DNA of 64,000 nucleotides. It comes from an uncultured Lachnospira sp. GTDB taxonomy: Bacteria > Bacillota > Clostridia > Lachnospirales > Lachnospiraceae. The DNA is taken from NCBI GenBank assembly GCA_944381165.1, contig CALWKC010000008.1, positions 21,461 through 85,460 on the forward strand. The letters are read 5' to 3'. This document shows, piece by piece, positions 1-64,000 of this stretch; the first letter of the stretch is position 1; the number at the start of each line of letters is the position of its first letter. Both the position numbers and the translations under genes were made by a program. The notes under the pieces are model-generated. The model was given only the letters and a program-made list of their open reading frames with translations. It was not told the origin of the DNA and made no database searches.

Positions 1-1796
1 CCCTGTGAAGAGATTTCAATACAAGTCTTATAGTCAGGCTTTGCCTTACCCTCCAAAATTCCCGGTATCTCTTTAAACTGTCTTCTTACCTCCGCAACCA
101 TTTTCCGTGCAGCATTAGCAACCGCCTCAATCAGCATTCCGGAAAAAAGATATGGCAACGCCCCTCCTATCAATGCTCCTGCAAGTATAAGAGGATTTGT
201 AAAGTTCAATTCCAGTTCCGCCCCCTCAGGCTGAAAAGCATACAGAAATGATACCATAAGCGAAAGCGCAGCAAATGATGCGGAGCCTATGGCAAACCCC
301 TTTCCTATTGCAGCAGTAGTGTTTCCTACTGAGTCAAGCTTATCCGTAATTTCTCTTACCTCCGGCTCAAGCTCAGACATCTCAGCTATACCTCCCGCAT
401 TGTCAGATATAGGACCGTATGTATCTACTGAAACAGTTGCAGAAACAAATGAGAGCATTCCCACAGCAGCCATAGCAATGCCAAACATTCCAGAAACTGC
501 ATATGACACATACGTAGTAATTCCAAGCACAATAAGAGGAAGCATGCATGACTTCATTCCGACTGCCAGTCCCTGTGTTATTGTAAGTGCAGCTCCCTCC
601 TTTGCACTCTCCGCAATTTTTTGTGTCGGCTTGTAATCATAGCTTGTATAATACTCCGCTATCGCTCCTATTATTACGCCGCTCAAAACCCCAAGAGACG
701 CAGCTATCCATGGCGCGGTAAAGCCCGTGTTAAAACCTGCAATTTTAAGAGCATCTGCATTTTCCGGCTTAAACATAAGCCATGCCGCCACAAAACCTCC
801 AATAACAGTAATAGCTGCGGCGCTCCATGTTGATATGTTCAAATCTCTGTGCGGATTATCAGACCCTTTTTTGACAAGCACATATGCAATTCCGAGACAA
901 GATGCTATAAGACCTATCGACGCTATAACAAGAGGAAAATACATCATCTTGATAAGAAGCTCGTCTGATACTGCAAGATTATTGGCTAAATTTGAAAGAA
1001 ACAAGCTGACAGCAAGGATAATTGCAGATGATATAGCCCCTACAAACGACTCAAGCAAATCAGAGCCAAGCCCGGCCACATCTCCGACATTATCCCCCAC
1101 ATTATCCGCTATCGTAGCCGGATTACGAGGGTCATCCTCAGGAATATGAGCCTCAGTCTTGCCAACAAGGTCTGCTCCCATATCTGCCGCCTTTGTATAT
1201 ATTCCTCCTCCGACACGGTTAAACATTGCCACAATGGAACATCCCAAAGCGTAGCAGGAAAGACACTGTGTAAATACATGCTGTCCGTCTCTCAGCGCAT
1301 CGACAGAAATCATATTCAATCCGTATCCGAAAATCAGATACACGAGAAACAATCCCAACAGCGCAAAACCGCCAACACAAAGTCCCATTACAGAACCGCC
1401 TTTCAGCGCCACTTTAAGCGTTGAACCAATATTCTTCGTCATTCTCGCTGTATTTGAAACCCTTACGTTGGCATATGTGGCAATTTTCATACCTACCCAT
1501 CCGGCAGAAGCACTCATCACAACGCCTATCAGAAAGCATGCTGAAGGCTCCCAGCTAAATCCGCCATACTGAATACTGAAAATCACCCCAAAAATCACCG
1601 CGATAACAGCAACAACCACTGCTATAATCTTATACTCATATGTTACAAACGCATTGGCTCCAACTCTGATAGCCTCCGCAATCTCCGACATGCGTTCAGT
1701 TCCCTCGTCAAGCTTTTTGACTCCGACATAATTGAACGCTGCATAGCCCAGCGCAAGAAGCGCCGATACTATGACCAGAACTAACAATACTGCCAT
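1..1796 (-). CDS. hppA: Membrane-bound pyrophosphatase, K+-dependent type (partial, runs off the left edge)
   Basis: Integral-membrane PPase that hydrolyses pyrophosphate and pumps H+ or Na+ across the cytoplasmic membrane. About 598 residues are visible from the ATG at 1796; the family is usually 670-700 residues, so the C-terminus lies outside the window. The substrate-binding motif DNVGDNVGDVAG sits at residues 231-242 and a DTYGPISDNAGG motif lies further on. GNTTAAIG begins at about residue 491; Ala followed three residues later by Gly at this site is the K+-dependent signature, where K+-independent enzymes have Lys and Thr. Whether it pumps Na+ or H+ cannot be decided here. An AGGAGAA ribosome site precedes the ATG and a good promoter lies about 60 bp upstream. 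Confidence 0.95.
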   Translation of the reverse strand, partial: MAVLLVLVIVSALLALGYAAFNYVGVKKLDEGTERMSEIAEAIRVGANAFVTYEYKIIAVVVAVIAVIFGVIFSIQYGGFSWEPSACFLIGVVMSASAGWVGMKIATYANVRVSNTARMTKNIGSTLKVALKGGSVMGLCVGGFALLGLFLVYLIFGYGLNMISVDALRDGQHVFTQCLSCYALGCSIVAMFNRVGGGIYTKAADMGADLVGKTEAHIPEDDPRNPATIADNVGDNVGDVAGLGSDLLESFVGAISSAIILAVSLFLSNLANNLAVSDELLIKMMYFPLVIASIGLIASCLGIAYVLVKKGSDNPHRDLNISTWSAAAITVIGGFVAAWLMFKPENADALKIAGFNTGFTAPWIAASLGVLSGVIIGAIAEYYTSYDYKPTQKIAESAKEGAALTITQGLAVGMKSCMLPLIVLGITTYVSYAVSGMFGIAMAAVGMLSFVSATVSVDTYGPISDNAGGIAEMSELEPEVREITDKLDSVGNTTAAIGKGFAIGSASFAALSLMVSFLYAFQPEGAELELNFTNPLILAGALIGGALPYLFSGMLIEAVANAARKMVAEVRRQFKEIPGILEGKAKPDYKTCIEISSQ

Positions 1797-2150
1797 AATT
1801 CTTTCTTCTCCTTTTATTTTTTGTGATCCCGCCTATAATCACTTATCATTTAATAAAATTTTACCAATTAAAGCATCAAAGGTCAAATATTTTATGCAAT
1901 TTCTCCAAATAATATTTCTTAAAAAAATACATTAATTTTAATGTAATTTAAACGCTTGCTTATTGTAGTTCTAAATACTATATGATATATTAATACAAAT
2001 ATTTTGTTGCATTTATCCAAACCATGATAAATGTTTAAAATGACCATTCAGCTTAAATACACTGCATAAAAATTAAAGCAAAACTAATGTATTGCAATAT
2101 TTGATACACATAAATAAGCAAAAAGAAATATGAAATGGAGTTGAAAAGAT
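1797..2150. other. Divergent intergenic region between hppA and degV
   Basis: This AT-rich stretch of about 350 bp holds no ORF with coding character. It contains the hppA promoter on the minus side. A degV promoter must lie here too, but I could not pick a convincing -35/-10 pair; the degV ribosome site (ATGGAG) is about 10 bp before its ATG. No riboswitch-like or palindromic structure stood out. Confidence 0.5.
1858..1886 (-). promoter_or_regulatory. Putative sigma-A promoter of hppA
   Basis: On the minus strand TTGACC (1886-1881) is separated by 17 bp from TAAAAT (1863-1858). This leaves a leader of roughly 55 nt before the hppA ATG. Only the hexamers and spacing support it. Confidence 0.55.
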
Positions 2151-3056
2151 ATGTTTAAAGTCATAACAGACACAGCCTGCGATTTTACAACGGACTATGC
2201 CGATTCTATCGGAGTCAAGCTCATTCCTTTGTATATTACATTTGACGGAGAAAACTACTATAAAGACCAGTTTGAACTTTCCACAGAGGACTTCTATCAG
2301 CGCATCATGGCAGAAAAAGTATATCCGCGCACCTCTCTTCCAAGCATTCAGGATTATATTGACGCCTTTATGCCTTATGTAAAGCAGAACATACCTGTTA
2401 TAACTATATGTCTCTCGGCAGCCATGAGCGGCGCATACAATTCGGCTAAAACAGCCGCCGAACAGATTGCCGAAGAATATCCCGACGCAAAAATTACCGT
2501 ATTAAATTCACAGGTAAATTCAGCAGCTCAGTCTCTTCTCGCGTATGAGGCAGCTCGTATGAGCAGAGACGACATACCATACGAAACCGCTGTTAAAATC
2601 CTGAAAAAAATGACTGAAACAGGTACGGTATATTTTACAATAGGCTCGCTCGATTATATTAAAAAGGGAGGCCGCATAGGCAAGCTTGCTTCTGTCATCA
2701 CGGAAGTGCTGAATATCCGTCCAAGCCTATATCTGAAAAACGGTGAGGTCAACGTGAGCGGTCTGTGCCGTACACGAAAAAAATCCATATCATCCGTTCT
2801 TGAAAGCTGCAAAAAATATTTTACCTCAAATAAAATCGACCCTGAAAGCTATGACTTTACTGTTTCGTCAGCCACAAACCTCGATGAGCGCAACGAATTC
2901 AGAAAAGCCGTCGAGGCGGCTTTCAGCACAAAATGCGTTGAGAGCAAAGAACGCTTTGATTTGCGCGTAAGCGCGGTAATAGGCTGCCATACGGGTCCCG
3001 CCACAATAGGCATTGGAATAATGCCGAAATACGAAACGCTCATCAACAGCATTTAA
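2151..3056 (+). CDS. DegV family fatty-acid-binding protein
   Basis: Cytoplasmic DegV/FakB-like protein of 301 residues, slightly longer than the usual 280. Members bind a fatty acid and, with a FakA kinase partner, present it for phosphorylation in lipid synthesis. Visible family features are the ITDTACDF start, the TSLPS loop at residues 61-65, the LSAAMSGAYNSA segment near 88-98 and GSLDYIKKGGRIGK in the second domain. No fakA partner is adjacent, so the actual lipid role is inferred from the family. The gene stands alone, divergent from hppA, and ends at a strong terminator. Confidence 0.92.
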   Translation: MFKVITDTACDFTTDYADSIGVKLIPLYITFDGENYYKDQFELSTEDFYQRIMAEKVYPRTSLPSIQDYIDAFMPYVKQNIPVITICLSAAMSGAYNSAKTAAEQIAEEYPDAKITVLNSQVNSAAQSLLAYEAARMSRDDIPYETAVKILKKMTETGTVYFTIGSLDYIKKGGRIGKLASVITEVLNIRPSLYLKNGEVNVSGLCRTRKKSISSVLESCKKYFTSNKIDPESYDFTVSSATNLDERNEFRKAVEAAFSTKCVESKERFDLRVSAVIGCHTGPATIGIGIMPKYETLINSI

Positions 3057-3082
3057 TACAAACACAGCGTACATTTAAAAAA

Positions 3083-3121
3083 GCGTCTGCCGCAAAAACA
3101 GATTTGCGGCAGACGCTTTTT
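3083..3121 (+). terminator. Rho-independent terminator of degV
   Basis: A perfect 14-bp stem (3083-3096 with 3103-3116) and a 6-nt loop are followed by TTTTTT. A run of As on the other side would also let it act on the minus strand. Confidence 0.85.
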
Positions 3122-3172
3122 TATTCTTACAAATCCTCGTCTCGCGAAGGAGTTCGCAAGCGAACTCTTTTT
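3121..3172 (-). repeat. Interspersed palindromic repeat, copy 1
   Basis: 52 nt matching the reverse complement of 26866-26917 at about 48 of 52 positions. It contains the short palindrome GAGTTCGC-AA-GCGAACTC (3150-3167) followed by TTTTT, so it could act as a second terminator behind degV. It reaches into the stop codon of the adjacent hydrolase gene. Further copies lie near 26.9 kb and 56.2 kb. Confidence 0.75.
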
Positions 3173-4178
3173 ACTCGGCTGCTTTTAATCTCTGACTGAG
3201 CCAGCCGTATATATCCCCGAATATTTCCTGTGCGTTTATCTCGCTGTGAAGCTCATGCCTGCACTCTTCATACAGCCGGAGCTCCACGTCATCCAAATAT
3301 TTCTGATATTTTCGGTAAAGTCTCTCTACAGCCTTTCCGTAATCTCCGACAGGGTCTTCGGCGCCTGACGCGATAAGCAGCGGAAGTTCTTTAGGGGTTT
3401 TCCTGATATTCTTTTCCTGAATTACATACTTAATAACCTGGAGCAGTCCCTCATATGCATTGGCGGTAAAAATATAGCTGCACTTTTCGTCATCCACATA
3501 CTCCTTCACAATATCCTCTCTGCGCGTAAGCCAGTCGGAAGCGGTATTTGGCGATGCAATCCTGCTGTTGAACTTGCCGAACATCATTTTGTTCAGGAGA
3601 GCGCTCCTGTAACGCTCTCCGCGCAGACGCTCTGTAAGGCGCGCCGCCGCAAGCCCTGCGTCAACCACAAGTCTTGACTGGTTTCCTGTCCCCAGGATAA
3701 CCGCAGCATCAAGCTCGTCTCCATATGACATCATATATCTTCTTGCCATATATGAGCCCATGCTGTGGCCTATAAGCGCATAGGGCAAACCCGGATATTT
3801 CTTCTGCATTATTCTGGTAAGCCTGAACATGTCCTTTACAAGATACTGTGCTGAATTTCTGCCAGAAGCAAAATACCCCCAGTCGTCTTTACTGTTCACG
3901 GAATCGCCATGTCCAAGATGGTCGTTTCCGGCAACAACAAATCCCCTATCCGCAAGATAGCATGCAAGCGCATCAAATCTCTCTATATGGTCAATCATGC
4001 CGTGTGCAATCTGCACAACACCGAGAGGTTTTTTATACTTTTGTGCGTCCGGATACCATACGGCAGCGTGTATACGACACATACCGCTCGAAGATGCAAA
4101 ATAATAATCCTTCTTTTCAATTCCGTGCTTTCCGCTGCCGGACTTTTCTTCAGCAATATCATCAACCGTAAGTTTCAT
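3171..4178 (-). CDS. Alpha/beta hydrolase, monoacylglycerol lipase / lysophospholipase-like
   Basis: Serine hydrolase of the S33 / Hydrolase_4 type, 335 residues, no signal peptide, so probably cytoplasmic. The nucleophile elbow GHSMG is at residues 137-141 (Ser139). The likely acid is the Asp in AEDPVG near 275 and the His in CRHELH near 308. GNDHLGHGDS near 84-93 is typical of the monoglyceride lipase group. I chose the ATG at 4178 because GGAGG lies 7 nt upstream; an ATG 33 nt further out lacks such a site. It is the last gene of a four-gene run. The substrate (acylglycerol or other ester) is not determined. Confidence 0.85.
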   Translation of the reverse strand: MKLTVDDIAEEKSGSGKHGIEKKDYYFASSSGMCRIHAAVWYPDAQKYKKPLGVVQIAHGMIDHIERFDALACYLADRGFVVAGNDHLGHGDSVNSKDDWGYFASGRNSAQYLVKDMFRLTRIMQKKYPGLPYALIGHSMGSYMARRYMMSYGDELDAAVILGTGNQSRLVVDAGLAAARLTERLRGERYRSALLNKMMFGKFNSRIASPNTASDWLTRREDIVKEYVDDEKCSYIFTANAYEGLLQVIKYVIQEKNIRKTPKELPLLIASGAEDPVGDYGKAVERLYRKYQKYLDDVELRLYEECRHELHSEINAQEIFGDIYGWLSQRLKAAE

Positions 4179-4180
4179 AA

Positions 4181-4978
4181 TCAGCCTCCGTTTCCGCTGA
4201 GCGCGCCCCAATATGCGCCCTCAAGCTCTCCATGATATTCTACCTCTTCCACCTCTAAAAACGCATCCTGCCCGACCGCTTCGACAGTGTCGGGGAGCCG
4301 GACTTTAAGCTTCCCGCAATGACTGAAAGCTCCGTATCCTATCACTTTAAGAGACGACGGCAGCGCTATCTCTTCCAGATTAGTACAGCCGGCAAACGCG
4401 TATGTTCCTATCTCCTTTAGCTGCTCACCTGTATTGACTCTTGTAAGCTCTGTATTTCCGTAAAAAACACCCGAAGCTATCTTTACAACACCGTCGGGTA
4501 CGGTATATTCACCGGACACATTCTGAACCGCTGCAAGAATATTGTTGATTATCACAGCGCCGCTCTGCTCAAACTCCTTCTTTTCCCATGCCGTATTTTT
4601 TACGACATTAGTTCCCACCGTTTCAACAGATGTGGGAAATGTAATACTTTCGAGATTATAACAGCTCAGAAAAGCATTTTCGCCGATAGTCACAATCCCC
4701 TCAGGGAGAACAATTTCCTTCATATTGGCACAGTCACGAAATGCCTCCCTCGCAACAGACGTCACGTTTTTTCCGTCTATCTGAGCCGGCACGGCAAATG
4801 ATGACTGCTCCCTTGCGCCGTCGGTAAGTCCCGTAATTTCAAGAGTTCCGTCTTCCTTTTCGGTATACGTAAACATCTGCGAGCTCTTCTTAGAGCCGCA
4901 GCCTGCTGCCCCGGCAAAAAACAGCAGAACAGCGAATACTGCCAAATATTTAATTGTTATCTGCCTGACCCGCCGCAT
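4181..4978 (-). CDS. BspA-type leucine-rich-repeat lipoprotein
   Basis: Surface lipoprotein of about 265 residues. It starts with basic residues and a hydrophobic segment ending in GAAGC, a plausible lipobox with Cys as the lipidated residue. The rest is made of BspA-like repeats (LRR_5), for example EAFRDCANMKEIVLPEGI and NAFLSCYNLESITFP, the usual pattern in gut Firmicutes surface proteins. The ATG at 4978 has GGAGG 6 nt upstream; the longer frame to 5128 runs antisense-like through the Nudix gene and has no leader character. It overlaps the Nudix gene by 29 nt and its stop is 2 nt before the hydrolase ATG, so translation is probably coupled. Ligand unknown. Confidence 0.82.
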   Translation of the reverse strand: MRRVRQITIKYLAVFAVLLFFAGAAGCGSKKSSQMFTYTEKEDGTLEITGLTDGAREQSSFAVPAQIDGKNVTSVAREAFRDCANMKEIVLPEGIVTIGENAFLSCYNLESITFPTSVETVGTNVVKNTAWEKKEFEQSGAVIINNILAAVQNVSGEYTVPDGVVKIASGVFYGNTELTRVNTGEQLKEIGTYAFAGCTNLEEIALPSSLKVIGYGAFSHCGKLKVRLPDTVEAVGQDAFLEVEEVEYHGELEGAYWGALSGNGG

Positions 4979-5555
4979 TACGTTCCTCCGTTTTCTTCTG
5001 TTTAGACCAAAGATAGCAGTACGCCTGGCTTCTTGCCGCAAACGGCTGATTTTTAAGAAGCTCTCTGACCTCCTGCCTTGTATACCAGTCAGCCTGTATT
5101 TCCTCAAGCGCAGAGCTGCTTGGAGCAAACTGTCCCTTCGCCTTTCCTATTACAACCGCGTTTGTCTCATTTGAAAATCCTATGGCGCTGTAGCTGTCAA
5201 GCAGCTTATCCTCAACACTCACCAGCTCAAGTCCCGTCTCCTCCCGAAGCTCTCTTGCCGCCGCCATTTCAGGCGTCTCTCCCTCATCGATAAGCCCTGC
5301 CGGAAAATTATATACATAATTGTCAACCGCCATTCTGAATTCTCTGTTTAAAAGAATATGTTCATCATTCTCGTCGGTCATTATTATTACAACGCCGTCT
5401 GTCTTGGGATTTCTTATTTCTTCCTCACTTTTAATATCACCGTTCCGGCTTATCATCTCATAAACCTTTTTTTGGTTGTCCTTAGTCGTATATGTGAGAT
5501 TATACCTGTTGATAAACGCACCCTCGTGCACCTTTTCTATTCCGTTAAACTCCAA
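4950..5555 (-). CDS. Nudix hydrolase, ADP-ribose pyrophosphatase-like
   Basis: Cytoplasmic Nudix enzyme of 201 residues. The Nudix box runs from Gly87 to about 109 (GLIDEGETPEMAAARELREE, then TGL) and fits GX5EX7REUXEEXGU exactly. The upstream NFPAG and the N-terminal beta domain resemble ADP-ribose pyrophosphatases (NudF type), which clear ADP-ribose. Substrate is inferred from the family only. It lies 15 nt downstream of the hydrogenase-like gene and overlaps the LRR lipoprotein gene, so it belongs to the same transcript. Confidence 0.9.
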   Translation of the reverse strand: MEFNGIEKVHEGAFINRYNLTYTTKDNQKKVYEMISRNGDIKSEEEIRNPKTDGVVIIMTDENDEHILLNREFRMAVDNYVYNFPAGLIDEGETPEMAAARELREETGLELVSVEDKLLDSYSAIGFSNETNAVVIGKAKGQFAPSSSALEEIQADWYTRQEVRELLKNQPFAARSQAYCYLWSKQKKTEERNAAGQADNN

Positions 5556-5570
5556 TCTGAAAACCTTCCT

Positions 5571-7031
5571 TTACTTATGCATTCCAAATGAATCCAAATC
5601 ATAATTTTTAAGATTCTCCCGAACTCCTCTGTCATCAGCCTCGTCTATAAGCTTATCGCGGTCCTTTTTAAACATATTCTCCGGCTTGTGACGGCTCGGA
5701 CCTCCGACGCAGCCGCCCTCACACATCATTCCCTCGATGAAATCCGCGTCAAGTCTGCCTGCCTTTAACAGAAGCAGCGCTCTCTTGCACTCGTCAGCCC
5801 CTGCACATTTTTCAACCTTAAAGCCAGATGTATCCACACCTGATTCTTCCATGCTTTTAAGCACAGCCGCAGTAACTCCTCCGCCGTTGCCAAAACGCTT
5901 CCCGAATACACTCGCCTGCTGAGTGCTGTTTTGTTCAGGCTCAAACTTCACATCCTTCGCGCGCATCATAGCCCTGAACTCACCTATTGTCAGCGCATAA
6001 TCCGCATTCCCCTCAAGCGACTTATCAGCCACCTCGTCCTTTTTGGCAATGCAAGGTCCGACAAATACAGTTACAGCATCAGGATATTTTGCTTTAATGA
6101 GACGTGAAACTCCGCACATAGGCGAAACCGTTGTAGATATGCAGTCGGCAACCTCCGGATATATTTTTCTGATCATATTTACAAATGCCGGACAGCATGA
6201 GGTTGTTTTTTTCTTTCCCTCTTTGTATGCCTCAACCCACTCGTCAGCCTCAGAGGCCGCAGTCAGGTCTCCGCCGAGCCCGACCTCATACATATCAGCA
6301 AAGCCCATTTTCCTGCAGGCTGTACGAATGCTTGACATTGTAATATCGTTTCCGAACTGTCCCTCCAGCGCCGGCGCAAACATTGCCACCACGCGCTTTC
6401 CCGAAACTATAGCCTTTATAACGTCTACTATTGAAGTCTTTGAGCCTATCGCTCCAAAAGGACAGCTATGTATACATTTTCCGCAGCGGATGCACTTGCT
6501 GTCGTCAATAACGCATATACCTGTTTCGTCCATTGTAATCGCTCCGACCGGACAGGCTTTCTTGCAAGGTCTTATTAAGTCCGCAATCGCATTGTACGGG
6601 CAGTTTTTTGCGCACATTCCGCATTCCTTGCACTTGTCAGGGTCTATATACGCCCTGTCCCTCCCCATCGAGATTGCTCCGAACTTACACGACTGCTGAC
6701 AGGCTCTTGCCATACATTTACGGCAGTTATCCGTTACAATATAATGGGACAGCGGACAATCGGCGCATGCCGAATCAATTACCTGGATGATGTTATCCGA
6801 CTCGTTCTGACCGTTGTCATTAGGACACAGCCCCTCAGCCAAACGCACGCGCTGTCTTATAATCTCTCTTTCCTTAAACACACAGCACCTGAATTTGGCT
6901 TTTAATCCGGGAATCATCTGATACGGCAGTTCTTCCTTCTTCTCGTCAAACTCTCCCGCATATGCCAATTTTGCTGCTTCATACAGCACTTCATGCTTAA
7001 TTTTCAACACTGTTACATCGTTTGTCAACAT
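5571..7031 (-). CDS. Monomeric [FeFe]-hydrogenase-like ferredoxin protein (probable group B)
   Basis: Iron-sulfur protein of 486 residues with an [FeFe]-hydrogenase catalytic region. The N-terminal part carries several 4Fe-4S motifs: CRKCMARACQQSC at 103-115, CKECGMCAKNC at 134-144, CKKACP near 156-161 and CIRCGKCIHSC at 180-190. The H-cluster motifs are TSCCP (277-281), VGPCIAKKDE (324-333) and EGMMCEGGCVGG (433-444). L2 reads VGPCIAKK instead of the MPCTAKK of classical HydA, which I associate with the group B hydrogenases of anaerobic Firmicutes. Whether it makes H2, senses it or serves another redox role is open; no HydEFG maturases are in the window. It is the first gene of a four-gene operon with its own promoter. 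Confidence 0.85.
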   Translation of the reverse strand: MLTNDVTVLKIKHEVLYEAAKLAYAGEFDEKKEELPYQMIPGLKAKFRCCVFKEREIIRQRVRLAEGLCPNDNGQNESDNIIQVIDSACADCPLSHYIVTDNCRKCMARACQQSCKFGAISMGRDRAYIDPDKCKECGMCAKNCPYNAIADLIRPCKKACPVGAITMDETGICVIDDSKCIRCGKCIHSCPFGAIGSKTSIVDVIKAIVSGKRVVAMFAPALEGQFGNDITMSSIRTACRKMGFADMYEVGLGGDLTAASEADEWVEAYKEGKKKTTSCCPAFVNMIRKIYPEVADCISTTVSPMCGVSRLIKAKYPDAVTVFVGPCIAKKDEVADKSLEGNADYALTIGEFRAMMRAKDVKFEPEQNSTQQASVFGKRFGNGGGVTAAVLKSMEESGVDTSGFKVEKCAGADECKRALLLLKAGRLDADFIEGMMCEGGCVGGPSRHKPENMFKKDRDKLIDEADDRGVRENLKNYDLDSFGMHK

Positions 7032-7116
7032 TGCTCTTCAACCGCCTTTCACTGACTAATGCTCCGGACACAGGACAGCCTGTATGTCTCTTTTTGTTTT
7101 ATCTGCTTTTGATTAA

Positions 7117-7145
7117 AATATAACATTTATACATCACGCCTTCAA
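7117..7145 (-). promoter_or_regulatory. Putative promoter of the hydrogenase-like operon
   Basis: Minus-strand TTGAAG (7145-7140), a 17-bp spacer and TATATT (7122-7117) lie about 85 bp upstream of the ATG at 7031. Supported by hexamers and spacing only. Confidence 0.5.
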
Positions 7146-7191
7146 CACTGTTTTTATTTTCATACCGTTAAAAAGTATTAAAAAACGGTAC

Positions 7192-8289
7192 TCAGCCTCT
7201 TTTTCCGGTGTCCGACAGTCTCTCGTCAACCTTCAGGTCGACAAGAAGCTTTACTCCTAAAGCAAGAATGCCAAAACAGTGAAATCTCATAGCCGCAGCA
7301 AAGACACGTATCATAAATCTGTATGCAAAGGAGGGTACGCTTCTCACGCTGCTTCCAGACGACATTTTTTTAAAACATTCACGCGACAAATCATATGAAG
7401 CATATATTTTTAAAAGTTTTCTTACTGCCCTGACGCTCTTGTCCGTATATATATATTCCATTTTTGCATCGAAAAAAGCCGCAAAAAATATTGTATATGC
7501 AATCAAATCCGAATATAAATGAATTTTATTTTTTTCTGTGAGCGCAGTCTGCAAATCCTGCGCTATCCACATCCAATCCCGGTAGCCGTCCTCACGGTAT
7601 GAATTTGAAACAGACTTCTCGTTTCTTCGGTAAATATAAACATTACTGTCCTCAAATATATATCCCGCGCCGTTTATATAGCACATATAGTTATACATTT
7701 TATCCTCTGCATACCGGTAATCACCAAAGTTTATGCCGTTTTCTTCAAGGAAAGCTCTGCGGTACATTTTCGCCCAGACGTAAGAGAGCGTCCCCGCTGA
7801 AAAAAATCCCGCAAAGCGAAACGCGCAGGAATCTCTTTTTTCACCTGAAAATGCGCCGTGTCCGACCGTGTCAAGAAGCCTTCCTCTCCACAGCCTTTTA
7901 TAATATCCCACCGCAATATCTGCCCTGCTGCCCGATACTTCCTGCTCTGAGAACAGCTCTACAAATCCCTGCACAACGCTTCTGTCGGGCAGATAATCAT
8001 CCGAATCCACATACATTATATACTCTCCGTCCGAATGTTCGACGCCGTAGTTCCTCGCCGCACCCGGAGATGCGCAGTCAGCTTCATATACAAAAATATT
8101 TTTATATTCTTTAGCATACTCCGCACAGATTTCACCGCTGCCGTCGTCAGATGAATTCTCAACAAGAATAATTTCCGTATTTTCATAGCTCTGCATGACA
8201 AGGCTTTCAATGCATTCCCTGAGATATTCCCCTGCGTTGTGCACAGGCACTATAATTGAAACTTTTTCCACTTTGATATACAGCCTCAC
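7192..8289 (-). CDS. Family 2 glycosyltransferase
   Basis: Inverting GT-A glycosyltransferase of about 365 residues. The nucleotide-binding start KVSIIVPVHNAGEYL is near residue 9, the GAARNYG segment near 76-82 and the metal-binding DSDD at 95-98. Such enzymes add sugars to wall or capsular polysaccharides at the inner membrane face. The start is uncertain: the frame opens with GTG at 8289, but a GTG six codons later, directly before EKVSII, is also possible and neither has a strong ribosome site. It is divergent from a Stealth-family gene 76 bp away, suggesting a shared role in surface glycan or phosphoglycan synthesis. Confidence 0.88.
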   Translation of the reverse strand: MRLYIKVEKVSIIVPVHNAGEYLRECIESLVMQSYENTEIILVENSSDDGSGEICAEYAKEYKNIFVYEADCASPGAARNYGVEHSDGEYIMYVDSDDYLPDRSVVQGFVELFSEQEVSGSRADIAVGYYKRLWRGRLLDTVGHGAFSGEKRDSCAFRFAGFFSAGTLSYVWAKMYRRAFLEENGINFGDYRYAEDKMYNYMCYINGAGYIFEDSNVYIYRRNEKSVSNSYREDGYRDWMWIAQDLQTALTEKNKIHLYSDLIAYTIFFAAFFDAKMEYIYTDKSVRAVRKLLKIYASYDLSRECFKKMSSGSSVRSVPSFAYRFMIRVFAAAMRFHCFGILALGVKLLVDLKVDERLSDTGKRG

Positions 8290-8318
8290 TTGTCTTTATT
8301 TTTTCATTATACTATAAT
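8290..8318 (+). promoter_or_regulatory. Putative promoter of the Stealth-family gene
   Basis: TTGTCT (8290-8295), a 17-bp spacer and a perfect TATAAT (8313-8318) lie about 45 bp before the ATG at 8366. The region also separates the divergent glycosyltransferase gene. Confidence 0.6.
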
Positions 8319-8365
8319 CATTTTACGAACTCCATATATAAAAGTTTGAATAATGAGGTCAGACA

Positions 8366-9346
8366 ATGAATAAAGAAGCTTTGCTCGAAAACACGCCTAT
8401 AGACTTGGTATATAAATACATTGACTTAAACGACCCTGCTCTTAAGCGTGAAAACGCTGTCCGCAAGGATTATGACAACGAAGAGCTTCGATATTCTCTG
8501 CGCTCCGCCTTTAAAAATATCCCCTGGGTGAGACAGATTTTTATAATCATGCCCAACGAACAGGTTCGTTTTCTCAAATCTCCTGATGAAATCTCCGAAA
8601 AAATCAAATATATTAAAGACAGCGATTTGCTCGGCTTTGACAGCTCCTCCTCAACAACCTTTGAATTCAATCTCTGGAGGCTGTCAAAATTCGGATGCTC
8701 AGAAAATATTATATACGCAAACGACGACTGCTTTTTTGGCAGACCTCTTAAAAAATCGGATTTTTTCTATGAAGATATTACGGGAATAAAACCTTATACA
8801 ATTTACAGGGATGCCGTCGGCAAAAACATGCGCGCTTTGATTACAGCTCAGTATTCGTGCGCATCCAGACTTTTAAAAAACTGCAGTCCGAATTCCATGC
8901 CGGGTTTTTATTACCGTGTGCTTTGCGCCCACAACATAACCTGCAGAGCGCTTCCAGGAATAAAGCTTACATTTCCCAAATATCCGCTTAACACGCTTCA
9001 CAACGCAATACCTCTAAAATTATCCGAAATAAAAATATGCAGCAGACTTGTGTCAAAATATTACGATAAGCCTGAAATATGTCTATGGAGCCGCACAAAC
9101 TCAATCCTCCAGCCTTCATTTCAGAACTTATACAGTTTTTATTTTGTAAATTACGCCAACCGAAAAATCAACCGCAAGCTTACCTACACCGTCACAAGCA
9201 TACAAAGATGTGCGTCCGCCGCTCTTGATTCTGACCTTTTCTGTCTCAATACCGGAGCTGACGGCGGCTCGGAAAAAGCCCGGCTTGCGGAACGCATTGT
9301 CATGAAAAGTCTTTTTCCCAAAGCAACAAAATACGAGCGCGTGTAA
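8366..9346 (+). CDS. Stealth-family sugar-phosphate transferase
   Basis: Protein of 326 residues with the Stealth layout. CR1 is seen as IDLVYKYIDLNDP near residues 12-24. CR2 follows with the conserved segments ELRYSLRSAFKNIPWVRQI, then FEFNLWRLS and IIYANDDCFFG. Stealth proteins transfer hexose-1-phosphate to build phosphoglycans of capsules; human GNPTAB belongs to the same superfamily. The YTWVD/DGSDP of many members reads YKYIDLNDP here. The gene has its own promoter, sits back to back with a GT2 gene and ends in a weak hairpin. A capsule or wall phosphoglycan role is inferred; no larger capsule locus is visible. Confidence 0.85.
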   Translation: MNKEALLENTPIDLVYKYIDLNDPALKRENAVRKDYDNEELRYSLRSAFKNIPWVRQIFIIMPNEQVRFLKSPDEISEKIKYIKDSDLLGFDSSSSTTFEFNLWRLSKFGCSENIIYANDDCFFGRPLKKSDFFYEDITGIKPYTIYRDAVGKNMRALITAQYSCASRLLKNCSPNSMPGFYYRVLCAHNITCRALPGIKLTFPKYPLNTLHNAIPLKLSEIKICSRLVSKYYDKPEICLWSRTNSILQPSFQNLYSFYFVNYANRKINRKLTYTVTSIQRCASAALDSDLFCLNTGADGGSEKARLAERIVMKSLFPKATKYERV

Positions 9347-9360
9347 ACGCGCCCGCATTT
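9335..9360 (+). terminator. Weak hairpin after the Stealth gene
   Basis: GCGCGT-GTAA-ACGCGC (9337-9352) overlaps the stop codon and is followed by CCGCATTTTATC. The stem can be extended outward with one mismatch. The U-tract is poor, so this is only a probable terminator. Confidence 0.4.
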
Positions 9361-9396
9361 TATCTTTATCCTATAATGCCTTTATTATTCAGCTTT

Positions 9397-10191
9397 TTAC
9401 CCCAGCACAACGTCCAAAGTCATCATAACCGTAAATCCGAGCGCAAACATCAGCGTTCCGATATTTGAATGTTTTCCCTCCGACATCTCCGGTATAAGCT
9501 CCTCAACTACGACATAAATCATCGCGCCCGCGGCAAAGCTTAAAAGATATGGCATTGCCGGCACGATAAACCGAGACATTAAAATCGTTATAACAGCGGC
9601 AGCCGGCTCCACAATTCCGGACAAAACACCGTACCCGAAGGCTTTGCCTTTGCTCTCTCCCTGAGCACAGAGCGGCATTGAGATAATTGCCCCCTCCGGA
9701 AAATTCTGTATGGCAATGCCTATCGACAGTGCAAGCGCCCCCATAAACGTAATCTGAGCACTTCCGGTAATCCACCCTGCATACACAGCTCCTACCGCCA
9801 TTCCTTCGGGAATGTTGTGAATTGTCACTGCAAGCACAAGCATTGTAGTCTTTTTGAGACCGCTCTTCGGCCCCTCCGCCTTATCGCTGTTCATATGCAT
9901 ATGCGGAACAACGCTGTCCAATAGAAGTAAAAACAGAATGCCAAGCCAGAAGCCGATAAATGCCGGAAGAAATGACAGGCTTCCCATTCCCTCAGACTGT
10001 TCCATTGCCGGTATTAAAAGACTCCATATTGATGCGGCAACCATTACTCCTGCCGCAAATCCCGTGAGCGCTCTGACCGCCATATTACGCATATTTTTTC
10101 TCATAAAAAACACACAGGCTGCACCCAGTGATGTACCTGCAAACGGAATAAGAACACCTGCTATACAATTTAAAAAATCAACATTATTCAT
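9397..10191 (-). CDS. ZIP family divalent metal transporter
   Basis: Integral membrane protein of 264 residues with about eight hydrophobic segments, the usual size for bacterial ZupT/GufA-type ZIP proteins that import Zn2+ and related metals. The paired metal-site motifs are HNIPEG (125-130) in helix 4 and QNFPEG (162-167) in helix 5. A short His-rich loop HMHMNSD lies at about 98-104. The AAGGAG site is 9 nt before the ATG. It precedes the GT28 gene's 3' end by 21 nt on the same strand and may share that transcript. No Zur-like operator was recognised. Confidence 0.9.
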   Translation of the reverse strand: MNNVDFLNCIAGVLIPFAGTSLGAACVFFMRKNMRNMAVRALTGFAAGVMVAASIWSLLIPAMEQSEGMGSLSFLPAFIGFWLGILFLLLLDSVVPHMHMNSDKAEGPKSGLKKTTMLVLAVTIHNIPEGMAVGAVYAGWITGSAQITFMGALALSIGIAIQNFPEGAIISMPLCAQGESKGKAFGYGVLSGIVEPAAAVITILMSRFIVPAMPYLLSFAAGAMIYVVVEELIPEMSEGKHSNIGTLMFALGFTVMMTLDVVLG

Positions 10192-10212
10192 TTAAATATA
10201 CTCCTTAAATTT

Positions 10213-11358
10213 TTATTTGTTCAGGCTTTTTATATTTATTTCCGTATTTGAACAGCAGCTGTTTTCGATAACAAAATTATAAATATCACGGGCGCTGTTT
10301 TTATTTATTACCTCTTTCTGACGCCTGACGATTTCACTGCACCGTTCGGAATCTCTCAAAAGCTCCATTCCCTTTTTTACCATACCGTCAACCGTATGCG
10401 CCGTAATACACAGCCCGTTTTCTTTGAAAAATTTTCTGTTTTTTGTCTCACAGCCGGGTATCGGCGAAGTGTGTACTATCGGTATGCCCGAAACCGCCGC
10501 CTCCGTAGATGTAAGCCCTCCTGGCTTGGTGTATATTATATCGCATGCTCTCAGATACAAGGGCATATTGTTTACATGCCCCTTGACCGTAACTCCCCTT
10601 AGAGAAGCCTTTTTAAAACGTGAATACAGCTTCCTGTTATTGCCGCAAATCAAAATAATTTTCTCATTCTTATCAGCCGACGCAGAGAGCTTATTTACAA
10701 GACGCCAGATATTACCGGCGCCCATACTCCCGCCTGAAACAAGAATATATTTCATTCCCTCATCAAGACCGAGCTGTGCTCTCGCTTCTGATTTTTTTAT
10801 ACCGCTGCCGCAGACAGACGAAACCGGAATGCCGAAAGGCTTCAACTTCTCCTCGGGAAGTCCCCTTTTTATTATTTCTTCATGCAGACTTTTATGCGGA
10901 GTAATATAATAATCGCAGTTGGTCTCCTCCCAGAACGGAATGCAGGTGTAATCCGTCATGACCGCAACCGTAAGCGGCAGCTTCACGCCTCTGCGCTTCA
11001 TATATGTTATGGTCTCGGCGGGATAAAGGTGCGGCATAATAATAGCATCGGCGGGGTTTTCTTTAAGATAAGCCTTTATATACTTCGCCATAATTGCATT
11101 CACATAGTATACCGGGGACCTTTTGCAGATTCTGCTGACAAGCATTCCAAGCTGATATACAGCTCCAAAAACTCCCGGAGCTGTTTTTACCGTCTCAACA
11201 TAAAAATTACCGACAGTTTTTGAAACCTTATCTCCGGCGAGACAAAGATAGTCCAGCATTTTTGCCTCATGTCCGTTGTCTTTAAACACCTCTTCCACCG
11301 CTCTGCCAGCAGCATTATGACCGCCTCCGGTATTGCAGGATAGAATCAGTACCCGCAT
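10213..11358 (-). CDS. GT28 glycosyltransferase, processive diacylglycerol glycosyltransferase-like
   Basis: 381-residue MGDG-synthase / UgtP-type enzyme. The N-terminus RVLILSCNTGGGHNAAGRAV is the acceptor-side glycine-rich signature; the donor side shows YTKPGGLTSTEAAVSGIP near 280-297. Relatives transfer sugars from UDP-sugars to diacylglycerol to make membrane glycolipids or lipoteichoic acid anchors. Its start overlaps the plsY-like gene by 44 nt and has AGGAGGAGG 7 nt upstream, so the two are co-expressed. The pairing with an acyltransferase that makes phosphatidic acid supports a membrane lipid role. Confidence 0.85.
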   Translation of the reverse strand: MRVLILSCNTGGGHNAAGRAVEEVFKDNGHEAKMLDYLCLAGDKVSKTVGNFYVETVKTAPGVFGAVYQLGMLVSRICKRSPVYYVNAIMAKYIKAYLKENPADAIIMPHLYPAETITYMKRRGVKLPLTVAVMTDYTCIPFWEETNCDYYITPHKSLHEEIIKRGLPEEKLKPFGIPVSSVCGSGIKKSEARAQLGLDEGMKYILVSGGSMGAGNIWRLVNKLSASADKNEKIILICGNNRKLYSRFKKASLRGVTVKGHVNNMPLYLRACDIIYTKPGGLTSTEAAVSGIPIVHTSPIPGCETKNRKFFKENGLCITAHTVDGMVKKGMELLRDSERCSEIVRRQKEVINKNSARDIYNFVIENSCCSNTEINIKSLNK

Positions 11359-11998
11359 TCATCTGCCTCCTCCTTTTTAAAGTATGCTTATAAATTACAA
11401 TGCATGAAATTAAGATAATACCCGCTGTAATATAGCGCTGTTTTATAAATATTAAACTTGCAGCCAAAAAACACATATAGGCTGTAACAGTTCTTCTGCC
11501 ATGGTCACGTATAGGCACAATAAGCGAAAAAAACAGATAGCTTATAACAAGAAAGAGCAAAGGACGTATATCCGGATACAGCCCCAGCATCACGCCGAAT
11601 GAAACCGCTATCGCCTTTCCTCCCTTGAGTCCGTTTAAATAGGGATTTTCCTCATCATTACGCATACCAAAATATTTACCTATAAAATAAAATGCCGAAA
11701 ATGCATGCCCCAGAACAGGAGACGCCATAGCAAGCGAGAACAAATACGAATCTGTTCCGAAGGCCTGTGCGCACAGCCATACAGGAACACACCCCTTTAG
11801 AATATCCGCTGCCAGCACTCCGACCCCGCACGCAAAACCGCCGTACCTGAAGGCGTTGTATGTACCGGGATTTCCGTCTTCTGAAAGCTCACACACATTT
11901 ATTTTTTTTATAATTTTGGGTATCTCATACCCGAAAAGAATACTTCCGGAAAAATACCCGGCAATTATTGACAGCCAATATAATATAATTCTTTTCAT
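11315..11998 (-). CDS. plsY: Glycerol-3-phosphate acyltransferase, PlsY-like
   Basis: Polytopic membrane protein of 227 residues. PlsY uses acyl-phosphate to acylate glycerol-3-phosphate, the first step of phosphatidic acid synthesis. Three PlsY blocks can be seen: SGSILFGYEIPK near the start, EDGNPGTYNAFRYGG (family GSGNPGATN) and LKGGKAIAVSFGVMLG (family GGKGVA). The block residues are diverged (GNPGTYN, GKAIA), so this may be a paralogue. I chose the ATG at 11998 because GAGGG lies 6 nt upstream; the longer frame runs through a hairpin. It overlaps the GT28 gene at its 3' end. Confidence 0.82.
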   Translation of the reverse strand: MKRIILYWLSIIAGYFSGSILFGYEIPKIIKKINVCELSEDGNPGTYNAFRYGGFACGVGVLAADILKGCVPVWLCAQAFGTDSYLFSLAMASPVLGHAFSAFYFIGKYFGMRNDEENPYLNGLKGGKAIAVSFGVMLGLYPDIRPLLFLVISYLFFSLIVPIRDHGRRTVTAYMCFLAASLIFIKQRYITAGIILISCIVIYKHTLKRRRQMNAGTDSILQYRRRS

Positions 11999-12014
11999 AC
12001 TCTTCCCTCGTAAT

Positions 12015-12066
12015 AAAAAAGCGTTTCTGCTGATGATTATTATAATCATAACAGAAAACGCTTTTA
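12015..12066 (-). terminator. Terminator hairpin immediately upstream of plsY
   Basis: A long imperfect stem (AAAAGCGTTT 12017-12026 with 12056-12065, plus an inner CTG/CAG and TGATTAT/ATAATCA) is followed on the minus strand by TTTTTT. It lies downstream of cstA but ends only about 17 nt before the plsY ATG, abutting its ribosome site. It either ends the cstA message or acts as a leader terminator for plsY. Confidence 0.7.
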
Positions 12067-12169
12067 TTTTAAATATTTTTTTAAAGAAATCACATTTCCT
12101 TATAATGTAAATTTTCAGCCCGTATTATTCGCTTACATCATTACAGATAACTGAACTTTCACATTACAA

Positions 12170-13885
12170 TTATGCCCTCTCTGTATTTTTCTTTGTTGTG
12201 AAAAGCTTCTTTAAGCAGCTGTATGCAACGCACACGCCAAGCACCATAAGAGCAGCCGCAACTATTAACTGAAGACCGTCCACAAGGAAGGTTGCATTTC
12301 CGTTTGCGATATTAGTCACAAGCGCAATTACCTTCTGAACAAGAGCGGTAAATGTTACCGCAAGCATGATAAACATAGGAGCATACAATGTCCAGCCCGT
12401 TCTTCCTGTCGTCTTCAGGAATACAGCTATAGCGATAAGCACCATTGCTGCAAGCAGCTGGTTTGCTGAGCCAAACAGAGGCCATACATTATTATATCCG
12501 CCGAGTGTCAGAAGATAGCCGAAGAACAGTGTTATAACAGTAGCGAAATATTTGTTTGTGAGCACTCTCTGAACAGGCGTCATCGTAGCCGGGTCTGTGC
12601 TGTCACCATAGAATAACTCCTGGAAAGACATACGTCCGATTCTTGCTACCGAGTCAAGCGATGTCAGGGCAAGAGCCGATACACACATTGTCATAAATAC
12701 TGTTGCCACATGGACAGGAACACCGAGCTTTTCAAGGAAACCTGCAACGCCTGATGAGAAAATGGCAAACGGAGTACCTGTAGGATTTGTACCGTTTACA
12801 GCAACTGCACCAACAACTACAAGAGCAATTATGCCGAGCAGTGACTCAACTACCATAGCGCCGTAGCCTACCATAGGCATATCCTTTTCATTGCTTATTG
12901 TCTTTGATGACGTGCCTGAAGACACAAGGCTGTGGAAACCTGATACGGCACCGCAGGCGATAGTTACAAACAGTGTAGGGAAAAGCATCTGCGCGCTTGC
13001 GCCGCTTCCCACTGTAAAGCCGTTAAACGCATTTAAGTTCATGCTTGGATTGGCAACGACAACGCCGAGCACCGCGCCGATAATCATGCCGAGGAGCATG
13101 AATGTTGTCATATAATCTCTAGGCTGCATTAAAAGCCACATAGGCATTACTGACGCAAGGAACAGATAAGCCATGATAATGTAAATCCATGCAGTCTTTG
13201 TTGCATATATAGGAAGAGCCATACCAACAGCGAACATAACAACGAGAAGAACTATGGCAACGATTGCCTTTACCCACTCGTTCATCTTTTTTCCGGCCTT
13301 CTGAATTGACTTCTGAACAAGCCCGAAAATGATAGCCACAACGATAAACAGCATTGAAATAGAAGCGGCAGATGCATCCGCGTTAGCAGTGGTTTCTGTC
13401 ATACCCTCAACGCCCTTGGCTACAAATGTTCCGGCAACCATATCCGTGAAGGCTGCTATAACAAGAAGAGTAAACAGCCAGCAGAAAAGCATAAAAAGCT
13501 TTCTTCCTGTTCTGCCTATGTACTTCTCAATAATCATACCCATTGACTTGCCCTCGTTTTTAACTGAGGCATACAGAGCGCCGAAATCCTGAACTGCTCC
13601 GAAGAAAAGGCCTCCGACAATCAGCCAGAGTAAAACAGGCACCCAGCCGAACACAGATGCGAGGATAGGACCGGTTACAGGTCCTGCGCCTGCTATGGAC
13701 GAAAACTGATGTGAAAATACCGTAAATTTAGACGACGGAACATAGTCCTGACCGTCCTCATGTGTGTACGCAGGTGTCTTTGCCTTTGGGTCAATTCCCC
13801 ATTTTTTGGCAAGCCAGCGGCCGTATAAAAGATAGCCTGCGCCTAAACAAATGATTCCGATTAAAATAATAACTAAACCATTCAT
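12170..13885 (-). CDS. cstA: CstA family carbon-starvation transporter (peptide / amino acid / pyruvate)
   Basis: Membrane protein of 571 residues with many transmembrane helices, the length of the shorter Gram-positive CstA type. Signature segments are YLLYGRWLAKKWGIDP near the start, FSSIAGAGPVTGPI around 62-75, and later GFHSLVSSGTSSKTI and ALTSLDSVARIGR. CstA proteins import peptides, and some members pyruvate. A T-box leader directly upstream links expression to an uncharged tRNA, which argues for an amino acid or peptide substrate here. The ribosome site AAGGAAGGAG lies 8 nt before the ATG. Confidence 0.92.
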   Translation of the reverse strand: MNGLVIILIGIICLGAGYLLYGRWLAKKWGIDPKAKTPAYTHEDGQDYVPSSKFTVFSHQFSSIAGAGPVTGPILASVFGWVPVLLWLIVGGLFFGAVQDFGALYASVKNEGKSMGMIIEKYIGRTGRKLFMLFCWLFTLLVIAAFTDMVAGTFVAKGVEGMTETTANADASAASISMLFIVVAIIFGLVQKSIQKAGKKMNEWVKAIVAIVLLVVMFAVGMALPIYATKTAWIYIIMAYLFLASVMPMWLLMQPRDYMTTFMLLGMIIGAVLGVVVANPSMNLNAFNGFTVGSGASAQMLFPTLFVTIACGAVSGFHSLVSSGTSSKTISNEKDMPMVGYGAMVVESLLGIIALVVVGAVAVNGTNPTGTPFAIFSSGVAGFLEKLGVPVHVATVFMTMCVSALALTSLDSVARIGRMSFQELFYGDSTDPATMTPVQRVLTNKYFATVITLFFGYLLTLGGYNNVWPLFGSANQLLAAMVLIAIAVFLKTTGRTGWTLYAPMFIMLAVTFTALVQKVIALVTNIANGNATFLVDGLQLIVAAALMVLGVCVAYSCLKKLFTTKKNTERA

Positions 13886-14004
13886 TTTGTTTTTCTCCTT
13901 CCTTAACGGTTTTTTGTTGTACCGTTTTACCGTATTATTTATTATTCAGAAAGTCCAACGCTTTATGCCTCAACATAGCCTCCGTTTCTGCAAAAGTCTT
14001 TACA

Positions 14005-14326
14005 CCAAAAAACTTTCGCCCTTAAATATGCCGGAAACATGTAAATCCATGTTTAAAGCACACTCAAAGACGAAAGTTCTGACTTCCGCGATACCACTTT
14101 GATTGCCGTCATGCGACGACCACTCTGTCCTATCTCCCGCCCCGACAGCAATATGTACGCATGCATAAGCATGTTCAAAAAGCGTCCGAGCCGGAACAAT
14201 AAGCTTCCATGTAACGGTAGAAACCCGGTGACACTTAATCTTCACCTCCGGCAAATTTCAGTGTACTGCTCGCAGAGGATGTTACCCGGAATTACATACC
14301 GCCTCACACCTGCCGACGGCTCTCTG
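14005..14326 (-). ncRNA. T-box riboswitch leader controlling cstA
   Basis: The minus strand begins with AGAGAG (14325-14320) followed by a Stem I-like region. A CCGTTAC element ends that part. The T-box core AAAGTGGTATCGCGGAAG lies at 14100-14083. Directly after it a terminator can form whose 5' arm overlaps the antiterminator region. This is the standard order of a tRNA-sensing T-box: uncharged tRNA would stabilise the antiterminator and let cstA be read. I could not assign the specifier codon with confidence, so the amino acid is open. A strong promoter lies about 60 bp upstream of AGAGAG. Confidence 0.88.
14006..14077 (-). terminator. T-box regulated terminator
   Basis: ACTTTCGTCTT (from 14077) pairs with AAGGGCGAAAGT (14023-14012), followed by TTTTT. 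The long loop holds a second small hairpin (AAACATG / CATGTTT). Readthrough leads into cstA about 120 nt downstream. Confidence 0.82.
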
Positions 14327-14386
14327 AAATGAAACATTTCCGGATAAACTGTTCTGTTCATAGCATTTAACTTTCTGTTATGTGTA

Positions 14387-14415
14387 TTTATAGCACTACG
14401 GTAAAAAGATGTCAA
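14387..14415 (-). promoter_or_regulatory. Promoter of the T-box-cstA transcript
   Basis: A perfect TTGACA (14415-14410), 17-bp spacer and TATAAA (14392-14387) on the minus strand. The -35 box is inside the last codons of the sensor kinase gene, so the cstA promoter is embedded in the 3' end of its upstream neighbour. Confidence 0.72.
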
Positions 14416-16624
14416 CACTTTTTTTAACCTCGCAAAGAACTTTAACCAACTGTTTTATATCAATAGGCTTTGCGACATGTCCCTGCATTCCCGCATCCAT
14501 GCACAGCCTTATATCATCTGACAGGGTGCTTGCAGTCATTGCAATAACAGGAATATCTGCGGCATCTTCACGATCAAGCTTTCTTATCTCGCTTGCCGCC
14601 CTCAGCCCATCCATAACAGGCATACGCAAATCCATAAAAATTACATCGAAGCCCCGCACATCGCTCTCAGAAAATTTTCTGACGCATTCCGCTCCGTTGC
14701 ATGCACGCTCTGCATTTATTCCGTAGCTTTTTAACTGCTCGCTTATTACCTCCCAGTTCAGGTCATTATCCTCGGCAATAAGAACACTCATGCCCTCTAT
14801 GCTTTCGTCATCTGAGACTTCGCCGCTCCCCTGAATAATTAAATCTGTACCTGAATTTTCCTGCTGTTCTTCACTATCGTCGGTCTCCGGCGGCTCAGCA
14901 GTATCCGTCTCAATCATAACCGTAAATGTAGAGCCCTCTCCCTCCGTACTCTTTATATCTATTTTTCCGTCCATCTCATCTACAATCTGTTTGGCAATAG
15001 CCATTCCAAGTCCTGTTCCCTCTTCCTCCCTGCTCTTAACGTCCATAGCGCGCGTAAACTGACAGAAAATAATTTTAACAAAATCCTCGGACATTCCTAT
15101 TCCGTCATCTTTTACCGAATATACAAGTACCACCTTTCCGGGATTATCTGATTTAAGCTCATCGAACTGCACCTCTATATTTCCGCCTTTAGGCGTATAT
15201 TTAACTGCGTTTGACAGAATATTTATATACACCTGATTAAGCCTTCGCACATCAATATACACATATTCACTGATAATATTTCTCATATTTACGGTTATTT
15301 TCTGTTCTTTTGCTTCAGCCTGAGGGGCCAGAAATGTCAAAAGATTTTCCGCAATATCATTTACGCTTGCCGCCTCCGGACAAAGCTTCATTTTTCCGTT
15401 TTCCATAGCTGAAATATCAAGAATATCGTTTATCAGCGTGTATAAATGTTCTCCCGCATACCTGATTTTCAAAAGACAATTCTTTATTTTTGTCGTATTA
15501 TCCATATTTTCAAGCGCTATATTTGTCATTCCTATTATCGCATTCATAGGCGTTCTTATATCGTGAGACACCGCCGACAGGAAATCGCTCTTTTCCTTGT
15601 TCGCCTTGCGCTCCGCTTCAAGACGAATCTTATTCTTTATTCTGTCTGTTCTTGCCGCTATCCCGCACATCAAAGCTATACCGAAGGAAACAGCCACAAA
15701 TATATACATTATTCCGAAAGAACGTGTAACCATATGCTTATAATCCGACATCGGAAGCTGTGCCACACGCTTTGAGACTTCACACGCAATAACATATCCC
15801 GTATTTGCAACCGGCTCATACTCAAAATAATGCAGTTCCTCTTTTTTTATATCTACGCTGCCCTTATTTGCCTCCCTGATACTATCAAGAGAATTGGTAA
15901 GCTCTCTTTCGGATATAAATCCGCGTGAATAATACTCTTTCAGTATATTAAATTCCAGATCTTCAAAAATATCATTACTGTTTCTGCTGGTCACAGCCAT
16001 ATCGCCGTTCTTATCCATCACATACAATGCCGCTGTACCGTTGTATGCCTCCATATCGAGAATGTGCTGAATATATTCAAGCGTATACACAATTCCAAGC
16101 GCATTGTAGCATATTCCGTCAATAGTGTATGTCTGTACGGGCACAGCAAAAATAAAAATTTCTTTTCCGAAATCCCCCTGGCAATATTGCGCTATTCTGT
16201 TTTTTTCATTAAAAAGCGTTATTCTTCCTACGCCAAGTTCTAAATTCCCGTCCTTACCGTCAGATGAGATGTAATTTCCGCTGCTGTCAATAAATACGAC
16301 AGCCTCGGCGCCAAGCTCAATCTGCCTGTTCTTTACATATTCTCTTTCAGCCGAAAAATAAAAGTTTTCATCAATACTTTTTTCTGCAAAGTGTTCATCA
16401 ATAGCTTTAAGCATATTAAAATTTGTAATAACCTTATCGGCATAGGCCTTTTGTATCTGGCTCAAAAGCTCGCTTACATTGTTGCTGCCAAACGAATCTA
16501 TCCTCTTTGCGGACGAACCGTAATATGTTACAAACTGAAACACTGCCGCGATTAATGTAACTACCGCAAGTAAAATCACAAATACACGAATAACACCGCT
16601 TAAATTATTATCCTTCACCGGCAT
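14396..16624 (-). CDS. Hybrid sensor histidine kinase / response regulator with extracellular sensor domain
   Basis: Membrane kinase of 742 residues. A first transmembrane helix (about 12-33) and a second (about 303-323) enclose some 270 extracellular residues, probably a Cache-type ligand domain. A HisKA domain follows with SHDIRTPMN (phospho-His354), then an HATPase with NILSNAVKYTPKGG, DDGIGM and GTGLGMAIAK. The C-terminal receiver has acidic residues AEDND and phospho-Asp665 in FMDLRMPVMDG. There is no HPt or DNA-binding domain, so an output partner must lie elsewhere. Ligand unknown. The cstA promoter lies in its 3' end, but the two genes are not obviously co-regulated. Confidence 0.93.
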   Translation of the reverse strand: MPVKDNNLSGVIRVFVILLAVVTLIAAVFQFVTYYGSSAKRIDSFGSNNVSELLSQIQKAYADKVITNFNMLKAIDEHFAEKSIDENFYFSAEREYVKNRQIELGAEAVVFIDSSGNYISSDGKDGNLELGVGRITLFNEKNRIAQYCQGDFGKEIFIFAVPVQTYTIDGICYNALGIVYTLEYIQHILDMEAYNGTAALYVMDKNGDMAVTSRNSNDIFEDLEFNILKEYYSRGFISERELTNSLDSIREANKGSVDIKKEELHYFEYEPVANTGYVIACEVSKRVAQLPMSDYKHMVTRSFGIMYIFVAVSFGIALMCGIAARTDRIKNKIRLEAERKANKEKSDFLSAVSHDIRTPMNAIIGMTNIALENMDNTTKIKNCLLKIRYAGEHLYTLINDILDISAMENGKMKLCPEAASVNDIAENLLTFLAPQAEAKEQKITVNMRNIISEYVYIDVRRLNQVYINILSNAVKYTPKGGNIEVQFDELKSDNPGKVVLVYSVKDDGIGMSEDFVKIIFCQFTRAMDVKSREEEGTGLGMAIAKQIVDEMDGKIDIKSTEGEGSTFTVMIETDTAEPPETDDSEEQQENSGTDLIIQGSGEVSDDESIEGMSVLIAEDNDLNWEVISEQLKSYGINAERACNGAECVRKFSESDVRGFDVIFMDLRMPVMDGLRAASEIRKLDREDAADIPVIAMTASTLSDDIRLCMDAGMQGHVAKPIDIKQLVKVLCEVKKSVDIFLP

Positions 16625-16772
16625 TTATACCACCTTCCTGTTTATCTGCATTTCCGATATTACGCAATTATCTTCCATGTTTGATTTCACTTAGTTTTTC
16701 ACCAAACATTATTGCATAATTATCCTGTACAGTAAAATGAACTTTAGGTATAAATGCAATTCATACGTCTTT

Positions 16773-17441
16773 TCAGTTAAAGGACATATAATTCTGACTC
16801 ACTTTATCCCAGTTAATCACAGAAAACCAGTCATCTATATAATCGGCTCTGAGATTATAGTGTTTAAGATAATACGCATGCTCCCAGACATCAATCACGA
16901 GCAGCGGCTTCAAGCCGTCCACCATCGGATTATCCTGATTAGCCGTATTTACTATCTTTAAATTTTTGCACTGTGATACCAGCCATGTATAGCCCGAGCC
17001 GAACACTGACATTGCCGCCTTTTTAAACTCGCTCTTAAATGAAGCGTAATCACCGAAATCTCTGTTAATGGCTTGCAAAAGCCTTCCGGAAGGCTTCCTC
17101 TCACAGCCGCCTATCTTTATTATACTCCCGTCAACCACCCCGGCATCATCTGCCGGCATAAGCAATTCAAAATAAAATCTGTGATTATACACTCCGCCTG
17201 CATTATTTCTTATCTGTCTGCCGAGGCTTCCCGACAGACAAGGAGCCATGCATATCAGCTGCTTAAGCGTGAGCTTCTGTAAATCGGGATAATATTCCAG
17301 AATATCATTCAGCTGCTGTATATACGCCTGCAAATGTTTATTATGATGCAGCATCATTGTCTTTTTATCGATAAACGGCTCCAGTGCATCAAATTCATAC
17401 GGCAAGGGCAAATTAATATAAGGGTAATATTGATTTTCCAC
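16773..17441 (-). CDS. Superoxide dismutase, Fe/Mn family
   Basis: Cytoplasmic SOD of 222 residues converting superoxide to O2 and H2O2. The four metal ligands are in place: His32 (in MMLHHNKH), His85 (GVYNHRFYF), Asp182 and His186 (IDVWEHAYY). The second-shell Gln comes from NQDNP (Gln167), the arrangement of Mn-type enzymes; metal choice still needs measurement. The segment around GGVYNH differs from the usual GGHxNH, and a short insertion lies before it (LICMAPCLSGS). Translation starts at GTG 17441, with GAGG 7 nt upstream. It lies 58 nt after phoH. Confidence 0.88.
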   Translation of the reverse strand: MENQYYPYINLPLPYEFDALEPFIDKKTMMLHHNKHLQAYIQQLNDILEYYPDLQKLTLKQLICMAPCLSGSLGRQIRNNAGGVYNHRFYFELLMPADDAGVVDGSIIKIGGCERKPSGRLLQAINRDFGDYASFKSEFKKAAMSVFGSGYTWLVSQCKNLKIVNTANQDNPMVDGLKPLLVIDVWEHAYYLKHYNLRADYIDDWFSVINWDKVSQNYMSFN

Positions 17442-17499
17442 CTTGATTCCTCAAAGCATTTTTTTATATTATATGACCCTGAAATTAAAATGGTAACTT

Positions 17500-18879
17500 T
17501 CAGAGACGCTTTACCGCGTCCATAGCAAGTTCCGAGCGCTCGCACTCATCTGCCGACAGCGACACCTGCCAGCAGTAAGGACTTCCCTTCATATACTTGG
17601 CAGCATAAGAAAGCCCGTTTGTCCTCTCGTCCAAAAACGGCTTATCTATCTGATTAGGGTCGCCCAAAAGTATTATTTTCGTTCCCTTTCCGGCTCTGGT
17701 GATAATTCCCTTCACCTGATTCGGAGTCATATTCTGAGCCTCATCGATTATCAGATATGTTTTTGAGATAGAGCGTCCTCGTATAAAGTTGAGAGCCTCT
17801 GTCTGTATTATTCCCCTCTCAAATATCTCTGTTATCTTATCGCCAAGCAGCTCCTCGTCCTCATACCTGCTATTTTCATCAGAATCAAGTATCTGCTCGA
17901 GGTTGTCAATTACAGGACGCATAAGCGGCGCAATCTTCTCCTGCTCGCTGCCCGGAAGAAAGCCTATGTCATCATCAAACTGCGCGTTAGGTCTGCACAC
18001 GATAATTCTTCTGTACTCTCCGTTAGGATTGTTGTAAACCTTTTCCATTCCTACCGCCAGAGAGTAAAAGGTTTTTGCCGTACCCGCCATTCCCTTGATT
18101 ATAACCAGCGGAGCGCTCTGTGCGTCAGTCATCAGCGCCTCCTGCATAAAATACTGCCCGGCGTTTCTAGGAGAAACTCCATATGGCTTGCTCTTCTTGA
18201 ATTCCAGAGGCACAATCTTATTTTTCTTTACACGTCCCAAAAGTGTCTTTTTTGTTGACTGGTCGGCTTTGAGCACGACAAATTCATTTTCGTACAGCTC
18301 CGGCTCTATTCTGTTTCCGTACTCGTCGGTCTCATACACCAGATCTGATGAAATTCCCGACTTTTTAAATTCTTTTATATGCTCCTCGGGTATATAGACC
18401 TGCGTTCTTCCCGTGTAGCCTGCATCCTCCCTGCTTATCTGCTCCGTCGTAAAATCCTCTGCCCTAACGCCTATAATCTGAGCCTTGAGTCTCAGCACAA
18501 GGTCCTTTGTGACAAGAATTATCTGACCGTCTGAGCCGGCAGCTTCGCAAAGCCCCTTACAAACCATAAGAAGCCTGTTGTCAGCCTTATCCTCCGGCAA
18601 ATCCGGCGGAAGCTCCACATTCACAAAATTTTTTTCAACCCTAAGCATACCGCCGCTCTCCAGCTTTACGCCCTCAAGCAGATTTCCCTTTGCTCGCAGA
18701 CTCTCAAGCATTCTTACTGCTGCTCTCGCATTCGCGCCTCTGTCACCCTCGGCCTTCTTCAGACCGTCAAGCTCCTCTACCACCACAAGCGGTATAACAA
18801 GGTCATTGTCCTCAAAACAGCCGAGCGCATACGGTGCCTGAATTAAAACATTTGTGTCAATCACATAGGTCTTTTTCAT
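17500..18879 (-). CDS. PIN-domain PhoH family ATPase
   Basis: Two-domain protein of 459 residues. The N-terminal PIN nuclease domain (about 1-140) starts VIDTNVLI, with acidic residues typical of Mg2+-dependent RNases. The C-terminal PhoH ATPase has Walker A GMAGTAKT (263-270) and Walker B LIIDEAQ near 372. PIN-PhoH proteins have been described as RNA-unwinding ribonucleases. It lies 19 nt downstream of an HD-domain gene and upstream of the SOD gene, so the three are likely one transcript. The cellular target is unknown. Confidence 0.92.
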   Translation of the reverse strand: MKKTYVIDTNVLIQAPYALGCFEDNDLVIPLVVVEELDGLKKAEGDRGANARAAVRMLESLRAKGNLLEGVKLESGGMLRVEKNFVNVELPPDLPEDKADNRLLMVCKGLCEAAGSDGQIILVTKDLVLRLKAQIIGVRAEDFTTEQISREDAGYTGRTQVYIPEEHIKEFKKSGISSDLVYETDEYGNRIEPELYENEFVVLKADQSTKKTLLGRVKKNKIVPLEFKKSKPYGVSPRNAGQYFMQEALMTDAQSAPLVIIKGMAGTAKTFYSLAVGMEKVYNNPNGEYRRIIVCRPNAQFDDDIGFLPGSEQEKIAPLMRPVIDNLEQILDSDENSRYEDEELLGDKITEIFERGIIQTEALNFIRGRSISKTYLIIDEAQNMTPNQVKGIITRAGKGTKIILLGDPNQIDKPFLDERTNGLSYAAKYMKGSPYCWQVSLSADECERSELAMDAVKRL

Positions 18880-18898
18880 AAATCTCCTCCCTTTGAGC

Positions 18899-19558
18899 CT
18901 AAATCATTCTCTGTCCGTTGATGACAAGCCAAAAAGACAGTCCCAGCTTTTCTGCCGCCTTGCGGCACAAAATCATTCTGTCGAGAAAAATTTCAAAGTA
19001 ATCCATTACAGAGCACATTTCCGTGTCAATTTTTAATTCAAGTTCAATATGCGAGCCTTTTACAATCTCCACTCTGCTCTCCTTCACCGAATAATTCACT
19101 CTGTCATGAATGTCAAACTTAGCAATATCGCGATTTCTTACACGCGTATATCGCACATCCGTCTTATCTGCAAGTATAAGCGCCGCCGCAACAGAATTAA
19201 CCGGATATGCTGTAGATTCGTCATGATTGCCTATCGCGGAGATTATAGTTGCAATGTCCTCCGAGTCGGCTCCCATTTTATCCAGAATTCTGAACGCCAT
19301 CACCGCCCCGGACTGCGCATGGTCGATGCGGTTAATGACATTTCCTATGTCATGAAGATACCCTGCTATTCTGGCAAGCTCCGCCTGCCTCGCATCAAAA
19401 TCAAGCGTAACCAGAATTTCTCCGGCAAGGCCTGCCACTCTCATGACATGAGAAAAGCTGTGCTCCGTATATCCGAGTGCCGCAAGTGATTCGTCCGCCT
19501 TCTGTATATACGTCTGCACAGCTTTGTTATTTCTTATATCTTCAAAAGTTATTTTCAT
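18899..19558 (-). CDS. HD-domain phosphohydrolase
   Basis: Predicted metal-dependent phosphohydrolase of 219 residues. The metal site is visible as His33/His37 (HSFSHVMR), HD at 69-70 (LHDIG), and a later His-Asp pair in GNHDES. The fold matches the small stand-alone HD proteins of Firmicutes that act on nucleotides or unknown phosphomonoesters. First gene of the HD-phoH-sod run. Substrate cannot be told from sequence. Confidence 0.85.
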   Translation of the reverse strand: MKITFEDIRNNKAVQTYIQKADESLAALGYTEHSFSHVMRVAGLAGEILVTLDFDARQAELARIAGYLHDIGNVINRIDHAQSGAVMAFRILDKMGADSEDIATIISAIGNHDESTAYPVNSVAAALILADKTDVRYTRVRNRDIAKFDIHDRVNYSVKESRVEIVKGSHIELELKIDTEMCSVMDYFEIFLDRMILCRKAAEKLGLSFWLVINGQRMI

Positions 19559-19579
19559 AGCATCTTTCCTTTCGTCAGC

Positions 19580-19620
19580 AAAAGAGGGTATACTGTCCGC
19601 TTTATAAACAGTATACCCTC
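19580..19620 (-). terminator. Terminator of the pectate lyase gene
   Basis: A perfect 13-bp stem (19584-19596 with 19608-19620) with an 11-nt loop is followed on the minus strand by TTTTGC. It lies about 110 bp after the lyase stop codon and before the HD gene. Confidence 0.75.
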
Positions 19621-19733
19621 ACTCAGGTAAAATTCTCTATCAATTTTACGTTAAAAACATGTAAAATTCATCTGATGTCTCACATACAGTACCGCCTAAA
19701 CTGCTTTTTATTCAAGCCGGTACTATACTTTAA

Positions 19734-22700
19734 TTAATCCGCGAAGCTGCAGCCGATATAACCGCCGTTTTCTCCTGCAGTATAGAGACTGCTTGTCGTC
19801 TTAAGCTCATACAGACCTCCGAGATTAATACTTCCGTCATCATTTCTGAAAATCTCATGATAGTCTGCTGTATAAGCCCCTGTTGATGCGTTGTAGCCAG
19901 GAATCTCCGTGCTCACGAAATCAGAATTGCTCACGGTATTTTCTCTTGCCTCAGAACCTGTATACTTGGTCTTTGCTCCGTCAGTGCATGTCCACTGATT
20001 TACCCAATAATATCCCTGTCCTTTATAGTTATACAGAACATGGCTGAGCTCTCCTTTGAACTGGTCTGTCGCAGATGAAGATGATGCCGCTACAGACAAT
20101 ATGTTAGTGTACTTTGCGTCTGCTGACGTCCTGTAACACATGTAATTTGCCTTATTTGTGTCATATTTTCCGTTATTTACAGCAGTACAGTTAGTCATTG
20201 TAACAGCTCCGCCGTTTCCGTTATCGGTAAATCCTGTAGCGCCGTTGTTAAACGCAAGGCAATTCTCAACCACATGAGGCGTAGGGCATTCGCCGTTGCT
20301 GCCTCCGAGCTTAAAGCCGTTCATGTCGCCGTTTGCCGAGCCCGTGCCGTCAGTAAGCTTGCCGTTGCCAAATGCAACGCAGTTCTTGATTGTCACAACA
20401 CCGATAGGACCTGTCGCAGGCTTTGCGTATAAATCCCAGCCGTCATCGCTGTTGCAGTATGAAATACATCCGTCAAATACATTTCCCTCACCGCATGTAA
20501 GCTTTGCTGCAAAGCCGTCCGCATTCTCGCATGTAGCCAAATCCTTATTGTTATATGCTGTACAGTTAAGAATTGTATTGTATGAAGGCCACTGTTCAAT
20601 GCTGTCATAGCTTGTGTTGTATCTGCTGAGCTGCAGGCCTGTATCATGGTTGCCGTAGAATTTGCAGAGTTCGATTATATTATAATCGCCTGACAGAAGC
20701 ATACCGTTATCGCCTGCATTGCAAATATCGATGTCATAGAAATGCCAGTATGAGCCGTCAAGAGTAATTCCTCTGTTAGAGCCCGCCTCAGCCATTCCTT
20801 CAAAGTCTATTGTAACTGTCTTTCCGTTAATACTGCTTATCTTCTTATAGCCAAATGCGTTTCCGCTGTTGCTCTCATCAATTATGATAGGAGCGTTGTA
20901 CATTTCATATGCATAATATGTACCTGAAAACATCCATATTGTATTTCCTGCATTTACGGTATTTATAGCAGTCACCAAATCCATAGGATCTTCAAATGTA
21001 CCTGCCGCAGATGAAGTTCCGTTTACAGAGACATAAATATCTCCAGCCTTGTAATCAGGCGCTTCCTCACGCACCTCATCATCGTCAGTATCTCCCGTAT
21101 CTCCTCCCGGATTTGTCGGTTTTTCTTCCGGTGTTGTAGGCTGCTCACCAGAGCTTCCCTGTCCCGTAACAGAAATATAGTATAGATTAGCTGTGTCAGC
21201 CTTTGTTATTGTATGGCTTCCTGCCTCCAAATTAACTGTGAGAATTCCGTTTGATGCGGTCAGCTTCTCGCCGTCAACTTTTATACTATTTGAGAAATCC
21301 GAGTTAAATACAAGCGTAAGTGTTCCCTCAGACTCCATTGTAAATGAAATATTTGTAGAGCTTTCAATCTTTAAACATTTTGTAAGCGTAAGACCGTTAT
21401 AATTAACAGTTCCTTTGCTTGAAGACATATTACCCTCAATTACAAAGTAATCGCTTGTCTTATCCTGTTCTGTAAAATTGTGTGTATATGTTTCAGAAGT
21501 ACTTGGAACAGTCGGCTCCTCTGTTGGTTCTTCAGTCGGCTGTTCTGTAGGCTCCTCTGTTGGCTCTTCAGTCGGCTCTTCTGTAGGTTCCTCTGTTGGT
21601 GTTTCCGTCGGTTCCTCTGTCGGTGTTTCCGTCGGCTCCTCGGAGCTGTCCTGTACAGTCACTGATATATAGTACAGATTAGCTGTATCAGCCTTTGTTA
21701 TTGTGTGGCTTCCTGCCTCCAATTCAACCGTAAGAATTCCGTTTGAAGCCGTCATCTTTTCGCCGTCGATATTGATGCTCTTTGAGAAATCAGAGTTGAA
21801 TACAAGCGTGAGTGTTCCCTCAGATTCCATTGTAAACGAAATACTTGTAGAGCTCTCAATCTTTAAGCAATCTGTAAGTGTAAGACCGTTGTAATTAACA
21901 GTTCCCTTGCTTGAAGACATATTGCCCTCAATCGCAAAGTAATCGCTTGTCTTTCCCTGCTCTGTAAAGTTATGTGTAATTGTGCCTGTAACAGTTGGAG
22001 TAGTAGGTTTCTCCTCCGGTGTTGTCGGCTCTTCTGTTGGCTGTTCAGTAGACTCTTCCGGTATTGTCGGATTCTCGCCGGAGCCGCCTGGATTTTCACT
22101 TGAAGTGCCGTCCATTCCGCCTACTGACTTAAGCTGTGAAGTATATGACATAAGCTTTGACTTAAGCTCCTGATTTACTTCATACGACTCATCATCAACA
22201 GAATTATCAAATGTCCACTCAAAGTCTCCTCCGTTCATACGTCCGGCAAAATTAACTACTGTGTTCTTTGCGTCCTCAGCAGACTGAACAGTATAACTGT
22301 AAAAGTTTGATGCGGTATCAAAATTGCTGTATTTAGAACCTCCCTTTGTAGCTGTGCAGTCTATAACCTCATCTCTTGATGATGCGAGATAAAAGTCAAA
22401 CTGGTCAGAACTCTCATTCTGTGTCACAGCAGCCTTAGCTCCCTCGATATGATTTCCGTATGCCTTGATAACGCCGCCGTTCTCGCCGCTGAATGTACCG
22501 CTTGAGGTGTCTGAATAAAGAATATCAGAGCCCTGGCCTGCCATTAACATAGGATACTTGCAGTTTCTGAAATAGTTGTTCTCCACAAATACAGAGCTGC
22601 CCATTGTAGCGCCAACTCCGTATTTTGAATTACCATCATAGTAATTGTTATAAATATGAACTGTGCATGTCCTTATTCTAGGATGTCTTGAATCTGAATG

Positions 22701-23750
22701 GTCATACCAGTTATGATGATATGTGATATAATTTTCTGTAGATTCACTCTTCATGCCCTGAAGGTTACTCTTACCGGTATCATAAAAATGATTATATGAA
22801 TGTGTTATATATGTAGATGTCTTTGTATCAAGAGCGCCGTCGCCCTTTACCTGGTCTGCATCAGAGCCGGCATGTCCGTAAAAGAAATCACAGTTGTGCA
22901 CCCATACATGGTCATTTTTCTGCTGAAGTCCTACATTATCTCCCTCTGAACTGTCGCAGTTCATAAAAGCAAGATTTCTGAGCTCAACATTGCTTGAATT
23001 CTTTATTCTTATTCCAAAGCCGTTGATTGTCGAGTCCTCGCCAACACCCTCAAATGTAATTCCGTTGGTGCAGCCGTCTATAACAATATCGCCCTTGTCC
23101 ATAACAGCCATATCTGTGATATTTCCGATAAATCTCACACACAAAGGTCTGCTGTCTTTGCCCTTCTTAAATCCGTTGATAATCGCCTGAATACCAACGC
23201 AAGGATTTGAGGTTGCCCCTGTAACCTCAAGTGAAACCTCGTCCTTATTTTCCTCTGTGATATATAAAACCACAGCGTTGCTCTTGAGCGTTCCGTCATC
23301 ATTGTAAGCTCCTGATGATGTACCGTTCACAAAGCCGTAGCCGCTCCTGTCATGCGCATATACATTAATCGCTGATGTCTGCGCGTACACTGAGCCGCTC
23401 TCCAAAACAGCCTCAACCTTTAATGTGTAGCTGCCCGCCTTTAAGCCAAGCGCATCTACACGCCAGTAATCCGGATATTCTCTGATTAACTCGTTGTCGA
23501 GCTGTTTGTAAGCTGAGTCAGAAGCTGACGCTTCCTTTACATATGCCTTGTATCCTGTGGCTCCTTCCACAGCATACCACTCCGCATATGCACTCTCAAA
23601 CCACCCGTCTGACTCTTTAATTGTCAGACTTGTCTGCACGCTTCTTGTAGCCGCAGTTACACCCATCTGCAGCATAGAAGCGAGCACCATTACGAAAGCC
23701 AGCATAAACGCTACGGCTTTCCTGCACTTTTGAAAATGCCTCTTCTTCAT
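19734..23750 (-). CDS. Secreted bifunctional pectate lyase PL1 - CBM77 - CBM77 - PL9
   Basis: Extracellular enzyme of 1338 residues. A signal peptide spans about 1-34. The PL1 lyase (about 100-430) shows DHVWVHNCDFFYG, GALDTKTSTYITHSYNHF and the catalytic-Arg region DSRHPRIR near 355. Two near-identical CBM77-like modules lie at about 591-695 and 755-860, joined by a TEEPTEEP linker. The C-terminal PL9 domain (about 895-1338) has DGFAAKLT and SDDGWDLYAK, the Ca2+-site signature. PL1 and PL9 cut homogalacturonan by beta-elimination; CBM77 binds low-ester pectin, and a PL1/CBM77/PL9 enzyme is known from Ruminococcus flavefaciens. The ATG at 23750 has AAGGGAG 7 nt upstream. No dockerin or sorting signal is present, so the enzyme is probably released or held by other means. 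Confidence 0.93.
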   Translation of the reverse strand: MKKRHFQKCRKAVAFMLAFVMVLASMLQMGVTAATRSVQTSLTIKESDGWFESAYAEWYAVEGATGYKAYVKEASASDSAYKQLDNELIREYPDYWRVDALGLKAGSYTLKVEAVLESGSVYAQTSAINVYAHDRSGYGFVNGTSSGAYNDDGTLKSNAVVLYITEENKDEVSLEVTGATSNPCVGIQAIINGFKKGKDSRPLCVRFIGNITDMAVMDKGDIVIDGCTNGITFEGVGEDSTINGFGIRIKNSSNVELRNLAFMNCDSSEGDNVGLQQKNDHVWVHNCDFFYGHAGSDADQVKGDGALDTKTSTYITHSYNHFYDTGKSNLQGMKSESTENYITYHHNWYDHSDSRHPRIRTCTVHIYNNYYDGNSKYGVGATMGSSVFVENNYFRNCKYPMLMAGQGSDILYSDTSSGTFSGENGGVIKAYGNHIEGAKAAVTQNESSDQFDFYLASSRDEVIDCTATKGGSKYSNFDTASNFYSYTVQSAEDAKNTVVNFAGRMNGGDFEWTFDNSVDDESYEVNQELKSKLMSYTSQLKSVGGMDGTSSENPGGSGENPTIPEESTEQPTEEPTTPEEKPTTPTVTGTITHNFTEQGKTSDYFAIEGNMSSSKGTVNYNGLTLTDCLKIESSTSISFTMESEGTLTLVFNSDFSKSINIDGEKMTASNGILTVELEAGSHTITKADTANLYYISVTVQDSSEEPTETPTEEPTETPTEEPTEEPTEEPTEEPTEQPTEEPTEEPTVPSTSETYTHNFTEQDKTSDYFVIEGNMSSSKGTVNYNGLTLTKCLKIESSTNISFTMESEGTLTLVFNSDFSNSIKVDGEKLTASNGILTVNLEAGSHTITKADTANLYYISVTGQGSSGEQPTTPEEKPTNPGGDTGDTDDDEVREEAPDYKAGDIYVSVNGTSSAAGTFEDPMDLVTAINTVNAGNTIWMFSGTYYAYEMYNAPIIIDESNSGNAFGYKKISSINGKTVTIDFEGMAEAGSNRGITLDGSYWHFYDIDICNAGDNGMLLSGDYNIIELCKFYGNHDTGLQLSRYNTSYDSIEQWPSYNTILNCTAYNNKDLATCENADGFAAKLTCGEGNVFDGCISYCNSDDGWDLYAKPATGPIGVVTIKNCVAFGNGKLTDGTGSANGDMNGFKLGGSNGECPTPHVVENCLAFNNGATGFTDNGNGGAVTMTNCTAVNNGKYDTNKANYMCYRTSADAKYTNILSVAASSSSATDQFKGELSHVLYNYKGQGYYWVNQWTCTDGAKTKYTGSEARENTVSNSDFVSTEIPGYNASTGAYTADYHEIFRNDDGSINLGGLYELKTTSSLYTAGENGGYIGCSFAD
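21170..21978 (-). repeat. Duplicated CBM77-like coding module and Thr-Glu-Pro linker repeats
   Basis: Two direct repeats of about 316 bp (21170-21486 and 21663-21978) encode the two CBM77-like modules; their proteins are almost identical. Between them 21500-21640 is a tandem array of short units encoding EPTE/EPTEEPT. The high DNA similarity points to recent duplication or gene conversion. Confidence 0.88.
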
Positions 23751-24108
23751 GTTTAAACTCCCTTTTACATTATTTGGGAAATACATTCCCTGAGGCATAT
23801 ATTAGCACATTTGCCATAACAATCAACTGTCTTTTTGTTTATATTTTCCATTTTATTGTATTTATTTAAGTACAATCTTACAAATTATTCTTAATATATT
23901 CACACTAGTGCAATCAGGCTATTTTAATCATATATAGCTTTACTGTTAAATTATCTCTTATATAACACACTCTTTACACTTTATATCAGATTATTTTTCT
24001 GTATTTTGTGGCTTAATCAAGACTTTTTCACTTGCAATCACAGTAATTTTTACTTACACTTAACAGCGTGACTATAAATAAAATATAACCTAAGAAGGGA
24101 GCATTTTT
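23751..24108. other. Divergent intergenic region, pectate lyase / MATE
   Basis: About 360 bp of AT-rich sequence between divergent genes. It contains the lyase promoter and, towards 24080, T/A-rich boxes that may serve the MATE gene (TATAAA, TAAAAT near 24073-24085) without a convincing -35. No ORF with coding character, and no clear operator palindrome, was seen. Confidence 0.45.
23799..23826 (-). promoter_or_regulatory. Putative promoter of the pectate lyase gene
   Basis: Minus-strand TTGATT (23826-23821), 16-bp spacer and TAATAT (23804-23799) lie about 50 bp before the ATG. A short GGGAA / TTCCC hairpin lies in the leader. Confidence 0.5.
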
Positions 24109-25533
24109 ATGGACAGCCAAAATACAGCAAGTTCAGAATTGACAGAAAAGGATAAAAAATTCAGAGACTTTGCGTTAAACGGAAATCTCTGGAAGGTTAT
24201 TTTTTATGTATGTATACCGCTTTCAGCTTTTCAGCTTTTTAACCACCTGTTTAACATACTTGACACGATGATGGCATCACATGTCAGCGCCATTGCAGTG
24301 TCTGCGGTAGCCTACCTGTCACAGCTCCAAAACATGATAAGCGCTATAGGCGTCGGACTGGCAGTCGGAAGCTCGCTTAAAATCAGTGAGGCGTACGGTG
24401 CAGGCGACTATAAACTTGTCAAAAAACGATTAAGCACCTTGATTGCAATATGCGCTATATGTTCGGCGGCAGTCCTTTGTATGCTTCCATTTACACCTGC
24501 GCTGCTTAGAGCCTGCGGAACACCTGACGATTTTATCGCAGTAGGCACAAAATATTTTGTAATCACACTTTTTTCAACCGTTTTAAGCTTCTTCAACAAT
24601 GTTTACATAGCAATAGAGCGTTCACGCGGAAATTCAAAACGAATCCTGCGCCTGAACATGTTTGTAATTATTTTAAAGCTTTCAATAACAGCATTTTTTA
24701 TTTACGGTCTGAATGCCGATATTACCATGATTGCAGTTGCAAGCGTTATATCACAGGCTTTTCTGTTTATAATGGCAATACACAATCTTTTAAAAGGAAA
24801 CGATGCATTTACCTTCAGCTTCGGCAGTATTCGTTTCAGAAAAAACATTGTTAATCCCATGTTAAGTCTCTCTTTTCCTGTAATTGTGGAAAAGGTTGCC
24901 TTCGCGCTCGGCAAAACCGTAATAAATTCAATGAGCAAAAACTACGGCTCTGTTACTGTAGGAGCACTCGGCATTTCCAACAACATAAACGGAATAACCA
25001 CTCAGATGCAGAACGGCTTTCAGGACGGCGGAGCTTCGATAATCAGCCAGAACCGCGGTGCAGGAAATATCAAACGCGCTCTCGGCACCTTCTGGCGTCT
25101 GCTTATAATTGAATCTGTTATCGGACTTATCATGTATATTGTTTTAAATGTATTTGCCGGCCCTATAACTTATCTGTTTGCGAACAGCACCGAGGGCTTT
25201 AATGAAGAATTCCAGAAAACAATTATCCGTGTATTCCGATACGATTCCTTCGGCGGATGCGTTCCGCTCGGCGTAAACTGTGCGGTTATGGCTCTGCTGT
25301 TCGGTTTCGGAAAAACAAAGCTCACGCTTCTGTGCAACTTCTGCCGCGTGTTTATCTTCAGAATACCTATTCTGTGGGCTCTTCAGAACTTTACCAATCT
25401 GGGAAGCGAGAGCGTCGGAATTGTAATGGGAGCAAGCAACATACTCACAGCTATGATGTCCAGCATAGTTGCATTCTTTGTAATCAGGAATATAAAAAAA
25501 GAAATGTCGGAAAAAAATAAGAACTCTCAATAA
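24109..25533 (+). CDS. MATE family efflux transporter
   Basis: Twelve-helix membrane antiporter of 474 residues that exports organic compounds using Na+ or H+. Typical segments are the N-terminal VIFYVCIPLSAFQLFNHLFNILDTMMASH, here split across helix 1 and its loop, and IGVGLAVGSSLKISEAYGAGD. The C-terminal half repeats the pattern (QDGGASIISQNRGAGNIKRA). An AAGGGAG site is 7 nt before the ATG. It is transcribed away from the pectate lyase gene and converges on the noncoding-RNA transcript. Substrate not predictable. Confidence 0.92.
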   Translation: MDSQNTASSELTEKDKKFRDFALNGNLWKVIFYVCIPLSAFQLFNHLFNILDTMMASHVSAIAVSAVAYLSQLQNMISAIGVGLAVGSSLKISEAYGAGDYKLVKKRLSTLIAICAICSAAVLCMLPFTPALLRACGTPDDFIAVGTKYFVITLFSTVLSFFNNVYIAIERSRGNSKRILRLNMFVIILKLSITAFFIYGLNADITMIAVASVISQAFLFIMAIHNLLKGNDAFTFSFGSIRFRKNIVNPMLSLSFPVIVEKVAFALGKTVINSMSKNYGSVTVGALGISNNINGITTQMQNGFQDGGASIISQNRGAGNIKRALGTFWRLLIIESVIGLIMYIVLNVFAGPITYLFANSTEGFNEEFQKTIIRVFRYDSFGGCVPLGVNCAVMALLFGFGKTKLTLLCNFCRVFIFRIPILWALQNFTNLGSESVGIVMGASNILTAMMSSIVAFFVIRNIKKEMSEKNKNSQ

Positions 25534-25544
25534 TATAGCATGAA

Positions 25545-26599
25545 ATAAAAATAAAAATCGAACGACCGTTGTATCTTTTTACGCTTTATGATTATGTAAT
25601 CTATTGATTATATAACCATATGCTCATTTGATACAACGGTCGTTCTCAGACTCTTCTTCGTTATTCAATTTTTTTCTCCTTTTCGATAACTGATTGAACG
25701 GTTTCAACCTCATCGATAACTATTACATATTAGATGTAACAGTTTGTTTTCTGCTTTCGCAGTTTTTCTTTTTCCCTGCTCGTAATGACTTTTTCTTATT
25801 GATTATTTTCTTTATAAGATTTCACATCTTTGATTCTATCCGTTCTTTGAAATCTATTACTTTTTATAAGCTATCTTTTATGACTTTTCATTTTCATTCA
25901 TATTGCTTTATTGATTTTATCATCTTTAAAATTACTTGTTTTGCTTTAAATACCAGATTTATTATTCATACAAGATATTGAATATTAAATCTTTTATTCT
26001 CTGCTTTGCTTTCATTTTTATTATGAATAAATCCTTTAAGCTTCTGATTTTTAAATGAATAATCTTTTTGATTGCTCATCTACCGGAAATAAATTTCTTT
26101 CCCGGATATTATCTTTTCAATGTTCTGTCTTGTAAAAATCCTAATCTTTTAAGAATGTCTCTTACTTAGAAAGTTACTACATTTTAACTTTAATAATACG
26201 AAGTTTCAGTATATCAGGATTATTCACTATCCCAATATCTTCAAAATGTATGAAGTATATTCCCTTTCAATCTCTGCTCTTATGTCAGAAACTTTCAAGT
26301 TGTATAAATCATAGATTTTTCCAGCCTTTGTTTCTTTACACAAATTCGGAATCTTCTGTATTACCTTTGTGGTATCTGTTCAATATGAAATGCCAGCTAT
26401 TGTAACCTTTCACGTTTACATCATCTCTAAATCTTATGACGTTATCTATCATTTCACATATTGGAAAGGTCTTTCTTGCGGGGAACTGCTATGCACTACC
26501 ACCTTCATATTGAGGATTTGATTCTATTATCTCCAACGGAATCAACCTCCTTTACAACTTGAACACTTTTTGTTTGTGTTTTTGTTGTTTCCTTTTTGT
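25545..26599 (-). ncRNA. Candidate large structured noncoding RNA (about 1.05 kb)
   Basis: Transcript defined by a near-consensus promoter (26634-26606) and a 16-bp terminator (25645-25560). No intact ORF is present, but many complementary helices are. TTCAAGTTGTA (26563-26553) pairs perfectly with TACAACTTGAA (26304-26294) and closes a 270-nt domain. Inside it lie GAGGTTGATTC/GAATCAAatCCTC (26549-26512), ACCTTT/AAAGGT (26470/26363), CAATATGtgAAATG/CATTTCATATTG (26463/26381) and CGTCAT/ATGATG. Further hairpins lie at 26261-26234, 26191-26170, 25855-25817, 25762-25751 (GAAA tetraloop), 25739-25723 and 25709-25700. The strand is very A-rich between helices. This resembles large bacterial RNAs such as ROOL, GOLLD or OLE, but membership is not established. 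A decayed gene is the alternative. Confidence 0.6.
25547..25645 (-). terminator. Terminator of the candidate large RNA
   Basis: GAACGACCGTTGTATC (25645-25630) pairs over 16 bp with its exact complement at 25575-25560. A 54-nt loop, itself partly foldable, separates them. GATTTTTATTTTTATTT follows on the minus strand. Confidence 0.78.
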
Positions 26600-26605
26600 A
26601 ATTGT

Positions 26606-26634
26606 ATATTAGCATGCAGTTGTATATTTGTCAA
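26606..26634 (-). promoter_or_regulatory. Very strong promoter of the candidate large RNA
   Basis: Perfect TTGACA (26634-26629), exactly 17 bp, then TAATAT (26611-26606). Upstream on the minus strand are runs of As (about 26640-26670) resembling an UP element. Start of transcription is predicted near 26599. Confidence 0.78.
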
Positions 26635-26791
26635 TACATTTTTTAAAATTTTTTTTGATTTTTTTTAACCTTTTTGCTTTAGCCTTTTCTTTTCTTTATA
26701 ATTGTGTATATATTATAGAATATTCTGATAATTTATGTGGTTTATAGTGCATTACTCCTGCCCTAATCATCGATATAAAGCTTACGTTAAT

Positions 26792-26935
26792 CCGTCACAC
26801 AAAAAGAGTTCGCTTGCGAACGAGTAGTTGAGGACATAACGGTGCGCGGCATTAATACCGTCACACAAAAAGAGTTCGCTTGCGAACTCTTTCGCGAGGC
26901 GCGGATTCGTAAGAATAATTACCTTTCCGCGTCTC
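26792..26935 (+). repeat. Interspersed palindromic repeat, copy 2, with an internal 30-nt direct repeat
   Basis: A 30-nt segment beginning CCGTCACACAAAAAGAG occurs exactly at 26792-26821 and 26858-26887. The second one completes the palindrome GAGTTCGC-TT-GCGAACTC (26872-26889). It is followed by a second hairpin, GAGGCGCGGA (26896-26905) with TCCGCGTCTC (26926-26935). The whole is the fullest copy of a family also found at 3121-3172 and 56182-56245. No coding function; the apparent frame through it only translates the repeats. Confidence 0.8.
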
Positions 26936-26951
26936 TGCGATCCTGCGGAGC

Positions 26952-27000
26952 ATTTTTGTTCTATAGGAAAGTTCAAAGAACTTTCCTATAGAACAAAAAT
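26952..27000. repeat. Perfect 23-bp inverted repeat with 3-nt loop
   Basis: Arms 26952-26974 and 26978-27000 are exact reverse complements (ATTTTTGTTCTATAGGAAAG then TTC) around AAA. Each side ends in five T or A, so it would terminate transcription in either direction. It may equally be a short palindromic mobile repeat. It partly overlaps the terminator of the cohesin-like gene. Confidence 0.8.
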
Positions 27001-27036
27001 ACAGCCAAAGGCATTAAAAACACCCCGGCTGTATTT
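26990..27036 (-). terminator. Terminator of the cohesin-like gene
   Basis: AAATACAGCC (27006-26997 read on minus as GGCTGTATTT) pairs with 27027-27036 across a 20-nt loop, followed on the minus strand by TTTGTTC. It lies about 40 bp past the stop codon at 27078. Confidence 0.65.
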
Positions 27037-27077
27037 CTTATTATTTACCCATGCGGCAAATCAAACTTATATGCCAA

Positions 27078-28736
27078 TTAACGGGTATTATTATCTTTGT
27101 CTTCTGACAGTTCCGATATGTCAAGAAGCTCTACGGAGTCATCGGACGTTTCCGGAGATGAAGCTTCATTTTCAATCTCTGTATTTTCATATTCATCGTT
27201 TTCTCCGTCCGCGAAATCCTCGTCATAATAATTTTCATCTTCAAGAGAATCCTCGTCGTCTTCAAATATATCTTCATCGTCGTCAAAGCTTCCGCCCACT
27301 AGCTCTCTTGCAATTTTTCCGTTCTTTGAAGCCTTAGCCGCGCATACACACGCTGTTATTATTGAAATTACCGCTACGGCGGCCGACGCAAGGCTTATAA
27401 TTTTCCAGAACATGCTTCCCGAAAAGAAACCGGAATTATCTGCGTCAGCCGATACGCCCTGTGCTTCGCTCTGTGATTTTATCGTATCAGGAAAGGCAAA
27501 AAAGCGCTGTATTGTATTATATTTATAGTCATAGCTGTACCAGCCTGATATTCCGTCACTGTTTATGCCGTAAAAAACGCAGTACTCATCGCTGCTTCCC
27601 TTAAGCACACTGACATTAACGCCGTTTATCTGCGCTTCCTCAATTCTGTAGCCTGACGGAAGCTCCATTGACGAGGTGATAGGAAGAATAATATAGCTTA
27701 TTTGCGGCTGCTGTATTTCATTATATCTGACAAATGTCTCTGAAACGCTGTCATACACATAAAAACCTGATTGTTCCGACGATATAACGGCATCAAGATA
27801 CATAATAACAACTTTTCCGGAATAACCGACTCCCGCCTTAACAGACTGTCCGTTATACTCATACTCGGCCTCAGAAAAGCCCGACGGAAGCGGATGCATT
27901 GTAAAATCGTCAGATATTATAAAGTCAGTTCCGTTCACACTGACCATTACAAGCTGTCCGCCGTCATCTGTACTTTCTTCCGGAGCCTGACTCTCCCCCT
28001 CCTGCTGTGTTTCATTTTCGCCTGCCGCCCTTGTTACCCGGAGTGTATATGTCCGCTGTTCGCCGTTTTCAGCAGTTACGGTCACATATATATAGTTAGT
28101 TCCCACGCTTAAATACGTTCCCGAAACTGATACCGACGCATTATCATCATTTGCATATGCGCTCACGGTAAGTCGCTCACAGCTGTTTTCAACCGATACC
28201 GAATACGAAGTTTTATCAGACGAAAATGAAGGGTACAGGCTCCCAGGGCTAACCTGAAGTGAAGAGAGCGAATTGTCATTGGATGCCGCCTCAGGGTTAT
28301 AACCTGAAACTGTAAGAGAAAACGGCATAACCTGCATCGGAAATGGTCCGGGGCGCGGGCTGCTATCATGTACCTGTGAGCCTGAAGATACTTTTATTGT
28401 AGATGATCCTGCTTTCAAGATTTTAAACCTAATTTTTACCGAAGTAACACCATCTCTGAAAACAATCCATTTTAAAGTTTCTGCATCTTCTCTTTCACCG
28501 GGACTAATACTAATATACTCAAGCATTTGCGGTTCATAAACTATAAGTATCTCACCTGCTGAAATCGTTTGATTAGCTCTATATGTTATTGTCACTTCGA
28601 CTTCTTCACCCACATTTCCAGAAACAGAATCACCGTAAAACTCTACTTTACCTTCAGCAAAAGCAACATTGCTTTCTTTAAAAAATACTACTAAAAATAA
28701 CAGTAAAAATATAATAAAAAATTTCGTTTTTTTCAT
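27078..28736 (-). CDS. Membrane-anchored protein with cohesin-like and cadherin-like beta-sandwich domains
   Basis: Protein of about 552 residues. A signal peptide (1-27) is followed by a cohesin-like domain (about 29-145: SGNVGEEVEVTITYRAN, then ILIVYEPQMLEYISIS). A cadherin-like beta-sandwich lies at about 155-240 (SLSSLQVSPGSLYPSFSSDK). The middle part is unassigned. One transmembrane helix (about 442-467) precedes an 85-residue, strongly acidic C-terminal tail expected in the cytoplasm. I preferred the ATG at 28736, with GGAG 6 nt upstream, over the one at 28748. It follows the dockerin-bearing glucosaminidase gene by about 60 nt, so the two may bind each other at the cell surface; that is inference. 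Confidence 0.75.
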   Translation of the reverse strand: MKKTKFFIIFLLLFLVVFFKESNVAFAEGKVEFYGDSVSGNVGEEVEVTITYRANQTISAGEILIVYEPQMLEYISISPGEREDAETLKWIVFRDGVTSVKIRFKILKAGSSTIKVSSGSQVHDSSPRPGPFPMQVMPFSLTVSGYNPEAASNDNSLSSLQVSPGSLYPSFSSDKTSYSVSVENSCERLTVSAYANDDNASVSVSGTYLSVGTNYIYVTVTAENGEQRTYTLRVTRAAGENETQQEGESQAPEESTDDGGQLVMVSVNGTDFIISDDFTMHPLPSGFSEAEYEYNGQSVKAGVGYSGKVVIMYLDAVISSEQSGFYVYDSVSETFVRYNEIQQPQISYIILPITSSMELPSGYRIEEAQINGVNVSVLKGSSDEYCVFYGINSDGISGWYSYDYKYNTIQRFFAFPDTIKSQSEAQGVSADADNSGFFSGSMFWKIISLASAAVAVISIITACVCAAKASKNGKIARELVGGSFDDDEDIFEDDEDSLEDENYYDEDFADGENDEYENTEIENEASSPETSDDSVELLDISELSEDKDNNTR

Positions 28737-28796
28737 TCTATTCTCCATTCACCAATATATATTTACATTTACCGCAAACATATATTTTATGAGTAA

Positions 28797-30923
28797 CTAT
28801 TTCTGACTAATATTCTCTACTCTATATAGATGATTTATTAAAACCGCAAGGTCTATTATTTTTATATTGCCATCGTGATTTACATCACCAGCCTCATAAT
28901 ATACATTTTCCAATCTTTCAATATTATACAAATAATTAACCATTATGGCCGCATCTCTAATATCAATATCACCGTTCCCGTCTATATCCCCGTACACAAC
29001 AAACGTATATCCAGCAATTTCCTTTCCTGTGGAATCGGTTATAACAAGACGGTCACCTGTGGCAATTATATCTCCGTCGTTCTTTCTCCCGCCGTTTTTA
29101 TCATAAACTGCGCTTGAGGCTCCGCCTGAAGTATTGATTGAACTTAAAACCGTTGATATATTGTCTCCGACTGTTATGCCTGAAATAAACCCGCGCTCTT
29201 TATCAAGCCTGTAGCCTGTACTGAACGAAGGAGTTTCAGGATTCTCCGGTGTCTCAGGGTTTTCCGGGTCTTCCGGATTGTCAGGCTCCGATGGAAGCTC
29301 AGCTTCCTTTCTCACAACATTTATATAATACTTTCTCTGTGAACCATTCTGAGCCGTCACAGTAATTTCAATATTATTGTCTCCCGTCTCAAGACTGTGT
29401 ATACCTGTTCCTTGAATATTTGCAGAATCCGATATTGCTGAAGCATTTATCGTTACACTGTCAACACTGTATTCAACAATAAGGCCGTACTCTGTTGTGT
29501 AACTGCCGAATGTAGGTGTAAGCTTAAAATTATCCACGCTTAAATCCGATAAAAGATTGTTCGGGTCACCGTCTCCGTCAGGCAACGGACACACCTCATC
29601 AGGCATATTGTCGTATACAGGTATAGTAAACACAAGCCCTGTATCCTGTTTTGACCGAGCAGAATACGCATTAGATGCTTTTGATGCCTCGCTTCTTGGA
29701 GCAAGGACATTTGTCATATACTGATGCCAGTAAGGCGAATCAGAAACAACGTCAAACTTCTCATAATAAATCGTATTCTGTCCGCGGTCGATATAACCGC
29801 TGCCGATTAACCCTGCACCGCCGATGATAGACTTCATGCGCGTATTCCACGGGCGAAGCGTAGACGCGTCTTCTCTGCTCGCGTAAATCATTCCGTTCGT
29901 AACAGCACTGTTGCCTCCGCCAAGCGCCGCGCCCTGATTGTAATAATTATAAAATCCGTTGTAGCCCGGCACTGTTCCGGAAATACTTCCGCCGTATCCC
30001 GAAGAGCCCTGCTCCTGTATGATTCTTGTCGCAAGATGATACGGGCTTACGCCTGATTCTCTTCCAGCCAGCATCAGCGCTGATGAATATGTATAGTTTT
30101 GTCCGTTGTAGGATAAATCATGGTCTGAATTCTCCATGAATGTTCCGGCAATGATCTGGTCAAGTCCATCTTCCGTCTGAAGAGCTGCGTTATAAGCAAG
30201 ACTCTCAAACATAAATACATAGGGCTCTGTAAGGAAATTTCTCGGGTCAAGAGCATACTCCAGCAGTTCCTTAGACGCCTGCACCCAGCCGCCGCTGTCT
30301 AGCTCTGCCCAGCTCCCCGTATTCCAGTCGTAACAGCCCGGATCAATGGACTTCCATGAGCTTTTCGCACTTCCGTAGATAAGACTGCGCCCTAATACAT
30401 TCTGATTTTCAACGACCTCATTCCAGTCCTTATTTACATAGTCAGCCACAAAAACCCACTTAGGGTACTGTGCGTGGAGCTGCCTTAAAGCGTCCTTATA
30501 CGAATCAGGAAAGCCCTGCTCGTCAAGATACGCCTCAAAATCAGAATCCTCTGAATATGAAACATCCTTCGTTGTAAACTCACCGCTTATATACCCATAT
30601 GTATATGAGCCGTTAAGATAAAAACCTATTCTGTACCAATAATATGTATCACTTGTATACACAGTATCATATATATCAAAAGTAAACGAATCATCTACAA
30701 CTGTTATAATATTATCGCTTGTTGACGTGTCGGGCTCCGTTCGCACACGCAGTCCGCTCACCCCGGCATTGACATGCCCTGTCGCCACCGCATTCTCCGC
30801 CTTTACGGAAACAGGCGCAAGATAAGAGCCTATTCCGGCTGCAGTAAATCCAATCATTATTAAAAGCAAAAAGGCTGCTGTTATTCTTTTGAATGATAAA
30901 ATATTTGTCTTACTTTTGTTCAT
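28797..30923 (-). CDS. Secreted SH3b - glucosaminidase - cadherin-like - dockerin protein
   Basis: Secreted protein of 708 residues. After a signal peptide (about 1-42) come a bacterial SH3 domain (46-120, GLRVRTEP), an endo-beta-N-acetylglucosaminidase-like region (about 125-400, with ALMLAGRESGVSPYHLATRI and IQEQGSSGYGG), and a cadherin-like sandwich (about 455-545). A Pro/Glu linker leads to a C-terminal dockerin (644-705). The dockerin has both Ca2+ loops, DIDGNGDIDIRDAAIMVNYL and DVNHDGNIKIIDLAVLINHL. Such enzymes cut peptidoglycan glycan strands. The dockerin on a wall hydrolase, next to a cohesin-like surface protein, is unusual. The stop of prfC is 9 nt upstream. Confidence 0.86.
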   Translation of the reverse strand: MNKSKTNILSFKRITAAFLLLIMIGFTAAGIGSYLAPVSVKAENAVATGHVNAGVSGLRVRTEPDTSTSDNIITVVDDSFTFDIYDTVYTSDTYYWYRIGFYLNGSYTYGYISGEFTTKDVSYSEDSDFEAYLDEQGFPDSYKDALRQLHAQYPKWVFVADYVNKDWNEVVENQNVLGRSLIYGSAKSSWKSIDPGCYDWNTGSWAELDSGGWVQASKELLEYALDPRNFLTEPYVFMFESLAYNAALQTEDGLDQIIAGTFMENSDHDLSYNGQNYTYSSALMLAGRESGVSPYHLATRIIQEQGSSGYGGSISGTVPGYNGFYNYYNQGAALGGGNSAVTNGMIYASREDASTLRPWNTRMKSIIGGAGLIGSGYIDRGQNTIYYEKFDVVSDSPYWHQYMTNVLAPRSEASKASNAYSARSKQDTGLVFTIPVYDNMPDEVCPLPDGDGDPNNLLSDLSVDNFKLTPTFGSYTTEYGLIVEYSVDSVTINASAISDSANIQGTGIHSLETGDNNIEITVTAQNGSQRKYYINVVRKEAELPSEPDNPEDPENPETPENPETPSFSTGYRLDKERGFISGITVGDNISTVLSSINTSGGASSAVYDKNGGRKNDGDIIATGDRLVITDSTGKEIAGYTFVVYGDIDGNGDIDIRDAAIMVNYLYNIERLENVYYEAGDVNHDGNIKIIDLAVLINHLYRVENISQK

Positions 30924-30932
30924 TAAATCACC

Positions 30933-32528
30933 CTAACTGTTCTTTCCAAATTCTGAGAGCTTAAGACCCTCATTTCTCTCCAACACCATATTAACACTCC
31001 AGCTGTTTATAAACAGCAGCAGTGGATTATCCTTTAAGTCTTTTATTTTCTTCATATCTGATGTACCGACAATTCTGTTTATATCAATTTCCGAAGGATT
31101 TTCTATCCAGCGGATATGTTCATAGGCAAGCGGTTCCAGCTTAATCTCAACATTGTACTCATTCTTAAGGCGGTACTCTAAGACCTCAAACTGCAGAACT
31201 CCGACAACCCCCACAATTATCTCTTCCATTCCCGTGTTAAATTCCTGAAAAATCTGAATTGCACCCTCCTGCGCAATCTGGCTTATCCCCTTTACAAACT
31301 GCTTTCGCTTCATTGTGTCTATCTGGCGCACTCTCGCAAAATGCTCAGGTGCGAATGTAGGTATTCCCTCAAATGCAAACTTCTCATTTGAAACACATAT
31401 GGTATCTCCGATAGAAAAAATACCAGGATCAAACACACCGATAATATCTCCCGCATATGCTTCCTCAACTATATGACGCTCCTGAGCCATCATCTGCTGA
31501 GGCTGAGACAGCCTTATTTTCTTTCCGCCCTGAACATGGTTTGCCTCCATGCCGGCAGTAAACTTTCCGGAACATATTCTCATAAAGGCAATCCTGTCTC
31601 TGTGAGCCTTATTCATATTTGCCTGAATTTTAAATACAAATGCCGAAAAGTCCTCCTTTACAGGGTCTATAACTCCCATTGACGAATTTCTCGGAAGAGG
31701 CGGAGTTGTCATTTTCAGGAAATGAGAAAGAAACGTCTCAACACCGAAGTTTGTCAGAGCCGAACCGAAAAATACCGGCGTCAAATCTCCTGCCTGTACT
31801 TTCTCCAAATCAAATTCAGCGCTGGCGCCGTCAAGCAGCTCCACATCCTCGTTTAATTTATCGAAAAAGCCCTGACCTATCTCGTTCATCAGCGAGCTGT
31901 CATCTATGCTTATATTTTTGGTATCAACCTCCTTCTGACCGTTCATCGCAGCCTTAAAGAGAGACACCTCCCTCTCGTTTCTGTCATACACGCCCTTAAA
32001 TTCTTTTCCGCAGCCTATCGGCCAGTTTACGGGGCAGGTACTTATGCCGAGAACACTTTCTATTTCATCAAGAAGCTCAAACGGATCGTTTGCCTCTCTG
32101 TCCATTTTATTGATAAATGTAAAAATAGGAATATGGCGCATAACGCATACCTTGAAAAGCTTGATTGTCTGCTTCTCGACACCCTTTGACGCATCTATAA
32201 CCATAACGGCGGAATCCGCCGCCATGAGCGTCCTGTATGTATCCTCCGAAAAATCCTCATGTCCCGGAGTATCAAGAATATTTATACAATATCCGCCATA
32301 GTTAAACTGGAGAACGGAGGAAGTGACTGAAATTCCTCTTTCCTTTTCTATCTCCATCCAGTCTGATACCGCGTGTTTGGCGGTTTTTTTACCCTTTACA
32401 GACCCCGCGAGATTAATCGCGCCGCCGTACAGCAGAAACTTCTCGGTAAGAGTTGTCTTTCCTGCGTCAGGGTGAGAGATAATAGCAAATGTTCGTCTTT
32501 TTTCTATTTCACTTTTTATATCAGGCAT
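30933..32528 (-). CDS. prfC: Peptide chain release factor 3
   Basis: Translational GTPase of 531 residues that recycles RF1/RF2 from the ribosome after peptide release. G1 is SHPDAGKTT near residue 20, G2/G3 regions GISVTSS and DTPGHEDFSEDTYR, and G4 NKMD. Length and start IEKRRTFAIISHPDAGKT match RF3. It is the first of a three-gene run with the glucosaminidase and cohesin-like genes, an odd functional mix that may just reflect read-through. Confidence 0.96.
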   Translation of the reverse strand: MPDIKSEIEKRRTFAIISHPDAGKTTLTEKFLLYGGAINLAGSVKGKKTAKHAVSDWMEIEKERGISVTSSVLQFNYGGYCINILDTPGHEDFSEDTYRTLMAADSAVMVIDASKGVEKQTIKLFKVCVMRHIPIFTFINKMDREANDPFELLDEIESVLGISTCPVNWPIGCGKEFKGVYDRNEREVSLFKAAMNGQKEVDTKNISIDDSSLMNEIGQGFFDKLNEDVELLDGASAEFDLEKVQAGDLTPVFFGSALTNFGVETFLSHFLKMTTPPLPRNSSMGVIDPVKEDFSAFVFKIQANMNKAHRDRIAFMRICSGKFTAGMEANHVQGGKKIRLSQPQQMMAQERHIVEEAYAGDIIGVFDPGIFSIGDTICVSNEKFAFEGIPTFAPEHFARVRQIDTMKRKQFVKGISQIAQEGAIQIFQEFNTGMEEIIVGVVGVLQFEVLEYRLKNEYNVEIKLEPLAYEHIRWIENPSEIDINRIVGTSDMKKIKDLKDNPLLLFINSWSVNMVLERNEGLKLSEFGKNS

Positions 32529-32613
32529 CTTTCCCTTTTCCTCACTATCAGCTGCAAAATAATTCTATAAAAGCCCATGATGCCGCTGCACCACAGGCTC
32601 CCATATTCCCTGT

Positions 32614-32871
32614 CTACTGTCTGTTCAGGGCAAATTTATATGAAACCTCTGACTTGTCATCAATCTTTCTGAATACATTGACAACCGTATTCATAACCTC
32701 AGGAAAATCATCCTCCTCGGCCTCTATGCTCACTATTTGACCATCGTCCTTAATTTCAACCGACTTTGCGGCTGTCTCTTCCAGAATTGTCTTTTTTGTC
32801 TCCTCAATCCTCTGCTCATCTGTAAGCATTTTGCTCTTGCTCTTATACTTAACACTATAAGTTCTAACCAT
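32614..32871 (-). CDS. Small conserved-looking protein of unknown function
   Basis: 85 residues, charged, no signal peptide or membrane segment. A basic start (VRTYSVKYKSKSKMLTDEQR) is followed by a Glu-rich helix and an ending with beta-strand character. GGAGG lies 9 nt before the ATG, which supports a real gene. It lies between prfC and addA on the same strand. I do not recognise the family. Confidence 0.62.
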   Translation of the reverse strand: MVRTYSVKYKSKSKMLTDEQRIEETKKTILEETAAKSVEIKDDGQIVSIEAEEDDFPEVMNTVVNVFRKIDDKSEVSYKFALNRQ

Positions 32872-33046
32872 GATATTAATTCCTCCGTATCAATATTTTA
32901 TAAATTATATTCCCGTTGCCCCCGGCGTGGTATTTAATTTAATCACACACGAATACAAAGTGTATTATAGCGTAATATCGGCGCTGCGGCAACCGTTATT
33001 TGATTTTATGCATGGCAAATATTACAATATTTAAACTTTTTGTATT

Positions 33047-36000
33047 TTATTCACCGCTCAGGTAAATATCTTTTCCGAGTGTAAATGAATATATAACCTT
33101 TTCTTTTACCGCCAATCCCGTCAACTGGCTGAGAGCCTGCGCATAGTAATCAAGCTGCACGGCGTACCGCTTTTTAAGCTCCTCCTCCCCCGCTTTTCCT
33201 TTTGCAACCCTGTCCGTCTTATAATCGACTATCGACACGGCGCCGTCCTCCACCAGATATAGGTCAATTACACCCTGAATCAGCTGCCCCTCTGTATTTT
33301 TATCAGGCTGCTCCTGTATATAGACAAACGGCTGCTCTCTCCAAAGCGTTTTATTTTCCGAGGCTTTTCTGACACGCCTGCCTATACCTGACATGCAAAA
33401 CGCTGCAATATCCGAAGCCCTTACGCATTCCGCCTGCTTAGCGCTTATTTTCTCGGCTCTCAGCATTTCCTTCAGCTGCCCCGAAATTTCCGCAGTCATT
33501 TTATCCCGATTGTCATACGCTTCATTTGACAGCTCACTGAAGACAAGACACTCCATAACACGGTGATAAGCCGTTCCCCTCTCGTTTCCGAAAAGTTTTG
33601 TCTCCTCACACTTTATAAATTTTGGAATTATCTCTTCTTCCTCCGGCTCGTCAGAAAACACTATCTCATTATCGCGCATAAGTTTTTCATCCATATCGGC
33701 ATCGTGCTGCATCTGCTTTAACTCAGACACGGTAACTTTAGCTTTTCTCTCGGCTTCGGTCTCATAAGGATATTCCGGCAGAACAGGCTGCTCCTCGGTC
33801 TTTTGCTGCCCGCTTTCTGAAGGCTGTATATTCTGACACATCTGTTCAGCTTCCGGCTCAAACACTTCTCCGTCCTCGTCAGCTTCCGGACTCTCTTTAC
33901 TGCTTTCATACGGCACTGGTCTTCCTGCATTGACACAGAAGCAGCCCTTATTTTCATTAACAGGAAGGAGCGCCGCAGGCATTATCATATCAAAAAATGT
34001 AGTGCATGACGCCGCGTCCGCATAGCTGTACCTGCCTTTCTCACTCAGCGCCTCCGCCTTTTTTTTCCATTCCTCAAATGCTTTCTCCTCATCCGGAACA
34101 GTACCTGTTATGATAAGCTTCTCCCTGGCTCTTGTCATCGCCACATACAAAATGCGCATTTCCTCACTGACATTGTCGCGTATAATTTTTCGGCTTATTG
34201 CGCTTTTAATTAATGTAGAGTTTTTGGTCCTCTCTGAAAGCCTTATAACATTTGCGCCTATTCCAAGCTGCTGGTCAATTACGACTTCTCCCGAAGCGTC
34301 CTTCTGATTTATTTTTTTCCCCATGCCCGCAAGGATAACTACCGGAAATTCAAGACCTTTACTTTTGTGTATACTCATTACGCGCACAAGGTTATCGTTC
34401 TCACCCAGAAGAGAAGCCTCGCCGATTTCCACATCAAATTTTTTCAGTTTTTCAATGTATCTTAAAAAATTAAAAAGTCCCTTGTAACTTGTCCTCTCAT
34501 ACGCGCGCGCCTTTTCAAGCAGCATGTCAAGATTTGCCTGACGGCGCTCTCCTGCCGGCATAGTACCTGCATAATCATAATACCCCGTATCGTACAATAC
34601 CTCCCACAGCAGGTCATAGACTGACATTATCTCGCTTTTCATCCTGTATTTGACAAGCAGCTCCAAAAACTCAGACGCTTTCCGTATGACTTCGTCCTCA
34701 GCCTTATCTTCAGGAGCCCGCGCGGGCGATGTAACACCGTCCATATCTTTGTTTTGAAGTTTTGCCCCCTTAAATTCTCCCGCAAGCTGCCTGAGCTGAG
34801 TATATATCTTTTCTTTTTTATTTCCGGCTCTTAAAAGCGCAAGCTCCCTTGTGTCAAAGCGTCCGAAATAAGATAAAAGCACGGCTGACATAGGTATGTC
34901 CTGAAGCGGATTATCTATAATTGTCAAAAAGCTTATTACAAGCTGTATCTCCCGCACGTTAAAATATCCCTCTGATGTATCGGAAAAAGCCGGTATGCCT
35001 CTGCGCATCAATATATTTACAAACGAATCCGCCCAGCCGGAAACCGTCCTTGTAAGCACGACTATATCGCTGTATCTTATTCTCCTGTAATTTCCCGGCT
35101 CATTTTTATCGTATACTACGTGCACCTGTCCGCCGCGCTCACCGACAAGAGAGCATATAATATCCGCTACCGCCTCGGCTTCCGTCTCGTGGCTTTCAGC
35201 GTCAAGCTTCTCATCATTTGCAAAGGCATAAATCTGCGTTGCCTTATCCTCGCCAAAATCAACCGTTTTATATATATTTTCACCCGCAATCAGCTCACCC
35301 GGGCTTTCAGGATAGCAAAGCCCCGCGTTAAGTCTCGACTCGTCATCATATGAAATGCCGCAGTACGCTTCATTCATAAGGCGCTTAAAGACGTCGTTTG
35401 CACACTCAAGAACATTTTCACGGCTTCTGAAATTTGTCCGCAGCTCAATCTTAACCGGGTCATGGCTGACGCAAGAGCTCCCCGAAAAAACACCCCCGGT
35501 ATCCTGACCGTCACCAATAAGCCCATCCGGCGTATTCCCGCCGTCTGCATTTTTATCGTAAACGGCATATGAATTATATTTCTCGATAAACAGCTCCGGG
35601 CAGGCCATACGAAACTTATATATGCTTTGCTTTACGTCGCCTACCATGTAAATATTGCTTCCGTTTCTTGAAACCGCAGTGAGTATTACCTCCTGCAAAA
35701 GATTGCTGTCCTGATACTCGTCAATTAAAATCTCTTCATAAAACTGCGATAAAATCTCTGCCGCCTCAGTGTAACGGCTCTCCCTGTTCTCTCTTTTAAC
35801 CAGCACATTTAAAGCCATATGCTCCATATCATTAAAATCAATTATATTTCTTGAACGCTTCTGAGCCTGCATGCGCTCCGAAAATTCCTGCGCAAGCCTC
35901 GTCATAAGCTTAACAGAGGGCGCATTATATACAATATCGCCCAGCAGCTTTTTCATGTCGCCTGCAATCAGCCTGCCCCTGACATTTTTTGTGATAAAAT

Positions 36001-36916
36001 CTTTAAATTCATCACGCACTGCTTTTACAAACGTCTTTTTTTGTTCATCGACAGACTTATCACACCGCCCTATATTTGAAAAAGATGCCAATCCGACACG
36101 CCTTGCAAATTCAGAAAAGCTGTCCGCCGCCAGAAGCATTCTTATAAGCTGGTGGTCCTCCTGCACCGTCTTAAAATATCCGAAAGGTCCGTCTATACCC
36201 TGACAAATATTTTCTATATCATCATATCTTGCGTCAAAATCCAAAAGCCTGTTTCTCAAATCCTCCCACAATGCTTTTACACACACATGGCTTTCAAGAT
36301 CATCCGTATTTTCAACCTCGTAGTTTCTGCGGCAGTCCTCATACCACTCATTTTCCCACGGGCAGCTCCTGGCAGCTCTGTATATTTTCATTATCAGCTC
36401 TGATATTTTGCTGTCATCCCTTCCTGTTCCGTATGCGTCGACAAAATCCTCAAATTCCTTCTGTCCCTTAGAGTACCAGTCCTCAAGAAGCTCGTCCATC
36501 ACGTCATTCTCAAGAAGCTGAATTTCGCCCTCATCGGCAGTCCGAAAGCCCGGGTCAATGTCAATATCTGAAAAGTAGTTGCGCACGATGCTGAGACAAA
36601 AGCTGTCGATAGTAGTAATTTTCGCGTTGTGAATAAGCGCGAGCTGCCTTAATATTCTCTCATTTCCCGGCTGCTGCTCCAGCAAATCATCAAGCGCCAC
36701 ACGTATTCTCTGGCGCATCTCTGCGGCGGCAGCCTTTGTAAAGGTAACGACAACAAGTCTGTCTATATCTGCCGGATGCGCCTCATCGGTTATTTTGCGA
36801 AGTATTCGCTCAACAAGCACCGCGGTCTTGCCCGAGCCGGCAGCAGCCGCAACAAGAATACTCCGGTCTGACGCATAGATTGCCTCTCTCTGTTTACCTG
36901 TCCAGTTTGCTGCCAT
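33047..36916 (-). CDS. addA: ATP-dependent helicase/nuclease subunit A
   Basis: Large subunit (1289 residues) of the AddAB helicase-nuclease that processes double-strand breaks for RecA. It is a UvrD-like helicase with Walker A VAAAAGSGKTAVL near residue 22, ILIDEYQDSN as Walker B and VMSIHKSKGLEFPVV as motif V. The C-terminal RecB-like nuclease has VDYKTDRV near 1245. It overlaps addB by 23 nt, and the GGAG site lies within the addB end. A Glu-rich linker precedes the nuclease domain. Confidence 0.97.
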   Translation of the reverse strand: MAANWTGKQREAIYASDRSILVAAAAGSGKTAVLVERILRKITDEAHPADIDRLVVVTFTKAAAAEMRQRIRVALDDLLEQQPGNERILRQLALIHNAKITTIDSFCLSIVRNYFSDIDIDPGFRTADEGEIQLLENDVMDELLEDWYSKGQKEFEDFVDAYGTGRDDSKISELIMKIYRAARSCPWENEWYEDCRRNYEVENTDDLESHVCVKALWEDLRNRLLDFDARYDDIENICQGIDGPFGYFKTVQEDHQLIRMLLAADSFSEFARRVGLASFSNIGRCDKSVDEQKKTFVKAVRDEFKDFITKNVRGRLIAGDMKKLLGDIVYNAPSVKLMTRLAQEFSERMQAQKRSRNIIDFNDMEHMALNVLVKRENRESRYTEAAEILSQFYEEILIDEYQDSNLLQEVILTAVSRNGSNIYMVGDVKQSIYKFRMACPELFIEKYNSYAVYDKNADGGNTPDGLIGDGQDTGGVFSGSSCVSHDPVKIELRTNFRSRENVLECANDVFKRLMNEAYCGISYDDESRLNAGLCYPESPGELIAGENIYKTVDFGEDKATQIYAFANDEKLDAESHETEAEAVADIICSLVGERGGQVHVVYDKNEPGNYRRIRYSDIVVLTRTVSGWADSFVNILMRRGIPAFSDTSEGYFNVREIQLVISFLTIIDNPLQDIPMSAVLLSYFGRFDTRELALLRAGNKKEKIYTQLRQLAGEFKGAKLQNKDMDGVTSPARAPEDKAEDEVIRKASEFLELLVKYRMKSEIMSVYDLLWEVLYDTGYYDYAGTMPAGERRQANLDMLLEKARAYERTSYKGLFNFLRYIEKLKKFDVEIGEASLLGENDNLVRVMSIHKSKGLEFPVVILAGMGKKINQKDASGEVVIDQQLGIGANVIRLSERTKNSTLIKSAISRKIIRDNVSEEMRILYVAMTRAREKLIITGTVPDEEKAFEEWKKKAEALSEKGRYSYADAASCTTFFDMIMPAALLPVNENKGCFCVNAGRPVPYESSKESPEADEDGEVFEPEAEQMCQNIQPSESGQQKTEEQPVLPEYPYETEAERKAKVTVSELKQMQHDADMDEKLMRDNEIVFSDEPEEEEIIPKFIKCEETKLFGNERGTAYHRVMECLVFSELSNEAYDNRDKMTAEISGQLKEMLRAEKISAKQAECVRASDIAAFCMSGIGRRVRKASENKTLWREQPFVYIQEQPDKNTEGQLIQGVIDLYLVEDGAVSIVDYKTDRVAKGKAGEEELKKRYAVQLDYYAQALSQLTGLAVKEKVIYSFTLGKDIYLSGE

Positions 36917-39900
36917 TTTCGTCTACTCCTTCCGCAATATTTTTCCATATTTGCTCGTCGTCAAGCTTTTTAATCCGCCGAAATGAATGATTTCCCAAAT
37001 CCTGTGAAAAGCCGCACACCTCGCTGTAAGGGCAGTAAGTGCATGAGCTGTAACTGCCGTCTTTATATGGATTTACCGCATTGGCGCCCGAAAATATCTC
37101 CTTTCCCATACGGAGCGATTTTCCGGAAATATACTCCTGCAGCTCTTCAAACTGCTCCGTTTTCAAAACATGACTTCTCGAATCCGGGGTTCCGTCTTTT
37201 TTAAAGCTCACCGGAATGACAAGCGACTTTTTTATATCTGTTCCGTCCATATCTTTTATAATATTTCCGTCACTGTTCACAACGCCCTGCATCCTAAGAG
37301 CCTCCAGAAGCCTGTCCTCTACGCTGACATCTGTTTCCTTGTCTTCAACCACAGGATTGTCAATATTGTAATACAAAAGCCCTGACGGTATAATCCGCTT
37401 GCCCGGATGCCTCTTTTTCTCTATCTGTACCGCTGCCCGCATATACATCACAAGCTGCATTTTAATTCCGTAATAAGCCTTGAGCAGATCAAAATCCGAC
37501 CTGCCGGATTTATAGTCTATAATCCTCACATAAAGATTTTCCTCGTCCTCGCAGATGTCGATTCTGTCTATCTTTCCGCGTATAACCATTCTGCCCGAAG
37601 CCTTCCCAAGCGGAATTTCCTGCTCATCCATTATAAACGGCATCTCAAACACATCCGGTGAAAATATACCGCTGTCAAGCTGCTTGCCTACTGCCCAGAG
37701 CGTTCTGTCGGCAAGATCCGCCATCCTCTTTATAAGAAATTCATTTCTGCCTGAATCCTTAAGCACAGTATCGGCATACTCACTGCTTATGCTTTCAAGC
37801 GCGTCACTCACAAGCCTCCTGCGCTCTTCAGCCTCAAGGCTTCCGACAGACCTTCCGTCTCGTTTCAGGGAGCTGCACACACTTTCCAGAACGCGGTGAA
37901 GCACCGTTCCGAAATCAGCTACCTCAAAGGTATATCTCTCCCTCTCTTCAAGCCCCAGCCCGTACTTCAGAAAATACGCGAACTGACATGACGCAAACGT
38001 CTCAAAAGCCGAGACGCTGCCTGTAAGCTCGCTGCCAAACAGCTTAAGAGCCATATTCTCGCCAAGCGCACGTATATAATTTTCCTCACTGTATTCAATG
38101 TCAGTCTTTGGAATACGTATAAAGGACATCTGCGCGCCAAACTCCGATGCGCTCCTTAATGAAAGTTTCGGAAATATCTGGCGCAGATTTCTTATAAGAT
38201 AAGACGGAAGCAGGCTCTTGCCGTCACTGCCTTTTGATGAGCAGGTCACATACAGGCGCTCAGACGCCTTCGTCAAAATCAAATACAGATAAAAGCGCTG
38301 AACAAATGATTTTCGGCGCGCTCCCGGCGAGAGCGTGACATCAATCTGTTCAAGCGTTTCTCTGTCCGCCTCTGACAAAACGCTTGTATTTTCATTTTTC
38401 TTCGGGATTAGTCCGTCATTTACTCCGACGAAAAACATTACTTTTATATCGTCAAGACGCGTTCTCTCAATATCACCGATAACGACACAGTCCGATGTCG
38501 GCGGAATAAGCCCTACTTTTATCTCAGCAAAACCGGAATCTACAATTCTGTTAAATTCCGATACCGACACCTTCTCACCGCCCAGCAGTTCCACCAGCTT
38601 ATCCAAAAAATCAATTACCTTCCCGTAAAGCTGTTCATACTCGCGTCCCGCCTCCGGCATTTCCGAAAATTTTTTTATTTTTGCCGCACAGTCTGTATCT
38701 TTGATAAACCTGTACAGCGCCCGCACATAATCCTCAACGCATGCTCCGCTCATCTTTAATGAATTTTCAAGCAAAGAGAGCGGCTCCACTATGATTTCCC
38801 GCAGGCTGTTAAGATGCTCAAGCGGATACGCGTTTCTGCCCCTGCCTTTTTTCGTCCATTCTTCGTGCCACGCCCTGCTGCCCCTGATGCCTGCCGCAAC
38901 GCAGTAATTATCCAAAAGGTCTATATCCTCCCGCTCCAAACCGGTCATGCCTGAGCGCAGATACCTGAAAACACTCTCATAAGAATATCCCCTCTCGATA
39001 ACCTCCAGAGCGCTCCTCACATACTCGACAAACGGATTGTCCGTAACAGGCTTTTTGCTGTCGACAAAACACGGAATGCCGTTCTGCCTGCACATATTTC
39101 CCGCAAGCAGTCCGTATGAGCTCATATCGGCAGAAACAATGGCAATATCTCTGTATCTGTACCCCTCAAATCGCGTCAGCCTTAAAATCTCGCCTATGCA
39201 GTATTTCAATTCTTCTTTTGGAGTCTGCGCCGTGATAAGCTTTATATTTTCAGCCTCACCCTTATACCTTTTTCCGTTAAATCTGAAAATATTTTTTTCG
39301 AGAAAAGAAAGCTCCTCTGACTTAAATCTCGGATTGGACACAGCGTCCAGCACCACCGGCTTCTGAATGTCAATATGTGACAAGTCACACAGACCGTACA
39401 GCTTCTGCACCATTTCCTTGCTCATAAAAAACAGGTGCTCCATACCCTCATTGACATTAAGCCTCTCCCTTGCGTCCATAGTAACGGAAACCGTAACTCC
39501 CTCAGAATAAATCAAAAGCAGATTCAACAGCTTATACTGTATAGGCGTAAAGCCGGTGAAACCGTCAAGAACAATTTCACTCCGCTTTATATTTTCTGAC
39601 GAGCCAACAACCTGGCATAAAACTGCTAAAATCTCCTCAGATGTTATATAGTTGTCTGACAGATATTTTTTAAAGGCGCTGTAAATAAGTGAAATATCCT
39701 CCAGCTTTGCTTTAAGAAGCCTGTTTCCGCCTACTGAGCAGCTTATTTCGTCAAGTTTTTTTGTGTCAATATCATATTGCAGAAGTTCCGATATGACAGA
39801 CTTAAGCTCAGACACGAAACCCACCTTGTTAATTGTGCTTCCGAAACAGCACAGTTTTCCCTTGTTATCCTCAAGAACTTTTCTCACAATGAGATTTTTC

Positions 39901-40169
39901 CCTGTGTCATCAAGCACAGGCTTATTCTGTCCGCCAATTTCCTCAAAAACCTTATACGCGAGACGGTCGAAACTTACAACATCTATATTTAAAATGCCTT
40001 TTCTCGGATGGCTCTCAACCAGCTTTTTCTGTGTAGCCATTGTGTACTGCTCAGGCACAACTACAATAAAATTTTTTTCCGGGTATTTGATTGATTTTTG
40101 TATTATCTGTGAATATATATATTGGGATTTTCCTGATCCGGAACCTCCCACAACAAGCTGAATTGCCAT
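36894..40169 (-). CDS. addB: ATP-dependent helicase/deoxyribonuclease subunit B
   Basis: Partner of AddA, 1091 residues. It has a Walker A GGSGSGKSQ near residue 8, a degenerate helicase core and a C-terminal nuclease with IIDYKSGRSDFD. The iron-sulfur cysteines are present, one in FASCQFAYF and three in CTYCPYSEVC. The start at 40169 (MAIQLVVGG) has GGAG 6 nt upstream; an ATG 12 nt earlier lacks one. addB and addA form the usual overlapping pair. Confidence 0.96.
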   Translation of the reverse strand: MAIQLVVGGSGSGKSQYIYSQIIQKSIKYPEKNFIVVVPEQYTMATQKKLVESHPRKGILNIDVVSFDRLAYKVFEEIGGQNKPVLDDTGKNLIVRKVLEDNKGKLCCFGSTINKVGFVSELKSVISELLQYDIDTKKLDEISCSVGGNRLLKAKLEDISLIYSAFKKYLSDNYITSEEILAVLCQVVGSSENIKRSEIVLDGFTGFTPIQYKLLNLLLIYSEGVTVSVTMDARERLNVNEGMEHLFFMSKEMVQKLYGLCDLSHIDIQKPVVLDAVSNPRFKSEELSFLEKNIFRFNGKRYKGEAENIKLITAQTPKEELKYCIGEILRLTRFEGYRYRDIAIVSADMSSYGLLAGNMCRQNGIPCFVDSKKPVTDNPFVEYVRSALEVIERGYSYESVFRYLRSGMTGLEREDIDLLDNYCVAAGIRGSRAWHEEWTKKGRGRNAYPLEHLNSLREIIVEPLSLLENSLKMSGACVEDYVRALYRFIKDTDCAAKIKKFSEMPEAGREYEQLYGKVIDFLDKLVELLGGEKVSVSEFNRIVDSGFAEIKVGLIPPTSDCVVIGDIERTRLDDIKVMFFVGVNDGLIPKKNENTSVLSEADRETLEQIDVTLSPGARRKSFVQRFYLYLILTKASERLYVTCSSKGSDGKSLLPSYLIRNLRQIFPKLSLRSASEFGAQMSFIRIPKTDIEYSEENYIRALGENMALKLFGSELTGSVSAFETFASCQFAYFLKYGLGLEERERYTFEVADFGTVLHRVLESVCSSLKRDGRSVGSLEAEERRRLVSDALESISSEYADTVLKDSGRNEFLIKRMADLADRTLWAVGKQLDSGIFSPDVFEMPFIMDEQEIPLGKASGRMVIRGKIDRIDICEDEENLYVRIIDYKSGRSDFDLLKAYYGIKMQLVMYMRAAVQIEKKRHPGKRIIPSGLLYYNIDNPVVEDKETDVSVEDRLLEALRMQGVVNSDGNIIKDMDGTDIKKSLVIPVSFKKDGTPDSRSHVLKTEQFEELQEYISGKSLRMGKEIFSGANAVNPYKDGSYSSCTYCPYSEVCGFSQDLGNHSFRRIKKLDDEQIWKNIAEGVDENGSKLDR

Positions 40170-40285
40170 ATTTATCTCCATTTCCGAAGCGATTTGCCGC
40201 GAAGAAACGCGAAGCCGCTAAACGAATACATATTTTTATTTTGCCGTGCATATCTTTATAATAACAAAAAAGAAGGAATATGACC

Positions 40286-40798
40286 ATGAATTCTCAGACA
40301 AAAATCGTTGTTATCCGCATGAAATGGCTTATCGCCGGGGCTGCCGCCATCGCAGCAGTAATTATAGCGCTTATTTTATTTTTTATGTCCTCCGGCAATT
40401 CTTCCGAACAGTCAAATGCTAAGGTAACAGGTGCTAAAGCCACCTCTGCAAACGCTTCCTCAGTTTCAGACTCCTCATCGGACTCTGCGGCGGCTTCAAA
40501 CAGTACAATTACATATGTTCCGGGTGTATACACTGCTTCTGTTATGCTTGACGGCAATCCGATAGATATAAAAGTAACCTTAGATAAAGAAAATATTAAC
40601 AGCATCGAAATGATTTATCAGTCAGATGTTATAACAACCATGTACCCTATGTTAAACGAAAGCTTCAACGAACTTGCCGAAGCGGTAAAATCAAACGGAA
40701 GCACACAGAATGTCGCCTACAGCTCCGACAGCAAATACACCGCAAGCATGCTTCTGTCGGGAATCGAGGCTGCATTAAGCAAGGGCAGGGCTAAATAA
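40286..40798 (+). CDS. Membrane-anchored FMN-binding-like domain protein
   Basis: 170 residues. A basic start and one transmembrane helix (about 12-33) are followed by a Ser/Ala-rich linker and a C-terminal domain (about 72-170) resembling FMN_bind modules (YVPGVYTASVMLDGNPIDIKV, then SKYTASMLLSGIEAAL). In FMN_bind proteins a Thr or Ser near the end can carry covalent flavin; no clear SGAT-type motif is visible. So flavin binding is uncertain. The ATG at 40286 has GAAGGA 8 nt upstream. Single gene, divergent from addBA, ending at a bidirectional terminator. Confidence 0.7.
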   Translation: MNSQTKIVVIRMKWLIAGAAAIAAVIIALILFFMSSGNSSEQSNAKVTGAKATSANASSVSDSSSDSAAASNSTITYVPGVYTASVMLDGNPIDIKVTLDKENINSIEMIYQSDVITTMYPMLNESFNELAEAVKSNGSTQNVAYSSDSKYTASMLLSGIEAALSKGRAK

Positions 40799-40828
40799 CA
40801 GGCAGCAGAGCATAACCGTATACTAAAA

Positions 40829-40883
40829 CAAAGGTACAACATGGCTGTACTCTTATAAGTTCATCAGCCTTGTCGTACCTTTG
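40829..40883. terminator. Bidirectional terminator between the FMN-like gene and hisS
   Basis: CAAAGGTACAACA-GGCTG (40829-40847) pairs with 40865-40883 with small bulges, loop 17 nt. Flanking A and T runs suit both converging genes. Confidence 0.78.
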
Positions 40884-40941
40884 TTTATTATTGTGTTATT
40901 ATTCCGTACTCAGAATATAAAATATTTTTTTCTCATTTGGA

Positions 40942-42207
40942 TTACTTAAGCGCCTGCTTTTCAAACATGCTGACTTCATCGCTCACACCTACGTTTAAGA
41001 AACCATCGTACTGTCTTTCTTCAAGCTTGTTAAGAAACTTGCCGAGCTTCTTAGGCTTAATATATAAAGCCGCTGTCATTCCACTGTTTCTCAGCTTTTC
41101 AGCTTCCGAAAACGCCTCCTTAAACTGTCCCTGCTCGTAAACAACAGCTATTTTCTTCGGTTTTTCCGGTATCATTACGCCGTTATTCATAAGTATGCCG
41201 AAAATCCTCTCAAAGCCTATAGAAAATCCAACTGCCGGAATATCCTCATTTAAAAACTTTCCTATAAGGTGGTCATAGCGTCCTCCTCCGGCGACGGCGC
41301 CTTTAAAGTCAATGCTCTCCACCTCAAAAACAGTTCCCGTGTAGTAGCCCTGACCTCTTACAAGCGATATATCAAACACAATTTCAAACTCGTTATTCTT
41401 AAGCTCGTTTACAGCGTCTATTATATGCTCAAGACTCTCGGCAGGCGTCTTGTCCTCAAGACGCTCCTTTATCGCCTCGAGCGTAAAATTCCCCTCAGAA
41501 ATAAACTGCGAAAAATTATTTACCGCCGTCTCATCAAAGCCCTTCTCTCTAAGCTCTGAGACAACTCCCTCAAGACCAACCTTATCCATTTTGTCAAATG
41601 TTATGCACACACTGTCAAGCTCCTCCTCGGCAAATCCAAAGGATGAAAGAACAGCGCGCAGCAGTCTCCTGTCATTCAGCTTTACTTTATAGTTTTTAAA
41701 GCCGATTGCATCGAGGGCTTTTGTCGTTGTAAGAATGAGTTCAATCTCTGAATCTGTTGAATCAGAGCCGATAATATCAATATCACACTGTATAAATTCG
41801 CGAAGTCTGCCCTTCTGAGGTCTCTCAGCTCTGTATACACGGTCAATCTGTATACACTTCATGGGAAGAGTGAGCTTATCCCTGTTATTCGCATAGTAAC
41901 GGCTGAGCGGCAGCGTCAAATCATATCTGAGCCCCATATCCGCAAGCTCATTCTCATTTTCTGAAGTCACGCCTGACGCAAGCGCCTTGTCAAGCTTGTC
42001 GCCCCTCTTCATAATCTTAAAAATAAGGTTGAGATTCTCTCCGCCGTCGCTCTTGTCAAGATTTTCAATATCCTCAACCGCAGGAGTAATTATATGTTCA
42101 AATCCGTTTTCCTTATACACTCCCAAAATACGGTTCTGAAGATAATCGCGGATTTCCACCTCGTTAGGCAGATAATCGTTTGTTCCCTTAACTGATGTAA
42201 TTTTCAT
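40942..42207 (-). CDS. hisS: Histidyl-tRNA synthetase
   Basis: Class II synthetase of 421 residues that charges tRNA-His. Motif 2 is in RVYRAERPQKGRLREFIQCD and the His-specific loops include LVRGQGYYTGTVFE and AVAGGGRYDHL. The C-terminal anticodon domain is complete. It follows purD by only 27 nt, so it is the last gene of the pur transcript. Confidence 0.95.
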   Translation of the reverse strand: MKITSVKGTNDYLPNEVEIRDYLQNRILGVYKENGFEHIITPAVEDIENLDKSDGGENLNLIFKIMKRGDKLDKALASGVTSENENELADMGLRYDLTLPLSRYYANNRDKLTLPMKCIQIDRVYRAERPQKGRLREFIQCDIDIIGSDSTDSEIELILTTTKALDAIGFKNYKVKLNDRRLLRAVLSSFGFAEEELDSVCITFDKMDKVGLEGVVSELREKGFDETAVNNFSQFISEGNFTLEAIKERLEDKTPAESLEHIIDAVNELKNNEFEIVFDISLVRGQGYYTGTVFEVESIDFKGAVAGGGRYDHLIGKFLNEDIPAVGFSIGFERIFGILMNNGVMIPEKPKKIAVVYEQGQFKEAFSEAEKLRNSGMTAALYIKPKKLGKFLNKLEERQYDGFLNVGVSDEVSMFEKQALK

Positions 42208-42234
42208 GTTCTATATTCAATCCTTTCGCACCAT

Positions 42235-43509
42235 TCAGGCTTCGTCTATAGCCTTTCCTATATCATGGCGCATATATTTATTTGCGAAATCAACCCATTC
42301 CGTCGCGCGGTACGCGTTTGCGCGGGCTTCCTTCAAATCTTTTCCGAGTGCAGTCACTCCAAGCACACGCCCGCCGTTTGTAACGACCTTTCCCGCCTCG
42401 TTAAACTTTGTTCCTGCATGGAACAGAAAATATCCCTCGTCATCATGGAACTTATCCATTCCCCTAATCTCAAAGCCCTTCTCATATGACAAAGGATAGC
42501 CGTCTGATGCAAGAACGACGCACACACAGGCATTATCCTCAAACTGAAGGTCTATCTTATCAAGTGTTCCGTCAATACATGCCTCAAACACATCTACAAT
42601 ATCATTTTTCATTCTGGGAAGCACAACCTGTGCCTCCGGGTCTCCGAAACGCGCGTTATACTCAAGTACTTTCGGTCCCTTCGGCGTAAGCATAAGCCCG
42701 AAGAAAATAACTCCCTTAAACGGGCGCCCCTCAGCCTTCATCGCGTCAACCGTAGGCTGATATATATACTTTTGACAGAAATCATCAACCTCTTTTGTGT
42801 AAAACGGACTCGGTGAAAAGTTACCCATTCCGCCCGTATTAAGGCCCTGGTCTCCGTCCTTTGCGCGCTTGTGATCCTGTGCTGAGGACATGATTTTAAT
42901 TGTATTTCCGTCAACAAATGACAGTACGGAAACCTCCCTGCCGGTCATAAACTCTTCTATTACAATGGTATTTCCGGCAGCGCCGAACTTTTTGTCAAGC
43001 ATAAGCTCATTTACACCGCTCATCGCCTGTTCCCTGTTCATGCAGATTAAAACTCCCTTTCCGAGCGCAAGGCCGTCAGCCTTAAGCACTATAGGATAAT
43101 CCGCATTTTCAAGGTATGCCTTAGCCTCCTCTGCCGATGTGAACGTCTCATACGCAGCAGTAGGAATATTATATTTCTTCATCAAATCCTTTGAAAAAGC
43201 CTTGGAGCCCTCAAGAATTGCCGCATTCTTTCTAGGGCCGAACACTCTCAGTCCCTCCGCCTCAAACGCGTCCACTATTCCTCCGACAAGCGGGTCATCC
43301 ATTCCGATAACCGTCAAATCAATCTCTTTTTCCTTCGCAAATGCCACAAGCCTGTCAAAATCCATAGCATTAATATCCACGCACTCCGCAACCTGTGAAA
43401 TTCCGGCATTACCCGGAGCGCAGTATATTTTATCAACTCTCTTGCTCTGTGAAACCTTCCAGCAAATCGCATGTTCGCGTCCGCCGCTTCCAACTACAAG
43501 TACCTTCAT
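42235..43509 (-). CDS. purD: Phosphoribosylamine-glycine ligase (GARS)
   Basis: 424-residue ATP-grasp enzyme that joins glycine to phosphoribosylamine, step 2 of purine synthesis. It opens VLVVGSGGREHAICWK and has the ATP-grasp lid YPIVLKADGLALGKGV, then NARFGDPEAQV. I chose ATG 43509 with GGAGG 9 nt upstream; the frame continues 32 codons further without family match. About 138 nt of spacer separates it from purN, with a GC-rich imperfect hairpin near 43600-43632. Confidence 0.96.
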   Translation of the reverse strand: MKVLVVGSGGREHAICWKVSQSKRVDKIYCAPGNAGISQVAECVDINAMDFDRLVAFAKEKEIDLTVIGMDDPLVGGIVDAFEAEGLRVFGPRKNAAILEGSKAFSKDLMKKYNIPTAAYETFTSAEEAKAYLENADYPIVLKADGLALGKGVLICMNREQAMSGVNELMLDKKFGAAGNTIVIEEFMTGREVSVLSFVDGNTIKIMSSAQDHKRAKDGDQGLNTGGMGNFSPSPFYTKEVDDFCQKYIYQPTVDAMKAEGRPFKGVIFFGLMLTPKGPKVLEYNARFGDPEAQVVLPRMKNDIVDVFEACIDGTLDKIDLQFEDNACVCVVLASDGYPLSYEKGFEIRGMDKFHDDEGYFLFHAGTKFNEAGKVVTNGGRVLGVTALGKDLKEARANAYRATEWVDFANKYMRHDIGKAIDEA

Positions 43510-43647
43510 ATTGTATATCCTCCATATTAAAATACTCCGTGCCCGATGAACCGGCGTGACAACACCAGTTTCATACGGCTCACTAATAGCTGCAAATTCG
43601 GTCACAGCCGCAAGCCGCAGCCATGACCGACCCTTAAATTTCTATAA

Positions 43648-44247
43648 TTACTTATACTCTTGTTTATTTGCAATCATGTTAATAGCAGCAGGCAGAAGCT
43701 TCCACTCTGCCTCCTCCATAACCCTTCTCTGAAGTGTCTGCGGTGTATCGCCATCTTTAACCTCGACAGCCTTCTGAAATATAATCTCTCCCGTATCCAT
43801 GCCCTCGTCAACATAGTGAACGGTGGCGCCTGTAACCTTGACACCCTTTTTAAGCGCCGCTTCATGAACACGCAGCCCATAGTAGCCCACGCCGCAAAAA
43901 GAAGGTATAAGCGAAGGATGTATATTGATAATCCTGTGAGAATACTGATGCACCATTGCCTCAGGTATTCTTACAAGGAAACCTGCAAGGACTATCAAGT
44001 CAACATTTAATTTGTTGACCTCCTCGAGCAGAGCATCATTAAATGCGTCCCTGCTCTCATATGACTTAGGCGAAATACACATAGCAGTGATGCCGTTTTC
44101 CTTTGCCCTTGTAAGAGCATAGGCATCCGCGTTGTTGCTGATAACAGCAGCTATCTCTGTATTCGTTATTGTTCCGTCCTTAACGCCGTCAATAATTGCC
44201 TGAAGATTAGTGCCGCCGCCGGACACCATCACTGCAATTCTCAGCAT
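43648..44247 (-). CDS. purN: Phosphoribosylglycinamide formyltransferase
   Basis: 199 residues. Transfers a formyl group from 10-formyl-THF to GAR, step 3 of purine synthesis. The start [18 protein letters not shown] and the active-site segments [13 protein letters not shown] and [10 protein letters not shown] are typical. It overlaps purM by 7 nt. Confidence 0.95.
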
Positions 44248-45266
44248 ACCGTTACTCCCTTCTCGCCGGCCTGTACCTCTCCGATTACATATCCGGTCTC
44301 ACCTGCCGCCTTGACTGCCGCGAGAACTTTGTCTGCATCAGCGCTGTCAACCGCAAGTACCATACCGATACCCATATTAAATGTGCTGTACATCATCTTC
44401 TCTTCGATTTCACCGTCATTCTGAAGCATTTTGAATATTGCCGGCACCTCGTAGCTATCCTTCTTTATAACTGCATGCACGCCGTCAGGCAGCATTCTTG
44501 GAACATTCTCGTAGAAACCGCCTCCTGTAATATGGCTGCAGCCCTTGATACGCACGCCTGCGTTTTTAATTTCCTTAAGAGTCTTTACATATATCTTCGT
44601 AGGTGCAAGAAGCGCCTCTCCCAAAGTCTTTCCCAGAGAATCGTAATATGTATTAAGCGATTCCTCTGTGATAGTAAACACGCTTCTGACAAGAGAAAAA
44701 CCGTTGCTGTGAACACCGCTTGACGCAATACCAATAAGTGTGTCTCCCGGCTTTATATCCTTTCCGGTTATTAAATCCTTCTCATCAACAACACCCACAG
44801 CAAAGCCTGCCAAATCATATTCATCTGCCGGATAAAAGCCTGGCATCTCGGCTGTCTCGCCGCCGATAAGCGCACATTCAGACTGAATACAGCCCTCTGC
44901 AACACCCTTGACAATCCGGGCAATCTTCTCAGGCTCATTCTTGCCGCACGCAATATAATCAAGGAAAAATAAAGGCTCGCCGCCTGCACATGCAATATCG
45001 TTCACACACATTGCAACACAGTCAATACCAACAGTATCATGCTTGTCCATAGTAAACGCAAGCTTTAACTTTGTACCGACGCCGTCTGTTCCCGAAACAA
45101 GAGTAGGCTTTTCCATTCCCTTAAACTTCTCCATTGAGAAAGCGCCGGAAAATCCTCCGAGGTTTGTCAGTACCTCCGGTCTCATTGTCTTTGCAACGTG
45201 CTCCTTCATTAATTCCACTGATTTATAACCAGCCTCAATATCCACACCAGCTTTTTTGTAATCCAT
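44241..45266 (-). CDS. purM: Phosphoribosylformylglycinamidine cyclo-ligase
   Basis: 341-residue AIR synthetase, step 5 of purine synthesis. Signature segments are [31 protein letters not shown] and [13 protein letters not shown]. Second gene of the pur operon, about 80 nt after purE. Confidence 0.96.
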
Positions 45267-45347
45267 TATTATCCTCCATTATTCCTGTATGCATATGCTC
45301 AGCAGCTTCCTGTGCTGCCGGCACATACCGTTATACACGCACCGGTA

Positions 45348-45854
45348 TTACTTTGTATAATTTTTATATCCTACTTCCTGAAGATGAGCATCCTTCTTCT
45401 GAACGCTCTCTTTAAGACTCTCACTGTAAGCTTTCAGTCTCTCAAGAAGCTCAGGGTCTGATGTTGCAAGAATTTTTGCAGCCAGAAGACCTGCGTTTGC
45501 GCCTCCGTTTATTGCAACTGTTGCGACAGGAATGCCTGATGGCATCTGTACGATTGAGTAAAGAGAATCTCTTCCGCCCAGTGATGTCGTGTGCATCGGA
45601 ATACCGATAACAGGCATCGGGAAAATAGCCGCGCACATACCCGGCAGATGAGCTGCCATGCCCGCTCCCGCGATAATAACCTTAAATCCCTTTTTCTCTG
45701 CTGACTTTGCATATTCAAAGAACACATCCGGCTCCCTGTGTGCCGAGATAATTGTCATCTCATAAGATACTCCCAGCTCTTCAAGGATGTCTGCCGCCTT
45801 TGCCATAACAGGCATATCTGAATCACTGCCCATGACAATTCCTACTTTTGCCAT
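45348..45854 (-). CDS. purE: N5-carboxyaminoimidazole ribonucleotide mutase
   Basis: 168 residues. Class I PurE moves the carboxyl group on AIR derivatives. It has the phosphate loop VGIVMGSDSDMPVM, the SAHREPD segment and AGAGMAAHLPGM. The ATG at 45854 has GGAGG 5 nt upstream; the longer frame to 45905 has no match. First gene of the operon, with a palindrome-controlled promoter upstream. No purK is beside it. Confidence 0.95.
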   Translation of the reverse strand: MAKVGIVMGSDSDMPVMAKAADILEELGVSYEMTIISAHREPDVFFEYAKSAEKKGFKVIIAGAGMAAHLPGMCAAIFPMPVIGIPMHTTSLGGRDSLYSIVQMPSGIPVATVAINGGANAGLLAAKILATSDPELLERLKAYSESLKESVQKKDAHLQEVGYKNYTK

Positions 45855-45935
45855 AATTTCCTCCATTCCCGCGTATAAATCTGCGCCTCGATGTGAGCGC
45901 GGCACAGATAATTTATGCTAAAATTTCTTCAGTTT

Positions 45936-45973
45936 ATTTTACTTTATACAAAGTGATATTGTCAATATCACTT
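45936..45973 (-). promoter_or_regulatory. pur operon promoter overlapped by a perfect 11-bp palindrome
   Basis: AAGTGATATTG (45973-45963), one base, then CAATATCACTT (45961-45951) form an exact inverted repeat. Within it on the minus strand is TTGACA (45965-45960). An 18-bp spacer leads to TAAAAT (45941-45936), about 80 bp before purE. A protein bound to the palindrome would block the -35 box. It is not the B. subtilis PurBox. Confidence 0.65.
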
Positions 45974-45997
45974 GAAACTCGTCAACCTCAAATCCAT

Positions 45998-46453
45998 TTA
46001 TGAAAGTTTTTTGACCATAAAATAATTTATAAGGCTGACTCCCTTTCTCTCGACAATATTTTCACGCACGACCCGATAACCCATTTTTTCAAAAAAAGGT
46101 CTTGCCGTAATCGATGCATATGTGGTTATCTCATCTGTCTTTACCTTTTGTGACAGTTCTCTTAAAAGCGACGAAGCCACGCCCTTTCTCTGATAATCTC
46201 TGTGCACATAAAGTCTGTCAAGATAACCGTTTTCATCCATATCCGCAAATCCGACTATCTCTTTGCCGTCACACGCAACCAGGGTAAAATGCTCTCTGAA
46301 TGAGTTATCCCACGCATCTAAATCCACATGTCCGTCAGCCCATGCATCGAGCTGTTCACTGGTATAATCTGCGGCATTCACCGAGTGTACCGTATCATAA
46401 AAAAGCTGCGCTATCTGCGTACAATCTGACGGCAAGTATCCCCGTATAATCAT
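45998..46453 (-). CDS. GNAT family N-acetyltransferase
   Basis: 151 residues. The acetyl-CoA motif reads VHRDYQRKGVASSLLREL (RxxGxA/G signature), with NGYLDRLYV before it and FFEKMGYRVV after. Substrate unknown. It lies between an aminotransferase gene and the pur operon on the same strand; the palindromic promoter lies right behind it, so it is not part of the pur transcript. Confidence 0.88.
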   Translation of the reverse strand: MIIRGYLPSDCTQIAQLFYDTVHSVNAADYTSEQLDAWADGHVDLDAWDNSFREHFTLVACDGKEIVGFADMDENGYLDRLYVHRDYQRKGVASSLLRELSQKVKTDEITTYASITARPFFEKMGYRVVRENIVERKGVSLINYFMVKKLS

Positions 46454-46467
46454 TCCGTTCTCCTGCT

Positions 46468-47682
46468 CTACTGCCTGTAACTGCTTAAAAAGTCGCCTAT
46501 ATTTTCAACGGCATCCTTTAAAACCTCTATTCTTGGAAGGTATACCACCCTGAAATGGTCAGGCTTGCCCCAGTTAAATCCCCCTCCGTGAATAATCAAA
46601 ATTTTTTTCTCTTTAAGCAAATCAAGCGCAAACTTTTCGTCATCTGAAATATTAAATTTCTTAATGTCAAGCTTTGGAAATATGTAAAATGCAGCTTTAG
46701 GCTTAACAGCGCTCACTCCCGGTATATCATTCAAAGCCTTGTATATGTAATCGCGCTGCTCATATATTCTTCCTCCGGGAACTATATAGCTGTTTACGCT
46801 CTGATATCCGCCAAGCGCGGTCTGGACTATTGACTGTGCGGGAACATTTGAACACAGCCGCATATTGGAAAGCATATTAAGACCTTCCATATAGTCCTTA
46901 GCTGCACGTTTATTTCCGCTTAAAACCATCCAGCCTATTCTGTAACCGGCAATCATATGAGACTTAGAAAGCCCGCTGAAGGTCACACAGAACAAATCAG
47001 GCGCAAGCGAAGCGATTGAGATATGCTCCTCCCCGTCCATTACCAGGCGGTCATATATCTCGTCAGAAAATATTATGAGCTGATGCTGCCTTGCGATTTC
47101 AACTATCTGCTCAAGCACTTCTCTCGGATATAACGCACCGGTAGGATTATTTGGATTTATAATTACTATTGCCTTTGTCCTGTCTGTTATTTTCTTTTTT
47201 ATATCGTCCATGTCCGGATACCACTCTGCCTGCTCATCGCAGATATAGTGAACGGCCTTTCCTCCCGCCAGAGTAACGCAGGCGGTCCACAGCGGATAAT
47301 CCGGGGCCGGAACCAACACCTCATCTCCGTTGTCAAGAAGCGCCGACATGCTTAAATTAATAAGCTCGCTTACACCGTTTCCCGTATAAATATCCTCTAC
47401 CGAAACATTGGGAATGTTTTTTATCTGTGAATACTGCATTATGGCTTTTCTCGCAGAGAACAAACCCTTTGCAGCCGAATACCCCTCGCACTCCGTAAGC
47501 TGTCTCTGCATGTCATATATCACCTCATCAGGAGTTCTAAAACCAAACGGAGCCGGATTACCGATATTTAATTTCAGCACATGAGTACCGTTTTCCTCCA
47601 TTCTTGCCGCCTCTTCTACCACCGGACCTCTCACATCGTATAAAACATTATCAAGCTTCGATGATTTTTTAAATTCACGCAT
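46468..47682 (-). CDS. Pyridoxal-phosphate aminotransferase, alanine transaminase-like
   Basis: Class I/II aminotransferase of about 404 residues. The PLP Lys is in FSGLSKSHMIAGYRIGW, with the Asn/Asp pocket in VIINPNNPTGALYP and IIFSDEIYDRL. The start KLDNVLYDVRGPVVEEA resembles AlaA/AlaT enzymes (pyruvate-glutamate). Two starts are possible: ATG 47682 (used here, AGGAGG 10 nt upstream) and ATG 47703 with GGAGGG 7 nt upstream, adding seven residues. The GNAT gene follows by about 15 nt. Confidence 0.88.
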   Translation of the reverse strand: MREFKKSSKLDNVLYDVRGPVVEEAARMEENGTHVLKLNIGNPAPFGFRTPDEVIYDMQRQLTECEGYSAAKGLFSARKAIMQYSQIKNIPNVSVEDIYTGNGVSELINLSMSALLDNGDEVLVPAPDYPLWTACVTLAGGKAVHYICDEQAEWYPDMDDIKKKITDRTKAIVIINPNNPTGALYPREVLEQIVEIARQHQLIIFSDEIYDRLVMDGEEHISIASLAPDLFCVTFSGLSKSHMIAGYRIGWMVLSGNKRAAKDYMEGLNMLSNMRLCSNVPAQSIVQTALGGYQSVNSYIVPGGRIYEQRDYIYKALNDIPGVSAVKPKAAFYIFPKLDIKKFNISDDEKFALDLLKEKKILIIHGGGFNWGKPDHFRVVYLPRIEVLKDAVENIGDFLSSYRQ

Positions 47683-47815
47683 TACTTCTCTTCCTCCTGA
47701 CATAATTCAGCCCTCCGCTGGATTTTTATATAAATTATCTATTATATTTACTCCGTGTGCTGCACATTGTCAAGTAATCCTTTTACAGCAAAACAACTGT
47801 CTCTTGAAACACCCG

Positions 47816-49426
47816 TCAATTAATTGAATTAAGCAGCCCGCGTATGCCCTCGTTCTCATAAATCGTCTTGTAATAATTGACCTCATCTTTTATGAGTTCG
47901 TCTATCACTCTCATTCCAAGCAGCTCGACAGGCGCCTTGTCATCGGTCATCAGATAGTCTCCTGCCTCATACTCAGACAGATTATCGCTGACGTTTATTA
48001 TCATATCTTTAAGTTCAGGGTTTTTCAGATTGTTTATATTCTTATTAAGAACTTCAATAATATTGCTGTTATCCGACGCAAACAGCTCTCTGTTGGTAGA
48101 GCCTGCAACATCGACAGTATAAACCTCTCCGAACACGCTTGATATTGTGTCCGCAAGATACTCATTAATGCTGCCCTCCTGAGTTCCCCGCATATTCATA
48201 TTTACTACCATAACACCGTTCTCGTTCAGATGCGATTTCACAAGCTCAAAAAATTCGACTGACGACATCTGAAACGGTATAGTAATATCCTGATAGGCGT
48301 CAACCATGATGACATCATACTTTTCATCAATAGCATTTAAAAACGCCCTGCCGTCATATGTCGTAACATTTACATCCTCCGGGAGATTAAAATATTCTCT
48401 TGAAAGCTTTGTAATTTTTTCGTCAATTTCAACGCCCTCAACACTCATATCTCCGTAATATTTTCTGCACTGTACAGCATATGTCCCCGTTCCCATTCCA
48501 AGAATAAGAACAGATTGGTCTTTAGGCACTTTATCCTCCACCATCAGAGGCGCAGCCATTGCATAATCATAGTACATGCCGGTCAGCTTCTCATCCTTCA
48601 TATACACCGACTGAACTCCAAACAACACGTTAGTAGATAATATAACGCTCTCATCATCCTCTTTTACCTGAAGATAATTATATACGGATTCCCCTTCATA
48701 AACTAAATCATCTTCCCAAAATGCAAAGGAATCTGAATATCCGAAACAGCAGCACAGCAAAAATATTACTGCGGATACGATTATTTTCCCTGTACCTCTC
48801 TTGGCGCTTATAAAATAAATGACAGACAAAACAAGCAATATTCCTGAAAATATAAGAAATGTTATGGAAGTTCCCACAGAAGGAATTGTTATAAACGTAG
48901 GCACAAATGTTCCTATAATGCTTCCTATCGTATTGAAGGCTCCCAGCGTCCCGACAGTCTTTCCGCTGTCCTCAAGGCTCTCAACCGAATACTTAGCAAG
49001 AGACGGCGTGACCGTGCCCAGCAAAAAAAGCGGAAACACAAATATAACCATACACGCCGCAAAGGCTGCTATAATAAGAAAATTACTGTTTACCGCAAAT
49101 ATAAGGACAGCCGAAACTCCGAGAATAATGTATTTTCCAAGAACAGGAATACATGCAATCCAAATTGCCGCAATTATAATTCTGGCATACAGTTTGTCCG
49201 GGTTTGGATTCTTGTCCGCACTTTTTCCTCCGTAAATATTGCCAAGCGCCATCGCAATCATAATTGTTCCTATTATGATAGTCCACACAATCTGCGAAGA
49301 GCTGAAGTATGGCGCAAGCAGCCTGCTCGCACCAAGCTCAACCGCCATTACCGACATTCCCGCAAAAAACTCCGTGAGATACAAAAACAATTTATTTTTT
49401 AAAATAGGTGCTTTACTCTGGCTCAT
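47816..49426 (-). CDS. Membrane protein fused to a spermidine-synthase-like domain
   Basis: 536 residues. The first 235 or so form about seven transmembrane helices (FAGMSVMAVELGASRLLAPY start). The C-terminal half has a spermidine synthase / methyltransferase fold with LILGMGTGTYAVQC (motif I), VEGVEIDEKI and VIMVDAYQD. Membrane-fused polyamine-synthase-like proteins are widespread, but their reaction is often unproven. The catalytic Asp of true spermidine synthases is at the VDAYQD site, so aminopropyl transfer is possible. Single gene on the minus strand. Confidence 0.85.
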   Translation of the reverse strand: MSQSKAPILKNKLFLYLTEFFAGMSVMAVELGASRLLAPYFSSSQIVWTIIIGTIMIAMALGNIYGGKSADKNPNPDKLYARIIIAAIWIACIPVLGKYIILGVSAVLIFAVNSNFLIIAAFAACMVIFVFPLFLLGTVTPSLAKYSVESLEDSGKTVGTLGAFNTIGSIIGTFVPTFITIPSVGTSITFLIFSGILLVLSVIYFISAKRGTGKIIVSAVIFLLCCCFGYSDSFAFWEDDLVYEGESVYNYLQVKEDDESVILSTNVLFGVQSVYMKDEKLTGMYYDYAMAAPLMVEDKVPKDQSVLILGMGTGTYAVQCRKYYGDMSVEGVEIDEKITKLSREYFNLPEDVNVTTYDGRAFLNAIDEKYDVIMVDAYQDITIPFQMSSVEFFELVKSHLNENGVMVVNMNMRGTQEGSINEYLADTISSVFGEVYTVDVAGSTNRELFASDNSNIIEVLNKNINNLKNPELKDMIINVSDNLSEYEAGDYLMTDDKAPVELLGMRVIDELIKDEVNYYKTIYENEGIRGLLNSIN

Positions 49427-49545
49427 CTTCTCTCCTCCATAAATTTTATGTCTTTATTCTATAGCAAAACGCCATTCTCTTTCGTAATAATATACTTATT
49501 ATATCAAACATTGTCAAATAGTCAATACTCATGCAAAAAATATAT

Positions 49546-49586
49546 GAGCAGATATAATCTGAATCTTCTTCAGATTATACCTGCTC
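49546..49586 (-). terminator. Terminator overlapping the stop of the 99-residue gene
   Basis: GAGCAG-TATAATCTGAA (49546-49563) pairs with 49569-49586 over about 17 bp with one mismatch, 5-nt loop. ATATATTTTTTG follows on the minus strand. The stop codon (49577-49575) lies in the stem. Confidence 0.78.
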
Positions 49587-49874
49587 GTTCAGCTCCAGCA
49601 AAACTATTGAAGCATAGTAATCCCATGTGTCCGGCTCAATATATTCCGAAATATATTTCAATGCCTCCTTGCAAAACTCCTTACAGCCCTCGGCGCCTTT
49701 TATTTTTATGCTGTCAATTCTGTCCATAACGCCCTTAATGTATTTGAGATTGCCTCTGTTATTATCGTTTTTTTCGGTATCAGACTGCTCAATATCCTCA
49801 TTAATTTTTTTTAATATGAGATACAGAGAAACCGGATAAACATCATGCCTGTAATTTTTTAAATAAAAATCCAT
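49575..49874 (-). CDS. Small hypothetical protein
   Basis: 99 residues, acidic, helical in character, no signal peptide. A strong site (GGAGGAG) lies 6-9 nt before the ATG and a terminator overlaps its stop, so it is likely a real gene. No family recognised. It sits between the spermidine-synthase-like gene and the ABC transporter operon. Confidence 0.65.
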   Translation of the reverse strand: MDFYLKNYRHDVYPVSLYLILKKINEDIEQSDTEKNDNNRGNLKYIKGVMDRIDSIKIKGAEGCKEFCKEALKYISEYIEPDTWDYYASIVLLELNEQV

Positions 49875-49933
49875 TTGCCTCTCCTCCTCTGAATTTCACA
49901 GCAAATCCCGCCGGGATTTTCCATGAAAAAAGT

Positions 49934-49965
49934 AAAATGCAGATGTTCCCTACACCTGCATTTTA
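49934..49965 (-). terminator. 32-nt hairpin repeat, copy A (terminator of the ABC operon)
   Basis: AAAATGCAG / CTGCATTTT stem, extendable to about 16 bp with AAAAAGT/ACTTTTT, followed by TTTTTT on the minus strand. The 32 nt are identical to 54459-54490 except for one base. The two copies bracket the ABC-AraC cassette in the same orientation. Confidence 0.78.
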
Positions 49966-50103
49966 CTTTTTATTTTCACTTATGTCTAATACCTATACCA
50001 AATACATATCAATAGTTAAATCGTATAATAATCTGCTGTTAATAAAGCGTTTAAATATGCAAGCCGGATCCAAATTTAACATCACCATTGCCATGCACTA
50101 TTT

Positions 50104-51747
50104 TTACATTCTTACCACAATTTCAGCCCGGTTAATGGTTGTTTGTCTGTGAGCTATCATTATCACCGTTTTATTGCTTGATATATTTCCTATTGCTTCC
50201 TGTACAAGTCTCTCAGACTCGTTATCAAGCGCTGATGTTGCCTCATCCATTATTATGACAGGAGTATCTTTAAGTATTGCACGCGCAATAGCAATTCTTT
50301 GACGTTCACCTCCTGACAGATTGTTACCGTGTTTACCGATAATTGTATCGTATCCATTACAGCATTTCATAATAAAATCATGTGCATTGGCAAGTTTAGC
50401 TGCATTTACAACCTCCTCATCTGAGGCATTGTACCTTCCATATCTTATATTTTCCATAATACTTACTTCAAACAAATATGGCTCTTGCGGAATGTACGCA
50501 ATATTATTACGGACATTGTGATATCCCCAATTATCAATATTTCTTCCCAATACATATATCTGTCCGTTTTGCAGCGGATAATACCCTAAAATAAGTTTAA
50601 CGAGCGTGCTTTTACCGCAGCCGGACTTTCCTGTAAGCGCTATCAGCTTATTATTTGGAAATTCATATGATTTTTTATCCTTTATACCGCTTCCATTTTT
50701 ATAAATGAAAGCTACGTTTTTTACCTCTATTGCATTTTCAGTATTTTTCGCTACGCTATCATTATTCAACTCCTCTGAAATATCCTCTTCTTTATATTCA
50801 AGAAATTTAAAAATCTTTTCTGCATAAACAATACAATTCATTAATTCGGGATAGTTTTTTCCAAGCTGCAAAAATCTAAAGCTAAGGGTTGCATACATAG
50901 TATATATGCCGGAAATTTCACCGACAGTAGCCAGTTTTTTCTGCACCAGAATAACTCCAACAACAACAAACATTAATGCACACAATAATTCAAAGCCTTT
51001 ATTTATTGCCTCAGATAAAGCAATCCATTTCATTTTTTCTTTTTGAGCTGCAACATATTGCTTGCTTGCACTCTGATATCTTTTCAATCCCATATTGCAG
51101 TTATCATACATTTTGCTTATTTCAATTCCCGCTATCATGTTGGATAATCGTTCCGTCATGCGTGCATTACTGTAAGACAAACGCCTGCCTGCCGTTTTTA
51201 CGGGATTGGCAATAAACGTATTGATTAGAAACAGCAATATATTCAACGTCAGCATTATTACTGCCATTATTGGATTGATAATAAACATAGAAATAGTAAA
51301 AACCAACACAGATACTATAGGAGCCAACACTCTTCTTAATCTTGATGAATATATCTCAGACGCTATATCAGTGTCGTATACAGACATTGCAAGCATTTCC
51401 CCGCTATGATGTTCATCGTAATACTGCATAGGCAGCTTAAGAGCTTTGGAAACCACCTGTTTTTTCAATTCTAATGCAGCCCATTTTGCCTTATTGTTGT
51501 AAATCAGCATGAATACCGAAGCTAAAATAGCAGCAAATATACCAAGCAATGCTGTAACCAGAAGTTTTATCACTGTTACATTTATATTTTTTTCTTGCGA
51601 ACAGTCAATCACCTGCTTAGTAAATGCTGAATTAGCCACCTCAAACAGCGAACTCATTACTGTCATCATAATAATTGCAGTAAGGTATATGAAAAGCTGC
51701 TTTTTCATTACTTTTAAGGTACGCACAAATATTTTAAATGTCTGCAT
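50104..51747 (-). CDS. ABC exporter half-transporter, C-terminus cut by a frameshift-like stop
   Basis: 547-residue permease-ATPase fusion (type IV ABC fold). Six transmembrane helices are followed by Walker A GKSGCGKST, signature LSGGERQRIAIARA and Walker B VIIMDEATSAL, then HRQTTI. It stops right after RAEIVVRM. In the -1 frame the next codons read KIVHGNGDVKFGSGLHI, which resembles the missing tail (usually KNGKIVEEG...) and would end at 50051. So the last 20 or so residues may have been lost by a frameshift; the ATPase motifs are intact. The ATG at 51747 has GGAGG 5 nt upstream and overlaps the partner gene by 14 nt. Substrate unknown. Confidence 0.88.
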   Translation of the reverse strand: MQTFKIFVRTLKVMKKQLFIYLTAIIMMTVMSSLFEVANSAFTKQVIDCSQEKNINVTVIKLLVTALLGIFAAILASVFMLIYNNKAKWAALELKKQVVSKALKLPMQYYDEHHSGEMLAMSVYDTDIASEIYSSRLRRVLAPIVSVLVFTISMFIINPIMAVIMLTLNILLFLINTFIANPVKTAGRRLSYSNARMTERLSNMIAGIEISKMYDNCNMGLKRYQSASKQYVAAQKEKMKWIALSEAINKGFELLCALMFVVVGVILVQKKLATVGEISGIYTMYATLSFRFLQLGKNYPELMNCIVYAEKIFKFLEYKEEDISEELNNDSVAKNTENAIEVKNVAFIYKNGSGIKDKKSYEFPNNKLIALTGKSGCGKSTLVKLILGYYPLQNGQIYVLGRNIDNWGYHNVRNNIAYIPQEPYLFEVSIMENIRYGRYNASDEEVVNAAKLANAHDFIMKCCNGYDTIIGKHGNNLSGGERQRIAIARAILKDTPVIIMDEATSALDNESERLVQEAIGNISSNKTVIMIAHRQTTINRAEIVVRM

Positions 51748-53476
51748 TATATCCTCCATTCGTATAAACACTATTGTAAAGAGCTGTGTATACTCCGCAT
51801 TTTGCCATTAACGTCTCATGATTACCGCTTTCAACTATTGTCCCTTTATCCATTACGTATATCATGTCAACGTTTTTAACTGTTGAGAGTCTGTGCGCAA
51901 TAATTATTGTTGTCCTGTCCTTCACATCTTCTGCAAGTGTTGTGCTTATTATCTTCTCCGTATCCTCATCAAGCGCCGATGTAGGCTCGTCCATTAACAT
52001 TATCGGCGCATCCTTATAAATAGCTCTCGCTATTGCAAGCCTTTGCTTTTCCCCGCCTGACAAGGTTGCGCCCCTTTCGCCTATAACGGTTTCATACCCC
52101 TGAGGAAGCGACATAATTTTGTCATGTATTCCGGCTTTGCGACAAGCTGCTATAACTTTATTCATTCTGTATTCACTATTTTCTTCATTTGAGCCATATG
52201 CAATATTTTCTGCTATTGTATCAGGAAACAAAAATACATTCTGCGGTACGAACGAAATTAATTTTCTTGCATCATGAATATTCCAATCTTTAAAATTATG
52301 TCCAAGCAAATCATACTCCCCTGAGCCTGGTTGTTCAAATCCGCATAGTATCTTAAAAAACGTTGTTTTCCCACAACCTGAGCCTCCCACTATCGCAATT
52401 TTTTCTCCGGTATTCGCTGTAAAATCAACATCTTTTAGTACTTCCTTTCCGTCATCATATGAAAAAGTAATATCTCTGCAATCTATAACTCGTGAATTTT
52501 CCTGAGGTTTATCTGATGTATAACTCCCGCCCGCTTCCTGTTCTACATTAATAATTTTATTGATACGTTCTACTGAAACAAACATCTCTCTTGCGTCTAT
52601 TATTCTAAATGGAAGCTCTGATAATGGTGATGAGAGCTTTCCAAACAGAATAATAAACGCCATTAGCTGACCAACCGTTATAATATCAGCTATTACAAGA
52701 TTAAGCGCAATTACAGAACAGACAACAGAAGGCGTCCATTTTAATATACTGGTAATAAATTGCGCCAACGCCTGATAAGCATTTCTCGAATATTCGTTAT
52801 GTAGTATTTCGGCAGCCTTTATATTTACCCGCTCGTCAAGAATATTCTCAAGTCCATATGTCCTGCATATTTCAACGCCGTCAATATTGTCTGATACTAT
52901 TTCTGAAAGTTCATCATATCTGCCGCGCCTGCTCTTAGCCAACGTATTTATTTTTCTTGCTATAAAATTGTTTATTGGAACTACAACCGGAAAGATAACT
53001 GCAATACCAATAAAAATCCTCCATTCAATATTAAATATAGAAATTCCAACCGTTGCAATCGTAATAATATAACTGATCACATCAGGCAGAATTTCTGATA
53101 ATAATGTATTCAAGTCATTCACATCTGAGGTAAGACGATTTATAACGGCTCCATATCCGCCATTGATTTTTGAACAGTTTGCTCCTTGTATTGATTTTAC
53201 TGCTAAATCCCTGCATTCATATTGAACATTTATGCTGTAAAACTCCCTTGCTATAGTCCTTAAATATGCAACTAAAAATGACACTATGATTAAGCCGAAA
53301 GTACTCATCATTAAATACTTTATATTAATAATATTACCTTCTAACACTTTGTCCACTGCTTCCGATATAATATCTGAACCTATTACCAATATCCTTGACA
53401 AGACAAATGACAACAACCCAAATACAGCAATCATTGGACTTTTTTTTATAAGAATTTGCATAATTTTGTTCTTCAT
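51734..53476 (-). CDS. ABC exporter half-transporter (partner)
   Basis: 580-residue permease-ATPase fusion. Six helices, Walker A GGSGCGKTT, signature LSGGEKQRLAIARA, Walker B IMLMDEPTSAL and the H-loop AHRLSTV, all complete. With the following gene it should form a heterodimer. The pairing with a divergent AraC regulator resembles IrtAB/YbtPQ-like and multidrug ABC pairs, so siderophore, drug or peptide transport are all open. First gene of the two-gene operon. Confidence 0.92.
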   Translation of the reverse strand: MKNKIMQILIKKSPMIAVFGLLSFVLSRILVIGSDIISEAVDKVLEGNIINIKYLMMSTFGLIIVSFLVAYLRTIAREFYSINVQYECRDLAVKSIQGANCSKINGGYGAVINRLTSDVNDLNTLLSEILPDVISYIITIATVGISIFNIEWRIFIGIAVIFPVVVPINNFIARKINTLAKSRRGRYDELSEIVSDNIDGVEICRTYGLENILDERVNIKAAEILHNEYSRNAYQALAQFITSILKWTPSVVCSVIALNLVIADIITVGQLMAFIILFGKLSSPLSELPFRIIDAREMFVSVERINKIINVEQEAGGSYTSDKPQENSRVIDCRDITFSYDDGKEVLKDVDFTANTGEKIAIVGGSGCGKTTFFKILCGFEQPGSGEYDLLGHNFKDWNIHDARKLISFVPQNVFLFPDTIAENIAYGSNEENSEYRMNKVIAACRKAGIHDKIMSLPQGYETVIGERGATLSGGEKQRLAIARAIYKDAPIMLMDEPTSALDEDTEKIISTTLAEDVKDRTTIIIAHRLSTVKNVDMIYVMDKGTIVESGNHETLMAKCGVYTALYNSVYTNGGYNADI

Positions 53477-53568
53477 GCTTACCTCCGCCTCTTCAGTATG
53501 CTATATGCTTTATTTCTGTATTATTGCACACAAAAACAAATATTACATCTACTATAAGGCTATATTTA

Positions 53569-53597
53569 TTGCTAAATCTATAAAATGATGCTATTAT
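53569..53597 (+). promoter_or_regulatory. Putative promoter of the AraC-family gene
   Basis: TTGCTA (53569-53574), 17 bp, TATTAT (53592-53597). It overlaps the ATG at 53585, which supports the start at 53630 instead. It lies in the 150-bp region shared with the divergent ABC operon. Confidence 0.55.
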
Positions 53598-53629
53598 ATA
53601 TCTCAAAATATTATTGGAGAATTACTAAA

Positions 53630-54460
53630 ATGCCGTTCCCGCTTAAACCAAATGAAAATATTTATATAGATCATAAAATAAAAGATGCCGGTTATTCCAT
53701 GCCGTCAATGCAGGCTGCACCCGACCACTATACCATAGGGTATCTGGTAAGCGGCGACAGAAAATGGATTTCAACAGAGACAATCCGTACTTCTCAAAGC
53801 GGTGACGCCGGAATAACAAAGCCCCATGTTTACCACAGAAATTGCGCCATGTCTGATGTTCCGTATGACAGATATGTCATTAAAGTTCGCTCTGAAGTTT
53901 TTAAGCCGATAATCAATATAATAGGAAATACTGAATTTGATGCATTATGCTCAAACTACCTTCATTTTTCTAAGGAATCGCAATCTGTTATAAAAGAACT
54001 CTGTGACGAAATGCTTGAAGAATATACGAAAGCTGCTCCGTATTCACAGCTTGTTTTACAGGGAATGGTTTATAAACTGTTTTTTTACCTGTACGAAAAT
54101 CATATTCCGGCTGAATCTGATTATAATACTATTTACCTTAAAGGCTTTGACGAACGCATTCAACAGGCGCTGATATATGCAGAAAATAATCTTTCAGGCG
54201 CTTCCTCCCTTAAAGATGTATCATCATATGTAAACCTTTCGCCATCACGTTTTTCACATTTATTCAAAGCTGTGACAGGCTCATCATACACGGAATACAT
54301 AACCGAAGTTCGCCTTCAGCATGTACGTATACTTCTTAATACCGGAGAATTATCCATCAGCCAAATAGCCGCAAAAACAGGATTTTCGAGTGGAAATTAT
54401 CTGTGCACATTATTTAAAAAGCATTATGGTATTACTCCAAGCGATTTTAGAAAAAAATAA
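53630..54460 (+). CDS. AraC family transcriptional regulator
   Basis: 276 residues. An N-terminal cupin-like ligand domain (about 1-150) is followed by two helix-turn-helix motifs at the C-terminus (LKDVSSYVNLSPSRFSHLFK and ISQIAAKTGFSSGNYLCTLF), ending FKKHYGITPSDFRKK, the AraC/XylS consensus. The ATG at 53630 has GGAG about 10 nt upstream and the predicted promoter sits before it. It probably controls the divergent ABC transporter genes. Inducer unknown. Confidence 0.9.
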   Translation: MPFPLKPNENIYIDHKIKDAGYSMPSMQAAPDHYTIGYLVSGDRKWISTETIRTSQSGDAGITKPHVYHRNCAMSDVPYDRYVIKVRSEVFKPIINIIGNTEFDALCSNYLHFSKESQSVIKELCDEMLEEYTKAAPYSQLVLQGMVYKLFFYLYENHIPAESDYNTIYLKGFDERIQQALIYAENNLSGASSLKDVSSYVNLSPSRFSHLFKAVTGSSYTEYITEVRLQHVRILLNTGELSISQIAAKTGFSSGNYLCTLFKKHYGITPSDFRKK

Positions 54461-54490
54461 AATGCAGATGTTTCCTACACCTGCATTTTA
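54459..54490. terminator. 32-nt hairpin repeat, copy B
   Basis: Same 9-bp stem as copy A (AAAATGCAG / CTGCATTTT) directly after the AraC stop codon, with T-rich sequence after it and an A-run before it. It can serve the AraC gene and the converging MATE gene. Confidence 0.78.
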
Positions 54491-54608
54491 ATCTTTTTAT
54501 TTTTAAAAAATCCTTTTACTTCAAACCGTTTTCCAAATCAGCCTGCTTGATAGTTCCACTCACTGTCTTTATTATATGAAATATCACATTTATTATCCCA
54601 ACGCAATA

Positions 54609-55997
54609 TCAGATTGCTATTCTGTTTGTATTCAGCTTCATACGGCGGAAACTGTAAGCAAAATAGGCTATCTCCGCCGCCGCTGTAATTATCCACGAAA
54701 ACACATACAGAAGATATAATGACGGAATTGTGTGAAAATAGGCAAATACTGTATAAACCCAGACAACTCTGAAGACGCAGGAGCCCATAATCACTATAAT
54801 TGTCGGAATTACGCTCTTTCCTATTCCTCTTGACGCGGCAATCGCAGCATCCATAAATGCCGAGACGGCATATGAAAATCCCATTATCTTAATTCTCTGC
54901 ATCCCCGCGGCTATGACAGCCTCCTCATTGGTAAACAGAGATAAAAACTGCCTGCCCAGCACAAGGAGAAGAGTTCCAAGCACCGCTCCCGCAGCAAACG
55001 CATATGTAAGACTTATAATATAGCTCTTAAACATCCGCTTTTTGTTCCCTGCTCCCATGTTCTGACCCATAAAGCTTGAACATGCAGTATAAAAAGCAGA
55101 CATCACATTATATATGAGAGTGTCCGCATTTGCAGCAGCAGAATTTCCCGATACCATAACTGAATCGAAGGAATTTACTCCCGTCTGTATAAAAAGGTTG
55201 GCAACCGCAAATATAGCATTCTGTATGCCCGCAGGAATGCCCAGAACAAGAATAAACTTTGCCGCCTGTCTGTATATCCTAAGCTCTGATATCCTTATAC
55301 GGCAGCTGTCTTTTCTTCTTAAAAGATTAATCATAATAAGAGCCGCGGAAATATACTGCGCGATAATACTTGCCAGCGCAACTCCGTCCTCCGCCATATT
55401 GCAGACAATAACAAAAAATAAATTAAGACATACATTAATTATCCCGGCAACACACAGATAAAGAAGCGGACGCTTTGTGTCGCCTCCGGCGCTCATAACC
55501 GCATTGCCGAAATTGTAAACTGCCATCGCCGGCATTCCCAGCGCATAAATACGGAAATACAGCACCGCTCCACCGATTAAATCCGGCTTTGTATTGAGAA
55601 GCGACAGCAGGATTTCCGCACACGATATACACACCGCGCTGACTATAATACCTGTAATCAGGCACAGTAAAAATGCAGTGTGAACAGTCTTTTTTACTTC
55701 TTCCTTCTGATTGGCTCCAAGCTGCTGCGCGACCCTGACATTGACCCCGCACCCCATTCCTATAAGAAAGCCTGTAAACAGCGAAACCAGAAGCGTAGTT
55801 GAGCCGACCGCGCCGAGAGCAGTGTAGCTTGAAAATTTTCCCACGACAGCTACATCCGACATATTAAACATCACTTCTAAAACCTGTGAGAAAATAAGAG
55901 GCACACTGAAAATAAAAATTTTCTTCCAGAGCGAGCCGCTTGTCATATCCATTCCGCCTGCAGGCCTATTCGATAATTCTGCTGCATTTTCATCCAT
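54609..55997 (-). CDS. MATE family efflux transporter
   Basis: 463 residues, twelve helices. N-terminal SLWKKIFIFSVPLIFSQVLE and MFNMSDVAVVGKFSS; GVNVRVAQQLGANQKEEVKK marks the loop after helix 3; the C-half has SSFMGQNMGAGNKKRMFKS. The family exports cationic or drug-like compounds. The start at 55997 is used, with GGAG 10 nt upstream. A second MATE gene lies at 24.1 kb, of clearly different sequence. Substrate unknown. Confidence 0.92.
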   Translation of the reverse strand: MDENAAELSNRPAGGMDMTSGSLWKKIFIFSVPLIFSQVLEVMFNMSDVAVVGKFSSYTALGAVGSTTLLVSLFTGFLIGMGCGVNVRVAQQLGANQKEEVKKTVHTAFLLCLITGIIVSAVCISCAEILLSLLNTKPDLIGGAVLYFRIYALGMPAMAVYNFGNAVMSAGGDTKRPLLYLCVAGIINVCLNLFFVIVCNMAEDGVALASIIAQYISAALIMINLLRRKDSCRIRISELRIYRQAAKFILVLGIPAGIQNAIFAVANLFIQTGVNSFDSVMVSGNSAAANADTLIYNVMSAFYTACSSFMGQNMGAGNKKRMFKSYIISLTYAFAAGAVLGTLLLVLGRQFLSLFTNEEAVIAAGMQRIKIMGFSYAVSAFMDAAIAASRGIGKSVIPTIIVIMGSCVFRVVWVYTVFAYFHTIPSLYLLYVFSWIITAAAEIAYFAYSFRRMKLNTNRIAI

Positions 55998-56307
55998 GAT
56001 GTACATTCTCCATAATCTTTATTATATTGCTTTTTAATGCTATAAATCCAAAGCCCTTCAGCTCAAAGTTATCTGCCGCAAACCAATTCCTGACGGCAGT
56101 TTTTAATAATAACAGCAACGCCGAAAAAATGCAATATAAAAACTTCGGTATAACTTTTAACCGACGCTCCGCATAATTGCAGAGGCGCGGATAGGTAATT
56201 ATTCTTACGAATCCGCGCCCCGCAAAAGAGTTCGCTTGCTAACTATTTGTTCTTTTAGTCCTTGACCCCGCTGACACTGTTTATTATAAATTGCCCCAAC
56301 AGACTGT
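55998..56307. other. Intergenic region between DUF6033-like and MATE genes
   Basis: About 310 bp without a coding frame of its own. It holds copy 3 of the interspersed palindromic repeat (56182-56245). The part next to MATE has a GGAG site and should carry its promoter, but no clear hexamer pair was found. No terminator hairpin was seen directly after the DUF6033-like gene. Confidence 0.45.
56182..56245 (-). repeat. Interspersed palindromic repeat, copy 3 (degenerate, rearranged)
   Basis: GGCGCGGAT (56184-56192) and ATCCGCGCC (56211-56219) form a perfect 9-bp stem, and 56182-56221 matches the reverse complement of 26896-26935 at about 36 of 40 positions. The neighbouring AAAGAGTTCGCTTGCTAACT is the other module in direct orientation with a mutated palindrome. 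So the modules have been rearranged relative to copy 2. Confidence 0.75.
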
Positions 56308-57075
56308 CTACACGGAAAAATCCACATTATATCCGATATTTCTTTCCTGTTCCGTCAAGACATTGTCGCTCATCGATAACTGTATATAATCATTTATTTT
56401 ATTTAACAGTTCCTCCACTGAGGAAGCTGTAATCGTAACAGTATCGTCGCTGTCAAGTTCGGTTTTATCCGCTTTTTTGCCGTCACGGCTCTCCAAAAGC
56501 CTTTCCTCTCGCTTTTCCTTTTCTGCCTTTTTTGCCTCGGCTTTTTTCGCTTCTTTCTTTTCCTCGGCTTTTTTCTCTATGCGCTCTTTCTGAGCGGCAG
56601 ATGACTTTTTAAGGACTGCAAAATAAGAAGCCAGACCGTTGTCGTTTATTTTTATTCCATATGTCTTTACGTTTGCGCTGCTGCCTGCAAGACTGTTCTT
56701 TAGATGAGATATTCCGCTCGACGCATTGGCAATAATTCCCTCGTACTGCCTGCGGTAATTATCATCCTCCGCCATTTTCTCAATCTTTGCCTCATCAATA
56801 AGCACAACCATTCTGTTGGCGTTTGCATAGTTTCCCGCCTGAGCCTGCGCGCGTTCTTTCTGGTCCTCGCTCACAAGTATAAAGTCCATATTAGAGAACT
56901 TTTTCTTCAGCTCTTCATAATACTTCGCCGCTTTTTCGCTTAACTGTGGATTGCCGATTGTCCTGCCGCTTACATTTGTCTTTTTAACCCCGGCAGTTGT
57001 TTCATCGCTGACTGTCTTGCTGACAACTGAATTATCGTAGACAGAACTGCCTACGCCTGAAGATATACTGCTCAT
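56308..57075 (-). CDS. DUF6033-like protein of unknown function
   Basis: 255 residues, probably cytoplasmic. An N-terminal Ser-rich part is followed by KKTNVSGRTIGNPQLSEKA, then KKFSNMDFILVSEDQKERAQ. A Lys/Glu/Ala-rich coiled-coil segment lies at about 165-200, and the C-terminus is DDTVTITASSVEELLNKIND. I associate this order with the DUF6033 family of Lachnospiraceae; function unknown. The ATG at 57075 has GGAGG 8 nt upstream, whereas the ATG 6 nt earlier is too close and the frame beyond is not family-like. Confidence 0.78.
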   Translation of the reverse strand: MSSISSGVGSSVYDNSVVSKTVSDETTAGVKKTNVSGRTIGNPQLSEKAAKYYEELKKKFSNMDFILVSEDQKERAQAQAGNYANANRMVVLIDEAKIEKMAEDDNYRRQYEGIIANASSGISHLKNSLAGSSANVKTYGIKINDNGLASYFAVLKKSSAAQKERIEKKAEEKKEAKKAEAKKAEKEKREERLLESRDGKKADKTELDSDDTVTITASSVEELLNKINDYIQLSMSDNVLTEQERNIGYNVDFSV

Positions 57076-57252
57076 ATTCATTTCCTCCTTGACTGAGCTG
57101 TCGGCTGAAATCCTTTTCAGCACTCTTTTGTGTTGTTTCTTATATCTGTTATCGTCATGTTGCAACATAATGTTTAGAAAAAAATCCTAATTATTACTTT
57201 TTAATACTCCATAAAATGCAAATGTAAGTTTTATCTCCGAAGCAGCTGCCCT

Positions 57253-57282
57253 CAAAAAAGGACTATCCCTTCGGATAGTCCT
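57253..57282 (-). terminator. Terminator of the SDR gene
   Basis: AGGACTATCC (57259-57268) pairs with GGATAGTCCT (57273-57282), 4-nt loop, followed by TTTTTT on the minus strand. Confidence 0.85.
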
Positions 57283-57343
57283 CCCGTTACCATAACTCTT
57301 GCTAAAAAATTGCATTTAATTCATTTAGATTTTTGCACATCTG

Positions 57344-58102
57344 TTAAAATGAAATCCAGCCTCCGTCCACAGGCATTACAACGCCGCTTATATATGACGA
57401 TTCGTCACTTGCAAGAAAAAGCGCCGCATTGGCAATATCTGTTGCCTCTCCCATCTCCGGCGCAAGCCCAAGCACGCCGGAAATCTTGCCGTAACCATTT
57501 GCATTAGGTCTTCCCATAGACGTGCCTATCTCCGTCTTAATTCCGCCCGGAGCTATTACATTACAGCGAATTTTATCTTTCATATACATGTATGCTGTAT
57601 TTTTAGACGCAGCGTTCAGCGCAGCCTTAGATGCGCCGTAAACAGGTCCGGCAGCCTGATGCATTGATCCGATAGACGAAATGTTTATAATATTGCCCCC
57701 GTTTCCCTGCTCTAAGAATACCTGACAAGCCTTTCTCATCGAGCACATAGGACCATATACATTAATTCCCATTACATATTCATACTTTTCATCGCTGAAC
57801 TCTGCCATTGGCGCCATGTCATCCATTACACCGGCATTATTTACAAGAATATCCAGCTTTCCAAATTCACTGACAGCAAGGTCAATCATTGCCTCGTCAT
57901 CTTCTTTTTTAGATACATCCCCCGCGAATGCAACTACCTTGCCCGGCTCGTCTTTTAAACTCTCAACAAGCTCCTGTAATCTTTCTTTTCTTCTTGCAAC
58001 AGCAATTACATTAGCGCCTTCTTTGACAAAAAGCTCTACTATTGCTTTACCCATTCCTGATGATGCTCCGGTAACAACAACTGACTTTCCTTCTAATTTC
58101 AT
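57344..58102 (-). CDS. Short-chain dehydrogenase/reductase
   Basis: 252-residue classical SDR. Cofactor motif TGASSGMG near 11-18, NNAGVM near 90, catalytic Ser in ISSIGS and Tyr-Lys in YGASKAAL. The ATG at 58102 has GGTGG 7 nt upstream. NAD versus NADP and the substrate (steroid, sugar alcohol, fatty acyl or other) cannot be told. It is 60 nt after the M6 protease gene and ends at a clear terminator. Confidence 0.9.
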   Translation of the reverse strand: MKLEGKSVVVTGASSGMGKAIVELFVKEGANVIAVARRKERLQELVESLKDEPGKVVAFAGDVSKKEDDEAMIDLAVSEFGKLDILVNNAGVMDDMAPMAEFSDEKYEYVMGINVYGPMCSMRKACQVFLEQGNGGNIINISSIGSMHQAAGPVYGASKAALNAASKNTAYMYMKDKIRCNVIAPGGIKTEIGTSMGRPNANGYGKISGVLGLAPEMGEATDIANAALFLASDESSYISGVVMPVDGGWISF

Positions 58103-58162
58103 AACTTTACCACCTTTCATTATTTTTATTTATAATTTTATTTTATAAATATACGATATTCA

Positions 58163-61100
58163 TTATTCGGCATTTTCTTCCTTCTTGCTATTAACAGCAA
58201 ATACGCCGAATGTAAAAGCTCCCGCACCGGCAATTCCAGCCATAATCATCCATATAACAGGATTTCCTGTGTCTCCAGTGTCAGGTGTTTCAGATGTCTC
58301 AGAGTTCTCCTGTGTTCCTGATATTTCCGTCGACTCAGATGTCCCGGAAGTCTCAGAGTTTGTTGGATTTTCCGGAATGGTCGGTGTCTCCGGAGTTGTC
58401 GGCTCTTCCGGAGTTGTTGGTGTCTCCGGATCTGTCGGCGTCTCGCGCAGCTCATTGTACATTTCCACGGTAGTTACAATTCCTTCTGTTACTGTTACCG
58501 TCTTATCAGCAGGAAGTATATAATCTGCCGACACGCTGTCTGAAATCTCACTGACGGTATATTCTCCTATACTCAGGTTATCAATCACAATCTGACCGTT
58601 TTTGTCGGTGACAAACACCTGATTATAGCCGTCAGCGCCGGTTACACGGAAGGAGAAGCCCTCTGACTTGCCGTCTGAAGATTTCATAACAATTTTAAGA
58701 CTTCCCTCTTTTTTCTCATCTACAATGTCCTTTTCAGTTGCATCAAATACATATGTAAGCCTGATTTCACTGTCACTGATTCTGCTGACAGACGGCTTAA
58801 AATCCCCGCTGTCTATTGATACAGAAGCATCAAATACATATCCTGATTGGGTATTAAGTGTCAAATCAAACGTATATACCGTATCATAATCAAAGTTTGC
58901 CAAATTCGTATTCCATACAAGAGACGCTATACTTACTCCATTTGTAGAACAGCTTATATTCTTGTATACCGCTTCTCCTGCTGTCGGCTGAACAATTCCG
59001 TTTAGTTTCACGGAAGAAATAATCTGTTCTGTTGGCTCGCTTTCTTCATATACAGTATAAGCAAAGCTGTTGCTAATTCCTCCAAATGACACAACAGCCA
59101 GCTTTTCACCTGTCTGTTCTGTCGAAAAATTACTGATAGTATACTCTCCGGTATTAAGCTCACGGGAACCGTTGATATAATTAGCCGTAACTTTCAAACC
59201 TTCCGTAGAAACATTCTCACCTTTTAAATATACTACCTTATTCGGTGCTGTTATCGTCAGCGACAGCAGTCTGTTTGCAGTAGTTTTCTGTTTAATTACA
59301 GCTTTTCCGCTGTTGTTTATATAGCTTACAAACAGGCTGTCGCCTGAAGCCGCAAGAGAATATTTTCTGCTCTTTAAATCTACAGCCGTGCCTTCCTCTT
59401 TGAATGTTCCCTCGCTAATCTCAAATACTCTTGTCCGTTCAGAACTGTTCTCAGTAGCCGGAGATGTAAGAATATATAAATTTCCCTGAGCAACGGCTAA
59501 TTCCGGCTCAAAACTGTTTATATCACTCTTTGACGCATAATCTTCCCAATCCTGACCGTTGTATTTTTTCACCTGTATTCCTGATGTGCTGCCCGAAGCA
59601 TAATACATGGTGTCATTATAGCCTATGATTGTATAAGCAGATGCACTGTCCGGACTGGCAATCTCCGAAAATGTATTTGCCCCTTCATACTTTCTCACAA
59701 CAATTTTATTTGAAGCAATCGCATCCCTTGCACTTACATATACCTCATTATTACAAATCAGCACACGCGGACTGCCGCACAAAGAGCTTTTGAATGCCTC
59801 TCCCAAAATACTGTATGAGGAGCCGTCCGAATCAACCTCCGCCAAATATACTGTTGAATTATTAACCGCATAGCTTATATATGTATGTCCGCTGTCAGCC
59901 TCCATATCAAAGTCGCTGACATTTGAAACAGTACCGCAGGCAACCCATTTTTCCCCGACACTGTCATATGACATCATTGACAGCTCTCCATTTCCATCTG
60001 TGTACGCCATAACAAGCGCATTGTCAGACGCCTGTAACTGAATATCCGATATTCCCTCGGAGTCATTGACAGGAGTTCCGCAGACTTCCCAACGTCCTGC
60101 GTTGTATTTATAGAGCTGTATCTGTTTGTCATTTACAGCCGCACTGTAAATCGTGCCTTCAAAAGATGTGACTGTTGAATTTTGGGCGTCCGGAAGCTGT
60201 GTGTCGTTCCACATATCAAATTCCGAAGCATCCGGTATTGTCACATCAATAGTCATATGCTCGTCATTAACCGAAGATACATTCTCAATTACAATGCCTG
60301 AATTGCTGCCGTCAGAAAAAGTCAGCGCTCCGTCTTCAAGCCCTGCATCCATGTCGCTGCTTCCTATTGATGTTCTTCCGCTCTCCAGAGAAAGTGCAGC
60401 GTTCTTCAAAGCAAGTCTCTCATTATCGTCGTATCCCACCATACCCGGCTGAGGTCTGAAAACATACACGGCAGTTTTTCCATGAAAATTGCTGAGCCCG
60501 CTCACTGTAGTGTCAACACGGTAGACAATAATTCCTGATTCTCCGATACTTGAATCAATAGAATCCTCGTCAAGTTTGTCTGTCTGCTGCCTGCGCTCTA
60601 CAACGAATACTTCATATGGATTAAGCGGAGACTGCAAAATGTAAGCCTGATCGCCGTCGCCTCCCGGAAGGTCCAAAGACAGCTGCCGTGAAGCTGTAAC
60701 CGTTTCCAATTCAACCCAACCGGAAAAATACATTCTCAGGTACGCAAGCGGGTAATTTACATATTTAGATGAAAGTCCCATTATATCCCAGTTATAAACC
60801 GGATAAGAGCTGGAATCCGACACGTAAAGGTCAGGATAACCCAGAGAATGCAAAAACTCGTGACATATCACTCCGGATTCATCCGCCAGCAGTGTATCCA
60901 CCATACGGCCTGTATTGAGCACATTATATTTTCTGATAAGCTTTCCCGACAGTGACTCATCGCCCGGATATGAGCTCTGATGAGGATACAGGGTCGGAAT
61001 CTCCCCTGCGTACGAATATGACGCCTCTCCTATAAGAATTATTGTAAGATTATCCACGCAGCCGTCATTATCATAATCAACAACAAGGTCTGACGCTGAA

Positions 61101-61513
61101 GAAACATTTGTAACAATGTTCTTTATCATTGAATAATCTATATTTGATGTTTGAGCTTCGCTCTTTGTAAACGGAAGCTTATATGCGTTAATCTTTCCGT
61201 CCTCAAGCTGCGGAAAAATGTTGTGAACCTTAAACTTGCCGCCGGATATAGTATCCATATAATTTGTAAAAGAGCGGCCATAATCTCCGTCATATAACCA
61301 CTGTATATATTCTCCTGATGTCTTACTGCTGTCTTTCACAGACGGTTCATTAAAATAATCAGGATTTTCCTCATCGGCAAAATATGCAAACAGGACTACA
61401 TTGGCGAAGTTCTGTACGCCCGATTCGCCATAGCTTTTTACGTTGAAAACCGGTATATTGGACAATAGTAAAACTATAGCAATAAGACCTGTCAATATTC
61501 TTCTTTTCTTCAT
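58163..61513 (-). CDS. Sortase-anchored M6-like zinc metalloprotease
   Basis: 1116 residues. A signal peptide spans about 1-30. The M6 (InhA-like) catalytic domain has HEFLH at 218-222 in ICHEFLHSLGYPDLY, with NWDIMG following (zinc-bound Met-turn). The middle has repetitive beta-propeller-like strands, then a bacterial Ig-like and a SpaA/prealbumin-like domain (SLKIVMKSSDGKS, then DNLSIGEYTVSE). A Thr/Pro/Glu-rich stalk leads to TPDTG, a hydrophobic helix and KKEE, a non-canonical LPxTG sorting signal. It is expected to be attached to peptidoglycan. The natural substrate is unknown; a sortase is not in the window. Confidence 0.87.
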   Translation of the reverse strand: MKKRRILTGLIAIVLLLSNIPVFNVKSYGESGVQNFANVVLFAYFADEENPDYFNEPSVKDSSKTSGEYIQWLYDGDYGRSFTNYMDTISGGKFKVHNIFPQLEDGKINAYKLPFTKSEAQTSNIDYSMIKNIVTNVSSASDLVVDYDNDGCVDNLTIILIGEASYSYAGEIPTLYPHQSSYPGDESLSGKLIRKYNVLNTGRMVDTLLADESGVICHEFLHSLGYPDLYVSDSSSYPVYNWDIMGLSSKYVNYPLAYLRMYFSGWVELETVTASRQLSLDLPGGDGDQAYILQSPLNPYEVFVVERRQQTDKLDEDSIDSSIGESGIIVYRVDTTVSGLSNFHGKTAVYVFRPQPGMVGYDDNERLALKNAALSLESGRTSIGSSDMDAGLEDGALTFSDGSNSGIVIENVSSVNDEHMTIDVTIPDASEFDMWNDTQLPDAQNSTVTSFEGTIYSAAVNDKQIQLYKYNAGRWEVCGTPVNDSEGISDIQLQASDNALVMAYTDGNGELSMMSYDSVGEKWVACGTVSNVSDFDMEADSGHTYISYAVNNSTVYLAEVDSDGSSYSILGEAFKSSLCGSPRVLICNNEVYVSARDAIASNKIVVRKYEGANTFSEIASPDSASAYTIIGYNDTMYYASGSTSGIQVKKYNGQDWEDYASKSDINSFEPELAVAQGNLYILTSPATENSSERTRVFEISEGTFKEEGTAVDLKSRKYSLAASGDSLFVSYINNSGKAVIKQKTTANRLLSLTITAPNKVVYLKGENVSTEGLKVTANYINGSRELNTGEYTISNFSTEQTGEKLAVVSFGGISNSFAYTVYEESEPTEQIISSVKLNGIVQPTAGEAVYKNISCSTNGVSIASLVWNTNLANFDYDTVYTFDLTLNTQSGYVFDASVSIDSGDFKPSVSRISDSEIRLTYVFDATEKDIVDEKKEGSLKIVMKSSDGKSEGFSFRVTGADGYNQVFVTDKNGQIVIDNLSIGEYTVSEISDSVSADYILPADKTVTVTEGIVTTVEMYNELRETPTDPETPTTPEEPTTPETPTIPENPTNSETSGTSESTEISGTQENSETSETPDTGDTGNPVIWMIMAGIAGAGAFTFGVFAVNSKKEENAE

Positions 61514-61732
61514 AAACGCTTACCCTCCCATATTATAATTTTTTCGATATAGATATAATTAATTTTATCTCATAACACGGTTATTTACAATATGTTTATA
61601 CACGGAAATTTTTGACGGCACAGCTATATGTAAAATCATATCCTATAAATACCAGATTGCGAGCGGGCAAAATAAAAATCCCTTTGAAAAAAATTTAATC
61701 TCTCTCAAAGGGCTATGTTTCATAAGTCTATT
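61514..61732. other. Intergenic region upstream of the M6 protease
   Basis: About 220 bp, AT-rich, with the cupin-fragment terminator (61680-61712). It should carry the protease promoter, but no convincing hexamer pair was found. Confidence 0.4.
61670..61712 (-). terminator. Terminator after the cupin fragment
   Basis: CCCTTTGA (61680-61687) pairs with TCAAAGGG (61705-61712), 17-nt loop; on the minus strand ATTTTTATTTTG follows. Confidence 0.8.
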
Positions 61733-61933
61733 TTATCTCTCTACCACAACGGTCAGCAAAACCAAATCGTCGCTCGTTTCGTGCTTATGAAGCTCTATAG
61801 AGCCACCGGAATGTATTTTTGCAGATATAATTTTGCCCTGCTCGTCCATAAACATTTTGGCACTCATCATTCCTGTGCCGCCGTTCATTCCCGGTATCGT
61901 TATTTCCTTTATTTTATTAAAATCTATCAGCAT
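61733..61933 (-). pseudogene. Cupin gene with apparent in-frame internal deletion
   Basis: 66 residues. The start (LIDFNKIKEITIPGMNGGTG) and GGSIELHKHETSDD are those of small cupins, where the barrel normally continues for about 40 more residues with further metal ligands. Here HETSDD is joined directly to LVLLTVVVER, the usual C-terminal strand. So most of the barrel is missing, without a frameshift. It may be non-functional. The ribosome site is moderate and a terminator follows, so it may still be expressed. Confidence 0.65.
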
Positions 61934-62012
61934 ACTCTTTCTTCACTCCTTTTAAAAATTGGCAATCCACTTACGGAAGCCTCGATTTTTTGTCCATGAC
62001 CCGAAATCTTTA

Positions 62013-63104
62013 TCACTTCTTTATAGAAGCACCGTAACAGAGCGTCTTGTAAATCGTCACACCGATCTCGAACAGGGTAATAACAACAATAAACGCAAGC
62101 AGTCCATTGGATACCATATCGGAATTCCAGTAAGTAAGGAATTTTGCCCCCGAATCTGCATTATCCCCCAATGCCAGTTCCAGATCAAGCACAAAATTCG
62201 GATTCCAGATGGGTAGTACCTTCAGCACAATGATACTCAACACAATCTGAATTGCCCCGCACACTATATTACTGATCATCACCAGCTTGCAGTAAACGCC
62301 GACGATCAGACGCAAAATCTCATCTGCAAGGCCAATGAGCAGACTGATTACAAAGACAGGCAGAACAACTCCCCATTGGTCCAAATTAAAAACAGGTACA
62401 GTTGTCACGGTTTCGCCTTCCGTAAAGATCGCAGCAAAGAAATGAGGGGCAAAAATCAGCAATACGCTGAAAATAACGATAAACACAATGCTTACAATGC
62501 TGTCACTCCGACTTATAATCGATTTTTTATCCGGTACAGGCTCCAAAAACTTTGGTGTCCATCTGGAGGTTGGTGTTTTCCTTTCTTCCGACAGGCTTTC
62601 TACTGACCATTTTTCTGCCTTTTTCATCTCTAACTGAATCTTTTTCCGCTCCATAATAGCAAAAGTCAAGGTAACTGCACCGAAAGCGGACATACAGGAG
62701 AGCAGAGCGTCTATAATCCCTGAGGTTAAACCGTCCACAATAGCTCGGATAATGACAAGGGTGGCGTTCTGCGAAGTGGTTGCCGGCATTTCTCCTATCG
62801 CATTTATCATAGAAATAACCAAAATCGGTACGGCAGCGCAAATTAAAACGACCTTTACAAACCACAAATAGGTGTCAAAATATTCCGGTCCAATCAGACA
62901 TTTCTGCTCGTTCTGATACTGTTTTGCAAATTCAGCAGGATCGCCGAGTTCAGTCAGCACTTCTTCCATATAGCCTTTATCAGCATACATATCACTTATC
63001 AATTCTTCCAGCTCCATACGAACTTCCTCTCGTTGAGCTTTGGGAAGCCTACGAATCACCTGATAAATATAGCGCTCCATATAATCTTTTTCATTAGGTG
63101 TCAT
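62013..63104 (-). CDS. HAAS-domain membrane protein
   Basis: 363 residues. The N-terminal 70 residues (YIYQVIRRLPKAQREEVRME, then LTELGDPAEFAKQY) are a HAAS/DUF1700-type helical domain. About six to seven transmembrane helices follow. Such proteins are typically encoded directly behind a PadR-like regulator and are thought to sense envelope signals. The ATG at 63104 has GGGAGG 4 nt upstream and overlaps the PadR stop by 4 nt (ATGA); the longer frame is antisense-like to PadR. Function unknown. Confidence 0.82.
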   Translation of the reverse strand: MTPNEKDYMERYIYQVIRRLPKAQREEVRMELEELISDMYADKGYMEEVLTELGDPAEFAKQYQNEQKCLIGPEYFDTYLWFVKVVLICAAVPILVISMINAIGEMPATTSQNATLVIIRAIVDGLTSGIIDALLSCMSAFGAVTLTFAIMERKKIQLEMKKAEKWSVESLSEERKTPTSRWTPKFLEPVPDKKSIISRSDSIVSIVFIVIFSVLLIFAPHFFAAIFTEGETVTTVPVFNLDQWGVVLPVFVISLLIGLADEILRLIVGVYCKLVMISNIVCGAIQIVLSIIVLKVLPIWNPNFVLDLELALGDNADSGAKFLTYWNSDMVSNGLLAFIVVITLFEIGVTIYKTLCYGASIKK

Positions 63105-63445
63105 GCTTCTTCCTCCCTTAATAACCTTTCCATTCCTGCGGATAAATTCTGCCAATATATTTTCATCTGTTCGTAGATCTGCGTCCCATACTCTGTTCGC
63201 TGATAATACTTTCTCGGCTTTGCGCCGCCGGTTTCCCACTTGCTTTCCAAAAGTCCCTGACTCTCCAGACGTCGAAGCAGTGGATACAGGGTGTTGGGAT
63301 CAATGGCAACGCCTTTTTCTTCCAAGCTCTGCACTAAAGCGTAGCCATATTTTGGCTCCTTCATCTGACTGAGTACGCTAATTGTCAGTGTTCCCCTGCG
63401 AAGTTCCAAAAGCAAAGTGGACAATAAATCTTTTTCTTCTCCCAT
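63101..63445 (-). CDS. PadR family transcriptional regulator
   Basis: 114 residues. The winged-helix PadR fold shows RRGTLTISVLSQMKEPKYGYA, then IDPNTLYPLLRRLESQGLL and the wing with PRKYYQRTEYG. AGGAGG is 8 nt before the ATG. It forms a two-gene operon with the HAAS protein and probably represses its own promoter, which carries a repeated ATACAGT. Confidence 0.92.
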   Translation of the reverse strand: MGEEKDLLSTLLLELRRGTLTISVLSQMKEPKYGYALVQSLEEKGVAIDPNTLYPLLRRLESQGLLESKWETGGAKPRKYYQRTEYGTQIYEQMKIYWQNLSAGMERLLREEEA

Positions 63446-63466
63446 CAGCGTTACCTCCTGAAGTCA

Positions 63467-63496
63467 TTATACTGTATGTCACACTGTATAGTCAAT
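63467..63496 (-). promoter_or_regulatory. PadR-HAAS promoter with candidate operator
   Basis: TTGACT (63496-63491), 18 bp, TATAAT (63472-63467) on the minus strand, close to the PadR ATG. The spacer holds two copies of ATACAGT in direct orientation spaced by 5 bp, a possible PadR binding site. Confidence 0.55.
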
Positions 63497-63527
63497 ATAA
63501 AAATAAAGTGTTTTCAACATTACATCG

Positions 63528-63911
63528 TTAATACCCCACCTTGCGCAGCATAGTGACCACATCAGCGGCTTTCAAAACCTTGCCCATAGCGACAACCTTT
63601 TCATTGACAACAAGGGCAGGCATACTCATAACCCCATATTCCATTACTTTCTGCATATCGGTAATGTACTCGACTTCTACGGAAAGTCCCATATCCTTTA
63701 CTGCCTGCTTTGTGTATTCAAATTGTTGTTCGTGACAGGATTTACAACCTGCCCCTAACACTTTGATACAGCAGATTTCTCCCTCTTTCAAATCAGGACA
63801 GCAATCGTTTGTAATGCTTTCTGCTTCGCTGGCAGCACAACCGCAGCTACAAGCGCAAGCAGGTGTTTTCTTTTCTTCTTCCTTTTTCTTTCCAAAGTTA
63901 AATAATGCCAT
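63528..63911 (-). CDS. Thioredoxin-like protein with a Cys-rich N-terminus
   Basis: 127 residues. A basic start is followed by a Cys-rich segment (CACSCGCAAS, then CCPDLKEGEICC). A thioredoxin-fold domain of the small TM0996/MTH895 type has the active site GCKSCHEQ and ends KAADVVTMLRKVGY. This kind of protein is often encoded beside permeases and metal or arsenic resistance genes. The Cys-rich head could bind metal; that is inference. GGAGG lies 6-7 nt before the ATG. The permease gene ends 18 nt upstream. Confidence 0.82.
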   Translation of the reverse strand: MALFNFGKKKEEEKKTPACACSCGCAASEAESITNDCCPDLKEGEICCIKVLGAGCKSCHEQQFEYTKQAVKDMGLSVEVEYITDMQKVMEYGVMSMPALVVNEKVVAMGKVLKAADVVTMLRKVGY

Positions 63912-63929
63912 AATAATAACCTCCTAAAA

Positions 63930-64000
63930 TTAAACAATTAAATATTGTATTGCGTTGAAAAGATAGCCTACAATAATAATACCAGCAGCACATATTCCAA
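63930..64000 (-). CDS. C-terminal end of a permease gene (partial)
   Basis: The last 23 codons before the window edge read GICAAGIIIVGYLFNAIQYL and end IV-stop, a hydrophobic helix like the C-terminus of ArsP/DUF318-type permeases. The TAA is at 63932-63930. The rest lies outside. Family assignment is tentative. Confidence 0.5.
   Translation of the reverse strand, partial: GICAAGIIIVGYLFNAIQYLIV

Follow-up and report, generated by a model that had tools for sequence, protein, structure and literature searches.

A previously undescribed structured RNA family of Lachnospiraceae with a conserved translation start in its pseudoknotted core

ROOL, GOLLD and OLE are stand-alone, A-rich and pseudoknotted RNAs of hundreds of nucleotides that occur in Firmicutes, and all three have Rfam models. 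In tmRNA a short ORF is embedded among pseudoknots, RNAIII and SgrS are dual-function regulatory RNAs, and in leader-peptide attenuators the position of the ribosome and the fold of the RNA are mutually exclusive. Here we analysed a stretch of 64,000 nucleotides from an uncultured Lachnospira sp. (the window), in which a further RNA is predicted on the minus strand (Table 1), and compared it with these systems.

The predicted RNA resembles ROOL, GOLLD and OLE in being stand-alone, hundreds of nucleotides long, A-rich, pseudoknotted and located in Firmicutes, but it differs from them in having a conserved translation start and ORF within its core. Neither the window RNA nor 12 homologous loci matched the covariance models of these three RNAs. 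The only Rfam match in the 64-kb window above the gathering score was a T-box leader at 14063-14370 (minus strand). A permissive scan of 25400-26800 (E ≤ 10) returned five matches, all far below the cut-offs and none to ROOL, GOLLD or OLE, and the 12 homologous loci gave no Rfam match. The family is absent from the Rfam 15 copy that was searched. A first-pass annotation of the window had suggested that the locus may be a new class if it matched none of these RNAs, and the unmatched models, together with the homologues and covariation described below, agree with this suggestion.

Like tmRNA, the new RNA has a short ORF amid a pseudoknot; unlike tmRNA, it has no tRNA-like part that ARAGORN can find and no Rfam match. 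A replacement of tmRNA was rejected because the genome has its own tmRNA on another contig (G000:C21), and a replacement of 6S RNA was rejected because the window contains no RF00013 match and the genome's 6S RNA is at G000:C12. With RNAIII and SgrS the new RNA shares an own promoter, a small ORF and a structured remainder, but its peptide shows no visible constraint, no target is known and it is homologous to no Rfam family. The mutual exclusion of ribosome and fold in leader-peptide attenuators is also proposed for the new RNA, which differs from them in its own terminal hairpin and in having no fixed downstream gene. Literature searches, as far as the texts were accessible, returned nothing tied to this RNA; a fragment may stand in supplementary motif lists, and the accessible main text of PMC8040213 does not contain Blautia, Lachnospir- or Coprococcus. 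We place the RNA among the large structured bacterial RNAs, with the embedded, frame-kept start site as its distinguishing feature.

Homologues and distribution

The window RNA almost certainly belongs to a conserved structured RNA family, which is previously undescribed and found in gut bacteria of the Lachnospiraceae. Covariance model R1 was built from 45 copies, the window copy among them, and its 99 matches comprise 81 distinct copies in two groups, E (48 copies) and the V clade (33 copies). As one of the 45 model rows, the window copy scored 182.9 bits; it has the covarying P1, PK, P2, P3 and P4 and the upstream Shine-Dalgarno (SD) sequence and start that characterise R1 members. When 22 genomes of the genus were searched at the DNA level, G021 gave a copy of 99% identity and G010 and G012 gave further copies; with a core query, 23 of 397 Lachnospiraceae genomes matched. 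A pattern scan of genome contigs found 103 stretches, of which 80 were examined; 61 of those 80 match R1 and the remaining 19 do not at E < 0.2. Three copies (L048, L034, L044) were omitted from some alignments.

Within the genus, 5 of the 22 genomes had an R1 match; in Lachnospiraceae as a whole 64 of 299 sampled genomes did, three of these only at E 0.005-0.01. The order, class and phylum samples, all of which include Lachnospiraceae members, gave 5/246, 2/291 and 1/299, with no match outside Lachnospiraceae. These genome counts are lower bounds because the filters were stricter, few candidates were scored per genome and the samples include Lachnospiraceae itself; given the same large-search filters and the sampling, absence of the RNA outside the family is unproven. 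The titles of matching records are mostly Lachnospiraceae and include Blautia hansenii, Coprococcus comes, Dorea phocaeensis and Faecalicatena contorta; some are broader (Eubacterium, Ruminococcus, Clostridiales, Thermoflexaceae). Two loci titled uncultured Bacteroides (L087, L101) also carry the RNA and are probably mislabelled or mixed bins. Two R1 matches per genome were observed in G102, G133 and G270, which suggests a second, divergent copy.

In comparison with ROOL, GOLLD and OLE, the new RNA was not found in the phage, plasmid and viral collections searched, apart from two IMG/VR contigs that matched the first pattern. This viral link was rejected: the matches lie within coding sequence, model R1 does not match them, the contigs look like copies of one phage and the pattern match looks like chance. 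A stricter pattern matched no viral contig, and phage and plasmid records gave no match.

Promoter, fold and 3' end

The promoter described in the first-pass annotation, including the A-rich sequence upstream, is present in the window. A promoter scan of the whole region gave 15 sites versus 16.7 expected, which is not above chance. Among homologues, a promoter-like site (at least 10 of 12, within 420 nt upstream) preceded 74 of the 80 copies with upstream sequence, versus 12 of 77 base shuffles. At the other end, the inverted repeat GAACGACCGTTGTATC / GATACAACGGTCGTTC (25645-25630 with 25575-25560) is followed by a T-rich tract, as expected from the terminator with U-tract that had been proposed; a simple terminator scan misses this hairpin because its loop is 54 nt. 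Terminal stems were not counted as covariation because the search itself demands complementary arms. These results support a discrete structured RNA that starts behind its own promoter and has homologues; its transcript is predicted from the sequence.

According to the ORF list, the minus strand has no ORF of at least 40 aa between the promoter and 25545 (about 1.05 kb). The description of the transcript as gene-free holds in this sense, but it passed over a 15-codon ORF with an SD and a conserved start. The plus strand of the span contains a 95-aa ORF at 25694-25981 and three ORFs of 40-51 aa. The spacer upstream of the promoter contains two near copies of GTCACACAAAAAGAGTTCGCTTGCGAAC at 26796-26900, each with an inner palindrome, and a near-perfect long palindrome around GTTCTATAGGAAAGTTC...GAACTTTCCTATAGAAC is located at 26957-27000.

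Table 1. Features of the window copy (positions in the window; P1-P5, helices; PK, pseudoknot)
Feature	Position	Strand	Evidence
Promoter TTGACA-17-TAATAT	26606..26634	-	sequence scan; A-rich upstream
Predicted transcript, ~1,055 nt, both ends estimated	25545..26599	-	promoter and terminal repeat; homologues
Shine-Dalgarno GGAGG	26546..26550	-	GGAGG in 67/79 scored copies, shorter SD in 9 more
Short ORF, TTG start, 15 codons + stop, through P1 and PK into P2	26489..26536	-	frame open in 63/79
P1 5' strand	26504..26513	-	99.1% of cells paired; double-sided change in 3/10 pairs
P1 3' strand	26380..26389	-	covariation count
PK 5' strand	26497..26502	-	99.3% paired; double-sided change in 3/6 pairs, one sequence each
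PK 3' strand	26369..26374	-	covariation count
P2 5' strand	26488..26495	-	73.9% paired; double-sided changes in all 7 pairs
P2 3' strand	26391..26397	-	covariation count
P3 5' strand	26465..26470	-	67-78% paired; double-sided changes
P3 3' strand	26405..26410	-	covariation count
P4 hairpin, conserved loop GUAAAGAA	26327..26344	-	96.7% paired; double-sided change in 3/4 pairs
P5: UUUCUAA-stem-GAGCAGGGAA, tip enlarged to rod in window	25772..26172	-	P5 cell count
Long rod: short helices and A-rich internal loops	25793..26156	-	z -6.3
Conserved AAUUGAAUAA before terminal stem	25661..25670	-	AATTGAA in 31/41, ATTGAAT in 32/41 E copies
Terminal 16-bp hairpin	25560..25645	-	inverted repeat; comparable stem in 68/81 copies

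Covariation was counted in an alignment of 45 copies, with the structure drawn on L094. In the 33 pairs of P1, PK, P2, P3 and P4, 89.6% of the cells formed pairs, versus 79.9% in shuffles and 30-48% with slid partners. Double-sided changes numbered 154 versus 60.9 (sd 6.2) in shuffles and 29-54 with slid partners; further pair types, one of five covariation measures, were not above shuffles (52 versus 49.3). Pairing reached 97-99% in P1, PK and P4 and 67-78% in P2 and P3. The support for PK consists of near invariance and single-sequence double changes, because each of its double changes occurs in one sequence. P5 also covaries: 77 of 80 cells were paired in 16 chosen E copies, versus a shuffled mean of 68, and none of 2000 shuffles was as high. 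A loose pattern had located P5 in 26 of the 48 E copies, some of them doubtful, and the 16 were chosen from these for the count.

Two helices named in the first-pass annotation, CAATATG (in P1) and ACCTTT (in P3), are thereby supported by covariation. Its 11-bp pairing between segments 250 nt apart did not hold up as a family feature in the test made: L109 shares the perfect complementarity of the window, and copies pair with themselves no better than with one another (p 0.23 for E, 0.27 for V). Two V copies, L178 and L182, pair well there, L178 with many G-U pairs. The hairpin proposed to sequester GGAGG was not seen in other copies on inspection by eye.

The span folded at z -8.0 versus 20 dinucleotide shuffles, the 5' domain at z -3.2 and the rod (26175-25790) at z -6.3. 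The RNA is indeed highly structured, but partly owing to the rod, an insert-like element of about 370 nt that carries much of the extreme foldedness of the window copy and that most copies lack. The P5 arms are 389 nt apart in the window versus 33 nt in the G010 copy (L128). From core start to the end of the terminal stem, copies measure 429-992 nt (41 E) and 358-666 nt (27 V), and none of these 68 exceeds the window RNA in length. Across the family, median z was -3.2 in 41 E and -2.3 in 27 V copies, with flanks at -2.2 (34) and -0.9 (27); folding energy alone would be insufficient proof of the family.

Translation start, short ORF and anti-SD

GGAGG is part of a conserved translation start, which the first-pass annotation had missed. 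A start codon was present in all 79 scored copies (ATG 40, TTG 33, GTG 6) with CC directly before it, as the locating pattern requires CC plus a start codon. This pattern failed in 2 of 81 copies (L122, L073), one of which is cut at its 5' end; both were positioned manually in the alignment used for the tree. In 71 of the 79 copies P1 begins 24, 27 or 30 nt from the start. The ORF stays open through P1 in every V copy (33) and in 30 of the 46 E copies scored. Among the remaining 16, fifteen meet a stop after 2-4 codons and one, L043, lies in another frame.

In a tree made without the ORF columns, at least 13 length changes were counted among the open copies, all multiples of three. The same tree gave 6 frame changes, which are confined to E copies whose ORF does not continue through P1. 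This tree was built quickly and leaves many forks uncertain, and an open copy has the frame by definition; the telling evidence is that lengths in open copies keep changing by threes. No synonymous excess was detected in the nearest pairs, where the fraction was 0.21 versus 0.25 expected for the linker (24 pairs) and 0.19 versus 0.24 for the V tail (9 pairs), both with little power. Four ORF peptides tried had no Pfam or NCBIfam match, and an active peptide was not adopted as an explanation. The lack of synonymous excess counts against a peptide function and leaves the frame evidence untouched. What seems to be maintained is thus the frame and not the peptide sequence, pointing to translation as such.

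The V clade has an additional element. Of the 33 V copies, 31 (for example L064 and L113) carry an anti-SD CCUCC, mostly CCUCCG, in the stretch that separates the core from the terminal stem, and none of the 48 E copies has it; base shuffling gives an expectation of 0.26 for V and 0.61 for E. Because E copies lack CCUCC and 16 of 79 copies lack an ORF through P1, neither element is essential in all copies. Two reduced relatives of about 340 nt, L013 (G005) and L011 (G007), are 87% alike. By eye they keep the promoter, the SD, a 3-codon ORF, AAUUGAAUAA and the terminal hairpin; they have no P1/PK core and no significant R1 match, and adjoin ABC-transporter genes (named by reading).

Genes around the RNA vary between copies, and no fixed co-directional downstream gene was found. 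The window copy is flanked by the convergent gene of a MATE transporter, which is the next gene, and by the gene of a cohesin/cadherin-like protein. By reading of the sequences, the nearest upstream gene is aconitase-like in 16 copies, and the downstream gene is TPR/ATPase-like in 24 V copies and RluA-like in 14 E copies. The region 19734-30923 of the window also encodes a dockerin protein and a large pectate lyase that bears CBM77 and PT repeats; together with the cohesin/cadherin-like protein, these suggest a system of cellulosome-like or pectin-degrading type.

A possible response to ribosomes

Tentatively, we prefer to read the family as a stand-alone RNA whose activity is set by ribosome engagement. 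Its 5' end forms a complete predicted ribosome-binding site, and the short ORF that follows supplies the 5' strands of P1, PK and P2. Since the ORF supplies the P1 and PK strands and enters P2, the folded knot and an elongating ribosome would be mutually exclusive on this stretch if the site is used. Passage of a ribosome would open the knot; with no initiation, or with early termination in copies having a 2-4-codon ORF, the knot would stay folded. In the V clade, the CCUCC near the 3' end could close the site by pairing with the SD. We infer from these sequences that the RNA is transcribed and bound by ribosomes, that cells would use it as a switch, and that the folded form would act, possibly on a target in trans; the RNA may sense or capture ribosomes. 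The covariation of P1-P5 including PK, the promoter sites, the start in 79/79 copies, the multiples-of-three lengths, the CCUCC of the V clade and the start kept in the reduced relatives argue for this reading. The reduced relatives without the required knot, the 16/79 copies without an ORF through P1, the E copies without CCUCC and the one covariation measure not above shuffles argue against it, as do the uncertain forks of the tree and the fact that open copies are defined by their frame. The most complete form is doubtful: a new RNA class that reads out ribosome activity, in which a strong start site feeds ribosomes into an ORF-built pseudoknot, the peptide is irrelevant, initiation or elongation sets the fold and action in trans, and an anti-SD closes the site in one clade.

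Rather unlikely, in our judgement, is a large ornate structural RNA, acting as scaffold or oligomer, whose start-like site would be incidental or would do no more than attract 30S subunits. Its length, A-richness and pseudoknot and the 16/79 copies missing the ORF through P1 fit such an RNA, and GOLLD, ROOL and OLE are reported as homo-oligomers in PMC12286853, but the start site is kept even with 2-4-codon ORFs and, by eye, in the reduced relatives. The open ORF in 63/79 copies, and in every V copy, and a QY[EV]SG core common to copies could instead speak for a dual-function RNA with an active peptide of 15-18 or about 21-33 residues, as in RNAIII/SgrS. We consider this unlikely, as that core overlaps P1 and PK, the synonymous fractions below expectation give no sign of constraint (with little power) and the four peptides tried matched nothing in Pfam or NCBIfam.

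A cis-acting leader of the next gene is quite improbable: the same-strand downstream gene is related in 24 V copies and RluA-like in 14 E copies, but the next gene in the window is convergent, 68/81 copies have a strong terminal stem and the neighbours differ. The AT-rich composition, the lack of a long minus-strand ORF and the only moderate family fold energies given above would also suit a decayed gene or spacer with a chance fold, a view given almost no weight because 81 distinct homologues, covarying helices and conserved promoters speak against it and the covariation largely refutes it.

In conclusion, our results add to gut bacteria a conserved RNA family that is large by bacterial standards. 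Within one predicted transcript, distinct from an ordinary messenger, it combines a ribosome start site with a pseudoknot. If the preferred reading of ribosome engagement is right, a stand-alone RNA would sense ribosomes, which is directly testable in cultured species.
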